Shown here: piece after piece, positions 1 to 64,000 of the stretch
How positions within the stretch are numbered: position 1 is the stretch's first letter
Layout: each line of letters starts with the position of its first letter
DNA from: Hymenobacter qilianensis
GTDB taxonomy: Bacteria > Bacteroidota > Bacteroidia > Cytophagales > Hymenobacteraceae
NCBI RefSeq assembly: GCF_014489555.1
Contig: NZ_CP060784.1
Span: 1,364,001-1,428,000, forward strand
DNA: 64,000 bases
Direction of reading: 5' to 3'
Made by a program: the position numbers and the translations under genes
The notes under the pieces: generated by a model
Told to the model about the DNA's origin: nothing
Database searches by the model: none
Seen by the model: the letters and a program-made list of their open reading frames with translations, nothing else

Positions 1-707
1 CCTTCGCCGGCTCGCCCATGAGCCAGGGCAAGTTTCAGTTCGACCTCTGGAACGTGACGCCCGACTCGGGCCGCTGGGATTGGGAAACGCTGCGCGCTCA
101 GGTAATGGAGCACGGCATGCGCAACTCCCTGCTGGTGGCGCCTATGCCCACGGCCAGCACCGCCCAGATTCTCGGCAACAACGAGTCGTTTGAGCCTTAC
201 ACCTCCAACATCTACGTGCGGCGCGTGCTGAGCGGGGAGTTTATGGTGGTAAACAAGCACTTGCTCAAGGACCTCATCAAGCTCGGCATCTGGAACGAAC
301 AGATGAAGAACGAAATCATTGCCGCCAACGGCTCGGTGCAGAACATCGCCCGCATCCCGCAGCACATCAAAGACCTGTATAAGACGGTGTGGGAAATCTC
401 CCAGCGCCGCATTATCGATATGTCGGCTGACCGGGGGGCATTTATTTGCCAGAGCCAGAGCCTGAACCTGCACGTGATGAACGTGAACTTCGGCAAGCTC
501 ACCAGCATGCACTTCCACAGCTGGAAGAAAGGCCTCAAAACCGGCATGTACTACCTGCGCACCAAAGCCGCCGCCGACGCCATCAAGTTCACGGTGCAGA
601 AACAAGCCGCCGAGACCCTGGAGCCGCTGAACGTAGCCGCCCAGAACGCTTCGGACATGTCTTGCTCGCTGGATAATCCGGACGCTTGCGAGGCTTGCGG
701 TTCGTAA
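1..707 (+). CDS. nrdA: Ribonucleoside-diphosphate reductase, alpha subunit (C-terminal part)
   Basis: The frame is open from the window edge, so only the C-terminal ~235 residues of the class I ribonucleotide reductase large subunit are present. The enzyme reduces ribonucleoside diphosphates to deoxyribonucleotides in the cytoplasm. Recognisable pieces are FQFDLW, the active-site barrel segment [20 protein letters not shown], the [13 protein letters not shown] strand, and a terminal Cys pair (CEAC) just before the stop, which family knowledge identifies as the redox shuttle to thioredoxin/glutaredoxin. The beta subunit is not visible and may lie upstream. Codon use and G+C match the window, unlike the AT-rich genes that follow. 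A strong hairpin begins at the last base of the stop codon. Confidence 0.95.
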
Positions 708-776
708 AAAGCAATAGCCCAATAAAAAAGGCAGGAGTAATGAAACTCCTGCCTTTTTTATTGGGCTATTGCTTTT
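707..776. terminator. Bidirectional terminator, 32-bp perfect arms
   Basis: Positions 707-738 and 745-776 are exact reverse complements with a 6-nt loop and A/T-rich flanks on both sides. The hairpin sits between the convergent nrdA and HEPN genes. The right arm is also coding: it contains the last codons and the stop of the HEPN gene, so the left arm is an inverted copy of that gene's 3' end. Confidence 0.9.
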
Positions 777-1369
777 GCTACTGCCTCTATTTCGTCAAAA
801 AACAATATTAAATTATACTTATTAGCAGCTTTTTTAGAAGGCATTAATAAAAATTCCCCAGGAGGAGGAGGGGTTAATGGGAAAGTCGAAAAATAACTCT
901 TGAGCACCTTGTTGTACTCAAGGCTAGACTCTTTTGAATTATGTGCTATATGATTCCGAATTAATTTATAATTTTTTAAGTTTTGAGTTTTAGCAATCAA
1001 TATTGATTTAACTGGTATTCCATCTTGCAAATAGACTTCTGCCCTAGATATAACAGATATTGGACTAGACCAATCAAGAAATGGCATCGCAGATTTAAGT
1101 AGAGTCTCTGCATGGTCTGAATCTCTAGGTTTCAAAAAAGAAACCACAGCAGTGCCTGACACAGTAGCTGCTTCGCAGCAGTAATTAGTAAATATATCTC
1201 GCAGGTAATTTTCATAATTTCTAAATGACTTGAGGAAAACAGACTCAGTAAGAATATGCAGCTGCCAAAGATTTATATTTCTTCTGCTAAATGACAATTG
1301 GTTATCTCTGTCAAAGTGACGAACCTTTAAAGTCTCGTCTAAGAAATTGTCTAATATCTGTTGTGTCAT
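758..1369 (-). CDS. HEPN-domain protein, putative RNase partner of DUF262 (MAE_28990-like)
   Basis: This 203-residue, mostly alpha-helical protein carries an R-x4-H motif (RNHIAH, about residues 138-143), the catalytic signature of HEPN ribonucleases. Gene order and motif placement resemble the MAE_28990/MAE_18760-type HEPN proteins that accompany DUF262 proteins; that family assignment is from memory and is inference. It starts 8 nt after the DUF262 stop codon, so the two are almost certainly one transcript. The sequence is strikingly AT-rich compared with both flanks, which suggests horizontal acquisition. A toxin-like or phage-defence role is plausible but unproven. The last codons lie in the terminator arm. 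Confidence 0.6.
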   Translation of the reverse strand: MTQQILDNFLDETLKVRHFDRDNQLSFSRRNINLWQLHILTESVFLKSFRNYENYLRDIFTNYCCEAATVSGTAVVSFLKPRDSDHAETLLKSAMPFLDWSSPISVISRAEVYLQDGIPVKSILIAKTQNLKNYKLIRNHIAHNSKESSLEYNKVLKSYFSTFPLTPPPPGEFLLMPSKKAANKYNLILFFDEIEAVAKAIAQ

Positions 1370-1377
1370 TATTTTTT

Positions 1378-2457
1378 CTAGATAAACGCATCAATAATCT
1401 CATTCACAACAAAATTAGTTCTATCCACTCTAGATCCAGTATCTGTTGTTGCCTTTTGACTTTTCTCAACAAAACGGCGGTATTCGGGCGGCCTACTACT
1501 TGTTTCTTTTTCTGAATTAATTTCATCGAACACAGAGCTAATTTCATCAAGTCTTACACGTATTTTACCTATTATTTTATTATTTATTATAAAATCACCA
1601 GTTATGGGCTCTAGTGCTCTTAATCCAAATAAGCAGTGCCCAATAGACGTAAACAGGGTATAGAATAGCTGTACGCGAGACCAGTTAGTATTCCTTAATT
1701 CACTAGGAGGATATATTTCGCCTATATATGACATAATCATATCAAATTGCTCCGCTTTCTCATCTAATTCGCCTAATGATTCTTCGTATTCTTTATAAAA
1801 TTTTTCAACATTTTTATTTGATTGTACCCCATCAACTAATGCGACAAATAAGTCAGCTGATAGCTCAGCCTCTGCCATTCTTGTAACTTGCGACTTCGTG
1901 AGAACGTTTGACTGGATAAAATATTCGACATACTTATACCCGTATTTAAACACGTATTGTTTGAAATATCCTAAGTATTTAGCATTTATTATTTCTATCT
2001 TATTGAGCGAAACAGTGTAAGAATTTAATCTGGCAAAAATATCGAGTATATCTTCATATGGTAAATCAAAAAGGAGGTCTACACCTAGTTCGTATTGCAG
2101 AAACTCTCTCTTTTGATCTTCCGGCAAATTTTCAAATGTGTACCCAGCCAATTCTTTATTATGAGCACGAGATATTTTAAAATCGCCATCTATAAAGCCG
2201 ATTATCGCTCTTAACCTTTGTTGGCCATCAACTACTACTCTGACAGTGCGCGCATTCCTAAGTGATTGAGTGATAAGTATCTTAGGAATAGGTTTTCCTG
2301 TCAAAATAGTATCTATCAAAAAAGACTTAGCTTTTTCAGACCAAACAGATCTTCTTTGAAAATCAGGAGAAAGCTCTAAAAGGTTATTTCTATGCCATTC
2401 TAGAAAATCGGCAACATTGTATACTCGTGTATCAAAGCTTTTCACAGGCAAATACAT
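1378..2457 (-). CDS. DUF262 domain-containing protein (GmrS/ParB-like NTPase fold)
   Basis: The N-terminal part has the hallmarks of DUF262: PDFQRRSVW (residues 31-39) and VVDGQQRLRAIIGF, with the DGQQR core at about 77-81. In GmrSD-type type IV restriction enzymes this fold binds nucleotides and is joined to a DUF1524 HNH nuclease. Here no HNH motif is visible in the 359 residues, so the effector may instead be the HEPN protein encoded 8 nt downstream. The gene is the first of a two-gene AT-rich cassette between nrdA and a reductase gene. The start is the ATG at 2457, since the conserved region begins within 30 residues. A nucleotide-dependent defence switch is an inference. Confidence 0.75.
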   Translation of the reverse strand: MYLPVKSFDTRVYNVADFLEWHRNNLLELSPDFQRRSVWSEKAKSFLIDTILTGKPIPKILITQSLRNARTVRVVVDGQQRLRAIIGFIDGDFKISRAHNKELAGYTFENLPEDQKREFLQYELGVDLLFDLPYEDILDIFARLNSYTVSLNKIEIINAKYLGYFKQYVFKYGYKYVEYFIQSNVLTKSQVTRMAEAELSADLFVALVDGVQSNKNVEKFYKEYEESLGELDEKAEQFDMIMSYIGEIYPPSELRNTNWSRVQLFYTLFTSIGHCLFGLRALEPITGDFIINNKIIGKIRVRLDEISSVFDEINSEKETSSRPPEYRRFVEKSQKATTDTGSRVDRTNFVVNEIIDAFI

Positions 2458-2705
2458 TAATGGTTAAGATTCAAGAAAATACTATTTTAAATGTAAAACA
2501 AGATGCTTCAATAACTGGCGCGAACTAATAGCCAGTGCCAGCTTCGAGATGAATGTTATGCTTTTGTTGCTTGCAATACAAGCAAGTTGAAATCGCCCCG
2601 TAGCATTCAGACAGTTGTCGTGGAAGCAGCTTATGATTCACCAATAGTAACTGGCATCTGCAGTTTCAACTTACGTATGGCAAGATGTACATCTTCCTGC
2701 TACTT

Positions 2706-3388
2706 ATGAAACCTCGTGTAATCTGCCACATGATGAGTTCCCTGGACGGGCGCACCATTCTCAGCCGCTGGGGCGACTCGCCCAACACCAAGGAGTACGA
2801 AACGACGGCCGCCACCTTCGAGGCTCAGGCCTGGCTGTGCGGGCGCGTGACTATGGAAAAGGACTTCACCCACGGCCTGACCCCGACCTGAAGCCCGTAG
2901 CCTCCCCCCTGCCCCGCACCGACTTCGTGGCCGAGCACGGGGCCGAGTCGTTTGCCGTGGCCGTCGATGCTCACGGGAAGCTAGGTTGGGAATCGGCCGC
3001 CATCGACGACGACCACATCATTAGCATCCTCACCGAGCAGGTAAGCGACGAATACCTGGCTTACCTGCGCGAGAAAGGCGTGTCGTACCTGTTCGGCGGC
3101 GCCCAGGAAATCGACTTTGCGCTGGTCCTGCACAAGCTGGGCGAGCTATTCCCCATCCAGACCATCCTGCTGGAAGGGGGAGGACACCTGAACGGCTCCC
3201 TGCTCAAAGTCGGCCTCATCGATGAGCTGAGCCTGCTGCATTACCCCGTGGTAGATGGAGCACCCACCTCGCCCACTATTTTCGAGCAGGGCGATGCGCC
3301 CGGCCCCGCCACGCCCTTCAAGCTATTAAGCGCAGAGCAGCGCCCCGACGGGATTCTGTGGCTTCGCTACGAGGCAGGAGCAGCTTAA
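2706..3388 (+). CDS. RibD C-terminal / dihydrofolate reductase-like protein (frame broken once)
   Basis: The protein belongs to the RibD_C/DHFR-like reductase superfamily, cytoplasmic NADPH-dependent enzymes; the actual substrate is unknown. N-terminal MSSLDGR is the typical substrate-loop start, and LFGGAQEI, LLEGGGHLNG and the C-terminal LRYEA strand fit the fold. Two frames must be joined: 2706 to about 2885 and from there to 3388. Adding one base in the C-run near 2882-2885 gives THGLTPDLKP and an uninterrupted protein of about 227 residues, the normal size. A base missing from the assembly is the simplest explanation; a genuine frameshift cannot be excluded. ATG 2706 is preferred because the conserved start follows directly. 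Confidence 0.75.
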
Positions 3389-3389
3389 G

Positions 3390-3432
3390 AAAAAGCCCCC
3401 AGCAGCTAGTTGGCGGTGTGGGGGGCTTTTTT
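3390..3432 (+). terminator. Intrinsic terminator with G6C motif arms
   Basis: AAAAAGCCCCC and GGGGGGCTTTTTT form the stem, two bases after the stop of the reductase gene. The left arm has five C and the right arm six G, one of several such asymmetries in this window. Confidence 0.85.
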
Positions 3433-3458
3433 CTTTACGGACTGTTACTACTCCCGCC

Positions 3459-3603
3459 GGTCATGCAGAGGCGGAGCCGAAGCATCTCGCGTGCGGTCGT
3501 CGCCAAACTATCTGTCATGCTGAGCTTGTCGAAGCATCTCTACCGCTTCGTTGCAATGCTATTCAGCGAAGCGGTAGAGATGCTTCGACAAGCTCAGCAT
3601 GAC
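3459..3603. repeat. REP-like palindromic element, copy 1
   Basis: A partial copy (about 3459-3489, GTCATGCAGAG..GAAGCATCTC) is followed by a perfect 37-bp inverted repeat, arms 3514-3550 and 3567-3603, with a 16-nt loop. The core GTCATGC(A/T)GAGC..GAAGCATCTC recurs at 20201-20310 and 23612-23718, always between genes. No transposase is encoded, so these are small non-autonomous palindromes. Confidence 0.85.
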
Positions 3604-3634
3604 GTTCTTTTTAGCAGTACACGCTTCTGGCTTT

Positions 3635-5085
3635 TTAGCTGCCCAGCTTCCAGCCGGCGCGGTAGTCGCGCTTCACGAACTGGTTGACCTCGTCGAAGTT
3701 GGTGATTTTGCGCTGCTGATTATCCCAGAGCAGCTCGATGCCGCGGCCGGGGTAATCCATGCCCTGGCCCGTGGTTTTGGGGCGCTGGAGGTCGTAGCCG
3801 CGGATGGCGAGGTTGGCCATAAGCAGGGCTTCGGTGAGGGGGCCGGCCAGTTCGAAGGGTGAGCTGACGGTCTTTTTGCCGTGGCCGGCGATGCAGGCAT
3901 CTACCCACTGGCCGTAGTGGCCGTCGGCGCCGCCGGGCACGCGGGCAATGGTTTGCTTCACCTGCACTTCGTTGGTGCGGGAGGTGGGCAGCAGGCGCGG
4001 GTCGGCGGAGTAGGTGCTGGCCATCATCTTGCCCTTGGTGCCGATGAAGAGCGTGCCGTTGCCACCGTCGCCAAACTTCTCGTTAGAGCCCAGCTCGTCG
4101 GGGCGGGTGGGCTGAATGCCGCCGTCCATCCAGTGCATGGTGATGTCCTGCTTGGTTTTGTTGGTTTTGGGGAACGTGAGGGTAACGTGGCTGGAGGGCG
4201 GACAGCTCTCGGGGAAGTAGCCGCGCTTAAACTCATCGACATACACGCTGCCCACGCTGGCCTGCACGGCGTGGGCGTATTCAAGGTTCAGCACGCGGAA
4301 AGGCGCTTCCATCAGGTGGCAGCCCATGTCGCCGAGGGCGCCGGTGCCGTATTCCCACCAGCCGCGCCAGTTGAAGGGCACCAGCTTATCCACGTAGTCG
4401 CGGTACGGGGCCGTGCCGAGCCACAGGTCCCAGTCCAGCTCTGTGGGCACGGGGGCTTTGCCGGTGGGCCAGGCAATGCCCTGGGGCCAGACGGGCCGAT
4501 CGGTCCAGCAGTACACGGTGTGCACGTCGCCGATAATGTCGGCGTCGTACCACTCCTGGAGCTGGCGCACGCCGTCGTTGGAGGCGCCCTGGTTGCCCAT
4601 TTGAGTTACTACTTTGTAGCGTTTGGCGGCTTCGGTCAGCACGCGGGCTTCGTGCAGGTCGTGGGTGAGTGGTTTTTGCACGTACACGTGCTTGCCTAAC
4701 TGCATAGCCGCCAGCGTCACCACGGCGTGGTTGTGGTCGGGCGTGGCGATGGATACGGCGTCGATCTTCTTCGCTTCCTTGTCCAGCATCCGACGCCAGT
4801 CTTTGTAGTAAGGAGCCTGCGGATAGGCCTTGCGGGCAGCGGCGGCGCGGCGGTCGTCAACGTCGCAGAGGTAGCCGATGCGGGCTTTACCAGTTTTGAC
4901 AAACATGGCTAGATCACTTTCGCCCTTGCCGCCTACCCCTACGCCGGCTATTACAAGCTGGTCGCTGGGGGCGGTGTAGCCTTTGCCCCCAGCACAAAGC
5001 GCGGCACAATCATAATACCAGCGGCGGCTACGGCGCTGTGCTTGATAAACTCGCGCCGTGATGGCGACTCCGGGATCTGGCTCAT
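3635..5085 (-). CDS. Tat-exported Gfo/Idh/MocA family oxidoreductase (frame broken once)
   Basis: This is an NAD(P)-dependent sugar-type dehydrogenase of the Gfo/Idh/MocA family. The catalytic-domain motif EKP appears as VQKPLTHD, and the C-terminal domain includes WRGWWEYGTGALGDMG. The true N-terminus lies in another frame from ATG 5085: it reads MSQIPESPSRREFIKHS, a twin-arginine export signal. The frames join if one C is added to the five-C run at 4986-4990, giving VLGGKGYTAPS and restoring TTTGCCCCCCAG, the dispersed motif. The restored length is about 483 residues, normal for exported members. The long in-frame extension to 5269 has no family character and is rejected as the start. Substrate unknown. 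Confidence 0.8.
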
Positions 5086-5272
5086 CGATAAGTACGTGAA
5101 GTAAGGGTGGGAACGAGCCGGCTGAGCAAATTTGCCCCCCAGGCCAGGCTAATCGAGCGGATATTCGCGGGAAAGGCGCCGGACGAAAGATACAGGAATG
5201 TATGAATTGCGCCGTCTGGCGCTGACCTGAAATTTCTGTAAGCAAGCACCTTAGGGTGTAGGCATACACGCA

Positions 5273-5302
5273 AAAACGCCCAGCCTTTTGGCTGGGCGTT
5301 TT
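5273..5302. terminator. Intrinsic terminator
   Basis: AAAACGCCCAGCC (5273-5285) pairs with GGCTGGGCGTTTT (5290-5302) around a TTTT loop. It lies downstream of the minus-strand ScyD-like gene and upstream of the oxidoreductase, separating the two transcripts. Confidence 0.85.
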
Positions 5303-5341
5303 GCGCTTATAACAGTATCTATCACAAGTAATAAAGCACGT

Positions 5342-6355
5342 TTAAAACGTTACTCTGCGGATAGTGCCGTCGCCATTGGTTAATACATAGTAGGTGCTGC
5401 CGCTGATGCGCTCGATATCGGTGGGCCGGCTGAGGCCACCCAGCAGGACGGTGCCTGATTCGTTGCGTACGGCGCCGGTATTGGGCTGGAAGCCTACGTT
5501 TGTTGGTGGCTGAAATACGAACTCGGCCAGCTGAGTAACCACGGGGGCTTTATTGGCTGTTAATTCAATATCGGTGAGGGTAGTGAAACCCGTGCGGTAG
5601 TCACTCACGACGCCGGTGTTGCTTACCTGCATTATTTTAGCCGCCCCAGGGGCAAAGGAAAAACCAGTGAGCAGGCTGACCAGGAATCTGCTGCCATCAT
5701 GCACAATACCCGTTGGCACGGCCTGGGTCGTGGGTACGGGCTGGTTCTGGAGTGTGATGTTGGGGAAGCGTGCAAACACACTCAACCTTCCGTTGTCTTT
5801 ATCCCGCCTGATGATAGCATTGGCACCCGCATCGACGATATACAGACTGCCATCTGGCCCAAAGGTCATGCTGTAAATGTTTGATTCGAGCGGGCTGGAA
5901 AGGTTCTGCGACAGCACAAACGCGCCGATATCCTCCGAGGGCAGACTGGAAGCTGGGCGCGCAGGGTCGCCGAGCCGGTAACTCGACACATCCACTCGGT
6001 AGAGTTTACCGAAATAGCCCCCCAGAATATACAAGATGCCATCTCTATAGAGTACATGGCCAAGACTACTTACGTCCCCGTCGGGCCGCAATTCGGACTG
6101 AAAGCCCGTGAATACAGGATACACCTGCCCCGTACCAGTTACTACCGACACCCGTCCGTCGTTACGACCTGTTCCAGTCTCACTCACCCACACCCGGCCA
6201 TTCGGCGCAACACTCATCCCGATGGGATTTACTAAATCATCCGTTAGAATAGGTCGCTGGGAAGCCAGCAAACCATCGAGGCCGTCGCGGTCGCTGCAGC
6301 CAGTAACAAGGGTCAGAAGTAGGGTTGCACTCAGGAGGTAACGTTTGTAATTCAT
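5342..6355 (-). CDS. ScyD/ScyE-family beta-propeller lipoprotein
   Basis: The N-terminus is a lipoprotein signal with lipobox VTGC (Cys about 20), so the mature protein is probably anchored in the outer membrane or periplasm. The body (337 residues) contains repeated NHL/SMP30-like strands such as NPIGMSVAPNGRVWVSETG, MTFGPDGSLYIVDAG and RPTDIERISGSTYYVLTNG, the pattern seen in ScyD/ScyE-family propellers. No catalytic function can be assigned. It is a single-gene transcript ended by the hairpin at 5273-5302. One G6C motif (6017-6023) lies inside the gene without breaking the frame. Confidence 0.7.
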   Translation of the reverse strand: MNYKRYLLSATLLLTLVTGCSDRDGLDGLLASQRPILTDDLVNPIGMSVAPNGRVWVSETGTGRNDGRVSVVTGTGQVYPVFTGFQSELRPDGDVSSLGHVLYRDGILYILGGYFGKLYRVDVSSYRLGDPARPASSLPSEDIGAFVLSQNLSSPLESNIYSMTFGPDGSLYIVDAGANAIIRRDKDNGRLSVFARFPNITLQNQPVPTTQAVPTGIVHDGSRFLVSLLTGFSFAPGAAKIMQVSNTGVVSDYRTGFTTLTDIELTANKAPVVTQLAEFVFQPPTNVGFQPNTGAVRNESGTVLLGGLSRPTDIERISGSTYYVLTNGDGTIRRVTF

Positions 6356-6681
6356 GGCAATTCGGGTTTGGAGTAGAGAAAGAAAATATGATTTTTTTAA
6401 TTAAAATAGCTGTTAATCAGCTTGTTATCTCTAATTAATAAAGATAAACCCAGATTTCATAGCATTTTTCCTCTCTGTTTAATACCAGAATTTTGCAGCT
6501 CATCAGTGCGTACCCAACACTAGCAAATCCTTTCCAGATGAGTAGTAAAAAGCCCCCCAGCCTCTCAGTTCAGCGGGTACCGAGGGCGTCTTTATGCTAG
6601 CAGCTGAGCCCTGATAAAAGACTTGCTGCTACCGCGTTCTGAAGGCGTAGCACTGAGCTTTCATCTTGTGTAGTTTAGCTT
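6356..6681. other. Divergent intergenic region
   Basis: This 326-nt spacer lies between two divergent genes. The part next to the lipoprotein gene (6380-6480) is AT-rich and probably holds its promoter. A single G6C motif in terminator-half form (AAAAAGCCCCCCAG, 6547-6560) has no matching right arm. No ORF or RNA gene was recognised. Confidence 0.5.
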
Positions 6682-7269
6682 ATGCCCAGCCGCTGGGCGC
6701 CTTTGCATCCTTGCCTTATGCTCCCGATTGGTAAGAAAACGTCTGCTCCTTCTACCATCCGGCTGGCATGGTACAATGCCGTACCGAATATGTTCTGGTC
6801 GGTGCTGAGCCTAACGCCTATTAGCGTGTTCTGTTACCAGCATATGGAGCGGCCGTGGCTATATGGGATGCTACTCGTCAGTCTATTAGCTTTCGGGATA
6901 CCAGCTTCTTGGTTCAGCTATCTACGGCTTAGCCGCGGCCCGGCCACGTACCGACGGTTGGGGGTGCACGCCGTAAACCGCTTCACCCAGCACGGCGACC
7001 TTATTCACCGCCTGATTCGCCAACAGTATCCGCAGTACAAGCGCGTACGCACTCACTCCGACAAGGCAGCGCTGGTGCGTGCCACCTACCATCAGGAGCG
7101 ATTTCACCTGGTGCTCTTTCTGTTTTTTCTACTGACGAGCCTGTATGCCGCTGCGCTTGGCTATGGCCGCTGGGCACTACTTATCGGGCTTACCAATGTC
7201 GTTTATAACCTCTATCCGATGTGGCTACAGCAATACGTCAGATTGCGGCTTCACCCTTCTTCTACCTAA
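6682..7269 (+). CDS. Small integral membrane protein, possibly CrtO-acyltransferase-like
   Basis: The 195-residue protein has two hydrophobic hairpins, roughly residues 38-80 and 140-180. A conserved-looking core includes RRLGVHAVNRF and, near the end, NVVYNLYPMWLQQYVRLRL. The pattern of a Glu-x2-His segment before the last membrane pair and an N-x-YP-x3-Q-x-Y-x-R ending resembles glycosyl-diaponeurosporenoate acyltransferase (CrtO)-like proteins, which finish carotenoid glycolipids; this is weak pattern memory, not proof. No carotenoid genes lie nearby. An alternative start at ATG 6718 (MLPIGKK) is equally plausible. Confidence 0.5.
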   Translation: MPSRWAPLHPCLMLPIGKKTSAPSTIRLAWYNAVPNMFWSVLSLTPISVFCYQHMERPWLYGMLLVSLLAFGIPASWFSYLRLSRGPATYRRLGVHAVNRFTQHGDLIHRLIRQQYPQYKRVRTHSDKAALVRATYHQERFHLVLFLFFLLTSLYAAALGYGRWALLIGLTNVVYNLYPMWLQQYVRLRLHPSST

Positions 7270-7391
7270 TAGTGAGTAGCTTATTAAGAAAGGGGGCAAA
7301 CAAATTGCGATTACGCTATATTACCTGCATTATTCCCATAGTGTACCTAGGTAAACAGTGTCCGAATAAGTCTCCTCTTCTAGCTAAATCT

Positions 7392-8666
7392 ATGACGCTT
7401 CTTTACAAACGAATTTTTCTAACGATGCTGGCTTTGGGTGTGCTACTGGCTCCGGCTTTGGCCGCACCAGCAGCAGCGGCGGATTCGGTTGCCGCTTTCA
7501 GCATTGAAGCCGCTACGCAGCATTACCTCAACACGCTCACGCCCGCCCAAAAGGCCAGCTCCGACGCTTACTTTGAGGGTGGCTACTGGCTCCAGCTTTT
7601 GGGCATAGTATACGCGCTGGGCGTAGCGGCTATATTCCTGGTGCTGGGCCTTTCCAAGGTTATAAAAGGCTGGACGTCGCGACTGCCCGGTAAGGTGCTG
7701 CCTACGCTGGCTTATGCGGCGCTGTATCTGCTGTTGGCTTACTTGCTCAACTTCCCGCTTAGCCTTTACGACGACTATTTCCGCGAGCACCAGTACGGCT
7801 TATCCAACCAGAGCTTCGGTGAGTGGCTAACCGACGATTTGAAGGGCTTGGCGCTGTCGGTGGTATTCGGGAGCTTAGTGTTGCTGGCTTTGTACGCGGC
7901 TATTCGGCGCACGGGGCGCAACTGGTGGGTGTGGGGCACAGCTATACTAGCTGTCTTTCTGGTGATATCCATATTTGTGTCGCCAGTGTTCATTTCGCCC
8001 TTATTCAACAAGTACACCCCCTTGCCAGAAGGGCCCGTGCGCGACCAGATTCTGAGTATGGCGCGGGCCAACGGCGTACCTGCCGACAACGTGTACCTCG
8101 TGGATGCCTCCAAGCAGAGCAAGCGCATCAGCGCCAACGTAAGCGGACTGGGCAGCACTATCCGGGTTTCGCTCAATGACAACCTACTTAATCGCTCCAC
8201 CCCCGAGGAAGTGCAGGCCGTAATGGGCCACGAGCTGGGCCACTACGTGCTGAACCACATTCCCAAAATGCTGATCTTCCTCGTCCTGATTATCGGTATC
8301 GGCTTGTGGTTTGTCGATTGGGCTTTTCACCGACTTATCGGCCGCTACGGCCCGCGCTGGGGTATTGCTGGCATCGCCGACGTGAGTGGGCTGCCGCTGC
8401 TGGTGGCGTTGTTTGCGGTGTATATGTTTCTGGCTACGCCCGCTTTCAATACTATTATTCGCACCCAGGAGCAGGAAGCGGACGTGTTTGGCCTGAACGC
8501 CGCCCGCCAACCCGACGGCTTCGCTACCATTGCTATGAAGCTGTCAGAATATCGCAAAATTGACCCCAGCCCGTGGGAAGAAATCATTTTCTTCGACCAT
8601 CCTAGCGGCCATACTCGCGTGCTGACGGCCATGCGCTGGAAGGCAGAGCATTTGCAGGATAAATAA
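7392..8666 (+). CDS. M48 family metallopeptidase (Ste24/CAAX prenyl protease 1-like)
   Basis: This membrane zinc protease has the HExxH motif HELGH at residues 280-284 and the third ligand in QEQEADVFGLNAA, about residue 355. An N-terminal signal (LTMLALGVLLAPALAAPA) is followed by several membrane segments, including pairs around residues 55-85, 95-120 and 150-200, then the catalytic domain and two more helices. The 424-residue length matches Ste24-type enzymes with the peptidase_M48_N domain. Bacterial members probably act in membrane protein quality control. ATG 7392 was chosen because the signal peptide begins there; the upstream in-frame extension overlaps the previous gene and looks non-coding. 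The next gene follows 15 nt downstream, suggesting cotranscription. Confidence 0.9.
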   Translation: MTLLYKRIFLTMLALGVLLAPALAAPAAAADSVAAFSIEAATQHYLNTLTPAQKASSDAYFEGGYWLQLLGIVYALGVAAIFLVLGLSKVIKGWTSRLPGKVLPTLAYAALYLLLAYLLNFPLSLYDDYFREHQYGLSNQSFGEWLTDDLKGLALSVVFGSLVLLALYAAIRRTGRNWWVWGTAILAVFLVISIFVSPVFISPLFNKYTPLPEGPVRDQILSMARANGVPADNVYLVDASKQSKRISANVSGLGSTIRVSLNDNLLNRSTPEEVQAVMGHELGHYVLNHIPKMLIFLVLIIGIGLWFVDWAFHRLIGRYGPRWGIAGIADVSGLPLLVALFAVYMFLATPAFNTIIRTQEQEADVFGLNAARQPDGFATIAMKLSEYRKIDPSPWEEIIFFDHPSGHTRVLTAMRWKAEHLQDK

Positions 8667-8681
8667 CTTCTTTACGCACCT

Positions 8682-8972
8682 ATGCAAGACGCCATTCTTA
8701 AACTAGTTCACCAAGCACACGCTCTGACCGAGACCGCCGCTATCGAGGCCGTCGATTCGCAGGAGAGGAAGAAGCTCATTTTAGCCGATTTGTCGCTGCA
8801 CTTGGTACAGGCGGCATTACGCCATCCCCAGCCACAGGCAGCGGAATTGAGGCGGTACTTGTTTTCAGTGCTCACCGTTTGTGATGGCTTCGTACCCGAC
8901 CTTGACCTCAAAGCAATGGCCGAAGTATTGCTACCACCACCCCCAGCAAGCCCCTCTCCTCCAGCGCAGTAG
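8682..8972 (+). CDS. Hypothetical protein
   Basis: This 96-residue, helix-rich protein was not recognised. It starts 15 nt after the M48 peptidase stop and shares its orientation and codon use, so it is probably the second gene of that operon. It has no signal peptide or membrane segment. The last 15 residues are proline-rich (LLPPPPASPSPPAQ) and are encoded next to a five-C run; a hidden frame error near the C-terminus is possible but cannot be judged. Confidence 0.6.
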   Translation: MQDAILKLVHQAHALTETAAIEAVDSQERKKLILADLSLHLVQAALRHPQPQAAELRRYLFSVLTVCDGFVPDLDLKAMAEVLLPPPPASPSPPAQ

Positions 8973-9184
8973 CATGGCATGATGCGTATGGGCCGGGCTT
9001 CATTTTTCACCCAACTTAACGAAGCTTGCCAAAAAATAGGCTCGATGACGGTAGATCAGCCAAGGAGCTTCATGCACCAAAGAGTAAGGAGGTTTTAGGT
9101 CAAGGGCTTACGGTCTACAGCCACTTGACAACAAGCGACGTAGAAGGCAAAATAGTGTTGATCTCCCACCTCATCCTCTATGCT

Positions 9185-10519
9185 ATGCATCGTTTCTTGT
9201 TTGTCATCTTATTGCTCGTATCAGCGGGGCTGAGCGGGCCAGTAAGAGGCGCGCAGCAGCCCACTGATGGACTGCCGCCGCGGCCCTCACCTTTTCGCTT
9301 CGTAACCGATCAGGCGCAGCTTCTCTCCCCCGCCGACGCTAAAACCCTGGAAGGCGGTCTGCGGCGCTATGCCGATAGCACCGGTACCCAGATTGTTGTC
9401 GTGACGGTGCCCACGCTGGGTGGCCGTGCCGTGGCCGACTACGGTCGTGCTCTGGGCGAAGCCTGGGGCGTTGGGCAGCGCGGCAAAAACAACGGCATCG
9501 TGCTGCTGCTTTCCGGGCAGGAGCGCCAGGTCACCATTCAAGCGGGTAGCGGGCTGCGGGCTCAGATTACGCCGGAGTTGACCAACCGCGTTATCAGCCA
9601 AGAAATGGCCCCCAGCTTCAAGCAAGGCCGCTACTTCGCGGGCCTGCGCACTGGTCTCAACTCCTTAATGTTGGCCGCTAATCCTAATTATGCCCCCCAG
9701 GGTAAGCAGCAGGCTGCAACTACGCCCGGCCCAGCAACTTTGGGCGGGGCGGCAGGTTCGGCAAGTACTGATGGCTCCAGCCTGAACAATGAGTTGCCTG
9801 CGGCTTCTGAACCAGCCTCTGAGCCTTATCGGCCGGCCGAAGCGTCGCCTGAGCCTTCGTCTCCGGGCATGGGCATCGGTACTATGGCCATTGGAGCCTT
9901 GGTTATTGGCGGCATCCTGTGGCTGGTGATGCGGATGTTTCGGCGTAAGGCTCCGGACGCGCCCCGGACTGTTTATTCCAATCAGAATCCGAATCAAAAC
10001 CCTAACCAGACGCCTGATTTCCTGGGTAACCAATCCGCGAGGTCGGCTGGCAACTACACCCGTGGACATGCGCGCCAGCCAGTTCCTGATTTTCTGGGCA
10101 CCGGCACCATGAACAGAGGCGGCGGTGGCCTGAGCAGCGGCATGGGGGGCATTTTGGCGACGGGGGCAGCCGCCGCGGCTGGCGCTTACCTGGGCAACCG
10201 AATGGCCTCGGGCGGACACTCTGACCAAGCCGGCAACAGCATTGCGGGCGGCGACAACACGGCTCCCCAAAACCTTGACCCCGCAAACACCTATGCCGCT
10301 GGTGTGGGAGGCGCAGCTACTTCTGGAGGCTTTCCGGCGCTGGAAGGCACTGGCAACGTCGAGGAAACAAGCCCCGATTATTTCTCCGACTTACCCGCCA
10401 ATAGTTCAGAGCCCGATTTCTTCTCCGCCGATGAGACGTCCTCCTACGACGACACCGCTTCTGATGACACTGGCGGCGGTGACTTCGACGACACCAACAA
10501 CAACAGCGGCTCCTGGTAA
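9185..10519 (+). CDS. TPM-domain (YgcG-like) membrane protein with low-complexity C-terminus
   Basis: ATG 9185 begins a good signal peptide (MHRFLFVILLLVSAGLSGP). Residues of about 35-155 form a TPM domain (LLSPADAKTLEGGLRRY, TGTQIVVVTVPTL, GKNNGIVLLLSGQERQV), an extracytoplasmic fold found in YgcG-type proteins and implicated elsewhere in photosystem II repair. A Ser/Pro-rich linker is followed by one transmembrane helix (GTMAIGALVIGGILWLVMRM, about residues 235-255). The rest is Gly/Asn/Asp-rich, with short repeats such as QNPNQNPNQ and PDFLG, ending in an acidic, serine-rich tail. The longer frame from 9026 is rejected because it would bury the signal peptide. Function unknown; envelope stress is a guess. 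Confidence 0.8.
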   Translation: MHRFLFVILLLVSAGLSGPVRGAQQPTDGLPPRPSPFRFVTDQAQLLSPADAKTLEGGLRRYADSTGTQIVVVTVPTLGGRAVADYGRALGEAWGVGQRGKNNGIVLLLSGQERQVTIQAGSGLRAQITPELTNRVISQEMAPSFKQGRYFAGLRTGLNSLMLAANPNYAPQGKQQAATTPGPATLGGAAGSASTDGSSLNNELPAASEPASEPYRPAEASPEPSSPGMGIGTMAIGALVIGGILWLVMRMFRRKAPDAPRTVYSNQNPNQNPNQTPDFLGNQSARSAGNYTRGHARQPVPDFLGTGTMNRGGGGLSSGMGGILATGAAAAAGAYLGNRMASGGHSDQAGNSIAGGDNTAPQNLDPANTYAAGVGGAATSGGFPALEGTGNVEETSPDYFSDLPANSSEPDFFSADETSSYDDTASDDTGGGDFDDTNNNSGSW

Positions 10520-10543
10520 ACGTTTCGCAGGTCTGCACACACC

Positions 10544-10577
10544 AAAAAAGCCCCCAAACATGTTTGGGGGCTTTTTT
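10544..10577. terminator. Perfect palindromic terminator
   Basis: A6-GCCCCC-AAACA and its exact reverse complement form a 34-bp palindrome without an unpaired loop sequence. It ends both the TPM gene (+) and the secreted-protein gene (-), whose 3' ends face it. Confidence 0.85.
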
Positions 10578-10598
10578 GCTAGAAGTCTTTCGTGGTTA

Positions 10599-11153
10599 TT
10601 ACAGTCCATTACCGCTAGCTGCCAGCGGAGGAGTTGCTGCTAGAGGCACGGCAGCGTTGAGGGCAGCCACCTGCTGACTTTGCTTGCCCAGCCGAACCTT
10701 CACATTGCGCACGGCTACTTCTTCGTTGGCACCATCCGATTTTACCCGCAACGTGTACCGGTAGCTGTCCCCTCCGAGCTTGAAGCACAATAGGTAGTTG
10801 CCGGGCTGCAAATTATCAAAGTTGAGGCGGCAGGAATAATACGATTGGTCGAACGCTTCATCGAACAGTTTCTGGCCGTTGACGAGGCTGTACACCTGCA
10901 CTTGCCCATGCTCTTTGGCTAGGTTCTGGGTGCGCACCCGGAAGACGGTGGGTTCTACTTTGTCGATGGTTACGGGTTGTTGCTGCGCCACTACGGGGCT
11001 GGCGAACAGAGCACCACCAAACAAGAGCACGCCCAGGGTAGCCCGACGCAAATAACCCAAAGCAGAAGATGCCGACCGGGCTTGAGTTGACTCAGGCGTA
11101 GAAGCAAAACGGGCGGCGAAGGCGGAAGCGGCGGAAGTGAAGGAGCTTTTCAT
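10599..11153 (-). CDS. Secreted hypothetical protein, beta-sandwich-like
   Basis: The 184-residue product begins with a long Ala/Ser-rich stretch and then a hydrophobic segment (ATLGVLLFGGALFASPVVAQ, about residues 38-57) that could be a late signal peptide; the mature part would start near QQQPVTIDK. The mature region has alternating strands (VFRVRTQNL, VQVYSLVNGQKLFDE, GNYLLCFKLGGDSYRYTLRV), consistent with a small beta-sandwich. I do not recognise a named family. It is a single gene with its own upstream region and a shared terminator. Confidence 0.65.
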   Translation of the reverse strand: MKSSFTSAASAFAARFASTPESTQARSASSALGYLRRATLGVLLFGGALFASPVVAQQQPVTIDKVEPTVFRVRTQNLAKEHGQVQVYSLVNGQKLFDEAFDQSYYSCRLNFDNLQPGNYLLCFKLGGDSYRYTLRVKSDGANEEVAVRNVKVRLGKQSQQVAALNAAVPLAATPPLAASGNGL

Positions 11154-11602
11154 GATAAAAAGTTTGGGGTTAGAAATGATGGAGACTTTACCAAATGCAC
11201 CGCTTGGCAGCGGCTATTCCCCTCCATAATCTCCCTGCTGGTTGCCGAGCTCATTGCTGAAAAAAGCAGCGTGTGTGCGGTTGTGAACAGTTGAATCGTA
11301 GGGGCACCGATAAATTTCCAACACCCGTGCCACTTGCATAAATTATTGCAATACAGATGCTTATATAAAATATAAATAAAGGACGCCCATCAAAAAATGT
11401 TCGCTTACGGACAGTGCGTTCGATTCTGAACTAAGCGACAGAGCTGTTATCAATGGCTTCTTAGAAAAACTGAAGCCGCAGGGAGTGGCCGTTACCAGCG
11501 CGTACGCCCGGCACTAGCCTTGCACCACAGCCTGATTTATAAGCATCATCTCTATGTTTGCACTTATTACTTTAGCCAGCGCGTCGATACTAACTATACT
11601 TT
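11154..11602. other. Intergenic region
   Basis: This 449-nt spacer separates divergent genes. It is AT-rich around 11330-11400. A promoter-like TATACTTT lies directly before the ATG at 11603. No convincing ORF, RNA gene or repeat was found. Confidence 0.4.
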
Positions 11603-12169
11603 ATGCAGTCAATTTCTACCCCGGTTCTCAACCCTCCCCTCCATCAAGTACCCGTGCTGGAAACGGCCCGCTTACTCATGCGGGGGTACAAACCCATTGA
11701 TTTTGAGCAGTATGTGGCCATGTGGGCCGATCCTAAGTTTTACCGCTACCTGACTCCCCGCCCCATGGTAGAGGAAGAAGTATGGGCTACCATGCTCCGC
11801 AGCATTGGGCATTGGGCGCTGATGGGCTACGGGTTCTGGGCCATTGAGGAAAAAGAAACCGGCGCCTTTATCGGTGCCGTGGGCTTTGCTGATCCGAAGC
11901 GCGATATCGTGCCCTCGAACCACGGCACGCCTGAAATTGGCTGGGTGCTGGCTGCTCACGCCCACGGCAAAGGCTACGCGACGGAGGCCGTAGCCGCGGC
12001 CGTTGCCTGGGGCGACGCGCATTTTGGGGCCGTGCGCACCGTGTGCATTATTCATCCGGCCAACAAAGCATCCCTGCGCCTGGCCGAGAAGTTTGGCTAC
12101 CTGCCCTACCATCGCACCACGTACAAAGACCAGCCTACGGTGATGTTGGAGCGGTTTGGGAAGAAATAA
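11603..12169 (+). CDS. GNAT family N-acetyltransferase (RimJ/RimL-type)
   Basis: The 188-residue protein starts with LETARLLMRGYKPIDFEQY, the usual RimJ/RimL-type entry. It contains the acetyl-CoA-binding segment GWVLAAHAHGKGYATEAVAA (A-x-G-x-G-x-A form, about residues 113-133). IIHPANKASLRLAEKFGY is the conserved beta6-alpha4 region. These enzymes transfer an acetyl group from acetyl-CoA to an amine; the substrate cannot be predicted. ATG 11603 is chosen because the family start follows closely. It is a single gene ended by a motif-bearing terminator. Confidence 0.85.
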   Translation: MQSISTPVLNPPLHQVPVLETARLLMRGYKPIDFEQYVAMWADPKFYRYLTPRPMVEEEVWATMLRSIGHWALMGYGFWAIEEKETGAFIGAVGFADPKRDIVPSNHGTPEIGWVLAAHAHGKGYATEAVAAAVAWGDAHFGAVRTVCIIHPANKASLRLAEKFGYLPYHRTTYKDQPTVMLERFGKK

Positions 12170-12200
12170 GCAACTACTGCTGCGTATAAATCCATCATAA

Positions 12201-12230
12201 AAAGCCCCCCGAGTGACTCTGGGGGGCTTT
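12201..12230 (+). terminator. Intrinsic terminator with paired G6C motifs
   Basis: GCCCCCC (12204-12210) and GGGGGGC (12221-12227) form the stem with flanking A and T runs, 31 nt after the acetyltransferase stop. Confidence 0.9.
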
Positions 12231-12475
12231 TTTACACCGTCTTACTAGTTAGGCTTAGGACGCGTGCCTCGCGTCGGATTTACTACCTTTTTACGGGGTG
12301 TTCACTCATGTATCAGGAAAAAACAGATTCCTTGATAAGGTAAAAAGCCAGTTGATACGTCTGTATAGCCTAAGAATGGGCTCCTGCCACAGGCGTGGGA
12401 GCGGCTTCCTTTATCTACTTCTACAAGCGGCTTTGCAACGGCGCACGCTGCTCCAACTTCTATTATTTCTTTTGT

Positions 12476-12742
12476 ATGCTACCTATTCAGCAGCAGGTGT
12501 ATAGCTACCTGCCCATCAAGCCCACGTTAGCAGCCAAACCTTCCAACGATTCCCGCTTTGGTGAGGACTTGGGCATGGATCAGATTGACTTTTTTGAGCT
12601 GGTTATTCGCCTCGAAAATCTCTACCATGTCCGCATTCCCGACACCGAGCTGGAGCAGGTAAAAACCGTGCAGCAACTCATCAGCTGCCTCAATGATCAG
12701 TTGGTAGGGCAAAAGTGGGGCTGCTCGGTGCTTATGGCCTAG
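12476..12742 (+). CDS. Acyl-carrier-protein-like protein lacking the attachment serine
   Basis: The 88-residue protein has the length, acidity and helix pattern of an acyl carrier protein (SRFGEDLGMDQIDFFELVIR then VRIPDTELEQVKTVQQLISC). Where canonical ACPs have Asp-Ser-Leu for the phosphopantetheine arm, this one reads Asp35-Gln36-Ile37. It therefore cannot carry the prosthetic group in the usual way and may be a structural or regulatory mimic. ATG 12476 is preferred to the longer upstream frame, which has no ACP character. An SDR of the FabG type lies downstream, after a 178-nt gap. The assignment rests on pattern similarity. Confidence 0.65.
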   Translation: MLPIQQQVYSYLPIKPTLAAKPSNDSRFGEDLGMDQIDFFELVIRLENLYHVRIPDTELEQVKTVQQLISCLNDQLVGQKWGCSVLMA

Positions 12743-12920
12743 ACTACTACACCTGCTTACTGACGCATTTGTGCTCGTTCTATTGAACGGCTTTTCTCGG
12801 CATTCCTCTTTTCGCTAAAAACTGAACCCGGCGTGTACCAGCTACTTACCGCAGGCGGCCAAACACCTGTCGGCTTCGGTGGTTATGCCGTGTATCACTC
12901 TCCCTTTTAGCTGAAATTGC

Positions 12921-13637
12921 ATGGAATCATTAGCAGGAAAAGTCGCCCTTGTGACGGGCGCAGGTAAAGGAATTGGACGCGCTGTAGCCTTGGCGCTGGC
13001 TCAGCAAGGCGTGCATGTGGGCTTGCTGGCCCGCTCCGAGGAGCAGCTTCAGGCCGTTGCCGACGAGATCAAGGCTCTGGGGGGCAAAACCACCGTAGTA
13101 GCCGCCGACATCACCGACCGCGCCGCCGTGGAAGCCGCTGCGGCCCGCGTGGAGCAGGAGCTCGGCCCCATCGATATTCTCATTAACAACGCTGGTATCG
13201 GCACCTTCGGCAAGTTCCTGGACTTCGACCCCACCGAGTGGGAGCGCATTATCCAGGTAAATCTGATGGGCGTGTACTACGCCACCCGCGCCGTATTGCC
13301 TCAGATGATAGCTCGCCAAACCGGCGACATCATCAACATTTCGTCCACGGCCGGGCAGCGCGGCGCAGCGGGTACCAGCGCCTACAGTGCCTCGAAGTTT
13401 GCCGTCATGGGCCTCACCGAGTCGTTGATGCAGGAAGTGCGTAAGCACAATATCCGGGTGTCGGCGCTCACGCCCAGCACCATCGCTACTGAGTTGGCTG
13501 TCAGCAACAAGCTCACCGATGGCAACCCGGATAAAGTAGCCCAGCCCGAAGATCTGGCCGAGCTTATAATCGCGCAGCTGAAGCTCAACCGGCGGGTGTT
13601 TATCAAAGAAGCCGGCATGTGGTCTACGAATCCGTAG
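12921..13637 (+). CDS. SDR family oxidoreductase (FabG-like 3-ketoacyl-ACP reductase)
   Basis: This is a classical short-chain dehydrogenase of 238 residues. It has the nucleotide-binding TGAGKGIG (12-19), the NNAG motif, and the catalytic Ser-Tyr-Lys set with YSASK at 155-159 and an ISSTAG strand before it. Closest in style to FabG-type 3-oxoacyl reductases, but many SDRs act on other alcohols, so the substrate is open. The ACP-like gene upstream makes a link to acyl chemistry conceivable. A G6C motif at 13079-13085 encodes GlyGlyLys in frame. A terminator follows about 140 nt downstream. Confidence 0.85.
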
Positions 13638-13774
13638 CAAGACCTTGCACTGCCTATTGGTCTTTTGGTGCGGCGTTTTTTAGGCTTATTAGCTTCTCGC
13701 CCAGCATCTAAGCACATCACTATCGCGTAGAAAGTACAGCGCATCAGCTTCGACCTACGCGAGATTCGCGAATG

Positions 13775-13818
13775 AAAAGCCCCCCAGACGCTCACAAGTA
13801 GCGCCTGGGGGGCTTTTT
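13775..13818. terminator. Intrinsic terminator with paired G6C motifs
   Basis: AAAAGCCCCCCAG (GCCCCCC at 13779-13785) pairs with CTGGGGGGCTTTTT (GGGGGGC at 13807-13813), with an internal GCG-containing loop. Confidence 0.9.
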
Positions 13819-13844
13819 AATCTTCCCACTTCTACTCTTTTCTC

Positions 13845-14768
13845 ATGGATATGCACCACATCCGGCGCGGTACCGGAAAGGCACTTTTACTGCTACACGG
13901 CATAGGAGGCAGCTGGCGCTCCTGGCAAACCATTCTCGATGGCCTCACTGCTGAACGTGACGTAATTGCCGTCGACCTGCCGGGGTTTGGCAATACGCCC
14001 CCTTTGAATGGCCCGGTTACCATTGCTACGCTGGCTGATGCGGTAACGGATTTCCTACGCGCCCAAAACTTGCTGGGCATCGATGTGGTAGGCAGTTCGA
14101 TGGGCGCGCGCTTGGTATTGGAGCTGGCGCGCCGGGGCGGCGTGGTAGGAACAGTCGTGTCTCTTGATCCGGGTGGGTTCTGGGAAGGCTGGGAGATTCC
14201 TTTTTTCTACCACTCGGTGGCCATTTCTACTAAGCTTGTACGTGCCTTACAGCCAGTGATGCCCCAGCTAACTGGTAGCACCGTGGGCCGCACGCTGCTA
14301 TTTGCTCAATTCTCAGCCCAGCCCTGGAAAATTGCCCCCCAAGTAGCGCTGGACGAGATGCGCACCTTCGCCCAAGCTCCCTCATTTGATGAGCTGCTCG
14401 ATAACTTAGCTCACGGGGAGAAGCAGAAAGGCGCTCCACAGGGTAGTATTGTCGCTCCCCTTATCATTGGCTGGGGCCGGCAAGACCGGGTGTGTTTTCC
14501 GAGTCAGGCCAAGCGGGCGCTAGCCAAGTTTCCGGATGCCCGCTTGCGGTGGTTCGAAAACTGTGGACACTTTCCGCAGTGGGATCAGCCCGAGGAAACC
14601 ATTCGCTTGATTCTGCGCGCTACCAGTGGCGAAATTATTGAAGAAGCAGTCGAAGCGCGTGGAACTGCTGCCGCTTCGCCCCGCCGCCTGAGTACTACCG
14701 CCGCCGTACTTGGCATAATGGCCATTGTAGCGGGTGGTATCTGGTTAACGAGTTCTAAAAACCGTTAA
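13845..14768 (+). CDS. Alpha/beta hydrolase with C-terminal membrane anchor
   Basis: The 307-residue protein has the hydrolase hallmarks: oxyanion-loop LLLHGIGGS (about 15-23), nucleophile elbow GSSMG (83-87, Ser85), acid in GRQDRV and His in NCGHFPQWDQP. The C-terminus has a basic linker and one hydrophobic helix (AAVLGIMAIVAGGIWL) followed by Lys/Arg, which suggests a tail anchor with the catalytic domain facing the cytoplasm; this feature is unusual for the family. Substrate unknown. The gene is monocistronic and converges on aspA. Confidence 0.85.
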   Translation: MDMHHIRRGTGKALLLLHGIGGSWRSWQTILDGLTAERDVIAVDLPGFGNTPPLNGPVTIATLADAVTDFLRAQNLLGIDVVGSSMGARLVLELARRGGVVGTVVSLDPGGFWEGWEIPFFYHSVAISTKLVRALQPVMPQLTGSTVGRTLLFAQFSAQPWKIAPQVALDEMRTFAQAPSFDELLDNLAHGEKQKGAPQGSIVAPLIIGWGRQDRVCFPSQAKRALAKFPDARLRWFENCGHFPQWDQPEETIRLILRATSGEIIEEAVEARGTAAASPRRLSTTAAVLGIMAIVAGGIWLTSSKNR

Positions 14769-14773
14769 AAGGT

Positions 14774-14811
14774 GCGGCCCACGGCAGAAACGCATTTATA
14801 CCGTGGGCCGC
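14774..14811. terminator. Hairpin between convergent genes
   Basis: GCGGCCCACGG (14774-14784) and CCGTGGGCCGC (14801-14811) are perfect complements, placed between the hydrolase (+) and aspA (-). Only short T-runs flank it, so termination efficiency is uncertain. Confidence 0.65.
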
Positions 14812-14836
14812 AATGGGTGTTCAGCTACTGGATCAG

Positions 14837-16243
14837 CTACTGAATAAAGTGCGGTCTGATCAAGTTTTCGAAGGTGAATATCTCATCCCATTTGGCTTGG
14901 GTCAGCAATTGCCGCTCGGTTACGGCTACATCGTACACCGATTTGCCGGTGCGCAGGGCCTCTTTCGCAATTTCTGAGGCCGTTTCGTAACCCAGCACAG
15001 GGTTTAGCTGCGTTACAATGCCCACGCTGTTGCGCACCAGTCGCTCCGCGTGCTCTTTGTTAGCCGTAATGCCAATCACGCATTTCTCGCGTAAGGTATG
15101 GCAGGCGCGGGTGAGGTAAGAGATACTGGTAAACAGAGCAAAAGAGATAACTGGCTCCATTACATTGAGTTGCAGCTGACCAGCCTCGGCGGCCATAGTC
15201 ACGGTCAGGTCGGCCCCGATAACATAGAAGGCCGTTTGGTTGACTACTTCCGGCACTACGGGGTTCACTTTGCCGGGCATAATGCTGGATCCGGGCTGCA
15301 AGGGGGGCAAATTTATTTCATTGATGCCCGTACGGGGGCCGGAGGACAGCAGGCGCAGGTCGTTGCAGATCTTGGAAAGCTTCACGGCCGTGCGCTTTAG
15401 CACCCCTGAGAGCTGCACGTAGGCGCCCGTATCGTAGGTGGCTTCAATCAGGTCGCCGGCCAGTATTAAATCGAGGCCCGTAATCTGGCGCAGGTGCTCG
15501 GTTACGGTTTCGGCATAGCCAGCCGGCGCATTTACCCGCGTCCCGATGGCCGTAGCGCCCATATTAATCTCGCTGATGAGGCTGCGGCTGTCTTCAATGC
15601 GCAGCAGCTCCTCGCGCAGGTTGGTCGCAAAGGCCTTGAACTCGTCGCCCATGCTCATAGGTACGGCGTCTTGGAGTTGGGTGCGGCCCATTTTGAGCAC
15701 ATTCCGAAACTCGACGCCTTTTTCCGCAAACGCATCGGCCAATTGTCCCAGCGCTTGGCTGTAGCCCACCAGCTTATTATTCAAAGCAATACGAAAGGCC
15801 GTAGGATACGCGTCATTGGTCGACTGGGAGCAATTGACGTGGTTGTTGGGGTGGCAGAACTGATACTCGCCTTTCTGCTTGCCCATCAGCTCCAGCGCCA
15901 CGTTGGCAATGACTTCGTTGGCGTTCATGTTTACCGAAGTGCCCGCGCCACCCTGAATCATATCGGTGGTAAACTGGCTATCGAACTCGCCGGCCGCGAC
16001 CCGGTCGCAGGCCTGCACGATGCACTCGGCAATGGCTGAGTCGAGCACGCCTAAGTCGCGGTTGGCCAGGGCAGCAGCCTTTTTTACATAAGCCAGTGCC
16101 TGCACAAACAACGGCTCCGACCGGAGTGGAATACCCGTAATATCGAAATTCTCGAGGGCGCGCAGCGTCTGAATGCCGTAGTATACATCAGTAGGAATGG
16201 CCCGTTCGCCAAGAAAGTCGTGCTCGAGTCGGGAAGTTTGCAT
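14837..16243 (-). CDS. aspA: Aspartate ammonia-lyase
   Basis: Aspartase converts L-aspartate to fumarate and ammonia. The 468-residue sequence shows all family landmarks: the TTDMIQGGAGTSVNMNANEV region, HPNNHVNCSQSTNDAYPTA, and the fumarase/aspartase signature GSSIMPGKVNP with its catalytic-loop serine. Length equals that of typical AspA proteins. Aspartase and class II fumarase are homologous; GKQKGEYQFCHPNNHVN favours aspartase. The ATG at 16243 starts the conserved MQTSRLEHDFLGE. A Bacteroidota-type promoter element lies about 33 nt upstream. G6C motif at 15302-15308 stays in frame. Confidence 0.93.
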   Translation of the reverse strand: MQTSRLEHDFLGERAIPTDVYYGIQTLRALENFDITGIPLRSEPLFVQALAYVKKAAALANRDLGVLDSAIAECIVQACDRVAAGEFDSQFTTDMIQGGAGTSVNMNANEVIANVALELMGKQKGEYQFCHPNNHVNCSQSTNDAYPTAFRIALNNKLVGYSQALGQLADAFAEKGVEFRNVLKMGRTQLQDAVPMSMGDEFKAFATNLREELLRIEDSRSLISEINMGATAIGTRVNAPAGYAETVTEHLRQITGLDLILAGDLIEATYDTGAYVQLSGVLKRTAVKLSKICNDLRLLSSGPRTGINEINLPPLQPGSSIMPGKVNPVVPEVVNQTAFYVIGADLTVTMAAEAGQLQLNVMEPVISFALFTSISYLTRACHTLREKCVIGITANKEHAERLVRNSVGIVTQLNPVLGYETASEIAKEALRTGKSVYDVAVTERQLLTQAKWDEIFTFENLIRPHFIQ

Positions 16244-16275
16244 GGGTGGGTGGATTTCAAGGGGTAGCTTGTCTA

Positions 16276-16283
16276 CGCAAAGT
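16276..16283 (-). promoter_or_regulatory. Putative -7 promoter element of aspA
   Basis: On the minus strand the sequence reads TTACTTTGCG, a close relative of the Bacteroidota -7 box TAnnTTTG, about 33 nt before the aspA start. Similar YTTTGCG boxes precede several other genes in this window. Confidence 0.45.
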
Positions 16284-16375
16284 AACGGAGGAGGTCGGCA
16301 ATTGTGAGGGGCGGCGCGTGCTATTCCCTGGGTTATGTCAGTTAGCAGCGCAAAAGGGCCGATAATTGGGGTACA

Positions 16376-16966
16376 ATGACAAACTGGAAGGATATAGGCT
16401 ACTTACAAACGGGTACCCCGCGCCAGCAACTAGCGTATGTCACCTTGCAAAACTTAGGTGTGCTCGCCACGCTGCGCGATTTTGATCCCGTGCTGGCCGG
16501 CACCATTCCGCTGGACATTGACATTGCCAGCAGCGACCTCGACGTGCTGTGTGCCGTAGCTCCTGCTGAGGTGTCTTCTTTCACCGAGCTACTCCGCTCC
16601 CACTATGCCCACCTTCCCGAGTTTGCGCTAGCGCAGAAAATCATCAACCACCGCACGTCAGTGGTGTGCTGCTTTCGGTACCAGGAGTTTGAGGTGGAGA
16701 TTTTTGGGCAGGATTGTCCTACGGAAGTCCAACACGCCTTTCGGCATATGATTGTGGAAGACGTGGTGCTGCAAGCCGGGGGCGAAGCGTGGCGCACAGC
16801 CGTGCGCCAGCTGAAAGAAAAAGGCCTGAAGACGGAGCCCGCTTTTGCGACCCTCTTGCAGCTGCGCGGCAACCCGTATGAGGCCATACTGTCGTTGGAA
16901 GGCAAAAGCATAGAGGAAATTCGCATGTGGATGGCTAATCTTCCGGCGCTGCCTGACGTAGGTTGA
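16376..16966 (+). CDS. DUF4269 family protein (nucleotidyltransferase-like fold)
   Basis: The 196-residue protein matches DUF4269: the N-terminal YLQTGTPRQQLAYVTLQNLGV, then GTIPLDIDIASSDLDVLC, whose spaced acidic residues resemble the metal-binding strand of MNT-type nucleotidyltransferases, and EAILSLEGKSIEEIRMW at the end. The biochemical role of this family is not established. It is divergent from aspA and 61 nt upstream of the creatininase gene on the same strand, so the two may be cotranscribed. Confidence 0.8.
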   Translation: MTNWKDIGYLQTGTPRQQLAYVTLQNLGVLATLRDFDPVLAGTIPLDIDIASSDLDVLCAVAPAEVSSFTELLRSHYAHLPEFALAQKIINHRTSVVCCFRYQEFEVEIFGQDCPTEVQHAFRHMIVEDVVLQAGGEAWRTAVRQLKEKGLKTEPAFATLLQLRGNPYEAILSLEGKSIEEIRMWMANLPALPDVG

Positions 16967-17027
16967 TGTCCAGCGTTCCACCTCATCTTATAGCTGCCAA
17001 GCAGCCTTCTTTTCTAGCTCTTACCCT

Positions 17028-17795
17028 ATGACTCCACGCCCCTATATCCTTGCCGAAACCACCTGGCAACAGGTGAAAGAAACGAAGTACGAAGTAGTGG
17101 TGCTGCCCTGGGGCGCCACCGAGGCGCATAATTACCACCTCCCCTACGCTACCGACAACTACCAGTGCGACTACGTGGCGGCCGAAGCAGCCCGCAAAGC
17201 CTGGGAGCGGGGGGCAAAACTGGTGGTTTTGCCCACCATACCCTTCGGCGTAAACACTGGCCAGCTGGATATTACGCTCGATATGAATCTGAACCCCAGC
17301 ACCCAGCTGCTTATTCTGCGCGATATGGTGCAGGTGCTGGCCCGGCAGGGTATTCCGAAGCTGGTGGTGCTCAATGGCCACGGCGGCAACGACTTTCGGC
17401 AGATATTGCGCGAGCTGCAGGCAGAGTTTCCGAGTGTCTTTCTCTGCACCCTCAACTGGTATAAGGCTGCCGACCGCAGCCAGTTTTTCATCGCCCCCGG
17501 CGACCATGCCGACGCTATGGAAACCAGCGCCATGCTGCACATTGCCCCCCAGCTGGTCCGCCCACTGTCCGAAGCCGGCGACGGCGCATCCAAGCAATTC
17601 AAAGTCAAAGCCTTTCAGCAAGGCTGGGCATGGGCGCAGCGCGAGTGGAGCAAGGTATCAGCAGATACCGGTGTGGGCGACCCAGCCGAGGCGACGGCTG
17701 AAAAAGGCGCGGCTTTTCTGGAAGTGGTGACCACCAACATCGGGCAATTCTTAGTTGATCTGGCCGCCGCCGATCCGCAGGACCTATACGAATAG
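17028..17795 (+). CDS. Creatininase family protein
   Basis: The 255-residue protein has the creatininase-fold metal ligands: GATEAHNYHLPYATDN near the N-terminus (Glu, His and Asp ligands) and LNGHGGND in the middle, plus a late Glu in HADAMETSAML. Family members are metal-dependent amidohydrolases acting on creatinine or related amides; some act in cofactor biosynthesis (MftE). Which substrate is used here is unknown. It follows the DUF4269 gene by 61 nt. Two G6C motifs (17209-17215 and 17544-17550) lie in frame within the gene. Confidence 0.88.
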   Translation: MTPRPYILAETTWQQVKETKYEVVVLPWGATEAHNYHLPYATDNYQCDYVAAEAARKAWERGAKLVVLPTIPFGVNTGQLDITLDMNLNPSTQLLILRDMVQVLARQGIPKLVVLNGHGGNDFRQILRELQAEFPSVFLCTLNWYKAADRSQFFIAPGDHADAMETSAMLHIAPQLVRPLSEAGDGASKQFKVKAFQQGWAWAQREWSKVSADTGVGDPAEATAEKGAAFLEVVTTNIGQFLVDLAAADPQDLYE

Positions 17796-17867
17796 ACAAT
17801 TTCGCTACCTCATCTACGGAAGTTTGTGCAAGTTTAAGCATGCCACTCCCGCTCCACTTTTGATTCT

Positions 17868-18806
17868 ATGAAGCATTTTCTCCTGTCACGTCGCACGCTG
17901 TTACTTGCCACCATTTGTTGGGCGCTGGGCTTTGCCGTACAGGCTCAACCAACTATGAAAGAAGGCTATATCACCGTGCCGGGGGGCAAAGTTTGGTATA
18001 AAGTGCTGGGGGCCGACAAACCAGGAATTCCCTTGCTCCTTCTGCACGGCGGACCGGGTTCGGGAAGCGGCAGCTTCGAGGGCTTTGTGGCGCTGGCCGA
18101 TGAGCGGCCGGTCATTATGTACGATCAGCTGGGCTGCGGCAAATCGGATAAGCCCGACAACCCGCAACTCTGGACCTTGGAGCGGTTTGTAACCGAGTTA
18201 GAGCAGATAATAGCGGCGCTAGGCTACCCAAAACTGCATTTGCTGGGTCACTCCTGGGGCGGCACGCTGGCCACCGAGTATTTGCTTACCAAAAAGCCTC
18301 CCACCGTCGTCAGTCTTATTCAGTCGAGCCCGTTGCTAGATACCAAGCGTTGGGTGCAGGATGCGGAGCGTTACATTGCTCAGCTGCCGCCCGCCCAGCA
18401 AAAAGCCATGCGCCTGTACGCCGCCACCGATGAGCCAAGCAAACAGGCGTATAAAGAGGCCGTCACGCTTTACAACCGCCGGCACTTATATCGCAACGGC
18501 CCGATGCCGCCGAACCCAACGTTCGGCATGCAGGTGTACGAGACCATGTGGGGACCCGATGAAGCCCAAGCCACTGGTACGCTGAAAAACTACTCCCGCG
18601 CCAACGACCTCAAAAAGCTCACCGTGCCAGTGCTTTACCTATGTGGCCGCTTCGATGAAGCCGCGCCCGCCACGGTGGCTTATTTTCAGAAGCAAACGCC
18701 TAATTCACAGTTGGTAGTCTTCGAAAATGCCTCCCACAAGGCTTATTGGGAAGTGCCGGAGCAATACTTCCAGACCGTTCGGGCATTTTTGCACAAGCAG
18801 AAGTAA
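17868..18806 (+). CDS. Proline iminopeptidase-family (S33) alpha/beta hydrolase, exported
   Basis: The 312-residue protein starts with a signal peptide (LLATICWALGFAVQAQ, cleavage near residue 27). It has the S33 oxyanion motif HGGPG (60-64) and nucleophile elbow GHSWGG (127-132, Ser129); the acid is in CGRFDEAAP and the His in NASHKAYWE. The family releases N-terminal proline or similar small residues; localisation would be periplasmic. Length and motif order are those of proline iminopeptidases. The gene stands alone between the creatininase and the HAD genes. Confidence 0.88.
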   Translation: MKHFLLSRRTLLLATICWALGFAVQAQPTMKEGYITVPGGKVWYKVLGADKPGIPLLLLHGGPGSGSGSFEGFVALADERPVIMYDQLGCGKSDKPDNPQLWTLERFVTELEQIIAALGYPKLHLLGHSWGGTLATEYLLTKKPPTVVSLIQSSPLLDTKRWVQDAERYIAQLPPAQQKAMRLYAATDEPSKQAYKEAVTLYNRRHLYRNGPMPPNPTFGMQVYETMWGPDEAQATGTLKNYSRANDLKKLTVPVLYLCGRFDEAAPATVAYFQKQTPNSQLVVFENASHKAYWEVPEQYFQTVRAFLHKQK

Positions 18807-18914
18807 GCCGAATTTCTATTCCGTTTCGCGCCAAAAAACGGGTAGTAGCAGTCTGTGTAAACGGTCGCTACGTATGCAGGTCTACTTGTTCCTTTGGTCA
18901 GTCGTTATTCACTT

Positions 18915-19631
18915 ATGCAGCAGCCCCGCTCTACCTCTACCAGTAATTCCAAGGTTATCCTCTTCGACGTAAACGAAACGTTGCTGGACATGAGCAAGTT
19001 GAAAAACGCGCTCATCAAAGCCTTCAACAACAAAGCAGCTTTTCAGCAGTGGTTTGGGCTGTTGCTCCAGTATTCCTTGGTCGATACGGTGACCAATCAC
19101 TACCACGACTTCCGCACCATCGGCGACGCGGCCCTGGATATGACGGCCGCTATGCTACAGGAAAGAACGCTGAAGTCGGCTGAGAAGCATAAGCTTTTGG
19201 CTCTCATGACCGAGTTGCCGGCGCACAAAGACGTGCCCGATGGCCTGAAAATGCTCGCTAAAGCCGGTTATTCGCTGGTGGCGCTCACTAACTCCACGCG
19301 TAGCGTACTCGACGAGCAGCTGCGCTACGCCGACATCATTCATTACTTCGAGCAGGGCCTGAGTGTGGATGATCAGCGCCGCTACAAACCGCAGCTCGAC
19401 GTCTATCATACTGCCGCGCGCCAGGCCGGAGCGGAGCCCGCTTCCGCTATCCTGGTTGCCGCTCACGGCTGGGATATTGCGGGCGCGCTGCACGCCGGCC
19501 TCGCGGCGGGTTTCATTGCCCGCAAAGGCCAGACCTTGTATCCGCTGGCGCCGTCGCCCACTTATCAGGGCAAAACGCTGCCGGAAGTAGCTAAGCAGAT
19601 TATCGACAAAAAAGCCCCCCAGCGACCTTAG
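18915..19631 (+). CDS. HAD-family hydrolase (haloacid dehalogenase type II-like)
   Basis: This is a cytoplasmic HAD hydrolase of 238 residues. Motif I is FDVNETLLD with nucleophile Asp18; motif II is ALTNST; the motif III Lys is in RRYKPQLDVY; motif IV is VAAHGWDIAGALHAG. The pattern and cap size fit the haloacid dehalogenase (type II) subgroup. Natural substrate unknown. ATG 18915 is used, because the upstream extension has no conserved residues. The last codons (KKAPQRP) are written by the terminator-half motif AAAAAAGCCCCCCAG, and the next gene converges only 11 nt away. Confidence 0.85.
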   Translation: MQQPRSTSTSNSKVILFDVNETLLDMSKLKNALIKAFNNKAAFQQWFGLLLQYSLVDTVTNHYHDFRTIGDAALDMTAAMLQERTLKSAEKHKLLALMTELPAHKDVPDGLKMLAKAGYSLVALTNSTRSVLDEQLRYADIIHYFEQGLSVDDQRRYKPQLDVYHTAARQAGAEPASAILVAAHGWDIAGALHAGLAAGFIARKGQTLYPLAPSPTYQGKTLPEVAKQIIDKKAPQRP

Positions 19632-19642
19632 TGCCGTTAGGC

Positions 19643-20074
19643 TTACGCTAGCGAGTCTCGGGTTTGCGCCTGACTGACCCACTCCATCGCATCGCCTTCA
19701 TTGCTGAAAAAAGCCACGGCAAAGGGCTGGTAGTCGGAAGCGTGGGGCACTTCGTAGCCGGGCCCGTTGATAATGATTTCCAGCAGCGTCGGGCTCGTGA
19801 GATAAGCTACATACAGGCGACCGCCCAGCTGCGCAGCCATATCCAAAAAGTACTCGGTGAACAGCCAGCGGGTGATGGCCGGATCGTTGAGCGTACGCCG
19901 CCGAATATCCTGTAGCCAGAAGCGGCATCCAGTAGCTAGCGCGCTCTGGGTAAGCTTTTTATAAGTGTGAGGCAACACCTCAATGGGAGGTTGGTAGCCC
20001 CAGCGCCCGACGAACAGGTTCAGGTCGGATCGGTAGGTGGTTTCGAGCAGATCGGGGAGCCTCTCAGCAGCCAT
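19643..20074 (-). CDS. Hypothetical protein, STAS/SEC14-like pattern
   Basis: About 143 residues from the preferred ATG at 20074 (MAAERLPDLLETTYRSDLNL); an in-frame ATG at 20164 would add 30 residues without family character. The pattern of an early strand and Trp (LFVGRWGYQPP), a central CRFWLQDIRRR, WLFTEYFLDMAAQLGGRLYVAYLTSP and a final FFSNEGDAMEWV resembles short STAS/SpoIIAA-like proteins common in this bacterial group. No function can be proposed. Its 3' end abuts the HAD gene. Confidence 0.6.
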   Translation of the reverse strand: MAAERLPDLLETTYRSDLNLFVGRWGYQPPIEVLPHTYKKLTQSALATGCRFWLQDIRRRTLNDPAITRWLFTEYFLDMAAQLGGRLYVAYLTSPTLLEIIINGPGYEVPHASDYQPFAVAFFSNEGDAMEWVSQAQTRDSLA

Positions 20075-20200
20075 AGTTGCGGGTAGTTGGGGGCGAATAT
20101 AGCCGTCATCAGGCAATGCGTCATGACTCTGAAGCTCGTCCGCAGAATCACCTACGCAGAGCAATGCGAAGTCTTCCTAATGCAGTTGTTTCTAAAGCAC

Positions 20201-20310
20201 GTCATGCAGAGCGGCGCGAAGCATCTCGCGTGCTGATGTTGCAATGGTAACTCAACGAAGCGTTCGGCTGCAAAGAAGGCCAGAAAATGCGTCGCGCCGC
20301 TCTGCATAAC
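20201..20310. repeat. REP-like palindromic element, copy 2 (interrupted)
   Basis: The left end GTCATGCAGAGCGGCGCGA (20201-20219) pairs with 20292-20310 with one mismatch. The loop GTTGCAATG and following CGAAGCG are shared with copy 1, but the right arm is replaced by a stretch copied from the neighbouring M13 peptidase gene. Confidence 0.75.
20255..20303 (+). pseudogene. Inverted fragment copied from the M13 peptidase 3' end
   Basis: About 49 nt match, with about 6 differences, the reverse strand of the peptidase gene around 20411-20459 and encode NEAFGCKEGQKM, versus YEAFGCKEGQKM in the gene itself. The fragment lies inside the palindromic repeat, roughly 110 nt from its source and in inverted orientation. 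Short shared words (GAAGCG/GAGGCG and TCGCGCCG) mark the two edges. Confidence 0.65.
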
Positions 20311-20330
20311 CACCTATTTATAGAAGGCAT

Positions 20331-20364
20331 AAAAGCCCCCAACAGTATGCTGGGGGGCTTTTTT
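20331..20364. terminator. Intrinsic terminator with G6C motif arm
   Basis: AAAAGCCCCCAACA pairs with TGCTGGGGGGCTTTTTT; five C face six G. It follows the M13 peptidase gene on the minus strand. Confidence 0.8.
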
Positions 20365-20385
20365 GTCAATAATTCACAGAAAACG

Positions 20386-22482
20386 CTACCAGATCTTGGC
20401 CCGGTCAGCTTCGGCGCGAACCATTTTCTGGCCTTCCTTGCAGCCGAACGCCTCGTAGAATTGGGGCATATTCATGAGCGGGCCGATGGTGCGGTACTGG
20501 CCCGGCGAGTGCGGATCGGTGAGCACCTGCTGACGCAGGGCTTCGGGCCGGATGTTGGTGCGGCGCAGCTGGGCCCACGAAAGGAAAAAGCGCTGCTCCG
20601 GCGTGAACCCGTCGATTTTGGGGCGCGGACCGTTGCCGTACTTTTTCTGCAATTGCTTTTGCAAAGCGGCGTACACAATGGTGAGACCCGCGAAGTCAGC
20701 CAGATTTTCGCCCATCGTCAGCTTGCCGTTTACATATACCGAGTCGAGGGGCGAGAAGGCATCGTACTGTTGGCCTACGATAGCGGCGCGCTTCGTGAAA
20801 TTCTCGGCGTCCTCTTTCGTCCACCAGTCGCGCAAATTACCCTGGGAGTCGTACTGCCGACCCTGGTCGTCGAAGCCGTGCGTGATTTCGTGGCCCATCA
20901 CACCTCCGATGGCACCATAGTTCACCGCGTCGTCAGCGTTAGGGTCGAAGAAGGGAGGTTGGAGGTAACCGGCCGGAAACACGATTTCATTCATCGGCGG
21001 GTTGTAGTAAGCATTGATGGTGGGCGGCGTCATGCCCCACTCGTTGCGGTCGATGGGCTGCCCGTACTTCTGCACGTTCTGCTGATAGTTCCACTTGCGG
21101 GCGTTCAGCACGTTTTGCAGGTACGAGTCGCGCGAGATGGTCAGGGCCGAATAGTCCTTCCACTTGTCGGGGTAGCCGATTTTGACGCGCAGCGCGTTGA
21201 GCTTTTTCAGGGCTTCAGCCTTGGTGGCCGCGCTCATCCAGGTGTTGCTCTGTATGTGCTCTGCCATCGATTCCTTCACATTGGCCACCATATCTAGGGC
21301 CTTTTGCTTGGCTTCGGGCGAGAAGGCTTTATCTACGTAGAGTTGGCCAAAGGCCTCCCCCAGCGTGTTATCGGTGGCGGCCAGCATGCGCTTCCAGCGT
21401 ACCGGCTGCTGCTTGGCGCCGCTCTGTACCTGCGCAAACCGGAAAGCTTCGTCGCTGTACGCCTTGGGCAACGCCGACGTCACGGAGCTAACCAGTTGCC
21501 ATTGCAGATAGGTTTTGAGGTCAGCGAGCGGCTCGGTTTTCAGTACGGCGTTCAGCTCCTGAAAAAACTGCGGCTGCCCGACAATAACTTCCTTGGCGGC
21601 ACCGAGCTTGTTTTGGGCCAGAATAGTAGGCAGGCCAATGGCCGGAAACTGCTGGTGGAAGGCCGCCACCGTCATCTTATTATAGTTGGCGTTAGGGTCA
21701 CGCAGTTCCACGCGGGTTTTGGAAGCTTTGGCGAGTCGAGTTTCCAGGCGCAGAATGGCTGCTGCTTTCTTAGAGGCCGTTGCAGCCGGGTCGCCCATAA
21801 GCTGAAACGTATTGGTCATGTACGTGACGAAGGCATCCCGCACAGCCTTGGAGCGCGCATCATCCTTGAGGTAATAGTCGCGGTCGGGCATGCTCAAGCC
21901 GCCCTGGTTCAGGTTGACGGCGTACACCGTGCTATTCTTGCGGTCGGGCGACACACCGGCCCGGAAAAAGGCCCCTGTACCCAGTTGGTGCTGATAGGCC
22001 ACCGTAGTAGGCAGACTCTTAAGGTCTTTGGTAGCGGCAATGCGGGCCAATTCAGGCTTTAGGGCAGCGGTACCGGCCTTTTCAATGGCCATCGAATCCA
22101 TGCCGGAGGCGTAATAGTCGCCCACTTTCTGAGCATTGCTGCCCTTTTCGGCGCTGGTGTTGGCAGCGGCTTCTTCCAAGAGCTGGCGCAGCAGGGCTTG
22201 GGTACGGTCGCCGAGCAGGTTGCGCGGTCCCCAGCTGGAAGCGTAGGCCGGAATGGGGTTATTCTTGAGCCACGTACCGCCCGAAAATTGGAAGAAATCC
22301 TCACAAGGATCAACGGAGCGGTCAAGGTCAGCAACATCAATGCCTACTCCCTTGATATTAGCTTCGGCAACTGGCGCAGGTGTAGCAGTAGCAGCGGTAG
22401 TAGCTGGCGGCGTGCTGGTAGCGCAGCCGGCCAGCAGTAAACCCGCAGCCAGACTCAGCGTTAGGGTATAATGGTTTTTCAT
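20386..22482 (-). CDS. M13 family metallopeptidase (neprilysin/PepO-like) lipoprotein
   Basis: This 698-residue zinc endopeptidase has the HExxH motif HEITH at about 531-535 within GHEITHGFDDQGRQYD, and the second motif GENLADFAG (Glu near 591). The N-terminus (MKNHYTLTLSLAAGLLLAGC) is a lipoprotein signal, so the enzyme is periplasmic or surface-anchored and degrades peptides. Asn-Ala-Tyr-Tyr (INAYYNPPMNEIVFPAG) forms the substrate-binding strand, and the protein ends in a conserved W. ATG 22482 is preferred over the longer frame, which has no signal character. A terminator follows at 20331-20364. Confidence 0.93.
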   Translation of the reverse strand: MKNHYTLTLSLAAGLLLAGCATSTPPATTAATATPAPVAEANIKGVGIDVADLDRSVDPCEDFFQFSGGTWLKNNPIPAYASSWGPRNLLGDRTQALLRQLLEEAAANTSAEKGSNAQKVGDYYASGMDSMAIEKAGTAALKPELARIAATKDLKSLPTTVAYQHQLGTGAFFRAGVSPDRKNSTVYAVNLNQGGLSMPDRDYYLKDDARSKAVRDAFVTYMTNTFQLMGDPAATASKKAAAILRLETRLAKASKTRVELRDPNANYNKMTVAAFHQQFPAIGLPTILAQNKLGAAKEVIVGQPQFFQELNAVLKTEPLADLKTYLQWQLVSSVTSALPKAYSDEAFRFAQVQSGAKQQPVRWKRMLAATDNTLGEAFGQLYVDKAFSPEAKQKALDMVANVKESMAEHIQSNTWMSAATKAEALKKLNALRVKIGYPDKWKDYSALTISRDSYLQNVLNARKWNYQQNVQKYGQPIDRNEWGMTPPTINAYYNPPMNEIVFPAGYLQPPFFDPNADDAVNYGAIGGVMGHEITHGFDDQGRQYDSQGNLRDWWTKEDAENFTKRAAIVGQQYDAFSPLDSVYVNGKLTMGENLADFAGLTIVYAALQKQLQKKYGNGPRPKIDGFTPEQRFFLSWAQLRRTNIRPEALRQQVLTDPHSPGQYRTIGPLMNMPQFYEAFGCKEGQKMVRAEADRAKIW

Positions 22483-22743
22483 AGAGGCGAGTAGAAAAGA
22501 ATGGAGGTAAAAAGCCGCTGAAAGACTCCCTTGCCTGCTGCTGGCTGCACCTGCTGGTAGCAGGCAAATCATGCGGGCATGGCGCTTCAGCGCTTTACAA
22601 ATTAACACCGTTAGCGTAATCTATAGCCAGCAGCCCATCAGGCAACCCGTCAAAAACTATCTGACCAGCCAAATGGTATTCCTCCACAAAAGCCGCCGAC
22701 GCTCTGTTGCCGGCCCTTCTACCTGATATTTACCCCCCAGCTT

Positions 22744-23598
22744 ATGCGCACCATCAAGCAACAGCACCAAGCCGTTAGCGCCCCTATCGCCGACTTGATT
22801 ACCTATCGGGCTCTGCCCACGCAGTCGGTCGATCATCTCGATCCTTTTCTGTTTCTGAACCACCACGGCCCGCAGGTATATCGGCCCAACAACCGCGGCT
22901 TACCTTTCGGCCCACACCCCCACCGCGGCTTCGAGACGGTGACGTTTATTCTGGCCGGCGACATTATGCACCAAGATTCCGGTGGCCACGAAAGTGTGAT
23001 TGAGGCTGGCGGTATTCAGTGGATGACGGCTGGCAGCGGCCTTATTCACGCCGAAATATCGTCGCCCGCCTTCAAGCGCACCGGCGGCGACCTAGAGATT
23101 TTGCAGCTGTGGGTAAATCTGCCGGCCAAGCACAAAATGACCGAACCCCAGTACACTGGTCTGCAAAAAGCCGACATCCCGGAAATAAAGCAAGATGAAG
23201 GCCGGGTGGTCATTAATGCTGTTTCGGGCAACTGGCTGGGCACGGCCGGCGCCATGCAACCCCTCACCGATATTCAGCTGGCCACTGTGGAAATGAAGGC
23301 GGGGAGCAAATTGGCGCTGACTATTCCCGCTGAGCGCACCATTTTCTTTTACACCATCCGGGGCCAAGTGCGCGTGAACGGCGAGCAAACCGAAGCGCGC
23401 CGCCTGCTGGAGTTCAACTACGATGGCGACGACCTGCACATCGAAGCCCTCACCGATGCCGTGGTGCTGCTAGGTCATGCCGCTCCGTTTCAGGAGCCCA
23501 TTGTAGCTGCCGGCCCCTTCGTGATGAACACCGATGCCGAGATTCAGCAAGCCTACCAGGATTACCGCGCGGGCAAATTCGGCACCTGGGAAGGATAA
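22744..23598 (+). CDS. Pirin family protein
   Basis: The 284-residue protein is a bicupin pirin. The N-terminal cupin holds FGPHPHRGFETVTF (two His ligands, with later His-Gln-Asp and HAEISS), matching the metal site of quercetinase-like pirins. The C-terminal cupin ends in the pirin_C region GHAAPFQEPIVAAGPFVMNT. Known pirins act as quercetin 2,3-dioxygenases or redox-sensing cofactors; which applies cannot be read from sequence. It stands alone and is followed by a long palindromic repeat. Confidence 0.92.
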   Translation: MRTIKQQHQAVSAPIADLITYRALPTQSVDHLDPFLFLNHHGPQVYRPNNRGLPFGPHPHRGFETVTFILAGDIMHQDSGGHESVIEAGGIQWMTAGSGLIHAEISSPAFKRTGGDLEILQLWVNLPAKHKMTEPQYTGLQKADIPEIKQDEGRVVINAVSGNWLGTAGAMQPLTDIQLATVEMKAGSKLALTIPAERTIFFYTIRGQVRVNGEQTEARRLLEFNYDGDDLHIEALTDAVVLLGHAAPFQEPIVAAGPFVMNTDAEIQQAYQDYRAGKFGTWEG

Positions 23599-23611
23599 TA
23601 ATTTCTTTTAA

Positions 23612-23718
23612 AAGGCGGTCATGCAGAGCGGTAACGAAGCATCTCGCGTCCTGATGAGAGGTTAGTAATCCCACTACCGCGAGCGAGATGCTTCGTTACC
23701 GCTCTGCATGACCGCCTT
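23612..23718. repeat. REP-like palindromic element, copy 3
   Basis: Perfect 36-bp arms 23612-23647 and 23683-23718 surround a 35-nt loop. The arms share GTCATGCAGAGCGG and GAAGCATCTCGC with copies 1 and 2. It lies between pirin and its terminator. Confidence 0.85.
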
Positions 23719-23734
23719 GAGCTTTGAAAGGCAA

Positions 23735-23770
23735 TAAAAAGCCCCCAGAAAGTATCTGGGGGCTTTTTAC
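23735..23770. terminator. Intrinsic terminator
   Basis: AAAAAGCCCCCAGA and TCTGGGGGCTTTTTA form the stem between the pirin gene (+) and a small minus-strand gene whose stop codon lies within the T-run. Confidence 0.85.
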
Positions 23771-24024
23771 ATGTGTGATTTACCCTTCAGGTCCCAATGG
23801 CTTGCTGCTGTCTGAGCATCACCGGGTGCCCGCTTGATGGTGCGCTTGTACCGCTCACCGATGATTACGCCATCGGGGCGGCGCTTGCCGATGAACAGCG
23901 TAACGGGCTCGCCGTTTTCGTTGGTCACGAAGGTGATATCGTGGCCTTTAAACACATCATCAATCGTGGCGGACGGCTCATAAATCTTGTTGAGCTTATC
24001 GAATAAAAGGCGGTGGAGCGGCAT
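23767..24024 (-). CDS. Hypothetical protein (85 aa)
   Basis: A small soluble protein, not recognised. It shows a compact pattern of strands (HDITFVTNENGEPVTLFIGKR, DGVIIGERYKRTI) that could be a small beta-rich domain binding a partner. No signal peptide or Cys pairs. Its stop overlaps the T-run of the terminator shared with pirin. It is upstream-separated from the plug-domain gene by 63 nt and might be its downstream partner. Confidence 0.6.
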   Translation of the reverse strand: MPLHRLLFDKLNKIYEPSATIDDVFKGHDITFVTNENGEPVTLFIGKRRPDGVIIGERYKRTIKRAPGDAQTAASHWDLKGKSHM

Positions 24025-24087
24025 GGCAGGCGGGTAAGTAGTACCACCGTTTACGCGGCAGGCGAGTGCCGGGGTTTGCCAAAGCAG

Positions 24088-24627
24088 CTACTTAGTCGTT
24101 ATTGACACCGAGCCGTTTTTGCCTTTTTCGCCGTAAGCCTTCACAGCATCGTCCGCCGACAACACCGTTACTTGCTGAAGTTGGCTAGGCAGCAGGCGCT
24201 CCATTTCTGTCAGCGTCACCTGCTGGCCATCCACGAGCAGCAGCTTATTGGTAAGGTCTACGCTACGGTTCAGCTTTTTATTCAGTTCCACCACCAGAGC
24301 CGCGTTTTCGTTGCCCTTGGTCGTAATCAAGATAACCTGCGTCTCGGGTACATTGCCCACTATCTGGCGGAGAGTAGCGCCCTTGAGGACGTTCACCATA
24401 GCGATGCTAGCAGGATTCATCTTTTCAGCCACTTCCTTGCTCACTTTCTGGCCATCTACATAATACAACACACCATCGGGTAAGCCTACTGCATTCTGTA
24501 CCACGGTAGTTGGGACGGTGGCATAGGCAGCGGGGGCAGCGGCACTTACGTTTACGGCAACAACTAATGAACTAATGAACAAGCACTTGGCTATACGGCT
24601 CACGAGTTTTTTCTTTCCGTTTGTCAT
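24088..24627 (-). CDS. Secreted TonB-plug-like protein of the BlaR gene cluster
   Basis: The 179-residue product has a signal peptide (LFISSLVVAVNVSAAAPAAYA). It contains two copies of the plug-like unit seen in SusC/TonB receptors: GVLYYVDGQKVSKE..MVNVLKGAT..VILITTKGNE and LLLVDGQQVTLTE..VTVLSADDAVKAYG..SVSITTK. Such domains often follow M56 peptidases in Bacteroidota, probably as sensor or adaptor modules. It lies 68 nt downstream of the BlaR-like gene and is probably in the same regulon. It has no barrel, so it is not a transporter. Confidence 0.7.
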   Translation of the reverse strand: MTNGKKKLVSRIAKCLFISSLVVAVNVSAAAPAAYATVPTTVVQNAVGLPDGVLYYVDGQKVSKEVAEKMNPASIAMVNVLKGATLRQIVGNVPETQVILITTKGNENAALVVELNKKLNRSVDLTNKLLLVDGQQVTLTEMERLLPSQLQQVTVLSADDAVKAYGEKGKNGSVSITTK

Positions 24628-24695
24628 AATGAGAAATAAATGAGGATGAGATAAATGAATTTTATGTTCTGGTGAGTTTCTTCTGCTACAATACT

Positions 24696-26074
24696 CTATT
24701 CGGTCAGCGGCTTGCCCGTCGCGTCAAAGCTTCCTAGCGCCTTGCCCTGCGTGTCGAACACCACATACTTAGGACGGCGGCCCATGGCAATCACGGCTTT
24801 GTAGCGCACCTCGCTTGCGCCGCTTTCTTTTACCTCCAGCAGCTCAACTAGTCGATGACCCGGGAAATGCTGCGTGATATAAGCCAGCGCATCTGGGTGC
24901 AGGTTGCTGATGGGCACCACTTTCTCCTCAGGTTTGGTATCGGCCTCCGGCAGCAGCTTGATAATTTTAGCATTCAACATCTCCACGGCAGGCAGGCGCT
25001 CATTGCCTTTAGTAGTCACCGCCACCACGCCGCTTGCGGCAGCTTTGGTCAGCGCCTGGGCCGCTTCACCCTTCAATACCTGCACGTTGGCAATGGCATC
25101 TGGTGTCGTATTCAGCTTTTCCACCGCAGACTGCACAGTGGGCTGCCCATCCAGATAATACTTCACACCACCGACTTTCACGGTTGCTGAGTTGGAGGAA
25201 ACAGGTTGCCCGGCGCGTAAAGTAGTGAAGGCAAACAGCGCGGCGGCAAGCGGCAGCACGAGTGCGTATTGCGCCAAATGCGCACGGGCAGAAGAGGGTT
25301 TGTTCATCATGGCAATTCGGTTTTTGAGGGTGAGAAGCGTGAAATGATTGGCCAGCGAGGCACCCGATGCCAAGCCGCTGAGACGGAGCAAGCTGTATTG
25401 ATATTCTTTCGGAGCCACCACGCCGGCGCGGAGTACCGCGTCATCTGTCAGAAATTCCAGGTTTTCCTGCATGGCCCTCCCCAGACACCACGCTGCCGGA
25501 TTAAACCAGCCCAACACCTGTCCTAGCTGCGCCAGCAAAACATCCAACGTGTGCCACTGACGCACGTGCACCTGCTCGTGGTGCAGAATGGCGGGCAGCT
25601 CCGCGGCAGGGTACTGTTCAGGGTTTAAGTATATAAATGGCCCAAAGGAAAACGGGCTATTGGCCCCCGGCAGGCACCGCACCAGCACGCCTTTCACCAT
25701 TTTCGGCCCGGCCGTTCGGTGCAAACGGTAAAGCGAGATCAGCCTTCCCAGCAGGCGCAAACTCATTAGCGCTACGCCCGTCCAGTAGAGGACAACCAAA
25801 GCATCCGCCCAGCCGAGTACAGGCGTTGCTGGTGCAGCCAAAGTACCCGACCAATTGGGAATAATAGTAAGCAACGAACCGCTTAGGCGTTCGTGGGGGG
25901 CAAATATGGCCCTACATCCAGGGCTGAATACAAAGCCGAAAAGAGGAGCGCAAACAGCAGGTACGCCCGGTTCAGGGTATAAAACGTGAGCCGCCGCAAC
26001 CCCACATAATACAGGCCCGCGAACAGCAACAGCGCCCCATTTGCCTTCAGCAGATACAAAAGCAGCGCCGTCAT
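24696..26074 (-). CDS. BlaR1-like M56 membrane metallopeptidase with TonB-plug-like tail (frame broken once)
   Basis: This is a BlaR1/MecR1-type membrane peptidase. The genuine N-terminus starts at ATG 26074 in a separate frame (LLYLLKANGALLLFAGLYYV..FYTLNRAYLLF); the zinc motif HHEQVHVRQWH and LEFLTDDAVL lie in the downstream frame. One missing base near the G6C motif at 25895-25901 explains the split; the restored length is about 459 residues. In place of the penicillin-binding sensor there are plug-like segments (VKYYLDGQPTVQS, NVQVLKGEAAQALTKAA, VVAVTTKGNE). Family knowledge says the peptidase inactivates BlaI when triggered. ATG 26074 overlaps the BlaI stop, indicating translational coupling. 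Confidence 0.8.
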
Positions 26075-26442
26075 TAGTCCTTGCGCTGGCCGTTCTCAAT
26101 CATGCCGATAATCTCCTTCAGCTCCTCGGCGCTAATCTTCTGATCCTTGGCAAAGAAGGACACGACTTCCTTGTAGGAGTTTTTGAAGTACTCGCTCACA
26201 AAGGCGCTCATAAACCGCTTACGATATTCTTCGGCGGCAATCTGGGGGGCAAATCGGTAGGAGTTGCCCAGCTTCTCACTGCGCAGATAGCCCTTGCGCT
26301 CCAGGTTGCGGATGGTGGAGGCCAGTGTAGTGTAAGGCGGCTTAGGCGTGGGCAGCAAATCCAGCACGTCCTTGGTGAAGCCGCCATTGAGCTGCCACAG
26401 CACCTGCATGGCCTCCTCTTCGGGTTGGGTCAGTCTTTCCAT
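26074..26442 (-). CDS. blaI: BlaI/MecI/CopY family transcriptional repressor
   Basis: The 122-residue winged-helix repressor shows the family core: LTQPEEEAMQVLWQL, PPYTTLASTIRNLERKGYLRSEK (recognition helix and wing) and a C-terminal dimerisation helix. Such proteins repress their own operon until cleaved by the partner peptidase. The stop codon overlaps the start of the BlaR-like gene. Two inverted repeats containing TACGAA/TTCGTA stand just upstream and are the likely operators. A G6C motif at 26244-26250 lies in frame. Targets beyond this operon are unknown. Confidence 0.92.
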   Translation of the reverse strand: MERLTQPEEEAMQVLWQLNGGFTKDVLDLLPTPKPPYTTLASTIRNLERKGYLRSEKLGNSYRFAPQIAAEEYRKRFMSAFVSEYFKNSYKEVVSFFAKDQKISAEELKEIIGMIENGQRKD

Positions 26443-26450
26443 AAATGATT

Positions 26451-26488
26451 ATTACGAAACTTTCGTAATTATACGAACAATTCGTAAT
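26451..26488. promoter_or_regulatory. Tandem BlaI-type operators
   Basis: ATTACGAAA-c-TTTCGTAAT (26451-26469) is a perfect 9-bp dyad, followed immediately by TACGAA-caa-TTCGTA (26472-26486). Both have the TACGAA half-site, start 9 nt before the blaI start codon, and fit autoregulation by BlaI binding. Confidence 0.8.
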
Positions 26489-26524
26489 TAGTTGCAGAAA
26501 TTTTCAGAAGAAATAAATGCGGCA

Positions 26525-26562
26525 CAAAAAAGCCCCCCAGACAGACTCTGAGGGGCTTTTTT
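26525..26562. terminator. Intrinsic terminator
   Basis: A-run, GCCCCCCAGA, short loop, TCTGAGGGGC, T-run. It lies upstream of blaI and downstream of the large T9SS gene's opposite side, so it can stop transcription leaving the 26602-30888 gene. Confidence 0.8.
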
Positions 26563-26601
26563 CATAGCAACAAAATATTGCGCCATTATGCGCGGAGCAG
26601 G

Positions 26602-29600
26602 TCACTTGACCAGCACCAGGCGTTTGGTTTCTACTTTTCCGTTGGTAGTCAGGCGGCAGGTGTACACGCCCTCGGCCAAGGCGGCGCCTTCTACCGCGAA
26701 CTCATAGGTGCGGCCGCCTTCTGCTACGCCATCATAGATAGTAGCGACCAGCTTGCCTACCGAATTGTAGACCAGCAGCTGCGCTTTCCCGGTTTCGGCG
26801 GCGCGGAAGCGCAGGGTAGCACGCTCTGTGAAGGGGTTAGGATACGCTTCAAACACATGGGCCGTAGCGGCATATTCGGTAGCTACCGCAGAGGCTGCGG
26901 CCGAAGCAGTAAGCGTATTACCAGCGCAACTACCGAGCTGCTCATTGTGCATTACAAGGTGGCCCTTCACAGCATCCACATCTTCCCAGGTGCTGACGCC
27001 GTTGTGGCAGAGCAGAATTTGTGCGTTTTTCTTACCACCACGCACATCAACCACTTTTATAGTCACGGCCTTGGTAGCAACGCAGCCAAACTGGTTCGTG
27101 ACCGTCACGGTGTAGACGAAAGTACCGGGCTTGCTTGCAGTGAATACGGGGTTAGCAATATCGCTTTTGCTGAGGCCAGCCGGGCCGCTCCAGCTATACT
27201 TAGTGCCACCAGCAGCCGTCAGGGTCAGGCTCTGTGAGCCGTAGCCGAGGTAGAGGTTGGTGGCAACGCCGCCCGTGTACACGTCATTGGAAGGTGTAGC
27301 AGTAATGGTTGGTACGGGCAGCGGATTAACCGTCACAACGGCTGTGCCCGTGAAGGCAGCACCCGCGCAGTTGGCGTCCGATACTGCCAGCAAGGAATAG
27401 GTGGAAGTAGCAGCAGGACTAACTGAAACCACATAAGGAGAGTTGGTGATGCCCGTAACCGCGACCGGCGTGGTGCCGTCCGTGTACGTCAGGTTCCAAG
27501 GGCCCGTGCCCGTGAGAGCAACGCTCAACGAAGTAGAAGTGCCGGCACAAACGGTAGCAGTGCCGCTTAAGGTTGCGGTTGGCAACTCACGCACCGTTAC
27601 TTTCTGGGTGTAGGTAGCAGAGCAAGCGCCCTGCGTAATAACCAGTGTAGCTGTGTAGGTGCCGGCGGCAGCGTACGTGTGGCTGATGTTGCCAACGTTT
27701 GTATAATCCACTTTGCCATCACTCTCTACATCCCAAGCATACGTAGCGTTGGATTCAATGACTTTAGAAGCGTCCGTGAAGGCAGTTGCGGAGCCTACAC
27801 AAGCCGTAGTCGCCGTAAAGGCGGGCACCGGCTCTAGGCAAATAAGGCCCGTACGCACTACCCGGTAACTATTTCCCACCCGAATACCATCGATTGTCAG
27901 TTTCGGAAGGCTGGTAGCTTGACGAATTGCCACTGCGCCAATATTAGCAGGCGAACCACCTAATTCGGCCACTTCAGCACTTGCCGTAACAGGCTCTGCG
28001 TCGGCTGCCGGATTGACGAACAACTTAGTCGTACTGCTGACCTCATCATAGTCGTATTTGACTACCAATAAATGGGTAGCATTCAACGGATAATTCGCGG
28101 TCGTATAAGTAACGATTCCACCGTTGCCAGTGATACCAAACTGTACTGTACCCGACGTAGAACCAGCCCGTGTAAATACGCGTGCCTTGAAAGTAGAGCC
28201 TATTGCTGCGGGTCCAAGATGGAAAAAATAGTCAGCACCCACACTCGCAACGTTTACCAGCAAAGAAGTATATACCGGCGTACCGGCGTACACAGGCTCT
28301 TTAAACTTCAGGTTAACATCTTCGCCATTACCAACGGTAGCGGCTGCTTTGCCACTGCTGGCGCTGTAGCCGGAGTAAGTCAGGCCATCGGTTGACGTAA
28401 CGGCAATTGAGTTAGTACCCGCGCCGCTGTGTGCTGCCCAGCCATTAGCCGTTAGCAGAGAGCCAGCTGCGTAGTCGAAGTTTTCTTCCAGCAGCAGAGC
28501 AGCAGGAGCAGCTGAAGTTGCCTGAACTAAAGTACCTGGAGAAGTTACCATGTAGTTTTCGGCGTAGGGCGTATCGTTATCATTGAAGGCGAAGACCGAA
28601 AAATGATAAGTAGCATTGGCGCGGAGCCCCGTTACGGTCACGTTGTCGCCGGTGCCGTTGTACACCACAAAGTTGCCTACACCTAGCACGCTACCTTTAC
28701 CGAACTCTGCATCCGCAGTGTACGTGGTAGCATCAGTGGGCACAGCATCTACGGCGCTGCCGCGGCGGGCTACCACGAGGCGCTTTTTGCCATCTCCGCC
28801 TTTTAGGTTCAATTGGAGCGAGGTGCTGGCTACTTGGCTGGCTGTGAGCGTAGCCTGAGTGGTTGGCTCGGCGGCCAGCGGCACCATTACGGTAGTAAAG
28901 GAAATCTCCTCACCATAAGAAGTGCTTACACCATTGGTGGCATAAGCACGCACGAAGTAAGCTGTGCCTGGCACTAAGCCAGTTATAGCACTAGCGAAAG
29001 TACCCGTACCGGTGCCATCAACCGTTTTGGTAGTAACTGAGATAGTCGGATTAGCAGTTTTAGCCCACACAATGCCACGCGCTGTTACCGCGCTGCCGCC
29101 ATCGGCTGCTACGGTACCACCGGTGTTGGCGCTGGTCGGGGTTAGCCCGGTGATGGCCGCAGTGCTTAGCGCAGCCGGATAAACAGGATTGACGCCTGTG
29201 CCGGTAACTGCTACCGACTGATCGGGCAAGCCGGCGCTCTGCACCGGAATCGATTCGCTATACGACTGGGGAGCAGTTGGAGCAAAGCGAACGTCAATGG
29301 TAGTGCTAGGCACATTGCCGCCGGCCGGCTGCAGCTCGATAGTGCAGCAGGCGAATGGGTTGTTGCCAGTCCGGATTTCAAAACCAGCCGGCGGCGTGAT
29401 GATGATACCTCCTTTTAAATTATTGCCTTCCACCATAAAGCTCTTCAGCCCGGTTCCGGCCCCTACGGCCAGACTACCAAAATCGGAAAGGGTGGAAGCT
29501 GATACGAGCAAGGCAGGAGTAGTAGGAGGCGCCGATACAGTTACTGTAATGGGCGCACTCAGGCCCGTAGCCGTGCCGCAGTCGGTAGTGACAGTTGCTT

Positions 29601-30888
29601 TCGCAACCAGATAGTAAGTGCCTACACCAGGAAAATCTGCCCCCCGAATGGTGTAAGTAGCCGAAGTAGCCCCGCCGATAGCCGAAGTATACGGCCCGGC
29701 TGCACTAGTGCCATAAAGCCAAGTGAAGGTAGAAGTAGCGGCAGCACTAGCGGTGAGGGCATCTCCTGTCCCGGTAGCAATTACCGTCTGAGCATTGGCC
29801 GGCGTCACGGTCACCGGGTTGCTGTCGGAGGTTAAGCTTACGACCAGGTCAGAGCCGTTGTTGGAGCCATACGTAGCGGGCGCATCGTTTACAACCCGCA
29901 CACGATACTTAGTGCCGCTTGGCGTACCAGCCGGGATAGCTGCCGCAATTGGGGAGCTAGTGCCGTTACCGATAATGTTATCAGTCAGGTTAGTCGGGAA
30001 TTCACCCGAAGCATTTGACAGCTGCACTTTGAACGCGCCCGTGAAGGTGACGCTGCTGGTATAGGCTACATTGAAGGGAGTGCTTCCGTTAGAAGCCGTA
30101 ATGCAATAAGGGCTATTGAAAGCAGAAGCTGCAGTAGTGATGCTGGCTGCCGGGGTAGGTGGGGTACCACCTTCTAACGTTGCCGTTATCGTAACATCAT
30201 CTATACCAATACCCTGAGCATTTGTGATCAGGGTTCCCTCTGAGCTTTGGTAGGTCCACCGCAGATAATAAGTAGCATTTGGCGCGATATTGACACCAAG
30301 TAACGGGGCTGACTTGGACACCGAAACAGGAGGATAGTGGTAGGTGTTTACTCCGCCTGCAAAGGCCTGATCACCATCCGTCCGTGCCGTCCATGAGCTT
30401 CCGTCGGTACTAGTAAAGAACTTCCATTCGTAGCCTCGTGTGTTTGTGCGGTACTTTTCAAATAAAAACTGGACGTTTAAATCCTGAATTACGGCACCTG
30501 TTGTATTCTGGATTGCGAGCAGAATATGGCGGGGAGGAAGGACGGAGCCACTGGATAGGAAACCAATTGCACGGTCCGTGGAAACAGCCGCAGCACCGAA
30601 ATTATAGGTGCCACCAGCAGTGAAATTTGTGCCGTTAGCGGCGGCTGTAGTAACCTTATAGTTACTGGCACTTGTGTAGGTGGGAGCAGCTTCGCTTGAG
30701 AAAAGAAAACCCGTAGGCACGGTTACCGCTGCACCACTTCCTATCTCGTCAAATGTCTGAGTATAAGTTCCAGTGGCTAATTGAGCGGGCGTCTGTCCCC
30801 AGCTTTGCTGCGTGCTGAAGAGAAACAGGCAAACCAGAAAAGCCGGCAACTGCCCAAGCTTCCAAGCGTTTTTGTAAAAACTTGTCAT
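26602..30888 (-). CDS. T9SS type A sorting domain-containing surface protein (1428 aa)
   Basis: A very large secreted protein with a signal peptide (AFLVCLFLFSTQQSWGQ) and the type IX secretion CTD at about 1341-1428, beginning VFEAYPNPFTERATLRF and ending KRLVLVK. Between them, in order: an N-terminal jelly-roll (IDDVTITA near 235), Ig-like repeats, a choice-of-anchor-type region (about 456-566), fibronectin III-like units (567-665 and 666-790), a lamin/LamG-like domain (797-1005), a PKD domain (about 1019-1096, CVGSATAFTDAS), and gliding-motility-like Ig units. No catalytic motif is visible; an adhesin role is likely. One G6C motif at 29639-29645. It is translated away from the nuclease gene's promoter side and is probably its own transcript. 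Confidence 0.88.
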   Translation of the reverse strand: MTSFYKNAWKLGQLPAFLVCLFLFSTQQSWGQTPAQLATGTYTQTFDEIGSGAAVTVPTGFLFSSEAAPTYTSASNYKVTTAAANGTNFTAGGTYNFGAAAVSTDRAIGFLSSGSVLPPRHILLAIQNTTGAVIQDLNVQFLFEKYRTNTRGYEWKFFTSTDGSSWTARTDGDQAFAGGVNTYHYPPVSVSKSAPLLGVNIAPNATYYLRWTYQSSEGTLITNAQGIGIDDVTITATLEGGTPPTPAASITTAASAFNSPYCITASNGSTPFNVAYTSSVTFTGAFKVQLSNASGEFPTNLTDNIIGNGTSSPIAAAIPAGTPSGTKYRVRVVNDAPATYGSNNGSDLVVSLTSDSNPVTVTPANAQTVIATGTGDALTASAAATSTFTWLYGTSAAGPYTSAIGGATSATYTIRGADFPGVGTYYLVAKATVTTDCGTATGLSAPITVTVSAPPTTPALLVSASTLSDFGSLAVGAGTGLKSFMVEGNNLKGGIIITPPAGFEIRTGNNPFACCTIELQPAGGNVPSTTIDVRFAPTAPQSYSESIPVQSAGLPDQSVAVTGTGVNPVYPAALSTAAITGLTPTSANTGGTVAADGGSAVTARGIVWAKTANPTISVTTKTVDGTGTGTFASAITGLVPGTAYFVRAYATNGVSTSYGEEISFTTVMVPLAAEPTTQATLTASQVASTSLQLNLKGGDGKKRLVVARRGSAVDAVPTDATTYTADAEFGKGSVLGVGNFVVYNGTGDNVTVTGLRANATYHFSVFAFNDNDTPYAENYMVTSPGTLVQATSAAPAALLLEENFDYAAGSLLTANGWAAHSGAGTNSIAVTSTDGLTYSGYSASSGKAAATVGNGEDVNLKFKEPVYAGTPVYTSLLVNVASVGADYFFHLGPAAIGSTFKARVFTRAGSTSGTVQFGITGNGGIVTYTTANYPLNATHLLVVKYDYDEVSSTTKLFVNPAADAEPVTASAEVAELGGSPANIGAVAIRQATSLPKLTIDGIRVGNSYRVVRTGLICLEPVPAFTATTACVGSATAFTDASKVIESNATYAWDVESDGKVDYTNVGNISHTYAAAGTYTATLVITQGACSATYTQKVTVRELPTATLSGTATVCAGTSTSLSVALTGTGPWNLTYTDGTTPVAVTGITNSPYVVSVSPAATSTYSLLAVSDANCAGAAFTGTAVVTVNPLPVPTITATPSNDVYTGGVATNLYLGYGSQSLTLTAAGGTKYSWSGPAGLSKSDIANPVFTASKPGTFVYTVTVTNQFGCVATKAVTIKVVDVRGGKKNAQILLCHNGVSTWEDVDAVKGHLVMHNEQLGSCAGNTLTASAAASAVATEYAATAHVFEAYPNPFTERATLRFRAAETGKAQLLVYNSVGKLVATIYDGVAEGGRTYEFAVEGAALAEGVYTCRLTTNGKVETKRLVLVK

Positions 30889-30930
30889 ATAGACGATTAT
30901 GTCGTTTTGAAAAGATCCAGGAAGTTGGAA

Positions 30931-32256
30931 TTAGTTAACAGGACCGGCGTCAACCTTCGATTCGAGGGCGGTCTGCACCTCTACAGGCAGAGCTGAGAGC
31001 AGGTCATAGCCGGTGGCCGTCTCGATGGCATCGACAGTGGTCCGGTGTGTGCCCCAGTTCTGATCGAGGGTATTGATATTGGGCATATCCACAGCAATGA
31101 CGCGGGTGGTAGTCGTGACACGAGCTACATCGTTATCGCCCACAGGCAAAATCACAATCACTTTCCAGGTTCTTTTAGGTACCGTAATGCGGCCATTATC
31201 AATGGTATTGGTTAACCCGCCATTACTACCTGTTCCGCCCACGCCGTAGCTCCCGCAGACGATGTACACCTCATTACCCGGCAAGAAGGTGCGGGCGTAA
31301 TTTTCCAAGTCAGCCCAGGGCCCCTGATTGTTCTGGGGTGCCTGAGGCATCATGTTAGTCATCAGGAAAGTAGCCGAGTTGTTCTCAATGCTGGAGGTGC
31401 GGTCAGCAGATGGGCATAGGTGGCCCCGATCGAAGCCAGAAGACTGGTAGCTTGTACCAAGTACCTTATACCAGCCCTCGGGCAACGTGAGATCCTCGCG
31501 AAAGTCGTCCTGCCGGTCGATACCGCCGCGGTCAGAAGCATCCAGGTGCCAGCTTACCCAGTTGGCTTTGCCCTGATCTCGGTTGTAGCTCAGTTTATAC
31601 TGAGGCTTCACCATCAGATAATTACCAGGATAGCTAACGTCGGTGACGGCACCGCTGGGGTTGCCCAAAGCGAGGTGGTCGTTGTCGATGGAGGGCTGAA
31701 CAGTGCCAAAGTCGGTTACGGCAAAGTCGTCGATGTTCAGGCGGCTTGGCCCGCCCGACGTCTTGCGAATCTCAAACTTGACGTTACCGGCAATATTGAC
31801 GGTGAAAGCAGTGGCCTGGAGTGTGCTGCTGGTAGTAAATACCGTATTGCCCACTTTCGTCCACTTGTTGCAGTTGCACGATTGGGCCTGCGCCCAAAGC
31901 TCCCAGCTGCTGCTGGCATCGCTACCGTAAATGGCGTGCTGTACGGTTACGGTGGTGGCGCCATTGGGTACAAAGAACTCCATGGTGAGCTTCCCGTTTT
32001 GCTGCAAACGCACGGACTGCGCGCCATTCTTACGGTCGGCCTCGGTATTGCCCAGCACGGCATCGGTCAGCGTCCAGGTGCCGGTAGCTAAGGATACTGT
32101 TCCGGCAGTATAATCCGTCTTCGTTCCGGAGTCGAAGGATTCTTGGGGATTAGTTGCGGTGAGGCTGGCAGCTTGCTGACCGGCAGGAGCCGATTGAAAA
32201 GCCAGACACGAAAACAGCAACAAAAAGCGAAATGGACTGTGTAGAAATTTGGGCAT
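30931..32256 (-). CDS. Secreted DNA/RNA non-specific endonuclease
   Basis: A nuclease of the NUC1/Serratia type, 441 residues from ATG 32256. The catalytic DRGH motif appears as SSGFDRGHLCPSADRT and the Mg-binding Asn in MMPQAPQNNQGPWADLE. An N-terminal signal (LLLFSCLAFQSAPAGQQ) and a jelly-roll domain of about 140 residues (SFDSGTKTDY, SRLNIDDFAVTDFG) precede the catalytic part. It would degrade extracellular nucleic acids outside the cytoplasm. No T9SS tail is seen. It precedes the T9SS surface-protein gene on the same strand with a 42-nt gap, so cotranscription is possible. The frame extends to 32310, but ATG 32256 places the signal peptide properly. Confidence 0.9.
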   Translation of the reverse strand: MPKFLHSPFRFLLLFSCLAFQSAPAGQQAASLTATNPQESFDSGTKTDYTAGTVSLATGTWTLTDAVLGNTEADRKNGAQSVRLQQNGKLTMEFFVPNGATTVTVQHAIYGSDASSSWELWAQAQSCNCNKWTKVGNTVFTTSSTLQATAFTVNIAGNVKFEIRKTSGGPSRLNIDDFAVTDFGTVQPSIDNDHLALGNPSGAVTDVSYPGNYLMVKPQYKLSYNRDQGKANWVSWHLDASDRGGIDRQDDFREDLTLPEGWYKVLGTSYQSSGFDRGHLCPSADRTSSIENNSATFLMTNMMPQAPQNNQGPWADLENYARTFLPGNEVYIVCGSYGVGGTGSNGGLTNTIDNGRITVPKRTWKVIVILPVGDNDVARVTTTTRVIAVDMPNINTLDQNWGTHRTTVDAIETATGYDLLSALPVEVQTALESKVDAGPVN

Positions 32257-32625
32257 ATTCTGGCAAGAGAAAAGCATTCGACTAAGTTCCAGTTGCGCAA
32301 CCTTGTGCAACCCAGTGACAAAAGTACAATTGAAATAGAACTTAGCTATTAATAAAATATAATAGGCTTAAATTCGTAACAATAAAATAATGGGATAATA
32401 TAAATGAATAGAGTTTATATAATTTTCAGACGTCTTGCTCACAGAGGGAAGCCAAATAGCTGCAAAGATTCTGGCTGGCGTGAAAAGCCGCTGAGATAGG
32501 CTCTCTGACCGGATGCGGTTGAGGCAGTCAAAACCATCTGGACACGCGGGCGCAACGGCAGTAGCTTCCGTTGCTGCCAGTTGAAATTGCCCTGAAAATC
32601 CGGTGAGATACTTCTTTGAAGATGC
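32257..32625. other. AT-rich intergenic region
   Basis: A spacer of 369 nt. Positions 32330-32430 are strongly AT-rich and likely include the nuclease promoter. The remainder, up to the acetyltransferase stop, shows no ORF, hairpin terminator or repeat that I can support. Confidence 0.4.
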
Positions 32626-33138
32626 TTACGCTAGCTGCTTTTCGTAACAGAAAAAGCGCAGGCCAGGCCTGAACGCCAGCGTGATTTCGCCGGCGAATCG
32701 GTAGCCTAATTTGGGGAAAAGCTGTTGGGTGGCTTGGTTCTCCGAGTTGGTATCGACGCGCAGCACGGGCAGTTGCTGCTCTAGGGCTAAGTGCTCGGCC
32801 TGCTGAAGCAGAGCAGCGGCCACGCCCTGGCCTTGCGCGGCCGGATCGACGGCCAGGCGGTGCGTTACGAGTGCGGGCAGCGAAGCATCCCAATCGGCTT
32901 GGGCGTATTCCGGGTCCTGATCGGTGGTGAGAGCCGCGACGCCCGCAATTTTGCCCCCCAGCTCGGCTACCCACAAGTGTTGGCGTTCGATATCCTGCCG
33001 AAACACCGCTTCGTTGGGGTATGATGCTTCCCACTGATAATTGCCGGCGGCGTGCATCAGCGGTACCACACGGCTGATTAGCAGCAGAATACCGGGCAGA
33101 TCAGTAGTGGTGGCGCGACGAATGGTTAGCATTGGCAA
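32626..33138 (-). CDS. GNAT family N-acetyltransferase
   Basis: The 170-residue protein begins MLTIRRATTTDLPGILLL (the second Met at 33132 is an equally good start). It has the acetyl-CoA loop in HRLAVDPAAQGQGVAAALLQQAE (Q-x-G-x-G-x-A) and the conserved VDTNSENQATQQLFPKLGY segment. It acetylates an unidentified amine substrate. A G6C motif lies in frame at 32953-32959 and encodes LGGKIAG. No partner gene is adjacent; the upstream element is a long hairpin shared with the glycosidase side. Confidence 0.85.
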   Translation of the reverse strand: MPMLTIRRATTTDLPGILLLISRVVPLMHAAGNYQWEASYPNEAVFRQDIERQHLWVAELGGKIAGVAALTTDQDPEYAQADWDASLPALVTHRLAVDPAAQGQGVAAALLQQAEHLALEQQLPVLRVDTNSENQATQQLFPKLGYRFAGEITLAFRPGLRFFCYEKQLA

Positions 33139-33288
33139 GGGCGGCGGTTTGGTTTTTTGCTTTAAACGTAGTTATTAATAACATCGAAAACAGGCAGGAA
33201 ATAACTCCTAGTCCAAAACCGCCTCCCGTCCATTTCATCTGGCGGGCAGCTGTACGCCGGCATTATCGCTTTAGCTTTCGCGCCGGTT

Positions 33289-33343
33289 CCGTTATCATAA
33301 AAAAGCCCCCAGACTAGTCTGGGGGGCTTTTTTATGATAACGG
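33289..33343. terminator. Large intrinsic terminator
   Basis: A long inverted repeat, CCGTTATCATAAAAAAGCCC and its complement, is centred on ACTAGT. The arms carry the G6C motif with five C against six G. It lies after the glycoside hydrolase gene (minus strand). Confidence 0.88.
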
Positions 33344-33377
33344 AATGATAATGATACAACTATAATAAAGCTACTTT

Positions 33378-34982
33378 TTAGCGGCAGTTGCGCAGGGCGA
33401 AATTATCAAAGGCCACGGTGGAGGTTTCGGGCCCCTGAGCCAATAGCCCCACCCGTACGCCCCGATCCCACGGGGGCAGATAGGTGCCGTTCAGGGCAAA
33501 GCTATCCAGCACGACGGGCTGCCAGGCGGTGCCGCCATCGGTGCTGAAGGCGAAGCGGAAGCGGCTGCCGCCCCAGGCCTCCAGGCGCAAACAGAGCATC
33601 TTACAATCTTCCAGCTTTACCTCCGTTAGGGTCAAATGCTTACTGCCCTTCATGTGCCACAGTTGCAAATGGCCATTGCCAGCTACCAGCGCCAAGGCAT
33701 TGTGCGGGTCGCCGATAGCCGCCAGTCCAGCGTAGGTATTTGGTGCCAAAGCACCATAATCAAGGGTAGTGGCTGCTTTGTACGTTGCCGTGAACGTGCG
33801 TTGCGCTACCACCGCTCCGATGCCCGTGGGGCGAGCAGTTAGCAGCAGTTGACCGTCGCTGACACCCACGCCAGGCTGCTCGTTCACTGGCCACTGCCAG
33901 GCTGCTGCCAGGCGATTGCCGGGAAAATCGTCATTCACATTCAGCACGCGCAAATCGCGCAAGGGTTCGGCCTGGGGGCTGTTGTTCACAAACTCAGGCC
34001 AGCCCTCGGCGTTCCAGGTGAACTCGCTCAGCAGCCCCTGACGACCCACAAACTCGTGGCTGTCGGTGTAGTAAGCATGGTGCAGCAGAAACCAGCGGCC
34101 TTCATACTCCGTCACGGTGCCGTGGCCGGGGCATTTCCAGGTTTTATTTTTCTTCAGAATGGGGTTCTGGGGGCATTTTTCCCAAGGCCCAAGCAGCTTT
34201 TTGGCGCGGGCCACTCCCGTAGCATAGGTGCAGCACTTGCCGCAGCAGCCATTCCCCGCATAAAACATATAAAAGTATTCGCCCTGACGCACGATGGCAG
34301 AGCCTTCTACCAGACAGCCTTCCCACGGCGTATCGTTGCGGAACAGCTCAACTTTTTTGCCTATCAGCGCCGTACGACTTTCGTTCATGCGCTGCGCCCA
34401 AATGGGAGTGTCCTTTTTGTAGGCGTTGCCATCCTCTTTCCACACCATATAGAGCACGCCATTCTCATCGCGCAGCGGGAAGCCATCGATGGAGCCTTTG
34501 CGCTGACCTATAAGCGGGCCGTGGTCGGTGTAGGGGCCGGCCGGATCGTCGGCGCTGGCAATGGCTACGCATAGCTGACCACGTCTGCCTTTCCCTTTTT
34601 TGCGGGCAGTGTAGCAGATGTAGGTTTTGCCGTTTTCGTGGCTGATTTCCGGGGCCCAGAAGTTGGAGTCGGCCCACTCGGGCAGCTTATCCGGAAACAC
34701 ATAGCTCACCACTTCCCAATCAACGAGGTTCGTAGACTTTAGCAGGGGGAAAATTGGCCCCCACTCGGCGGAAGTAGCGCTGGCCCAATATGTATCACCG
34801 ATTTTGGTAACCGTAGGGTCGGGGAAGTCGCCGGGCAGAATGAGCTTATCGTAAATGCGTGTGGGCGCGGCCTCAATCAGCGGCGCGGTATTTACCACCG
34901 GCTGGCTGGCTACGGGGTAAGGAAGAGGCCATTCGCTGGGCGAACTGGCATCAGAGGCACCTGTTTCTAGATCGAAAGACAC
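33378..34982 (-). CDS. Glycoside hydrolase family 43-like protein
   Basis: The 534-residue protein has a five-bladed GH43 catalytic domain: base Asp in LPGDFPDPTVTKIGDTYW, pKa-modulating Asp in KGSIDGFPLRDENG, and general-acid Glu in CLVEGSAIVRQGEYF. NFWAPEISHENGKTYICYTA is the family's second blade. The last ~190 residues form a concanavalin-like beta-sandwich (LRLEAWGGSRFRFAFSTDGG), common in beta-xylosidases/arabinofuranosidases. It would cleave arabinose- or xylose-containing plant polysaccharide. No clear signal peptide is present, so it may be cytoplasmic, or the annotated start may be wrong. No SusC/D genes are adjacent. Confidence 0.85.
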   Translation of the reverse strand: MSFDLETGASDASSPSEWPLPYPVASQPVVNTAPLIEAAPTRIYDKLILPGDFPDPTVTKIGDTYWASATSAEWGPIFPLLKSTNLVDWEVVSYVFPDKLPEWADSNFWAPEISHENGKTYICYTARKKGKGRRGQLCVAIASADDPAGPYTDHGPLIGQRKGSIDGFPLRDENGVLYMVWKEDGNAYKKDTPIWAQRMNESRTALIGKKVELFRNDTPWEGCLVEGSAIVRQGEYFYMFYAGNGCCGKCCTYATGVARAKKLLGPWEKCPQNPILKKNKTWKCPGHGTVTEYEGRWFLLHHAYYTDSHEFVGRQGLLSEFTWNAEGWPEFVNNSPQAEPLRDLRVLNVNDDFPGNRLAAAWQWPVNEQPGVGVSDGQLLLTARPTGIGAVVAQRTFTATYKAATTLDYGALAPNTYAGLAAIGDPHNALALVAGNGHLQLWHMKGSKHLTLTEVKLEDCKMLCLRLEAWGGSRFRFAFSTDGGTAWQPVVLDSFALNGTYLPPWDRGVRVGLLAQGPETSTVAFDNFALRNCR

Positions 34983-35600
34983 AACTAGAGAAAAAGAGGG
35001 TGGGAAATAGATTCTCTCGGCCGCTGGAAAGGCACGGTTTGACGGGCGGGTGGCCCAAGCCTGACTAGCAGTATGTGTACTCTGAGAGGTCGCTCAGCGT
35101 ATTTGAAGCAGAAAAAACAGATTGGAAATGCATCGCGGCAGCCAATAACCGTAGGTGAGTATTAGCTCGTGAGCACCAGAATTAGAAAGTGTGAAGGGCA
35201 GCGTGACTAAACTTTCTTTGCGGTTAAAATACAGGGCTGATGCTCAACTGTATTTTTCTTATAAATCCAACTCTCTACTTTGATTTTCTTTCACCGGCCG
35301 GCCTGTGTGTTTCAGCGGCAGCCTAGAGAAACGAATCTTGTCTGGTATAGCGCTTTATAACTGTTTTTCACAAACATTCTGCCAACAACGGCCACCGAGC
35401 TATGCACGCCCGGATTTTTAACATGTTGTCTACAAGATAGATAATAAGCTATATAATTTTTTGCATTCATGCAAGATTTATTTTCAATAATTATTACGGT
35501 TATCACTCGTATTTCTTCATTATAGGTTAGCCTATGATGGACCATTTGTCGTTGCTATCGACTAACTATGAGGCCTGCCCATGCTTACTATCTCACTACG
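34983..35600. other. Long intergenic region
   Basis: A 618-nt divergent spacer. It holds a YTTTGCG promoter-like box (TTTCTTTGCGG at about 35214-35224, + strand) and AT-rich sequence 35430-35530. Small frames across it lack coding character. No RNA gene or repeat was recognised. Confidence 0.45.
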
Positions 35601-36635
35601 ATGACGACAACTAACCCTATTCAAACCGGCTTGCTGGCATATGGCATGTCGGGCAAGGTTTTTCATGCGCCGTTTTTAGCTGCTCATCCCGGATTTGTAC
35701 TACGCGCCGTGACGGAGCGCCACCAGAAGCAGGCGCAGCAGGATTATCCGAACCTGATTAGCTACGATAGTGTGGAAGCCCTGCTCGCGGACTCCGAAAT
35801 TGAGCTTATAGTAGTGAATACGCCCAGCAACACGCACTTCGATCTGGCCCGACAGGCATTGGAAGCTGGCAAGCACGTGCTGATTGAGAAGCCGTTGGTT
35901 ACTTCTTCGGCCGAAGTAAAGGAGTTGGAGGAGTTTGGCCAGCTCATGAACCGGCACGTATTCGCCTACCAAAACCGGCGTTGGGACAGTGATTTTCAGA
36001 GCGTGAAGCAGGTAATTGACAGTGGACAGCTTGGGCAGCTCATAGAAGTCCACTTCCGCTTCGACCGCTACAAGACGGCTCTTAACACGAAAGCGTTTAA
36101 GGAAACCCCTATTCCGGGCAGTGGGCTTGTGTACGATCTGGGTCCGCACCTGCTGGATCAAGCCATCAGTTTGTTTGGCAAGCCCACTTTCAGCCGCAAA
36201 ACTACCGGCATGTTCCGTCCTGGCTCGCAGGTACCGGATTACTTCTGTTTTCACCTTCACTACCCCGATGGCTTGCAGGTATTTCTGACTAGTAGCCTGC
36301 TGGTAGCGCAGCCGCAAGCTTCTTTTGTGCTCCATGGCGCGCAAGGCAGCTTCAGCAAGGCCCGCACCGATGTGCAAGAAAACCAACTGCAGCAAGGAAT
36401 TGCCCCCCAAGATGCCGCCTACGGCCTAGAAGCGCCCGGCCAAGAGGGAATTCTTACGTTAGCCAGCGCCGATGGCCAATTTTCTACCCATTCTTATCCA
36501 GCCCCAAAAGGCGACTATATGCAGCTGTTTGAGGCTTTGTATCAGACCATTCGGAACGGAATTCCTTACCTGATTAAGCTGGAGCAAATACGGTGGCAGA
36601 TGGAGCTGCTAGAACAAAGCGACGATACGCTGTAG
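35601..36635 (+). CDS. Gfo/Idh/MocA family oxidoreductase
   Basis: A cytoplasmic NAD(P)-dependent dehydrogenase of 344 residues. The nucleotide-binding start GLLAYGMSGKVFHAPFLAAH lacks a textbook GxGxxG but has the family's G-x-S-G-x-V-F-H-A form. The EKP motif is in GKHVLIEKPLVTS, and DLGPHLLDQAISLFGKP is the C-terminal substrate-pocket region. This GKVFHAPF subgroup resembles YdgJ/scyllo-inositol dehydrogenase-type proteins; the actual sugar or inositol substrate is unknown. ATG 35601 is chosen (MTTTNPIQ) over the upstream in-frame ATG at 35568. One G6C motif is in frame at 36412-36418. Confidence 0.88.
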   Translation: MTTTNPIQTGLLAYGMSGKVFHAPFLAAHPGFVLRAVTERHQKQAQQDYPNLISYDSVEALLADSEIELIVVNTPSNTHFDLARQALEAGKHVLIEKPLVTSSAEVKELEEFGQLMNRHVFAYQNRRWDSDFQSVKQVIDSGQLGQLIEVHFRFDRYKTALNTKAFKETPIPGSGLVYDLGPHLLDQAISLFGKPTFSRKTTGMFRPGSQVPDYFCFHLHYPDGLQVFLTSSLLVAQPQASFVLHGAQGSFSKARTDVQENQLQQGIAPQDAAYGLEAPGQEGILTLASADGQFSTHSYPAPKGDYMQLFEALYQTIRNGIPYLIKLEQIRWQMELLEQSDDTL

Positions 36636-36872
36636 GTATTGTGAGATGCTGAGATGGGCACCTTTCTCGACATGCCGCGGGGCAATGAGTAGCCTACTGG
36701 ACTGCGTAGTTTTACGGCCACTGGTGAGAACACACAGAGGTGATAGAAATACTACTGAAAAACGCCCTGACGAGCTTAAAAAGGCATATTTTAGTGAAAC
36801 CTAGCGGTCAAAAGTGCTGTAAAAAGTCCGTGATTAAAACAATGGTTTAACCTCTTAAGCTTTGTTATCGCC

Positions 36873-37498
36873 ATGGCTATTCAGCAATATCAGGATTCGT
36901 TTTCCGGAATGAGCCAGTCGCCTTTTAGTGCCATGCTCGACCGGTTTTTCAACGACACTGTAGCTTCCCGGGGGCGGCTATCCAGCTTCTCTCCCCAGGT
37001 AGATGCTTACGAAACGGAGCGTGGCTATCAGATTGAAGCCGCGCTACCGGGTATGAAGCGCGAAGACATTAAAGTTGATTTTCAGCAGGGCCGCCTGACT
37101 ATTTCAGGCGAGCGGCAGTTTAAGAATGAGCAGAACGACCGGCGCTACCATCTTGTGGAAAGCTCCTATGGTTCGTTTCAGCGGTCATTCCAGCTACCTG
37201 ACGCGGTAAGCCCCGATCAGATTGAGGCCTCGTTTGAGGATGGTGTGCTGCGTGTGATGGTGCCCAAAGACACCCAGAAAACCATGCGTCACCAGATTGA
37301 TATTCGCGGGGGCAAAGTATCGGCAGCGGTCAGATGTCGGAGCGTATGGGCCAGCAAGCCAGCGACATATCCGTGCAGTCGGGCGAAGGGCAAAAGCAAT
37401 CAAACGGCAATCAGTACAGCATGCAGCAAGGTCAGGGCGATGGCAGCTCCTATGGCGACTCGAACGATAGCCGTAACGCTGGAAAGAGGAAGCCTTAA
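36873..37498 (+). CDS. Hsp20/alpha-crystallin family small heat shock protein (frame broken once)
   Basis: An ATP-independent holdase chaperone. The alpha-crystallin domain (about residues 38-145) includes YQIEAALPGMKREDIKVDF, GRLTISGERQF and ASFEDGVLRVMVPK. The visible frame then runs into unrelated sequence; adding one G to the five-G run at 37308-37312 gives IRGGQSIGSGQMSERMGQQ followed by a Gln/Gly/Ser-rich tail ending AGKRKP and a stop at 37498. The restored protein has about 208 residues, long for Hsp20, because of that low-complexity tail. The extra G also recreates the dispersed GGGGGGCAAA motif. A terminator follows. Confidence 0.85.
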
Positions 37499-37530
37499 AA
37501 ACCGGCCCTTTGCAGTTATTATGTTTCACG

Positions 37531-37564
37531 AAAAAAGCCCCTGAGTACTTCAGGGGACTTTTTT
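37531..37564. terminator. Intrinsic terminator
   Basis: A6-GCCCCTGA pairs with TTCAGGGG, followed by ACTTTTTT. It lies between the convergent Hsp20 and esterase genes and touches the esterase stop codon. Confidence 0.8.
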
Positions 37565-38245
37565 ATTCCGTAGGATTGGGGTTAGACTCGTAGTTTAGGG
37601 ATTCGGCGCCGGCGCCCAAAGCTGCCAGCGTGAGGCCATCTTCTGCCACGTAGCTAAGCTGCGCCGTGAGACCCACATCAAGCAAATCCTGTACGAGGCC
37701 TTCGCCGGCGGCTTCAGGCGTGTACATATCCACGGTGGTAGCTACCACGTTCACCGGCCGGTCGGGTAGGCCGACGAGAGTGGCGCGGCGGTCAATTTCG
37801 GGCGGGAAGATGGCGGCGTACAGAATCAGGCGTTCATAGTTGATTCGGTTGCTGGCCAGCCAGCGACAGGCGGCCGCCGCACCGTGCCCATAGCCCAGCA
37901 CCGTAACGGTGGTATCGGGGGGCAGGCAGCCAGAATTGTTTCGGCCAAAGAGTCGAGGTAATTGGTGAGGTCGGCGAGGTCGGGCAACAGGTCGGAGGCG
38001 GCAAACCATGTAGCGCCCGTGCTCAGTGTACCATCGGGAGCGGGCGGCAAGGTGTAGCGCGACAGGGCTTCGGGCAGAATCAGGAGGCGCTCGGGCGTCA
38101 CGAGGTTGCTGAGCTGAGCGGCAAAATCAGCAACGGATTGGCCTTCGCCGTGCAGGCAAAACCAGACGTGACGAATCGTCGGGCCGGGTTCGCCCACACA
38201 ATAGTAGCGGGCGGTGCGCGTCGTATTAAACGTTTGGAGCTGCAT
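37563..38245 (-). CDS. Alpha/beta hydrolase, phospholipase/carboxylesterase-like (frame broken once)
   Basis: Two overlapping frames make one protein of about 227 residues: VWFCLHGEGQSVADFA..LILPEALSRYTLPP upstream and TVTVLGYGHGAAAACRWLAS..IFPPEID downstream. They join if one base is added at the G6C motif at 37917-37923, giving AACPPDTTVTVLGYGHG. The nucleophile elbow would be GYGHG, with His rather than the usual Ser in the central place, so either the enzyme is inactive or the alignment of the elbow is off; this deserves care. ATG 38245 gives a normal start. Predicted cytoplasmic esterase-like protein without known substrate. Confidence 0.65.
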
Positions 38246-38484
38246 ATAGTCTAACAGGTGCGGTGCGACAAAGTATTCTATACGGCGGCGACGCAAGCCA
38301 TGGTTGGGAGGCACCCAAAGTTGTGCTTGATTTCAATTATTCCACCTGCCACTATGGCCGTTTAAATATGTTTCAGATGGGTTTTAAGGCGTCAATCTGG
38401 CCGGTATTCGGCGCTAGTGGCGCATGATAGAGGTTGGTACATCGTTTGAAATAAGTCCATCACAATCAAGAAAAGGACCTGACC

Positions 38485-38868
38485 ATGAAGTTGATAAGCC
38501 AAGAATTCATTCGCAATATTGCCCCCCAGCTTAACCTACTCAACACGTTGGGCGGTGGCACGGCCCAGGCGCAGCTGCGCGTCGATAAGGTGGCGAAGGG
38601 TGTGGTAGTGCGGGTAGCGGCGCCGTCGGTGCGCCCCGAGAACTTCCACGTGTTGCTCGACAACAACCGTCTGACTGTGTACTGCGACTACCGCCACGAA
38701 GAGGACGACCAGATGAGCGCTCCACTGTTTGCGCAAACCCTGGATCTGCCCGCCAACCTAGACCTCGACCGCATCGACGCCGTGCATGAGGCCAACGAGT
38801 TGCGCATCCGCATTCCGTTCCAGGATTCGGCCAGCCGCCGCCGCGAAATCGATATCAAATTGCGCTAG
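38485..38868 (+). CDS. Hsp20/alpha-crystallin family protein, short
   Basis: A second small heat shock protein, 127 residues. The domain pattern is AQLRVDKVAKGVVVRVAAPSVRPENFHVLLDNNRLTVYCDY, then LPANLDLDRIDAVHEANELRIRIPF, and it lacks the extended tails of the neighbouring Hsp20. Conserved I-x-I/V-like residues appear as IRIPF. It was not obviously derived by recent duplication of the 36873 gene, as the sequences differ widely. A G6C motif (38521-38527) writes IAPQL in frame. Confidence 0.85.
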   Translation: MKLISQEFIRNIAPQLNLLNTLGGGTAQAQLRVDKVAKGVVVRVAAPSVRPENFHVLLDNNRLTVYCDYRHEEDDQMSAPLFAQTLDLPANLDLDRIDAVHEANELRIRIPFQDSASRRREIDIKLR

Positions 38869-38919
38869 GCTCCGCTTAGTTGCTCATAACGTCGGGACCG
38901 ACCGACACCTTTTCACTGA

Positions 38920-38949
38920 AGCCACTGCTTAGTCGCAGTGGCTTTTTTT
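38920..38949. terminator. Intrinsic terminator
   Basis: AGCCACTGC (38920-38928) pairs with GCAGTGGCT (38935-38943), followed by seven T. It ends the short Hsp20 gene. Confidence 0.88.
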
Positions 38950-38952
38950 GTA

Positions 38953-39276
38953 TTAATCGAAAAGCGGTATCAGCAGCAAAAAGCCAGTGACAAGCGCCAG
39001 ATAAAACCAGCCCATTACCTGCCCCCGATACCGGCGCGGCAGTTGGTTGCTGAGCACGAGCACCGCGACCACTATCACCAGCAGGTGCAACAGCAAGAAC
39101 ACGACGGTTTTCACCCAATTGCTGACAATGGTATTCTCGGGCTGATACTGGTCGCTCATGCCCAGCCCCGAGGTGGCAAAGCGCAAAACGTAGTACGTCA
39201 CGGCCTCGAACACCACAAAGCACGCGAAGCCAATCAGCAGCGACTTAGAACCCGATTTTTGCGAAACGTCAGCCAT
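38953..39276 (-). CDS. Small membrane protein (107 aa), hypothetical
   Basis: Three hydrophobic segments (about 12-32, 54-78 and 85-105: LLIGFACFVVFEAVTYYVL, TVVFLLLHLLVIVVAVLVL, FYLALVTGFLLLIPLF) predict an inner-membrane protein. No family recognised. It is followed on its 5' side by the VF530 gene on the same strand, 39 nt away, so the two may be cotranscribed. Confidence 0.65.
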   Translation of the reverse strand: MADVSQKSGSKSLLIGFACFVVFEAVTYYVLRFATSGLGMSDQYQPENTIVSNWVKTVVFLLLHLLVIVVAVLVLSNQLPRRYRGQVMGWFYLALVTGFLLLIPLFD

Positions 39277-39315
39277 TTTTGCTTTTAAGTGCTAGATACC
39301 TATTTGCCCCCGAGC

Positions 39316-39597
39316 TTACTTGGTCTCGTTTTTCTTGCTCAAAACCTCCTTGCTGCGGGTTTTTATATAAAGCTCTTCCACTTTGGCGCGGGCCCAGGGC
39401 GTGCGGCGCAGAAATACGAGGCTTGACTTGATGCTGGGATCGACGGCGAAGCAATTAATATGAATGCGCTCATCCAGCCCCAGCCAGCCATAATGCGCCA
39501 CCAGGTATTCCAGAATCTGGGCCAGGGTGATGCCGTGCAGCTCACGGATGAGGTGGCCCGATTCGTCGCGGGCGTCGGAAAGGCTAGAAGTGGTCAT
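39316..39597 (-). CDS. VF530 family DNA-binding protein
   Basis: The 93-residue protein matches the VF530 (DUF2132) family: [53 protein letters not shown]. Structural members bind DNA. A basic Lys-rich tail ([12 protein letters not shown]) follows. It is probably the first gene of a pair with the small membrane protein. Confidence 0.88.
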
Positions 39598-39659
39598 GGG
39601 GCGGAGCGTTAAGAAGCGAAAGGTCGGGAAAAGCAGTCATTGATAAGCAAACAGTAATT

Positions 39660-39673
39660 GGGGGGCTTTTTTG
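39660..39673. other. Solitary G6C-T6 half-terminator in the spacer
   Basis: GGGGGGCTTTTTTG stands between the divergent VF530 and lysozyme genes without a complementary arm nearby. It is one of the motif copies with terminator-half flank and is a candidate for a non-terminator function. Confidence 0.5.
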
Positions 39674-39718
39674 CGCCCGAACCACTAGCTTAGGTACGAG
39701 CAAGGGACGTATGTGCGT

Positions 39719-39726
39719 TACCTTTG
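39719..39726 (+). promoter_or_regulatory. Putative -7 promoter element (TACCTTTG)
   Basis: It matches the Bacteroidota -7 consensus TAnnTTTG exactly. Its position puts the transcription start near 39731, which favours ATG 39741 over ATG 39729 for the lysozyme gene. Confidence 0.55.
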
Positions 39727-39740
39727 CGATGGCCACGCTG

Positions 39741-40562
39741 ATGAACCGACCCCGACGACGCCCTATTGCTCCCCGCCGCTCTGCTGCCCCCCGGCGGCGT
39801 TTGCTCTTGCTGATCGGCGTGGGGTTGCTGCTGGCGGCGCTGGCTTTTTATGGGCGGTACTGGCGGCAGATCAACCGCTATGCGCGCCTGACTTATGCCA
39901 AGTATACGGCGCATCAGCTGACGGGCCGCGAGAAAACGCCGCTGCTGACCGGCTACACGGTGCACGGCATTGATGTATCGTCGTATCAGGGTCGCATCGA
40001 TTGGCCGGAAGTAGCAGAGCACCAGGTGCGTTTCGCATTTATTAAAGCGACAGAAGGCGTTACGCTGCGCGACTCCCGTTTCCAGCGCAACTGGCGCGAG
40101 GCGCGGGCGGTAGGCATTTACCGCGGAGCCTACCACTACTTTCAGCCCAACTACGACGGTGCCCAGCAGGCTGATCTTTTTGTGCGCAATGTGCCCCTGA
40201 CCGCCGGCGATTTGCCCCCCGTACTCGATGTGGAAGACCCTAAGTTTCACGACGTGGCCGTAATGCGGCGCAACGTAGCCACCTGGCTGCGCCTGATCGA
40301 ACGTCACTATGGCGTGCGTCCCATTCTGTACACCAACTACAACTTCTACAAGCGCCACTTAGCTGGTCACTTCGATCAATACCCGTTGTGGCTGGCGCAC
40401 TACGAAGTGGAAAAGCCCCTCCTGCCCCGCGACAAATGGATTATCTGGCAGCATAGCGACGAATCGCACGTACCAGGTATTCGCGGCCCGGTCGATTTCA
40501 ACGTATTTCAGGGCAACTTTGCCATGCTGCTTGCCATGCGAATTCCCGAAAAGGCGGAGTAG
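39741..40562 (+). CDS. Glycoside hydrolase family 25 lysozyme, membrane-anchored
   Basis: The 273-residue protein has a basic N-terminus, one membrane helix (LLLLIGVGLLLAALAFYG) and a GH25 catalytic domain: HGIDVSSYQGRIDWPEV, FAFIKATEGVTL, YRGAYHYFQP, PPVLDVEDPKF and WLAHYE, with Asp and Glu catalytic residues in DVSSYQ and DVE. It would cleave the glycan of peptidoglycan in the periplasm, as a signal-anchored enzyme. Starting at ATG 39741 agrees with the promoter element at 39719; earlier in-frame ATG at 39729. The RlpA gene follows 35 nt downstream but has its own -7 box. Confidence 0.92.
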   Translation: MNRPRRRPIAPRRSAAPRRRLLLLIGVGLLLAALAFYGRYWRQINRYARLTYAKYTAHQLTGREKTPLLTGYTVHGIDVSSYQGRIDWPEVAEHQVRFAFIKATEGVTLRDSRFQRNWREARAVGIYRGAYHYFQPNYDGAQQADLFVRNVPLTAGDLPPVLDVEDPKFHDVAVMRRNVATWLRLIERHYGVRPILYTNYNFYKRHLAGHFDQYPLWLAHYEVEKPLLPRDKWIIWQHSDESHVPGIRGPVDFNVFQGNFAMLLAMRIPEKAE

Positions 40563-40586
40563 GATTCGGCCCAGCTTGGTGTCATT

Positions 40587-40594
40587 TATATTTG
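40587..40594 (+). promoter_or_regulatory. Putative -7 promoter element (TATATTTG)
   Basis: An exact TAnnTTTG match ends 3 nt before the ATG at 40598. If used, the transcript would be leaderless or start within the first codons, as for other genes in this window. Confidence 0.45.
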
Positions 40595-40597
40595 CTT

Positions 40598-40987
40598 ATG
40601 CCTCACATTTCATTTCGTCGTTTTTGCTGGCTGCTGAGCTTGCCGTGGCTGCTGAGCGCATGCGCCGGTGGCGCCAATACGTTCACGCAGAGCGGGCAGG
40701 GCTCGTATTACGCCAACAAGTTCAATGGACGCAAAACGGCCAGCGGCTCCGTATATCGGCCCAATAAGATGACGGCCGCCCACAACACGCTCCCTTTCGG
40801 TACGGTGGTACGCGTGACCAACACACGTAATAACCGCTCAGTGAAAGTAACCGTGACGGACCGGGGCCCGCACGTGAAAGGCCGCATTATTGACTTGTCG
40901 CGCAAAGCCGCCCGTAAAATTGATCTGATTGATGCTGGGGTGGTTCCAGTTAAGGTGAAGGTGGTAAAGGCTGCTCCCTCGCGCTAA
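40598..40987 (+). CDS. RlpA-family septal ring lytic transglycosylase-like lipoprotein
   Basis: The 129-residue lipoprotein has signal FCWLLSLPWLLSACAG (lipobox LSAC). It carries a double-psi beta-barrel domain: GQGSYYANKFNGRKTASG, MTAAHNTLPFGTVVRVTNTRN, VTVTDRGPHVKGRIIDLSRKAA. The catalytic-like Asp in DRGP and His in AAHN are those of RlpA enzymes that act on denuded glycan strands in the envelope. It has no SPOR domain. Its location beside a GH25 lysozyme fits cell-wall work. Confidence 0.9.
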   Translation: MPHISFRRFCWLLSLPWLLSACAGGANTFTQSGQGSYYANKFNGRKTASGSVYRPNKMTAAHNTLPFGTVVRVTNTRNNRSVKVTVTDRGPHVKGRIIDLSRKAARKIDLIDAGVVPVKVKVVKAAPSR

Positions 40988-41026
40988 GCGGGGGCTTTTT
41001 TACCTGAATTTTTCTATTTGTCTCGC

Positions 41027-41221
41027 ATGAGAATTCGCAAAAAAGTGCGCTGGACTATACCTGCTGCAGCAAGTCGTTTTGTAGCGCTGGCCGCGTTCGT
41101 GAAAGCCGCCGAAGCCCAGGCCTGGACCGATGTTGAAATCCAGTACGTGATGGACGAGGTAGTAGAAGCCCGCGACGATGCCGAGGCTACCCTGATTTTG
41201 CAGGATTACACCCAGACCTAA
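41027..41221 (+). CDS. Small hypothetical protein (64 aa)
   Basis: A short, basic-then-acidic, helix-rich protein ([39 protein letters not shown]). No known family. Codon use resembles the neighbours and a strong hairpin follows the stop, which supports expression. No signal peptide was recognised. It follows RlpA by 39 nt. Confidence 0.55.
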
Positions 41222-41226
41222 AACGC

Positions 41227-41272
41227 AGCCGGGCGGCCCAAACCTACTGGTCGGAGCCGCCCGGCTGTTTAG
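41227..41272. terminator. Intrinsic terminator
   Basis: CAGCCGGGCGG (41227-41237) and CCGCCCGGCTG (41258-41268) form a stable stem followed by TTTAG. It lies between the small plus-strand gene and the minus-strand DUF6799 gene. Confidence 0.75.
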
Positions 41273-41284
41273 TACTAGTGCAGG

Positions 41285-41697
41285 TTAGCTTTTCTTCTTC
41301 TTGCCTTTATTCTTCAGGTTCTCCTTCTTAACCAGAAGCAGGCTGTCTTGCGCGGCCTTTTGAGCGCTCGTGGTAATACGGCCGCTCAGCGAAACCACAT
41401 CACCTTCCGTTAGCTGAGTGCTGACGCCCGCGGGCGTCGTTATCGTGCCGGTCGGCGTTATTTTAGTACCATTAATAAGGCTCATTTCCTGGGTAAGGGG
41501 CGTAGTGCGGCCCATTTGGGTCACCATTACTTTTCCCTCCTTCATCATTACGCCATCTTTCATAGTAGCCACGCCGGGCGCTACAGGCTTCGGACGAGGA
41601 GTTGCGGCCTTGCGGGGGGCATTTTTGTTTGGGCCGAGGCGGCCACAGCGCTGGTGGTTAAGGCAAATACTAAGAGCGCGATACTGCGTAATCTCAT
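41285..41697 (-). CDS. DUF6799-type secreted protein (frame broken once)
   Basis: The downstream frame (41285-41572) carries two DUF6799-like units (DGVMMKEGKVMVTQMGRTTPL, NGTKITPTGTITTPAG). The upstream frame supplies the start MRLRSIALLVFALTTSAVAA, a signal peptide from ATG 41697. They join if one base is added at the A5 or C6 run at about 41614-41625, giving QTK-x-APRKAATPRPKPVAPG; the restored length is about 137 residues and ends in a Lys-rich KNKGKKKKS tail. The family is common in Bacteroidota and has no known function. A G6C motif coincides with the break. Confidence 0.7.
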
Positions 41698-41864
41698 GGG
41701 AGAAGTGGGATGAAGAGTGGGAGAAATAAGCCTAGCAAATTCAGAATACAACGGCTGGGCATGCACCTATACAAGCCAGCAACCTGCCTTAAGCCCTGCG
41801 CGTTAGAAAAGAAAAATCGCCACATCAGCGGCACCTTCTTTCATCCTCTAAATCAGTGATTCAT

Positions 41865-42203
41865 ATGGCAGCGGATAAAGCATCAAACAATATTTACGCC
41901 GATTTTAAGGCCCAAGTGAATATGACCGCAACTGAGTTAAAAAAATGGCTTGCCACGGATGAATCCAACTCGGTGGGCCAGGACAGCGGCGACGGCACCA
42001 GCGTCGGGCACAAGTCGGGCGAGCGTATTATTGAGATCCTGAACAAGAAAAAAGCGGACCTGACGGAGGCCGATGAAGCCCACATGCATAAGGTTCACTC
42101 GTACATTAGCCGGCACCTGGCTCAAGGGCCCGAAAAAGATGTGGAGCACTCGCGCTGGCGCTATTCGCTGATGAACTGGGGCCACGATCCGCTGAAAAAG
42201 TAA
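41865..42203 (+). CDS. DUF3140 family protein
   Basis: The 112-residue protein matches DUF3140 closely: VNMTATELKKWLATDESNSV, SVGHKSGERIIEILNKKKAD, LTEADEAHMHKVHSYISRHL and the end SRWRYSLMNWGHDPLK. Family function is unknown; some relatives are described as DNA-binding. ATG 41865 was selected over the GTG at 41856. It stands alone before the chaperone genes. Confidence 0.88.
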   Translation: MAADKASNNIYADFKAQVNMTATELKKWLATDESNSVGQDSGDGTSVGHKSGERIIEILNKKKADLTEADEAHMHKVHSYISRHLAQGPEKDVEHSRWRYSLMNWGHDPLKK

Positions 42204-42320
42204 GCAGCTGGCTGTAGGCTGAATGCTACATCGGATTGCCGGCGCCCGAGAGTTGACATCTAAGAGCCGAAGTAACTTATTCAGTTAACATTCAGCATTC
42301 AATCTTCACCAACGCACGAA

Positions 42321-43267
42321 GTGGACTACAAGGATTATTATAAATCGCTGGGACTGGATAAATCGGCTACCACCGACCAGATCAAGAAGGCTTACCGCAA
42401 GCTGGCCCGTCAGTATCATCCCGACGTGAATCCGAATAATGCGGAGGCCGAGCGCAAGTTTAAAGAGATAAATGAAGCCAATGAAGTGCTTAGCGACGAG
42501 GAGAAGCGCCGCAAATACGACCAGCTAGGCGCCGACTGGCAGCGGTACCAACAAACCGGCGGTGCAGGCCGCGCTGGCGGAGGAGGCTTTGACTGGTCGC
42601 AGTATGGGCAGCCCGGTGGCTATGGCGGCTACGGGCAGGCCGGTGGCGGCGACCCATTTGGCAACGCCGATTTCTCAGATTTCTTCAGCTCCATTTTTGG
42701 CGGTATGGGGGGCGAAAGCCGCGCTGGGGGCATTCTGCAAGAGCCAGCGCCGGCCAGGACTATCAGGCGGAGTTGGAATTGACCTTGGCCGAGGCTTACG
42801 AAGGCGGCCCACGTACGCTTACTGTCAATGGCAAAAAGCTGCGCATCAACATTCAGCCCGGCGTAGAAGATGGCCAGACCATCCGGCTGCGCGACCAAGG
42901 TGCGCCCGGCCGCAACGGCGGGCCGGCCGGCTCGCTCTACATTACGTTCCGCATAGCCCCCGACCCTCGCTACACCCGCACTGGTGCCGACCTGACACTG
43001 GATGTGCCGGTAAGCATTTATACCGCCCTGCTCGGTGGTCAGCAGGTGGTCGATACGCTGTCGGGGCCGGTTAAGATCAATGTGAAGCCTGAAACGCAAA
43101 ACGGCACGCGCCTGCGTTTGCGAGGCAAAGGCTTTCCCATGTATAAGCAGCCCGGCCAGTTCGGCGATTTGTACCTGCGACTGGATCTGAGTTTGCCTCA
43201 GCACCTCACGGACAAAGAGAAAGAGCTGTTTCGGCAGCTGGCTCAGCTGCGGGGCGAAGCCTCCTAA
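42321..43267 (+). CDS. cbpA: DnaJ-class co-chaperone CbpA-like (frame broken once)
   Basis: The J-domain (residues 1-68) has HPD in [11 protein letters not shown], followed by a Gly-rich linker with [12 protein letters not shown] repeats and then the C-terminal substrate-binding domains ([42 protein letters not shown]). The two frames join when one G is added to the five-G run at 42726-42730, giving [19 protein letters not shown]; the total is about 315 residues, the normal CbpA size. It activates DnaK-type Hsp70. The start is GTG 42321 (no suitable ATG upstream). CbpM follows 49 nt downstream, as in other bacteria. Confidence 0.88.
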
Positions 43268-43316
43268 CGCCCGCCCGTTTGTCTTTGCCGTTGCCACCCG
43301 CTATTTACTATCTGCT

Positions 43317-43640
43317 ATGGAAACGTCGTCCATCATCACTATTACCTTTCACGACTGCGCCATCCGCTACGGCCTGAGTGAGCCTGACCTTCAGGAGTTT
43401 GTAGATCTGGGCCTGCTGCATCCGGCGGATGCACCCGGCACGCTCCGCGCCGAGCCCGACGACCTCGCCCGATTGGCCCGCTTGCACCATGAGCTAGGCT
43501 TGAGCGCGGAAGGAATTGACGTTGTATTGGCTATGCGCCAGCGTCTGTTGGAACTCCAAGCCGAGCTGGCTCATCAGCGTGCCCGCGTTGCTCAGTTGGA
43601 GTATTTTCTAAACAAATCCGGTCCGCTGGTGGATCTGTAG
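43317..43640 (+). CDS. cbpM: Chaperone modulator CbpM-like
   Basis: The 107-residue protein resembles the MerR-like CbpM: HDCAIRYGLSEPDLQEFVDLGLLHP, a central DDLARLARLHHELGLSAEGIDVVL and a coiled-coil end (LLELQAELAHQRARVAQLEYFL). In E. coli, CbpM binds the CbpA J-domain and blocks its contact with DnaK. Its place directly behind cbpA supports that identity. The 3' end converges with the ZIP transporter gene 20 nt away. Confidence 0.85.
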   Translation: METSSIITITFHDCAIRYGLSEPDLQEFVDLGLLHPADAPGTLRAEPDDLARLARLHHELGLSAEGIDVVLAMRQRLLELQAELAHQRARVAQLEYFLNKSGPLVDL

Positions 43641-43659
43641 CGGCGGTTGCCATTCTAGA

Positions 43660-44397
43660 CTAAACGTCAATGGCCAGCGCCAACAGCAGGCCGGCCAGCG
43701 TAGCGCCGAGTTTGGGCCAATTGAGACGATGCTCAGGGCTTGTTTCGAAAAGAATAGTAGTGGATACGTGCAGAAAATTGCCCGCGACCAAGCCCAGCAG
43801 CGCAGCGTATAAGCCGCCCGTCATCAGGTCCTCCAGCACCACATAATTGCTGACTACGATACCGATGGGCGCGGCCAGTGCAAACAGCACCAGATACGGC
43901 AGCGCCCGCCTGAAGCTGTGCAGGCGCAACAGCAACGCCGCCATCAGGGCAAAAGCGGCCGGAATGTGGTGCAAGGCCACGCCCCCCAGAATAGCATAAA
44001 AGTTCTCATTGCTGGGTGTGGCTTCGGGCTGCTTAACCAGAATGCTGCCCTCCAGAAAAGAGTGAATTACCAGCGAGAACAAGAGCAGAAACGGTACTTG
44101 CCCATCATGCTCCGTATTGTGATGAATATGACCGTGCTCGACGCCATGCGAGAAAACCTCCAATAAAAGCTGTCCAAAAAAGCCCCCCAGTACATAGTAG
44201 CCGATGCGATGCATCTCATCGTTAGGCACTAGTAGCAAGGCTTCGGGCAGCAAATGAGTGATGGTGAGCGTAAACAGATAGGCGCCACTAAACGCTAGCA
44301 AAGGCTTCATCCAGGTAGTGCGGGCCGTAGGCAGCAGACGAGTGAGCAGGCCCGCGCCCAACACGGTTAGAAATAGTAGCAGAACGGCAATCCACAT
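43660..44397 (-). CDS. ZIP family metal transporter
   Basis: The 245-residue membrane protein has about seven or eight helices. A His-rich loop (GVEHGHIHHNTEHDG, about residues 84-98) precedes HSFLEGS and GGVALHHIPAAFALMA, the ZIP helix IV-V metal site (His residues). It would move zinc, iron or a related divalent cation into the cytoplasm. Two G6C motifs (43981, 44182) lie in frame, one of them as AAAAAAGCCCCCCAG. Specificity cannot be read from sequence; no Zur/Fur box was found. Confidence 0.88.
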   Translation of the reverse strand: MWIAVLLLFLTVLGAGLLTRLLPTARTTWMKPLLAFSGAYLFTLTITHLLPEALLLVPNDEMHRIGYYVLGGFFGQLLLEVFSHGVEHGHIHHNTEHDGQVPFLLLFSLVIHSFLEGSILVKQPEATPSNENFYAILGGVALHHIPAAFALMAALLLRLHSFRRALPYLVLFALAAPIGIVVSNYVVLEDLMTGGLYAALLGLVAGNFLHVSTTILFETSPEHRLNWPKLGATLAGLLLALAIDV

Positions 44398-44478
44398 GGG
44401 TACTGTGTTAATTAGGTATGCACTGATGGAGTGAATAGCAAGGCAGGATATAGCTCACCTGTTATCGGTTCATCACCA

Positions 44479-45219
44479 CTATTTTTTGACTATAAAGATC
44501 ATGCGGGGGCTCAGGGCCTCGTTGTACGGGCCTAGCTGATAGTCGCCTAGCACTTCGGCCAAACGCAGACCCGCCATCTGAAAATATTCCTCAAAATTTT
44601 CCAGGCTCAGTGCTCGAACCCGCTCCTCGAATTGCTGCTCTTGCCCCAGCGCATCCTGGAAGCGAATCGTTTTGACGATAAACCCATCGTCGAGACGGCG
44701 GCTGATGTGAAAGGTGATACCGCTCACGGTTTTCTCTTCCTCAAGTACCAGTTCGCGTAGCGTGCGCTCCGTATTCATGAAGTCAATCACCATTTTGCCC
44801 CCCGGCCGCAAGGCATTCGCCGCGAAGCGCAACGCTACGATGTTTTCCGTCTCGTGAGCGAAATAGCCAAAGCTGGTAAACAGGTTAAAGATGAAATCGA
44901 ACTCCCCAAACGGCAGCGGGTTACGCATATCGTGCACGTGAAAGTGCAGGCGCTCATGCCCAAATTGCTGCGCATACGTGATGCTCTCCGGCGACAGATC
45001 GACGCCGGTAACTGCGTAGCCTTTCTGGCTCAGATACAGTGAGTGCCGACCTTTACCACACGCCAGATCAAGCACCCTCGCATGTGGCTTAACCCGCAGA
45101 TGCGTCAGCAAAGCATCTATGAAGGCTTTCGCCTCTTCCTCGTTACGGTCACGGTACAGCAGATGGTAATAAGGAGAGTCGAACCAACTGATAAACCACT
45201 CAATAGCAGGATGTAACAT
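44479..45219 (-). CDS. Class I SAM-dependent methyltransferase
   Basis: The 246-residue protein has the SAM-binding motif I VLDLACGKGRHSLYLSQKG, motif II acidic residue in VTGVDLSPESI, and FDFIFNLFTSFGYF plus LRPGGKMVIDFMNTE as later motifs. The long beta-sheet insert after motif IV (FHISRRLDDGFIVKTIRFQD) is typical of this COG-type group; substrate unknown. ATG 45219 (MLHPAIEWF) is preferred to 45255. A G6C motif sits in frame at 44797-44803. Confidence 0.87.
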   Translation of the reverse strand: MLHPAIEWFISWFDSPYYHLLYRDRNEEEAKAFIDALLTHLRVKPHARVLDLACGKGRHSLYLSQKGYAVTGVDLSPESITYAQQFGHERLHFHVHDMRNPLPFGEFDFIFNLFTSFGYFAHETENIVALRFAANALRPGGKMVIDFMNTERTLRELVLEEEKTVSGITFHISRRLDDGFIVKTIRFQDALGQEQQFEERVRALSLENFEEYFQMAGLRLAEVLGDYQLGPYNEALSPRMIFIVKK

Positions 45220-45392
45220 GAATGGTATGGAAGGAGAAGCCTGCTGGCCAGACAATCAAATCTGGAAAGTATTGAGCACTAATATTTGCAACAATGTTAC
45301 AGATAAAACAGCTGTCTTAAACTGACTTTCCTTCCGCCGGGTTGCTGTAAGCAGAAAATTTGCCCCCCACAGGAAGTGAAACCAGCGACTAA

Positions 45393-45435
45393 AGCAATAG
45401 CCGCCGTGAGCACTATGCTCATGGCGGCTATTGCT
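45393..45435. terminator. Strong hairpin downstream of the lipoprotein gene
   Basis: AGCAATAGCCGCCGTGAGCA and its complement at 45416-45435 (one mismatch) enclose a 3-nt loop. The T-run is poor, so it may be a transcript-stabilising hairpin rather than a strict terminator. Confidence 0.6.
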
Positions 45436-45464
45436 AAGCTATTAAACGAAAGCTACTTAACTAT

Positions 45465-45839
45465 TTAGCGCTGAATCTCGCTACCATTTGCCATAGTATC
45501 GGCTTGGCTGGGCTTCGCGTTGATTTTGGCAGCTTCCTCTTTTCTGTTGGTGCGCATAGCTTCCTCGGCGTTAGCCGAGATGCTCGCTTCAGCTGATGGC
45601 TTTGGCTTGCCGTCAACACCTTCTACTGCCGAGCTAACCGGCTTCGGAATAGCGGCACCTTTTGCCTGGTTGGTTTCGTAAGCGGTGCCTTGGTCGAAAT
45701 TGTCGGACGAACGGGAGCCGGGCGCTACCTGGTCGAATGACACTTGCTTGTCGGGGCGGAAGGAAGAAGGTTCGCTGCTACAAGCAGACATTGATAAGGC
45801 GAGACTGGCCACGCCAGCGAGCAACAGGTTCTTATTCAT
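45465..45839 (-). CDS. Small putative lipoprotein (124 aa)
   Basis: A signal with lipobox (MNKNLLLAGVASLALSMSAC) is followed by a polar, Ser/Lys/Glu-rich, probably unstructured chain. No conserved domain was recognised. It would be anchored to the inner or outer membrane. It has no operon partner; the spacer behind it contains G6C motif copies (45362-45368 and 45954-45960). Confidence 0.7.
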   Translation of the reverse strand: MNKNLLLAGVASLALSMSACSSEPSSFRPDKQVSFDQVAPGSRSSDNFDQGTAYETNQAKGAAIPKPVSSAVEGVDGKPKPSAEASISANAEEAMRTNRKEEAAKINAKPSQADTMANGSEIQR

Positions 45840-45965
45840 GGGTTTAAACTAATATGTGCTTGATGAGTAAGTGCTGGAAAAGCTACCTCGCTGCCTGCAT
45901 TATCTGAACAGTCAGCCAGCAAACCATTCAGCGAAGTAAGGATTACCGACCCTGGGGGGCAAATG

Positions 45966-46589
45966 TTACGCCGCCGGCGCATCAGCGGCCGCTGCTGGTG
46001 CTGCGGGCAGCAGGTTTTTGCGGCGCAGCATGGCATCAAACAGCTTTATATCATTGGGCGAATTGAAAATTCGCAGGGGCAGCAGCAGGAATACGGGCAC
46101 ATCAAAGGTGCGCGCAATCCAGCGACGCCAGCCAGCTACCTCATCGGGTGCCTGGCCGGGGCGCAGCCACATCGTGAAGCCTTCAGCATCGCGCTTAGCC
46201 CGACCAATCATGTCCCAGTTCAGGTTCATCCCCTGCTTTTCATTGAGGCGAAGCAGAATCTGGCGTTGATCAATCTCGTAGTTAAAACGCTCAAAAAGCG
46301 GCTTGCTTTGCTCCATCTGCGTCACGCTCGTAATCTGGGCCGAGCGGAGCAGCACAAACAGCACAGTCAGTAGCACCGCCAGACCTATCCACCACCACGA
46401 AGGCCAGATGAGGGCCGGCAACAGCCCAATGGCCAGCGGAATAAGCGCATACCACCATTCCTTTTTCCACACTTGCGCCATGGCCATGCGGGTGTAAGTG
46501 TTGGTGTTCAGCTGGTATTTTTTGGTACGGATGGCCAGCGGCGCAGCTCCTTGCGCCTGACGGAAGCCCCGTTGATTTGGTTGCTGCAT
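45966..46589 (-). CDS. YcxB-like membrane protein, hypothetical
   Basis: The 207-residue protein has two adjacent membrane helices (about residues 47-62 and 65-83: ALIPLAIGLLPALIW, WWIGLAVLLTVLFVLL) and a C-terminal cytoplasmic domain with MIGRAKRDAEGFTMWLRPG..VPVFLLLPLRIF, resembling the YcxB C-terminal PH-like fold. An Ala-rich tail ends the protein. No function known. The gene is separated from nadC by 87 nt on the same strand, so cotranscription is possible. Confidence 0.6.
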   Translation of the reverse strand: MQQPNQRGFRQAQGAAPLAIRTKKYQLNTNTYTRMAMAQVWKKEWWYALIPLAIGLLPALIWPSWWWIGLAVLLTVLFVLLRSAQITSVTQMEQSKPLFERFNYEIDQRQILLRLNEKQGMNLNWDMIGRAKRDAEGFTMWLRPGQAPDEVAGWRRWIARTFDVPVFLLLPLRIFNSPNDIKLFDAMLRRKNLLPAAPAAAADAPAA

Positions 46590-46676
46590 TAGAGTAATTG
46601 GAATTGCTAAATGAGTAAATGGCTAACCTACGGGTGGCTGCTCTGGCTACTAGCCATGCCTCTTCCCGACAACCAC

Positions 46677-47537
46677 TTAGTACGCTTTAAGACTTAAGTC
46701 CAGGCTTTTCAGAGAGTGAGTAAGTGCCCCAACGGAAATAAAGTCGACCCCCGTAGCGGCCACTGCGGCAATCGTATCCTCAGTAATGCCACCCGACGCT
46801 TCGGTAGGAAAACGCCCCCCGATAAGCGCTACGGCCTCCCGCAGCTGACTGGGAGGCATATTGTCGAGCATAATACGGTCGATGCCGCCCGTATCAAGTG
46901 CTTCCTGTACTTCAGCCAGCGTACGGGTTTCTATTTCAATTGGCAGCTGACGGCCCGTACGCTTCAGATAAGCGTGCGTCGCTTCAATAGCCGCCCGAAT
47001 TCCGCCGGCATAGTCTACGTGGTTGTCCTTCAGGATAATCTGGTCAAACAGACCGTAGCGGTGGTTTACGCCTCCGCCAATGAGCACCGCCCATTTCTCA
47101 CACAGCCGAAAATTGGGAGTGGTTTTGCGTGTGTCGAGTAGTTGGGCGCGGGTGCCAGTTAGCAGGCTGGTCAGATGCGCCGTGTGGGTGGCAATGCCGC
47201 TCATGCGCTGCATACAATTGAGCACCAGCCGTTCAGCCGTCAGAATACTCTGTGAGCGTCCTTCCACCCGAAAAGCGATATTACCAACTTGAACGCGGGC
47301 TCCATCGCTCAGCAGTTCCTCTACCCGCAGGCCCGGATCGACGGCGCGGAAAATGTGGTGCGCCAAGGCGACACCAGCCAGCACGCCGTCATCTTTCACT
47401 AATAAATGCGCCCGATTCTGAGCATCCGCCGGGATGGAAGCGAGAGAAGAATGGTCGCCGTCGCCCACATCTTCGGCCAGGGCCGTGTGAATAAACGTGG
47501 ATATGGCTTCAGGGGTGAGGTAGGGAGCGTTTTGCAC
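46677..47537 (-). CDS. nadC: Nicotinate-nucleotide diphosphorylase (carboxylating)
   Basis: Quinolinate phosphoribosyltransferase makes nicotinate mononucleotide in de novo NAD synthesis. The 286-residue protein shows the family landmarks: ALAEDVGDGDHSS, LLDTRKTTPNFRLCEKWAV, GGGVNHRYGLFDQIILKDNH, IEIETRTLAEVQ and EASGGITEDTI. It starts at a GTG (47537); a -7 box overlaps the start region, pointing to a leaderless or nearly leaderless mRNA. No other NAD genes are adjacent. One G6C motif at 46814-46820 is in frame. Confidence 0.93.
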   Translation of the reverse strand: MQNAPYLTPEAISTFIHTALAEDVGDGDHSSLASIPADAQNRAHLLVKDDGVLAGVALAHHIFRAVDPGLRVEELLSDGARVQVGNIAFRVEGRSQSILTAERLVLNCMQRMSGIATHTAHLTSLLTGTRAQLLDTRKTTPNFRLCEKWAVLIGGGVNHRYGLFDQIILKDNHVDYAGGIRAAIEATHAYLKRTGRQLPIEIETRTLAEVQEALDTGGIDRIMLDNMPPSQLREAVALIGGRFPTEASGGITEDTIAAVAATGVDFISVGALTHSLKSLDLSLKAY

Positions 47538-47541
47538 GGTG

Positions 47542-47549
47542 CAAAAATA
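47542..47549 (-). promoter_or_regulatory. Putative -7 promoter element of nadC (TATTTTTG)
   Basis: An exact TAnnTTTG match on the minus strand lies only 5 nt before the GTG start, so transcription would begin at about the start codon. Confidence 0.5.
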
Positions 47550-47623
47550 GAAAAAGCACCTGACAAAGCCTCTGCGCTACTCTCTCTTCGTGCGTGTACG
47601 CCGCAAAATGGCAAACTAGTACG

Positions 47624-47659
47624 AAAGCAAAAGCCCAGCATCGGCTGGATGCTGGGCTT
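47624..47659 (-). terminator. Intrinsic terminator of the DUF4783 pair
   Basis: GATGCTGGGCTT pairs with AAGCCCAGCATC around GGCTG, followed on the minus strand by TTTTGCTTT. It terminates transcription from 48548 and 48105. Confidence 0.75.
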
Positions 47660-47706
47660 GAAACGTATGACTAAAGCCTGTCGGGCAGGGCGTCTGACGT
47701 ATGCTT

Positions 47707-48105
47707 TTACTCTTTCGTGAAATTGATGGAGTCAATGACTAAAGCACCACCAACCGGCTTCATTTGCACAAACACCTGGTAAGAGCCTGTTTTGCCAATG
47801 TATTTACCAGCAGCATATTGAATGCTTTCGGTGCTGGTCTTTTGGTGATCGTACTCAAAGCTGGCCGGCGAGTTCTTAGCAAAGAAATCCTTCATCACAA
47901 ACTCTGCCTGGGTGGCACTGTAGCTTTGCTTATCGCCATCGAAGGCGAGCTCTACCGTAGGGCCGAAGAATTGAGAAAGCTCGCGGGCCGAGCCATTACG
48001 AATTGCCCCCTTGACAGCCCCCAGTGACTCTCCTTGCGCTTGTACTCCAACAGCCAGCAAAGCAAACCACAGAATGGCGCAGAACTGGAGTAGTATTCGT
48101 TTCAT
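47707..48105 (-). CDS. DUF4783 family secreted protein (copy 2 of tandem pair)
   Basis: The 132-residue product has a signal peptide (LLQFCAILWFALLAVGVQAQ) and a DUF4783 body: AVKGAIRNGSARELSQFFGP, ELAFDGDKQSYSATQAEFV, FFAKNSPASFEYDHQ, GKYIGKTGSYQVFVQM. The family fold resembles NTF2-like/lumazine-binding barrels; function unknown. A close paralogue is directly upstream, with the same length and about two-thirds identical residues by eye, so it arose by duplication. It shares that gene's terminator. Confidence 0.85.
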   Translation of the reverse strand: MKRILLQFCAILWFALLAVGVQAQGESLGAVKGAIRNGSARELSQFFGPTVELAFDGDKQSYSATQAEFVMKDFFAKNSPASFEYDHQKTSTESIQYAAGKYIGKTGSYQVFVQMKPVGGALVIDSINFTKE

Positions 48106-48150
48106 ATAAAAAATTCTTTGTCTGGCTATACTATGCCGGTTGCCCGGCCG

Positions 48151-48548
48151 TTATTCCTGAGTGAAGTCAATCGTGTCGATGGTAGGTGAACCACCACCGG
48201 GCTTCATCTTCACAAACACACGGTAGGTACCCGCTTTGCCTGTGTATTTGCCGATGGCATACTTTGTTCCTTCATTACTGCTTCCCTGATGAATAAATTC
48301 AAAAGCGGTAGGGGGTTTTTAGTGAAAAAAGCTTTGAGGGCCGATTCGGCTTCAGCAGCGCTGTAGCTTTTCTTATCGCCGTCGTAACCTAATTCCACTT
48401 TCGGACCTAGATAAGGGGCTAACTCTTGGGCCGAACCATTGCGAATGGCGCCTTTTACGGCCCCAAAGGCTTCGCTTTGTGCATAGATGGCCACAGAGAG
48501 CAGCCCTAGCCAAACCAACAGGCAAGCCCGAAAGACTTTGCGTTTCAT
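48151..48548 (-). CDS. DUF4783 family secreted protein (copy 1, frame broken once)
   Basis: From ATG 48548 the sequence begins with signal MKRKVFRACLLVWLGLLSVA and follows its paralogue: AVKGAIRNGSAQELAPYLGP, ELGYDGDKKSYSAAEAE. After FFTKNP the frame is lost; adding one base to the five-G run at 48311-48315 restores NPPTAFEFIHQGSSNEG and continues to a stop at 48151 with FVKMKPGGGSPTIDTIDF. The restored length, 132 residues, equals the neighbouring paralogue. It is treated as an intact gene with a missing base in the assembly. Both copies probably form one operon. Confidence 0.8.
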
Positions 48549-48691
48549 ATACAGGAAAAGTACGAAAGAGTTAACTCCAAAACTATGCCAAGAGGCAACA
48601 AATTGATTTATTCCCCCACTAATTTGCACCAGTCCTAAGTTAATTGAAAAGATCCTGGAAGAACACAATATAGGGTTAGGGTCGCTATCTG

Positions 48692-48699
48692 TATCTTTG
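48692..48699 (+). promoter_or_regulatory. Putative -7 promoter element of gpmI (TATCTTTG)
   Basis: An exact TAnnTTTG match ends 4 nt before ATG 48704, again implying a very short or absent 5' leader. Confidence 0.5.
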
Positions 48700-48703
48700 C
48701 GGT

Positions 48704-50254
48704 ATGAACAAACAGGTGCTGCTCGTTATTCTGGATGGCTGGGGTCTGGCTCAAAACAAAGCTGTTTCGGCCATTGATGCTGCTCGAACTCCGTTCGTTG
48801 ACTCCCTTTTTCAACGTTTTCCGCACAGTCGGCTTCAGGCTTCAGGTGAGGCGGTAGGCTTGCCCGACGGGCAAATGGGCAACTCGGAAGTAGGCCACAT
48901 GAATATTGGGGCCGGCCGTGTGGTTTATCAGGACTTGGTGCGGGTGAATAAAGCAATCCGGGAGCGAAAGCTGGGCACCATTCCCGCGCTGGAAAAAGCA
49001 TTTGAGTACGCGCGCACCAACGGCAAGAACCTGCACTTTATGGGTCTGCTATCCGATGGGGGCGTACACTCGCATATTGAGCACCTGAAAGCCCTGTGCA
49101 CTCTGGCTCACGACGCCGACGTGCACAAAGTGTTTATTCACGCCTTCACCGATGGTCGGGACACGGACCCCAAAGGCGGTGTAAACTACGTTAACGACCT
49201 GGAGAAGCACTTGGAGCGGAACAGCGCCAAGATTGCCACTATCGTGGGCCGCTACTATGCCATGGACCGCGACAACCGCTGGGAGCGGATTAAAGTAGCC
49301 TACGACTTGCTGGTAAATGGTAAAGGCACGCCATCGCAAAACCTGATTCAGAGCATGCTCGACTCCTATAAGGAGGGCGTGACAGATGAATTTTTGCTCC
49401 CCATTGTTAAGGTTGGCGCTGATGGTCAGCCAATTGCTACTATTCAGGAGGGTGATGTCGTTATCTGCTTTAACTTCCGCACCGACCGGGGCCGGGAAAT
49501 CACGCAGGCGCTTACTCAGCAGGATTTTCATGCCTTCAATATGCATCGGCTCAACCTGCATTATCTCACCCTCACTAACTACGACGCTACGTTTACGGGC
49601 GTAACGCCCATTTTTGAGAAGGATAATCTGGATAACACATTGGGCGAAGTATTGGCCGCAATGGGCAAAACTCAGATTCGTATAGCTGAAACGGAGAAGT
49701 ATCCGCACGTTACGTTTTTCTTCTCCGGCGGCCGTGAAACGGAGTTTGTTGGTGAAAGCCGCATTATGCGTCCTTCCCCCAAGGTAGCTACCTACGATCT
49801 GCAACCGGAGATGAGTGCTTACGACCTGCGCGACGCGCTGGTGCCGGAGCTACTAGCTCGCTCGGCCGATTTTGTAGTGCTCAACTTCGCCAATCCTGAT
49901 ATGGTGGGCCATACTGGGGTATTCGCGGCGGCAGTGAAAGCGGTAGAAACCGTAGATGCGTGCGCTAAAGATGTAATAGAGGCTGCGTTAGCTAGTGGAT
50001 ACGCCTGCATTATCATTGCCGACCACGGCAATGCCGACATGATGATCAACCCCGACGGCACTCCTAACACGGCGCACACTACCAATTTGGTCCCCTGCAT
50101 CCTGGCAGATACAACTTACCGCGGTACGTTGGCCGATGGCAAGCTCGGCGACATCGCGCCTACTGTATTGGCTCTGATGGGAATACCGCAACCGGCTGTA
50201 ATGACGGGTCAGTCGCTGCTGCAACCCACTGCCCTGAGTACTGCGAATGCTTAG
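48704..50254 (+). CDS. gpmI: 2,3-bisphosphoglycerate-independent phosphoglycerate mutase
   Basis: The glycolytic enzyme interconverts 3- and 2-phosphoglycerate. The 516-residue sequence has LVILDGWGL (metal Asp11), the phosphoserine motif GQMGNSEVGHMNIGAG (Ser61), SDGGVHSHI, TDGRDTDP, VGRYYAMDRDNRWER, FNFRTDRGREI, and the C-terminal NPDMVGHTG and IIADHGNAD metal sites. Length is normal. A TAnnTTTG box precedes it. The lipoprotein gene downstream overlaps its stop by 8 nt, which suggests translational coupling. Confidence 0.96.
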   Translation: MNKQVLLVILDGWGLAQNKAVSAIDAARTPFVDSLFQRFPHSRLQASGEAVGLPDGQMGNSEVGHMNIGAGRVVYQDLVRVNKAIRERKLGTIPALEKAFEYARTNGKNLHFMGLLSDGGVHSHIEHLKALCTLAHDADVHKVFIHAFTDGRDTDPKGGVNYVNDLEKHLERNSAKIATIVGRYYAMDRDNRWERIKVAYDLLVNGKGTPSQNLIQSMLDSYKEGVTDEFLLPIVKVGADGQPIATIQEGDVVICFNFRTDRGREITQALTQQDFHAFNMHRLNLHYLTLTNYDATFTGVTPIFEKDNLDNTLGEVLAAMGKTQIRIAETEKYPHVTFFFSGGRETEFVGESRIMRPSPKVATYDLQPEMSAYDLRDALVPELLARSADFVVLNFANPDMVGHTGVFAAAVKAVETVDACAKDVIEAALASGYACIIIADHGNADMMINPDGTPNTAHTTNLVPCILADTTYRGTLADGKLGDIAPTVLALMGIPQPAVMTGQSLLQPTALSTANA

Positions 50255-50825
50255 GGCTTTCTGGCTGCTGGGGTTGGTGGCACTAGTTTCGGCTTGTGGG
50301 TCGGAAGCGGCGGGGCCGGCTCCGGCGAAGGCAGCCCTCAAACCTATGTATTTCGATATCAAGGCTTTTCTGGATGCCCAAACGCAGGACCTGACACGGC
50401 GCAACCCAGCAGTGGAAAAGCGCGTGGAGCTGCGTGGGGGGCAAATGGAGACGACACGTGTGCCCGAGGTAGACTGGAGCAAAGAGCTTCAGATCTTTTA
50501 CCAGGCTGATATTAACAAGCCGGCTCTGCGTGATGCATATAAAATAATGCGTCAAGATAAATGGCAAGGCGTTTCCCGCACGGTGTATCAAGCAGATAGG
50601 GATGATGAAGCACCTGTAACTAGGCTCTTCATAGAAACTAAAGCTGATAAGCTGCAATTGCTAACCGCTACTATTCAGCAGGATAACCCGCTTTTCTATT
50701 CTGAAAAGAGGCTCTTGCTGCGTTTGCATAATGGTAGGCTTTCAGAATACGAAGTGACAGGCATACAAAAGCTGGTGCTGTTCGACACATTGCGCTATTC
50801 GGCGGCCGGACGCGTGCTGGATTAG
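50247..50825 (+). CDS. Putative lipoprotein, hypothetical (192 aa)
   Basis: The start at 50247 lies within the last codons of gpmI, so the pair is translationally coupled. The N-terminus is a short lipoprotein signal (LRAFWLLGLVALVSAC). The mature chain alternates strand-like segments (MYFDIKAFLDAQTQDL, LQIFYQADINKPAL, GRLSEYEVTGIQKLVLFDTLRY). No family recognised, but the length and pattern recall small envelope lipoproteins of this phylum. A G6C motif encodes RGGQM in frame. Confidence 0.7.
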   Translation: MLRAFWLLGLVALVSACGSEAAGPAPAKAALKPMYFDIKAFLDAQTQDLTRRNPAVEKRVELRGGQMETTRVPEVDWSKELQIFYQADINKPALRDAYKIMRQDKWQGVSRTVYQADRDDEAPVTRLFIETKADKLQLLTATIQQDNPLFYSEKRLLLRLHNGRLSEYEVTGIQKLVLFDTLRYSAAGRVLD

Positions 50826-50994
50826 TGCTGGGGGGCAAAATTTGCGCGTTGGTGCTCAGCGTTTTTGAGCACGGGCCCTAAATCTTAGAATTAATTTTCT
50901 TTGCCATAGAAGCAGGAACTGCTATACTGCTTCTGTATTGCATCCGTACGCATCTTCATCACTACTCACTTCCATTCCGGCCAAACCATCATCT

Positions 50995-52128
50995 ATGAAA
51001 AAAGCCCCCCAGTTCTTGCTACCATCGTGGCGCACGCTTGCTTTCCTGCTTCCACTGGCAGTAGGCAGCGCTTGCCAGAGCAACACTTCCACCAGCGAAT
51101 CGGAAACTACTTCAGCTGACTCAACCACTACTGCTTCCACCGATTCTACCGGCTCGAAGAAATACTTGAATAAGCCGCTTATCTCGGACATCTATACGGC
51201 CGACCCGTCGGCGCACGTCTTCAACGGCCGAATCTATATTTATCCGTCGCATGATATTGAGACAAATATGCCGGAGAACGACAACGGCGACCATTTTGCC
51301 ATGCGCGACTACCATATTCTGTCCATGGACAGCATTGGCGGCAAGGTCACGGACCACGGCGTAGCGCTTGATATTAAAGATATTCCCTGGGCCGGGCGGC
51401 AGCTTTGGGCCCCGGATGCGGCGTTCAAAAACGGCACGTACTACCTCTATTTCCCGGTAAAGGATAAGCAGGATATCTTCCGTATCGGCGTGGCCACCAG
51501 TAAGTCGCCCACGGGCCCGTTTAAGGCGCAGCACAAGCCCATGGAGGGCAGCTTAAGCATTGACCCAGCCGTGTTTACGGATACCGACGGCAAGTCGTAT
51601 ATGTATGTGGGGGGCATTTGGGGCGGCCAGCTTCAGCGCTGGCGCACCGGCAAATACGACGGCAGCAAGCCCAAAGAACAGGAACCCGCCCCGAACGAGG
51701 AAGCTGTAGGTCCGCGGGTAGCGCGCCTGAGCAACGATATGCTAAGCTTCGCGGAGCCCGTAAAGGAAGTGAAGATTGTGGGCAAAGATGGCAAGCCGTT
51801 TTTGGCGGGCGATAATAAGCACCGCTTCTTCGAAGGCGGCTGGATGCACAAATACAACGGCAAGTACTATTTCTCCTACTCCACCGGCGACACCCACTTG
51901 CTCGCGTACGCTACCGGCGACTCGCCTTACGGCCCCTTCACCTATCAGGGCGTTATCATGAACCCCGTAGAAGGCTGGACAACGCATCACTCCATTGTGG
52001 AGGTAGACGGCAAGTGGTACATCTTCTACCACGATACCGAGCTGTCGGGTAAAACCTGGCTGCGCAACGTGAAAGTCACGGAGCTCAAGCGCAAGCCCGA
52101 CGGCAGCATCGAAACAATCAATCCGTAA
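50995..52128 (+). CDS. Glycoside hydrolase family 43 protein, secreted
   Basis: The 377-residue protein has a lipoprotein-like signal (LAFLLPLAVGSACQS) and a Ser/Thr-rich linker, then a GH43 domain: base Asp in DIYTADPSAHVFNGRIYIYP, Asp in LSIDPAVFTDTDGKSYMY and acid Glu in HRFFEGGWMHKYNGKYY. It resembles family 43 enzymes that remove arabinose or xylose units from plant polysaccharides. ATG 50995 is preferred over the extension to 50938. The signal region is partly written by the motif AAAAAAGCCCCCCAG (51004-51010). Surface or periplasmic action is expected; no SusC/D is adjacent. Confidence 0.88.
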   Translation: MKKAPQFLLPSWRTLAFLLPLAVGSACQSNTSTSESETTSADSTTTASTDSTGSKKYLNKPLISDIYTADPSAHVFNGRIYIYPSHDIETNMPENDNGDHFAMRDYHILSMDSIGGKVTDHGVALDIKDIPWAGRQLWAPDAAFKNGTYYLYFPVKDKQDIFRIGVATSKSPTGPFKAQHKPMEGSLSIDPAVFTDTDGKSYMYVGGIWGGQLQRWRTGKYDGSKPKEQEPAPNEEAVGPRVARLSNDMLSFAEPVKEVKIVGKDGKPFLAGDNKHRFFEGGWMHKYNGKYYFSYSTGDTHLLAYATGDSPYGPFTYQGVIMNPVEGWTTHHSIVEVDGKWYIFYHDTELSGKTWLRNVKVTELKRKPDGSIETINP

Positions 52129-52142
52129 GCTCTGCTTACTCA

Positions 52143-52179
52143 TAAAAAAAGCCCCCACAACTTAGTGGGGGCTTTTTTT
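52143..52179. terminator. Intrinsic terminator
   Basis: A7-GCCCCCACA pairs with TAGTGGGGGC-T7. It separates the GH43 gene (+) from the yjbQ gene (-). Confidence 0.88.
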
Positions 52180-52216
52180 ATGACTCCGTATTTGAGCAAG
52201 AAGGTATATGCGTCAC

Positions 52217-52648
52217 TCACTTGCTAGCCTTGCCCATCAGGGTGGCTACCACCCACCGGCGCCCGCCGTCATTGCGATGTTCGCCGAGATATATTCCCTG
52301 CCAGGTTCCTAAAGCCAGCCGGCCACCGGTGATGGGCACACTCACGGTGGTGCCCAGCAGTGCCGCTTTCAAATGAGCCGGCATATCATCGGGGCCTTCC
52401 TGGGTGTGGCGGAAGTAGGGGGCATTTTCGGGGGCTACCCGGTTGAAGTACGACTCGAAATCCTGCCGCACCGTGGGGTCAGCGTTTTCGTTGATGCTGA
52501 GGCTGGCGGAAGTATGCTGAATGAAAAAGTGCGCCGTGCCAACCTCAATTCCTTCCAGCTCGGGCAATTCGGCCATGAGCAAGTCCGTAATAAGATGGAA
52601 GCCCCGCCGCACGGCGGGCAGGCGCAGACGTTTTTGAAACCAGATCAT
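52217..52648 (-). CDS. YjbQ family protein (UPF0047, thiamine-phosphate-synthase-like)
   Basis: The 143-residue protein matches YjbQ: GTAHFFIQHTSASLSINENADPTV with the conserved His and Asn/Glu residues, DDMPAHLKAALLGTTVSVPI, and GTWQGIYLGEHRN. Relatives have weak thiamine-phosphate synthase activity and form trimers; the true role is unclear. It starts 8 nt after the stop of the beta-helix lipoprotein gene and is probably cotranscribed with it. Confidence 0.9.
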   Translation of the reverse strand: MIWFQKRLRLPAVRRGFHLITDLLMAELPELEGIEVGTAHFFIQHTSASLSINENADPTVRQDFESYFNRVAPENAPYFRHTQEGPDDMPAHLKAALLGTTVSVPITGGRLALGTWQGIYLGEHRNDGGRRWVVATLMGKASK

Positions 52649-52656
52649 AACACAAA

Positions 52657-54186
52657 CTACGGATTCTGGCGCTCGTAGGCACCGAGGTCGGGAGTGGTAG
52701 CCGCGCGGGGCTTATTAAGCAAGTCGCGGGCGAGCAGTGGAGCAAGCAGCGGCCGATTGCTGGCCGGGGAAAGCGTATCGAGGCGGTAGTCGAAACGATT
52801 GCCCCGGGGCAGGTCGGGCGTGCTGATAAACTTGGGGTCGGTAAAGATATTGTCGCTTCTTCCAAACCCTGGCTGAGTAGCTGTGCCAGCTTCTCTATAA
52901 GTGGAGGTACGAAGCAGGCTATTACGCACCGTAATTTGATTGGCATAGCGGCTCACGTTTTCAAAGCCTATCTCATCTTCCTTATCGCCCCAAACAATGG
53001 AGTTCAGAATACTGACCGTGGGCAGCACCGACGGGCCGGGCTGACCATTTGCCAGCGTGAGCACATCGGAAAAAACCAGCGAAGGATTGGGCCGCACAAA
53101 GCCGCGGGTATAGTTAGCGATGGTGCAGAAGTTGAGCGCAAAATTGCCCCCCTGCAAGCCCCGCACCGCAAACTCCCCGCAGTTGGTAAGCAGACAGTTG
53201 CGCAACGTAAAATCGCCGGAAAAGCTCAGAATGCCTGCCCCATCGAAGCTGGCGCTGCCGCTGGCAAAGTTGAGGCTGGCCCCGGAAATGTTCTTGATTA
53301 TACTGTTCTCCACCAGCACATTAGGGCGCGGCTGGCGATTTTCGGGGTTGAATACCAGCAGGCCAAATCCGGCGTTCTTGATTTCGGCGTAGCGCACCAC
53401 GTTGCCCTGGCTTGTAGCGTCAAACTGAATGCCGCGCCACTGGCCGGGAATTTCACGGTACGCGGCTTCAAGTCTGTCGCCAGCGAAGCGCACGAAGCGC
53501 GGGTCGTCGGGCTTCAACTCCTCGCCGGGGGCCAAATCCGGGTTTACCAGCAGTCGTCCTTTGATAACAATACCCGAGCCGGCATGCACATAAACGCGGG
53601 CGCCAGCCTCAATGGTAAGCGTGCAACCCGCATCAACCCGCACAAAATCATAGATAACGTGCGGCTTGTCATTGCGCCAGACGGTATTACAAGCCAACGT
53701 TTCGGCAGTATGGAAGTAGGCATTCTGGCCATAAGCTACCAGCGCTACCTGCTGCTCGTTGCCGTTGGTGCGAAACTGCACCTGGTCTTCCACCAAAAAC
53801 GGCGTGTTCTCCGCCCCCGGCCCTAGTTTCGCCTTAACCAGCAACAGCAGACTATCACGACCCCGAATTTCTACGTCCTGTGCTAATGGCCCGGTAGCAC
53901 CGCTGACAGTCAGCGTATAGGGTGAGTTGGCGGTTTTCAGTCCGATTTGTTCTACCCGCACGGCGCGGCGGTTGCGGTTGTACACCCACAGACGCTTCGT
54001 GACGGTACCCGTCTGCACGAATACGGTGTCGAAAACGAGTGTATCGGCCGAAAACTCCAGGCGGGCGCTTGAGTCGCGCGTTACAATTTCCTCCTTGGGC
54101 TCGCAGCCGGGCAGCAGGGCCGCAAAGCTGATAATGATGAGCAGTATGGGAAGAAATAAGCGCACGAATCGATAGATAAGTAACAA
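52657..54186 (-). CDS. Lipoprotein with right-handed beta-helix domain
   Basis: The 509-residue protein begins with a lipoprotein signal (LLIIISFAALLPGC). A first beta-sandwich part (about 45-140, LEFSADTLVFDTVFVQTG..LWVYNRNRRAVRVEQIG) resembles a DUF1573/ASPM-like domain. The rest is a parallel beta-helix of the pectate-lyase fold (GQWRGIQFDATSQGNVVRYAEIK, NVLVENSIIKNISGASLNF, VSILNSIVWGDKEDEIGF). No catalytic residues were recognised; such proteins often bind or cleave polysaccharide. It is the first gene of a pair with yjbQ. Confidence 0.8.
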   Translation of the reverse strand: MLLIYRFVRLFLPILLIIISFAALLPGCEPKEEIVTRDSSARLEFSADTLVFDTVFVQTGTVTKRLWVYNRNRRAVRVEQIGLKTANSPYTLTVSGATGPLAQDVEIRGRDSLLLLVKAKLGPGAENTPFLVEDQVQFRTNGNEQQVALVAYGQNAYFHTAETLACNTVWRNDKPHVIYDFVRVDAGCTLTIEAGARVYVHAGSGIVIKGRLLVNPDLAPGEELKPDDPRFVRFAGDRLEAAYREIPGQWRGIQFDATSQGNVVRYAEIKNAGFGLLVFNPENRQPRPNVLVENSIIKNISGASLNFASGSASFDGAGILSFSGDFTLRNCLLTNCGEFAVRGLQGGNFALNFCTIANYTRGFVRPNPSLVFSDVLTLANGQPGPSVLPTVSILNSIVWGDKEDEIGFENVSRYANQITVRNSLLRTSTYREAGTATQPGFGRSDNIFTDPKFISTPDLPRGNRFDYRLDTLSPASNRPLLAPLLARDLLNKPRAATTPDLGAYERQNP

Positions 54187-54210
54187 GTAATGAGCTGTCT
54201 CAGTACGCTT

Positions 54211-54266
54211 AAAAAGCCCGTTGGCGAGTGCTTTTCAGATAGAAAGCACTCGCCAACGGGCTTTTT
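54211..54266. terminator. Intrinsic terminator
   Basis: AAAAAGCCCGTTGGCGAGTG (from 54211) pairs with its complement ending 54266, a 24-bp stem. It lies between prfA and the lipoprotein gene, both on the minus strand, and terminates prfA. Confidence 0.9.
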
Positions 54267-54273
54267 TGCACGC

Positions 54274-55344
54274 TTAGGATACGCCTTCTTTCAGGCGCTC
54301 GGCGCTTTCCGCGATGCGCAATTGCTCTACGAAGTCGTCGATGTTGCCTTCCATTACGCTGGCCAGGTTGTACACCGTGTAGCCAATGCGGTGGTCCGTT
54401 ACGCGACCTTGTGGGTAGTTGTAGGTGCGAATCTTGTCGGAACGGTCGCCGCCTCCGATCATGCTTTTGCGCTGAGCGCCTTCGGCTTCGTTTTTCTTGG
54501 CCAGCTCTATTTCGTAAATGCGTGAGCGCAACACTTGCAAAGCTTTATCAAAGTTCTTGAGCTGCGACTTCTGATCTTGGCACTGAGCCACCAAGCCCGT
54601 GGGCAAGTGGGTCAGGCGCACGGCCGAGTAGGTCGTGTTTACAGATTGCCCCCCAGGACCCGATGACATGAACAGGTCCTTGCGCACATCGTTCATATCG
54701 ATTTCTACGTCCAGCTCCTCTGCTTCCGGCATTACCACAATAGAGGCAACAGAGGTATGAATGCGGCCCTGTGTTTCGGTGGCCGGCACGCGCTGCACGC
54801 GGTGCACGCCGCTCTCAAACTTGAGCTTGCCGTACACGTCCTCGCCTTTCACCGACAGAATAATTTCTTTGTAGCCGCCGCTGGTGCCTTCGGTGGCGTC
54901 AATCAGATCCATGCGCAAGTTTTGCTTTTCGGCGTAGCGCATGTACATACGCTGCAAGTCGCCGGCAAAGATGGCCGCCTCGTCGCCGCCGGCCCCGGCC
55001 CTGATTTCCATGATGACATCCTTGGAATCGTTGGGATCTTTGGGCAGCAGCAGGTCTTTGATTACGGTTTCGAGGCGCTCCTGCTCGGGCAGCAACTCAT
55101 CGAGCTCGGCCTTTGCCATCTCGCGGAAATCTTCGTCTTTTTCCGTAGATATAACGGCGCGCGCACCCTCAATATTCGAGAGCACCTCCTGGTATCTGCG
55201 ATACTCAGCTACAATGCGGCCAAGGTCTTTGTATTCTTTATTGAGGGATTTGTAGCGCTTCATGTCGCTCATCGCCTCGGGCTGCATTAGCTGCTCATTC
55301 ACGTCGTCGTAGCGTTGGCGAATGGCCTCCAGTTTTTCTAGCAT
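54274..55344 (-). CDS. prfA: Peptide chain release factor 1
   Basis: RF1 ends translation at UAA and UAG. The 356-residue protein has the GGQ catalytic loop (SSGPGGQSVNTTYSA, about residue 231) preceded by the DVRKDLFMSSG region, and an N-terminal coiled coil (EYRRYQEVLSNIEGARAV). TEGTSGGYKEIILSVKG is the anticodon-reading domain. GKLKFESGVHRVQRVPATET is the classic domain-2 strand. A G6C motif at 54648-54654 encodes the GGQ segment in frame. A matching -7 box stands upstream. Confidence 0.96.
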   Translation of the reverse strand: MLEKLEAIRQRYDDVNEQLMQPEAMSDMKRYKSLNKEYKDLGRIVAEYRRYQEVLSNIEGARAVISTEKDEDFREMAKAELDELLPEQERLETVIKDLLLPKDPNDSKDVIMEIRAGAGGDEAAIFAGDLQRMYMRYAEKQNLRMDLIDATEGTSGGYKEIILSVKGEDVYGKLKFESGVHRVQRVPATETQGRIHTSVASIVVMPEAEELDVEIDMNDVRKDLFMSSGPGGQSVNTTYSAVRLTHLPTGLVAQCQDQKSQLKNFDKALQVLRSRIYEIELAKKNEAEGAQRKSMIGGGDRSDKIRTYNYPQGRVTDHRIGYTVYNLASVMEGNIDDFVEQLRIAESAERLKEGVS

Positions 55345-55373
55345 CTTGCCTTCAGAGAATTATATTGGGAGTG

Positions 55374-55381
55374 CAAAGGTA
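55374..55381 (-). promoter_or_regulatory. Putative -7 promoter element of prfA (TACCTTTG)
   Basis: An exact TAnnTTTG match lies about 30 nt before the prfA start; here the leader would be normal in length. Confidence 0.55.
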
Positions 55382-55539
55382 CTGAAAACAAACAGGCCGC
55401 GCGCACCACAAGTTGCATTGCACTGCGAATGGAGCCGCGACAACAGTAGGTACAACCTGCTTCTTTTTCAATAATATAAAGCTCACGGGATATTATCCTT
55501 TCCAGAAAATGCCTACTTTACTGCTGTAAGTCTGCACCA

Positions 55540-55638
55540 ATGACCACACTTTCGAGTCCAAACGACGTATTTTCTGCTCTGGGGGGCTTTTTTCCCGCGC
55601 CCACTATTTGCTACACCACAGGTATTACAACCCGCTAG
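55540..55638 (+). CDS. thr leader peptide (32 aa, Thr/Ile-rich end)
   Basis: A short frame starts at ATG 55540 and stops at TAG 55636-55638. The last residues are TICYTTGITTR: five Thr and two Ile codons immediately before the stop, the same two amino acids that regulate the E. coli thr operon. The stop codon overlaps the first base of a stem that competes with a terminator before thrA. The middle of the peptide (ALGGFF) is encoded by a G6C motif at 55581-55587. Translation has not been demonstrated; the case rests on the codon cluster and its position. Confidence 0.6.
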   Translation: MTTLSSPNDVFSALGGFFPAPTICYTTGITTR

Positions 55639-55730
55639 ACGGGCTGCGCTACCTCTCTTTGCCTTGATGTTCGCAGCCCGTCGCCGGCAGCTTCCTGACC
55701 CGAAGCCAAGCCGGTCCCGACGGGCTTTTT
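55638..55730 (+). promoter_or_regulatory. Threonine/isoleucine attenuator upstream of thrA
   Basis: Segment 1 (GACGGGCTGCG, 55638-55648) is the perfect complement of segment 2 (CGCAGCCCGTC, 55672-55682). Segment 2 continues as AGCCCGTCG-CCGGC (55675-55688), which pairs with GCCGG..CGACGGGCT (55710-55726) and is followed by five T: a terminator. The 1:2 pairing would thus prevent the terminator. A ribosome finishing at the leader stop covers segment 1; one stalled at Thr/Ile codons leaves it free. Confidence 0.6.
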
Positions 55731-55752
55731 CGTGTCCTTTAGCTTCTGTCTT

Positions 55753-58199
55753 ATGCAGGTTCTCAAATTTGGAGGTACGTCGGTGGCCACGGCGGCCAAT
55801 CTTCAGCGCGTGGCGCAACTCGTCGAAACCGCCGCGCAGCACACGGCTACGGTGGTCGTGGTATCGGCGCTCGGCGGCACTACCGATGCGCTAATTGAAG
55901 CCGGACGCCTAGCTGCCGGAGGCTCGGCGCACTATCGCACGCAGTTGCAGCGCCTGGAAGACCGACACTTGGGAGTTGTGCGGGATCTGCTGCCAATTTC
56001 GGAGCAAAGCGCGGTGCTAAGTTTGGTCAAAACGCACTGCAATGAGCTGGATAGCATCTGCGATGGCATATTTGCGTTGGGTGAGCTGTCTGACCGCACA
56101 CTGGACCGGCTGATGAGCTTCGGCGAAATCTTGTCGTCGCGGCTGTTGGCGGCCTATCTCAAAGCGCAGGGCGTCGCGCACCTCTGGCACGACAGCCGCC
56201 AACTCATCCGCACCGATTCGCGCCACGGCTTCGCCACCGTGGACAGCGAGACGACCAACCAGCAGATTCAGGCATTTGTGGCGGCGCAGCCCTGTCAGAT
56301 CTATGTTGTGCCGGGCTTTATCGGCAGCGATGCGCAGGGCGTTACCACCACGCTGGGCCGTGGCGGCTCCGACTATACGGCCGCTATTTTTGCGGCCGCG
56401 CTAGCCGCGGAGCGCCTGGAGATATGGACGGATGTGAGCGGCATGATGACCGCCGACCCGCGCCTCGTAACGCTGGCCCGGCCTATCCCGCGCATCTCTT
56501 ATCAGGAGGCCATGGAGCTGTCGCACTTCGGGGCGAAGGTTTTGTATCCGCCTACGGTTCAGCCGGTAAGAAGCCAGGGCATCCCGCTCTGGATCAAGAA
56601 CACATTTGCCCCCAGGATGAAGGCACACTGGTTGAAGTGAATCCGCCGGCCAATAAGGACGTGGTTCGGGGCCTGTCGAGCATTGCCCAGCTGGCTTTGC
56701 TCAACCTGGAGGGCAGCGGCATGGTGGGCATTCCGGGTTTCTCGCGGCGGCTGTTCGGGGCGCTGGCTCAGCAGCGCATCAACGTAATTCTGATTACGCA
56801 AAGCTCCTCGGAACACTCTATCTGCGTGGCCGTCCGCGCCGCCGATGCCGAGCAGGCACAAAAGGCTGTAGATGAGGAGTTCACCACCGAAATCGCCACC
56901 GGCAAAGTAGAGCCCTTGCGCTGCGAAGACGACCTGGCTATTGTGGCGTTGGTGGGCGATAATATGCGCAATCACCCCGGCATCAGCGGCCGAATGTTTA
57001 GCGCGTTGGGCCAGAATGGCGTGAATATCCGGGCTATTGCGCAGGGCTCGTCGGAGCGGAATATCTCGGCCGTAATTAGGGCTGCTGATGTGCGCAAGGC
57101 CATTAACGTGCTGCACGAGGCCTTTTTCGAGGCTACGGCGAAGCAGGTCAACCTGTTTGTAGCGGGTGTAGGCAATGTGGGGGGCAAATTATTAGAGCAG
57201 CTGGCTCGCCAACAGGAATGGCTGCGCGAGAAGCTGCGGCTGAACTTGCGCGTGGTAGGGCTAGCTAATAGCCAGCGCTTTGCATTGACCGAGAACGGCG
57301 GTATTGCGCTCGACGGGTGGCAGGCGTCGCTGGAGCAAGGGCAGCCGCTTGATTTATCGGAGCTTGTCCGGCAACTGCACGAGCTGAATCTGCGCAATAC
57401 TGTTTTTGTGGATGTAACAGCCAGCGCCGACGTAGCTCAGATTTATGCTGCGCTGCTGGAGAAAAGCGTGGCGGTGGTAGCCTGCAATAAGGTGGCTTGC
57501 TCCTCAGACTATGCGAGTTACGCCCAGCTGAAAGAGTTAGCGCGGGAGTTCAATGCGGAGTTTTTGTTTGAAACCAATGTAGGCGCGGGCCTGCCCATCA
57601 TTGGCTCGCTCAACGACCTGCTGCGCAGCGGCGACGAGGTGCGGCGCATCGAAGCAGTGCTGTCTGGCACGCTCAACTTCGTTTTTAACCACTACGATGG
57701 CTCCGTTCCTTTCGCCGATGTGGTTCGCCAAGCGCAAGCCGAAGGCTACACCGAACCCGACCCGCGCCTCGACCTCAGCGGCACCGACGTAGCACGCAAA
57801 ATTCTGATCTTGGCCCGTGAAGCCGGTCAGAAAATGGAGCTGGCTGATATTCACAACGAATCCTTCCTGCCGGCCTCTTGCCTGGAAGGCGACGTGGAAG
57901 CGTTCTACCAGCAGCTGGCCGTGCACGAAGCCCATTTCCGTGGTTTGTATGATGCGGCAGCGGCCCAGGGCCAGCGCCTGAAGTTCGTGGCTCGCTACGC
58001 CGACGGGCAGGCCAGTGTGGGGCTCCAGGGCGTGGCGCCGGGCCACGATTTCTACGTGTTGCAGGGCAAAGACAACGCGGTGCTGTTCTTCACCAATCGG
58101 TATTCGGAGCAGCCGCTGGTAGTGAAAGGCGCCGGCGCTGGCGCCGATGTCACGGCCTCGGGCGTTTTCGCTGACATCATCCGGGCCGCCCGGGCATAG
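55753..58199 (+). CDS. thrA: Bifunctional aspartokinase / homoserine dehydrogenase (frame broken once)
   Basis: The first and third steps from aspartate to threonine/methionine. The N-terminal kinase has KFGGTSVAT (5-13), FGEILSSRLLAAYL, and VTTTLGRGGSDYTAAIFAAAL; ACT domains follow (GMVGIPGFSRRLFGAL, NIRAIAQGSSERNISAVI); the dehydrogenase has FVAGVGNVGGKLLEQL (about 469), NKVACSSDYASY and ETNVGAGLPIIGSLNDLL. The frames 55753-56612 and 56613-58199 join by one C in the five-C run at 56609-56613, giving NTFAPQDEGTLVEV and recreating TTTGCCCCCCAG. The restored length is about 815 residues, normal for ThrA. It heads the thrABC operon behind an attenuator. Confidence 0.95.
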
Positions 58200-58217
58200 A
58201 GACGCATATTTGCGTCT
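58200..58217. repeat. Short hairpin after thrA
   Basis: AGACGCA (58200-58206) and TGCGTCT (58211-58217) form a hairpin immediately after the thrA stop. The 123-nt spacer to thrB also contains a second AGACGC-like sequence near its end, so it may be a small intergenic repeat; no T-run follows. Confidence 0.45.
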
Positions 58218-58322
58218 TACGCTGAACAACCAACACCGCGCATTTCTCACAACTAACCTCAGCAACGACCAGATGCGAACCGAAGGTCGGTGAAACCACA
58301 TGCGCGTCTTTACAACTCTCTT

Positions 58323-59246
58323 ATGGCTGATTTTCTGACGCTGTATTCGCCGGCTACTGTTGCCAATATGGTGTGCGGGTTCGATGTTCTGGGCTTTGCC
58401 CTGGAAGCTCCTTACGACACCATGCACATGCGCCTCACCGATGAGCCGGGCGTGCAGATTGTGCACGAGGATGACTTTCATCTGCCCACCGAACCAGCGC
58501 GCAATGTGGCCGGGGCCGCTTTACTGGCTTTGCTGAAAGCCGCGCCAGCGGGCACGGGCTTCGAGGTGCGCATCAACAAAGCTATCCTGCCGGGCAGCGG
58601 AATTGGGAGTAGCGCGGCCAGCGCGGCGGGGGCTGTGGTAGGAGCCAACAAGCTGCTGGGGGGCTTTTTTTCGCCGGAAGAGCTGGTTCGGTTCGCTATG
58701 TTTGGGGAAGAAGTGGCCTCGGGCGCTCAGCACGCCGATAATATCGCGCCCGCCATTTACGGCGGCGTCACGCTTATTCGCTCCACCGACCCGCTGGATA
58801 TCGTGCCGCTGTCGGCGCCGCCGCTACACGCTACGGTCGTGCACCCGCAGATCGAGATACGCACCGCCGATGCCCGCCAGATTCTGAAGCAGGAGGTGCC
58901 GCTGAAGTCCGCCATCCGGCAGTGGGCCAATGTGGGCGGCTTAGTGGCCGGGCTCTTACAAGCAGATTATCAGCTGATTGGCCGCTCCCTGGAAGACGTT
59001 GTAGTAGAGCCAGTCCGCAGCATTCTCATTCCGGGGTTCGCGGCCGTGAAGTCGTGTAGTCTGGAAGCGGGTGCTTTGGGTGGGGGAATTTCGGGCTCTG
59101 GTCCGTCCATTTTTATGCTGAGCGAAACTGAGGCCACAGCCCAGGCCGTGGCCACTGCCATGCGGACGGTATACGAGAAGCTGGGCGTTGACTTTCGTAT
59201 CCACGTCAGTACCATTAACCCCGTCGGCGTGCGATTCAAGCACTAG
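58323..59246 (+). CDS. thrB: Homoserine kinase
   Basis: This GHMP kinase of 307 residues phosphorylates homoserine. It has the ATP-binding motif KAILPGSGIGSSAASAAGAV (about residues 82-101), the N-terminal SPATVANMVCGFDVLGFAL and the C-terminal GGGISGSGPSIFML glycine loop. ATG 58323 is preferred to the extension at 58290. Between thrA and thrC it fits the operon. A G6C motif with T-run (58658-58664) encodes LLGGFF in frame. Length equals family norms. Confidence 0.95.
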   Translation: MADFLTLYSPATVANMVCGFDVLGFALEAPYDTMHMRLTDEPGVQIVHEDDFHLPTEPARNVAGAALLALLKAAPAGTGFEVRINKAILPGSGIGSSAASAAGAVVGANKLLGGFFSPEELVRFAMFGEEVASGAQHADNIAPAIYGGVTLIRSTDPLDIVPLSAPPLHATVVHPQIEIRTADARQILKQEVPLKSAIRQWANVGGLVAGLLQADYQLIGRSLEDVVVEPVRSILIPGFAAVKSCSLEAGALGGGISGSGPSIFMLSETEATAQAVATAMRTVYEKLGVDFRIHVSTINPVGVRFKH

Positions 59247-59304
59247 CAAATTGCTTCAGAAGCGGTTTCAGCGCCGCTCACTCCCACCGATTTCTTCCTT
59301 CAGT

Positions 59305-60597
59305 ATGCGTTACTATAGCCTTAATAAGCAAGCGCCGGCCGTTGATTTTCAAACGGCCACCATTGCCGGCCAGGCACCGGATGGGGGGCTTTATTTCCCG
59401 GAACGGATACCAAAGTTCTCCCCCAATCTGCTCCATAATCTCAGCACCATGCCGCGGGCGGAAGTGGCCTTCGAGGTTATCCGGCCCTACGTGGGCAATA
59501 CGATTCCGGAAGATGTGCTGCAAAAAATCTGCGCAGAAACGGTGGATTTTGAGTTTCCGCTGGTGCCCGTAACCGAGCGAATTGCCGCGCTGGAGCTGTT
59601 TCATGGCCCTACGCTGGCGTTTAAGGATGTGGGCGCCCGGTTTATGAGCCGCTGCCTGGGCTACTTTTCGCGGCAGCAAAAAGAGCCCGTCACGGTGCTG
59701 GTGGCAACCTCCGGTGACACCGGTGGGGCCGTAGCCGACGGATTTCTGGGCGTAGAAGGCGTGGAAGTCGTTATTCTGTATCCGTCGGGCAAAGTAAGTC
59801 CGTTGCAGGAACTGCAGCTGACCACCCTAGGCCAGAACATTACGGCGCTGGAAGTACGCGGCAACTTCGACGATTGCCAGCGTTTGGTGAAGCAGGCTTT
59901 CCTCGATCCGCACATAGCGGCGCACCGGCAGCTTACCTCTGCCAATTCCATCAATGTGGCCCGCTGGCTGCCTCAGCAGTTTTATTACTGCTACGCCCTG
60001 CAACAATGGACGCAAAAAAGCCCCCCAGTGGTAGCGGTGCCTAGCGGCAACTTCGGCAACATCTGCGCCGGCCTGCTCGCCCACGCGTCGGGGCTGCCCA
60101 TCGGGCACTTTGTGGCGGCCTGCAATGCCAACTCAGCCGTAGCCGACTATCTGCGCACGGGCACGTTTAGCGCCCGCACGGCCGTCGTTACGCTTTCTAA
60201 TGCCATGGACGTAGGCAACCCCAGCAACTTCGGCCGCATTCTGGAGTTGTTTGGGCAAAGCCATTCTGGTGTCAGCCAGCTCGTGAGTGGGGCTATTATT
60301 TCCGACCAGCAGACGAAGGAAACCATCCGGCGCGTGCATCAGGCAACAGGCTATCTGCTGGATCCCCACGGCGCGGTGGCGTTCAAGGCCCTGGAAGATT
60401 ATCTGGCTGACCATCCTACCGATCAGGGCATTTTTCTGGAAACCGCGCACCCGGTAAAGTTTCCGGAAGTGGTAGAGCCCGTAATCGGGCGGATGGTGCC
60501 GGTGCCGGAGGCCGTGCAGGGCTTGCTGAGCCGAACCAAGCACAGCATTCTTCTGGAGCCTGAGTACGCTGCCTTGCAGGAGTTTTTGCTTAGATAA
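59305..60597 (+). CDS. thrC: Threonine synthase
   Basis: PLP-dependent enzyme turning O-phosphohomoserine into threonine, 430 residues. The PLP lysine is in LAFKDVGARFM, and the phosphate-loop and substrate motifs are ATSGDTGGAVADGF and VAVPSGNFGNICAG; NAMDVGNPSNFGRI and YLLDPHGAVAF complete the set. ATG 59305 (MRYYSLNKQAP) starts the conserved domain; the in-frame extension to 59188 overlaps thrB. It is the last gene of thrABC. G6C motifs at 59383 and 60020 are in frame. Confidence 0.95.
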   Translation: MRYYSLNKQAPAVDFQTATIAGQAPDGGLYFPERIPKFSPNLLHNLSTMPRAEVAFEVIRPYVGNTIPEDVLQKICAETVDFEFPLVPVTERIAALELFHGPTLAFKDVGARFMSRCLGYFSRQQKEPVTVLVATSGDTGGAVADGFLGVEGVEVVILYPSGKVSPLQELQLTTLGQNITALEVRGNFDDCQRLVKQAFLDPHIAAHRQLTSANSINVARWLPQQFYYCYALQQWTQKSPPVVAVPSGNFGNICAGLLAHASGLPIGHFVAACNANSAVADYLRTGTFSARTAVVTLSNAMDVGNPSNFGRILELFGQSHSGVSQLVSGAIISDQQTKETIRRVHQATGYLLDPHGAVAFKALEDYLADHPTDQGIFLETAHPVKFPEVVEPVIGRMVPVPEAVQGLLSRTKHSILLEPEYAALQEFLLR

Positions 60598-60683
60598 AGC
60601 TGCCGGCGAAACCTGGAGGCGGGGTAGCGGGTAGTTAGTGCGCTGGTTATCCTTTCTTTGCGGTGCCTACTTACCCTTTCCTC

Positions 60684-61373
60684 ATGCGCTACGGTTTTTG
60701 CCCGCTTACCGGGGCTCTTTTGCTACTTTTCGGACTGCTGAGCGCCTGTAGCTCCGATCAGATTGAGCACATCAAAGACGGAAAGAAAATCGCTATTAAG
60801 CTGGAAAACATGGCGGTGAAGCGCATTATGCCCGCCGACCTACTGCGCGCCACGCGCTGGGCCGGCGACTCGCTCACGGCCCACGCCGACCGCGAATTGC
60901 GCCGCGTGCTAACCGAAAAGCTCGACAGCGGCGGCATAGCCGCGGCCCTGCCCTACTGCCGCCCCGAAACGTTTGCTTCCGTCGATTCGGTGGCGAAAGT
61001 GCTGGAAGCTATGCCGCGCCGCCTAAGCCAGCGGCCGCGCAACCCGCAAAATCAGGCAGATTTGCCCCCCAGCCAGCTGCGGCCCGACACCGCGCGGCTG
61101 GTGAGTCGGCTTAATACGGAGCAGTTTAGCTACCAGCGACCCCTTATCCTGACTGACCAAATGTGTCTGCGCTGCCACGGCGAACTAGGCAAAGACCTGA
61201 GCGCCACCGATTATGCCCTGATTAAGCAGCGGTATCCGGCTGATAAGTCCACGGGATTCCGGCTGGGTGAGCCGATGGGCGTTTGGCGGGTGCAGCTACA
61301 GCGCACCGGCGTCGCGGAGTTTTATACCATGAAAACCCGCAAGATCATGAAGCCGCGTCCCAAGCTGTTTTAG
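60684..61373 (+). CDS. DUF3365-type heme-binding lipoprotein
   Basis: The 229-residue protein starts with a lipoprotein signal (LLLLFGLLSAC). A c-type heme motif CLRCHG (CxxCH) is present near residue 166, within LILTDQMCLRCHGELG, together with a C-terminal FRLGEPMGVWRVQL as in DUF3365 (Tll0287-like). Residues AALPYCRPETF form the typical N-terminal ACN-like segment. It is probably a periplasmic electron carrier or redox sensor. ATG 60684 is preferred over the GTG at 60663. A G6C motif (61064) encodes LPPSQ in frame. Confidence 0.82.
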   Translation: MRYGFCPLTGALLLLFGLLSACSSDQIEHIKDGKKIAIKLENMAVKRIMPADLLRATRWAGDSLTAHADRELRRVLTEKLDSGGIAAALPYCRPETFASVDSVAKVLEAMPRRLSQRPRNPQNQADLPPSQLRPDTARLVSRLNTEQFSYQRPLILTDQMCLRCHGELGKDLSATDYALIKQRYPADKSTGFRLGEPMGVWRVQLQRTGVAEFYTMKTRKIMKPRPKLF

Positions 61374-61409
61374 CCAAATTTGCCCCCCAGCCTTACTTTT
61401 CAGCAACTT

Positions 61410-62671
61410 ATGTTAACCTCCGACCCTATTGTCATTATTGGAGCTGGCCTGGCCGGCTTGGCTTGCGCCAATTATCTGCACCGCGCTGGTCGGCCGGTGC
61501 TTGTACTGGATGGGGCCGATGCGGTAGGTGGCCGGGTCCGCACCGATGTCACGCCCGAAGGCTTCCGGCTTGATCGGGGCTTTCAGGTGCTGCTGACGCG
61601 CTATCCGGAAGTAGAGCGCCTGCTCGATTACGGCGCGGCCGACTTAAGGGCCTTCCGCTCCGGGGCAGTCATTCGCTTGGCCGATGGGCGTGAAACCACG
61701 CTGCAAAACCCTTTGCAGCAGCCGCTTGCCGCTTTTACCGCTCTTACTTCGCCCATTGGCTCCCTCACCGATAAGCTGCGGATTATGCAGCTGGTGCTAC
61801 AGGTGCGCTCTCAAACCAGCCAGCAGCTATTAAGCCAGCCCGCCACCGACACGCTTACTTTTCTGCGGCGCTATGGGTGGAGCGAGCAGATAATCGACTC
61901 GTTTTTCCGGCCCTTTTTCGGTGGAGTGTTCCTCGACCGCTCTTTGAGCACGGCCAGCAATTTCTTTGAGTTCGTGTTTCAGCAATTCGTCATTGGCGAA
62001 GCCGTGGTGCCGGCCCTGGGCATTCAGCAAATCCCGGAGCAGCTGGCCGCTCGCCTGCCCGCGGCCAGCGTGCGCCTGAATACGCTGGTGGAGGCCGTGG
62101 GGGGCAATTTTGTGCAACTCAGGGCGGTGAAACTCTGAAAGCCAGCGCCGTAGTAGTAGCCACCGATGGCGAGGCCGCTGCCCGACTTTTGCCCCCTAGC
62201 CAGCACAGCGCTCCAGCTGTAGCCTGGCGGCGCACCACCTGTACTTACTTTGCCGCCGACCACTCCCCCGGCCGCGGCGACGGTCTGCTGCGGCTGAATG
62301 CGGCTTCCAATTCTTTGGCGCACAATGTCAGCTTCCCGAGCGATATAGCGCCCGAAATTGCCCCCCACGGCCGCACGCTGGTATCGGTAAGCACCCACGG
62401 CGAGCACGGCCTCGATGAGAATACACTTACCGAGCGCCTGCGTCAGGAGCTAGCCGCTTGGTTTGGCCCCGATGCGGCCCAATGGCAGCATTTGCGGACC
62501 TATCAAATTCCGTATGCGCTGCCGGTATATGCGGCAGGTCAGGCGCCACAGCAGGAGCTGCGGGTAGCGGAAGGGCTGTATCGCTGTGGCGATTACGCCG
62601 CCTATCCTTCGCAGAACGCGGCGCTGGCTACGGGTCGGCAAGTGGCTGAGATGATTTTGGCCGTTCAATAG
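61410..62671 (+). CDS. FAD-dependent oxidoreductase (amine oxidase/phytoene-desaturase-like, frame broken once)
   Basis: The dinucleotide-binding motif is IVIIGAGLAGLACANYL; DAVGGRVRTDV and LDRGFQVLLTRYPEV are the family's second and third motifs, and the C-terminal GLYRCGDYAAYPSQNAALATG is the FAD-binding finish. Two frames (61410-62138 and 62102-62671) join if one base is added at the G-runs between 62099 and 62123, giving about 420 residues with VEAVGGNFVQL..GGETLKASAVVVATDG. It oxidises an amine or carotenoid-like substrate; the specific one is unknown. Another G6C motif sits at 62360. Confidence 0.82.
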
Positions 62672-62723
62672 TCTGCTTGCCAGTTCCCGGTGACGAGCTA
62701 CTCGATCTAACATTACCCCAATA

Positions 62724-62757
62724 AAAAAGCCCGGTTCCATACGAAACCGGGCTTTTT
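62724..62757. terminator. Intrinsic terminator
   Basis: AAAAAGCCCGGTT (62724-62736) pairs with AACCGGGCTTTTT (62745-62757). It separates the FAD oxidoreductase (+) from the M16 peptidase (-). Confidence 0.9.
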
Positions 62758-62779
62758 GATAATGGAAGATGCTGCGTGC

Positions 62780-64000
62780 TTATTCAGCCTTCTCGCGCTT
62801 CTCCTTGATTTTCATCTTCTTGCCATCCTCCGATTTCATCTTCCGCTTCGACTTTTTGTCGGTGGCGGGAGCTGCTTCAGGGTCAGCAGGTGCTACCACA
62901 TTGTAGGAAGCCGACATATCCGCTTTCACGGGATTACCGTCCAGGTCCAGCTCCACTACTTCGTAGCCCAGCTTCTGTAGCTCAGGCAGTTGCGTCTTGT
63001 CGCCGGTTACCACGAGTACCATGCTTTCCAGGGGCAGATACTTCTCTGCGCTGGCTTTCACATCCTCCTTGGTCAGACCCTTCAAGATATCCGTCTGCTT
63101 TTTCAAGTAATCCGGCGTCAGATCGTACTCGAGCAAGCGGCCGAGGAAAGCGGCTTTCTGCTGGCCCGTTTCGTAGCGCAGGGCATCGTTCTGGCCCACC
63201 GACGACTTCAGGAATTCCAGCTCTTCGTCGGTAATGCCTTTTTTGCGGTAGTCGTCAATTTCTTTCACAAACTCCTTCACCGAGGCGGCTGTAGCATCAG
63301 CGCGCACGCCAGCAGAAGCCGTAAACGGCCCGGCATAGCGGCTACCCGAGTAGCCTGAACGGGCCCCATAAGTGTACCCTTTGTCTTCGCGCAAATTCAG
63401 GTTGATGCGCGAGTTGAAAGCGCCGCCCAGAATGTAGTTCGACAGATACGCCTTATAGTAGTCACCGGTCGCATCGTAAGGCAAGGCCAAATAGCCAATG
63501 CGGATCTCCGATTGGGCCGCGCCATCCTTATTCACAAAATAGAGCTTGGTCTTGTCGGGCTTGGAAGCTACGGTAACCGCCGGCAGGTTTACTTCCTTGC
63601 GGCTCCAGTTCTCCAAGAAGCTCAGCTTGGGCATCAACGCTTTCTGGTCCACATCGCCTACCGCCACCAGGTGGGAGATATTAGGCGCGTAGTTTTTGGC
63701 GTAAAACTGCTTGACGTCCTCCAGGGTGATGTTCTGCACCGAGTTTTGCGTGCCGCTCACCGGGATGCTCATGATATCATCGTTACCGTAGAGCAAGCGG
63801 CTATAGGTCTTGTCGGCAATGACCACGGGCTGGGTGTTCTGATTGGCAATGCCTTCCAGGGTCTGCTTTTTGATGCGGGCGAAGTCGGCCGCATCAAAGC
63901 GTGGGCGCAGCAGGCGCTCTTCCACCAGGGCCATGGTCTGGTCCAGGTTTTTGGTCAGCGACTGTATGTATACCGTCGTGTTGTCAGCGCCGGCGCTTAC
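62780..64000 (-). CDS. M16 family metallopeptidase (insulinase-like), C-terminal part
   Basis: The frame is open at the window edge, so the N-terminal catalytic half (with HxxEH) is missing. The visible ~406 residues are the second M16 repeat: TLEDVKQFYAKNYAPNISHLVAVGD, IRIGYLALPYDATGDYYKAY, LNLREDKGYTYGARS, VSGTQNSVQNITLEDV. Such enzymes degrade peptides in the periplasm and often occur as two-gene pairs. The C-terminus is an unusual Lys-rich tail ending KEKREKAE. A terminator follows the stop at 62724-62757. Confidence 0.9.
   Translation of the reverse strand, partial: VSAGADNTTVYIQSLTKNLDQTMALVEERLLRPRFDAADFARIKKQTLEGIANQNTQPVVIADKTYSRLLYGNDDIMSIPVSGTQNSVQNITLEDVKQFYAKNYAPNISHLVAVGDVDQKALMPKLSFLENWSRKEVNLPAVTVASKPDKTKLYFVNKDGAAQSEIRIGYLALPYDATGDYYKAYLSNYILGGAFNSRINLNLREDKGYTYGARSGYSGSRYAGPFTASAGVRADATAASVKEFVKEIDDYRKKGITDEELEFLKSSVGQNDALRYETGQQKAAFLGRLLEYDLTPDYLKKQTDILKGLTKEDVKASAEKYLPLESMVLVVTGDKTQLPELQKLGYEVVELDLDGNPVKADMSASYNVVAPADPEAAPATDKKSKRKMKSEDGKKMKIKEKREKAE

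Follow-up and report, generated by a model that had tools for sequence, protein, structure and literature searches.

Directly upstream of thrABC, Hymenobacter qilianensis carries a Thr/Ile-rich mini-ORF followed by two mutually exclusive RNA hairpins, and judged by its sequence the most convincing interpretation of this arrangement is an attenuator through which a translating ribosome controls transcription of the threonine operon, which we consider very probable. The features seen are those of an attenuator: an open frame of cognate codons, a cognate operon, an antiterminator that excludes a U-tailed terminator, and a stop codon placed beside the first pairing segment. The principle of attenuation is known and its presence in the phylum has been suggested before; the Hymenobacter leader is a new, well-supported case. 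The coordinates given below and in Table 1 refer to the window, i.e., the whole stretch of 64,000 nucleotides that was analyzed.

Table 1. Features of the thr leader and its neighbors in the window
Feature	Position	Strand	Remarks
prfA (release factor 1)	54274–55344	−	Divergent neighbor of the leader
Predicted −7 promoter box, Bacteroidota type, TACTTTAC	55514–55521	+	TA..TT columns unchanged in all 47 aligned leaders
Leader ORF, 32 codons and TAG	55540–55638	+	Thr/Ile-rich tail TICYTTGITTR; read directly in the window
In-ORF hairpin (P)	55582–55602	+	Weak in the window, covarying in relatives; coordinates from the fold
Stop-codon hairpin (0:1), CCCG (55631–55634) with CGGG (55640–55643)	55631–55643	+	Stop in the loop; candidate protector or pause hairpin
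Segment 1, antiterminator 5′ arm, GACGGGCTGCG	55638–55648	+	5′ end is the G of the TAG stop
Segment 2, antiterminator 3′ arm and terminator 5′ arm	55672–55683	+	Antiterminator part CGCAGCCCGTC at 55672–55682
Terminator apical stems, CCGGC/GCCGG and GCTTC/GAAGC	55684–55714	+	Isolated folds
Segment 3, CGACGGGCT, and U-tract	55718–55730	+	Predicted intrinsic terminator; five T at 55726–55730
thrA (bifunctional aspartokinase/homoserine dehydrogenase)	55753–58199	+	Two frames here, 55753–56640 and 56424–58199
thrB (homoserine kinase)	58323–59246	+	NF002288, 372.7 bits (cut-off 194)
thrC (threonine synthase)	59302–60597	+	TIGR00260, 273.8 bits (cut-off 167.1)

The leader lies in a 407-nt intergenic gap between prfA, which is encoded on the minus strand, and the thrA ATG at 55753. 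The initial annotation had placed it before thrABC, and NCBIfam profile matches confirmed that the downstream genes are thrA, thrB, and thrC, i.e., the operon making the cognate amino acid. The two thrA pieces matched NF006959 over positions 1 to 290 and 287 to 813 of 819, each alone scoring below the cut-off of 726 bits, and the best named match of the ThrA fragment was that of H. roseosalivarius DSM 11622 (88% identical). The two frames overlap at 56424–56640, and nearly all listed relatives have a single open frame of ~765 to 952 codons. As hisG of the same assembly is likewise split, assembly indels are likelier in thrA than a real break.

The leader frame starts with the ATG at 55540, ends with the TAG at 55636–55638, and encodes the peptide MTTLSSPNDVFSALGGFFPAPTICYTTGITTR, with five Thr and two Ile codons among the last 11; its length, tail, and codon count agree with the first description of this locus. 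Bacteroidota rarely use Shine-Dalgarno sequences. The transcription start is predicted to lie a few bases 3′ of the −7-like box, for which we take TAnnTTTG to be the Bacteroidota consensus; the promoter class, like the start, is a prediction from this motif. A regular-expression search located a −7-like box 25 to 35 nt 5′ of the ATG in all 46 Hymenobacter leaders with an in-frame start (see below), in six of them on a different neighboring match. The leader of the window ends in UAG, which is not read by release factor 2, and the divergent neighbor encodes release factor 1. This pairing may be due to chance, because UAA or UGA is the stop in other Hymenobacter leaders.

Segments 1 and 2 are complementary over 11 bases (55638–55648 with 55672–55682) without a mismatch, so that, as originally noted, the stop codon abuts a segment that pairs perfectly with the next one. 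The claim that segment 2 also pairs with segment 3 to form a T-tailed terminator was borne out as well: the 5′ pairing stretch of the terminator, AGCCCGTCG (55675–55683), overlaps segment 2 and is complementary to CGACGGGCT at 55718–55726. When folded alone, the antiterminator reached −21.0 kcal/mol (z −4.24) and the terminator −32.4 kcal/mol (z −4.19), and none of 200 shuffles was as good in either case. The in-ORF hairpin of the window (−9.4) was without advantage over shuffles (119/200). The full-length fold preferred the antiterminator together with the apical stem (−39.5), and kinetics must therefore decide between the two structures.

None of 2,000 dinucleotide shuffles of the 407-nt gap gave a comparable Thr/Ile leader, defined as an ATG-started ORF of 10 to 50 codons with at least seven Thr or Ile among the last 11, and a comparable three-segment arrangement was found anywhere in 3 of 300 shuffles. 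A generic terminator scan of 54800–56200 recovered the 3′ hairpin but no excess of terminators (2 found, 2.0 expected from shuffles); it is therefore the comparison with relatives, not the single sequence, that carries the case. A 35-nt leader match elsewhere in the genome (C1:3124599–3124633) was taken as chance, and no leader was seen there on reading.

Within Hymenobacter, 120 genomes including that of the window were searched, of which 102 encode a close bifunctional ThrA and 18 distant aspartokinases only. After omission of two loci near a contig edge, 100 thrA upstream regions, again including that of the window, were compared. The initial annotation had staked its reading on conservation of the Thr/Ile codons in relatives, and the codon cluster is indeed kept: a leader, i.e., an open frame with at least four Thr in its last 14 codons, was present in 47 of the 100 regions. 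Among the 50 best ThrA matches all but L066 to L068 have it (47/50), as against none of the other 50, and the 53 regions without a leader are thus L066 to L068 and L074 to L123. The leader tracks ThrA similarity, with one apparent loss (L066 to L068) in the nearer half; relatedness here is the rank by ThrA similarity, and most regions include only ~100 nt of thrA. A DNA match was obtained for 20 relatives, and for 14 of these it starts at query base 119 to 128, where the codon tail lies. Sequence model R1 with stricter filters had matches in 13 of 291 genomes from the order, all of them Hymenobacter (1 of 115 genera).

The conservation is specific for the reading frame: averaged over the 47 leaders, Thr plus Ile make up 7.43 of the last 14 codons in frame, compared to 0.15 in either other frame. 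Counted from the stop, position −2 is Thr in 47/47 leaders, position −3 Thr or Ile in 47/47, and position −4 in 44/47. Thr is encoded by various synonymous codons at positions −4, −6, −7, and −9, whereas position −2 is always ACC and position −3 is ACA in 41 of 42 cases of Thr; RNA pairing may also constrain the choice of Thr codons at these last two positions. An in-frame ATG is located 27 to 32 codons 5′ of the stop in 46 of the 47 leaders, and the ATG is invariant in the 47-row alignment. The distance from the end of the stop codon to the GGG of segment 1 is 1 to 3 nt in all 47. In a close relative, L004 (genome G061), a G-run of the leader is one base shorter than in the window and the Thr tail is not in the reading frame of the conserved ATG, which may reflect a real change or an assembly error.

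These data bear on one alternative, in which a simple intrinsic terminator or a structured 5′ leader happens to contain a small ORF and does not sense threonine. That terminator-like hairpins are as frequent in shuffles as in the single window and that translation of the ORF is a prediction from sequence are both compatible with it. We nevertheless regard it as improbable, given that no shuffle of the gap yielded such a leader and that Thr and Ile are confined to one frame in 47 leaders; moreover, as prfA is divergent, there is no neighboring plus-strand gene 5′ of the leader whose transcription the terminator could end.

The antiterminator and the terminator hairpin, each folded separately from stretches cut out by alignment columns, formed in all 47 leaders, although some of their T-runs are short or contain other bases (e.g., L012 to L014, L019, and L072). 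A loose scan for U-tailed hairpins passed 47/47 leaders but also 32/47 of their shuffles and adds little in DNA so rich in G+C. For the antiterminator pairing 1:2, 86.9% of the cells of alignment A1 are paired, and 19 cells are doubly changed, compared to 5.8 in shuffles (0/500 as high). The numbers of covarying pairs (4 versus 2.9, 96/500) and of pair types (9 versus 8.3, 213/500) in 1:2 were not above those of shuffles, and the internal position 47:97 is unpaired in 19/47. Sliding the pairing by −2 gave 18 doubly changed cells, but only 49.3% of the cells were paired in this register versus 86.9% in the proposed one.

For the terminator pairing 2:3 the column-based covariation test gave nothing, with a core that is nearly invariant and an apical part that is misaligned. 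We therefore used an arm-swap test, in which each arm is combined with its own partner and with the partners of other genomes, for 15 representatives sharing <80% identity. The own partner was better in 15/15 for 1:2 and in 15/15 for 2:3 (0/2,000 permutations each), and for the whole terminator hairpin the own combination reached −31.79 versus −23.77 for the cross combinations (15/15). The initial annotation had named compensatory changes as a check, and both stems keep their pairing through sequence changes. The in-ORF hairpin gave a mean z of −1.47 in single folds of relatives (z ≤ −2 in 14/47), and its own arms were better in 14/15 representatives (−13.67 versus −9.40, 0/2,000 permutations). 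In the case of the stop-codon hairpin 0:1, which comprises 4 to 5 pairs with the stop codon inside the loop, 91.9% of the cells are paired; there is only one covarying pair (27 CG, 8 GC, 12 unpaired), and the arm-swap test was weak for the representatives (10/15, 88/2,000) and clearer over all rows (32/47, 0/2,000). The three-segment design proposed at the outset therefore holds insofar as segments 1, 2, and 3 are kept in 47/47 leaders; the anatomy is richer than proposed, with an in-ORF hairpin and a stop-codon hairpin of weak covariation.

A further 100 thrA upstream regions were analyzed: 20 belong to family members outside Hymenobacter, and of the remaining 80, 15 are from Hymenobacter and 65 are not. 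H. roseosalivarius DSM 11622 (L157) and H. fodinae (L163) are examples of named strains or species with the element. At least six Thr plus Ile in 14 codons after an ATG were found in 48 of them and in none of the 100 reverse strands; the 48 comprise 11 from Hymenobacter, 13/20 from other genera of the family, and 24/65 from beyond the family (37/85 outside the genus). The 13 regions from the family (L144 to L156) have Thr/Ile leaders 5′ of thrA, e.g., TTGIITITGTTGYCTWG, and all of them contain a long U-tailed hairpin that is unrelated in sequence to that of the window; in L137 to L143 the same scan revealed no Thr/Ile leader 5′ of thrA.

The 65 non-Hymenobacter loci, mostly from Chitinophagaceae and further Bacteroidota, revealed a second type of leader. 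A test requiring at least four Thr/Ile in 10 codons and a stop-codon hairpin of at least five Watson-Crick pairs was passed by 56 of the 100 regions (L141 and L150 probably by chance) and by 2 of the 100 reverse strands. Of the 65 loci, 46 combine a Thr/Ile tail with a stop-codon hairpin, and together with three from the leader scan this gives 49/65 loci with such thr leaders (within L168 to L236). They consist of the codon run, a stop codon in or beside a hairpin (P1), the box CATAT[TC], which begins ~17 to 21 nt from the stop's first base, and then GGG. CATAT[TC] often also occurs inside the thr leader, as His-Ile codons 60 to 97 nt 5′ of the stop.

Leaders of this type also occur in front of another operon. 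His-rich frames, with no start codon required, were found 5′ of hisG in 12/12 Hymenobacter loci (L237 to L248) and in 0/12 reverse strands; CATAT[TC] is present in nine of the 12, and in the same nine a stop hairpin was recognized by eye. Such hisG leaders, e.g., HHHHHGHHSSF, extend to genomes that lack the thr leader (G048, G082, and G099, for example). No Ile/Val/Leu-rich frame was found 5′ of ilvC in eight loci, a result of little weight since other genes probably precede ilvC in its operon. When 49 thr and four his leaders were combined, the own arm of the stop hairpin was better in 34/35 representatives (0/2,000 permutations). Within the stretch tested, CATAT follows the stop in 49 of these 53 leaders and GGG follows CATAT in 48, compared to CATAT after 560 of 25,221 stop triplets of any kind in the same loci (2.2%). 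Because the stop-hairpin test had served to gather 46 of the 49 thr leaders, their pairing as such does not count as independent evidence; the covariation and the CATAT box do. The pattern CATATYRNCCN{1,5}GGGC had matches in 31/31 genomes of the genus, in most of them above a backward control. As a leader marker by itself it was rejected: of eight stretches read, seven resembled coding sequence or its opposite strand and one was a his leader found before, showing that the motif alone is not specific.

The second leader type is relevant to another explanation for the window, according to which the leader and its stop-codon hairpin affect translation, the stability of the mRNA, or pausing of the polymerase (perhaps together with Rho), with termination by 2:3 playing a minor part, as it may in those leaders of related families that lack an evident terminator. 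It draws on the fact that thr leaders of the Chitinophagaceae type and the majority of his leaders in Hymenobacter have a stop-codon hairpin in common, and that U-tailed hairpins are about equally rare in the 49 CATAT-type thr leaders (8/49, best candidate L190) and in their shuffles (15/147). In the window-type leaders, however, a terminator preceding a T-run and a competing antiterminator fold were found in 47/47, and both pairings are kept under sequence change, so that we give this explanation little credence. As a tentative possibility, the attenuator of the window may derive from a phylum-wide class of CATAT leaders, its clade having a true intrinsic terminator in place of the absent box, and members of the class may act by ribosome-gated pausing. 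Given the spacing, the active site of the polymerase would be positioned at the box or close to it when P1 has just emerged from the enzyme, and a ribosome occupying the last codons would keep P1 from forming and thereby cancel the pause or a Rho-type stop. Lacking an evident terminator, the CATAT type is less explained and a more novel lead than the attenuator of the window.

Direct sensing of threonine or uncharged tRNA by a riboswitch or a T-box-like RNA, with an incidental ORF, would also be consistent with a structured, U-tailed switch 5′ of a biosynthetic operon, but appears very unlikely in view of the Rfam searches and of the reading frame of cognate codons being the best-kept feature. 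A search of the whole window returned nothing at gathering score, and with the limit relaxed to E = 10, 55440–55780 gave no more than two matches, both weak and unrelated; Thr_leader, which is presumably the family of the E. coli thrL attenuator, was not among them. Searches of 11 related loci and, by E-value threshold, of two leader stretches gave no convincing match. That the ORF encodes a functional small protein is most improbable, since despite the ATG kept in frame in 46/47 leaders the clades have the Thr/Ile tail in common and differ in their N-terminal parts, and the peptide had no NCBIfam match.

Attenuation by a translating ribosome thus remains the preferred reading of the window, and the following course of events can be proposed, in which we infer translation, the ribosome footprint, termination, and the response to threonine and isoleucine. 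The promoter just upstream would start a short leader mRNA, and a ribosome would follow RNA polymerase, translating the 32 codons of the leader. A probable pause site for RNA polymerase is the in-ORF hairpin, which would synchronize ribosome and polymerase. When charged threonyl- or isoleucyl-tRNA is scarce, the ribosome would stall at the Thr/Ile codons 5′ of segment 1; segment 1 could then pair with the newly made segment 2, the 2:3 terminator would not form, and thrABC would be transcribed. When threonine is plentiful, the ribosome would reach the stop codon and cover segment 1, allowing 2:3 to pair, and transcription would end at the U-tract. According to a passage in PMC4833913, the ribosome footprint extends up to 12 nt 3′ of the stop codon. 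The stop-codon hairpin 0:1, on its weak covariation, may serve as a protector that favors termination when the leader is not translated.

In a comparison with the E. coli thrL attenuator, both systems have a Thr/Ile-rich leader peptide, the same operon product, and an antiterminator exclusive with a U-tailed terminator. They differ in that the Hymenobacter leader has another peptide and other stems and no Rfam match, in agreement with the initial view that the two are unrelated in sequence; on the Hymenobacter side there are also an in-ORF hairpin in relatives and a stop-codon hairpin of 4 to 5 bp in the protector position. In the trp attenuator, the 1:2 hairpin 5′ of the antiterminator serves as protector and pause hairpin. 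The Thr/Ile leaders of other genera share with the window a run of Thr/Ile codons in a short frame 5′ of thrA; they differ in having a U-tailed hairpin of other sequence (L144 to L156) or no consistent U-tailed terminator (the 49 CATAT-type leaders).

Leader-peptide attenuation is textbook knowledge in Proteobacteria and Actinobacteria. Before a case in Firmicutes was described, no leader-peptide system had been shown outside these two phyla to the knowledge of the authors of that report (PMC2965389). In Bacteroidota, strong clues for leader peptide attenuation 5′ of amino acid operons were reported for Flavobacterium psychrophilum (PMC9723704); these leaders are of another class, and the portion of that article consulted names no thr operon. 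Small ORFs resembling leader peptides were described in B. thetaiotaomicron (PMC7366714), attenuation 5′ of hisG is treated in general terms in PMC8305728, and PMC2864571 lists the Bacteroid-trp motif RF01692 as a candidate cis-regulatory RNA of Bacteroidota. The RF01692 covariance model had no match in the window or in the related leaders scanned. The context of this motif is trp. Literature searches by title and abstract listed nothing on a thr leader in Bacteroidota or on leader peptides in Hymenobacter; earlier predictions may exist (Lopatovskaya 2010, Lyubetsky 2007).

The comparison has exposed a second type of leader without an evident terminator, and the leader of the window offers a reporter of threonyl-tRNA charging. 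An independently built thr attenuator, together with the Thr/Ile and His leaders found in Bacteroidota, would mean that in these bacteria RNA polymerase and the leading ribosome are coupled tightly enough for attenuation.
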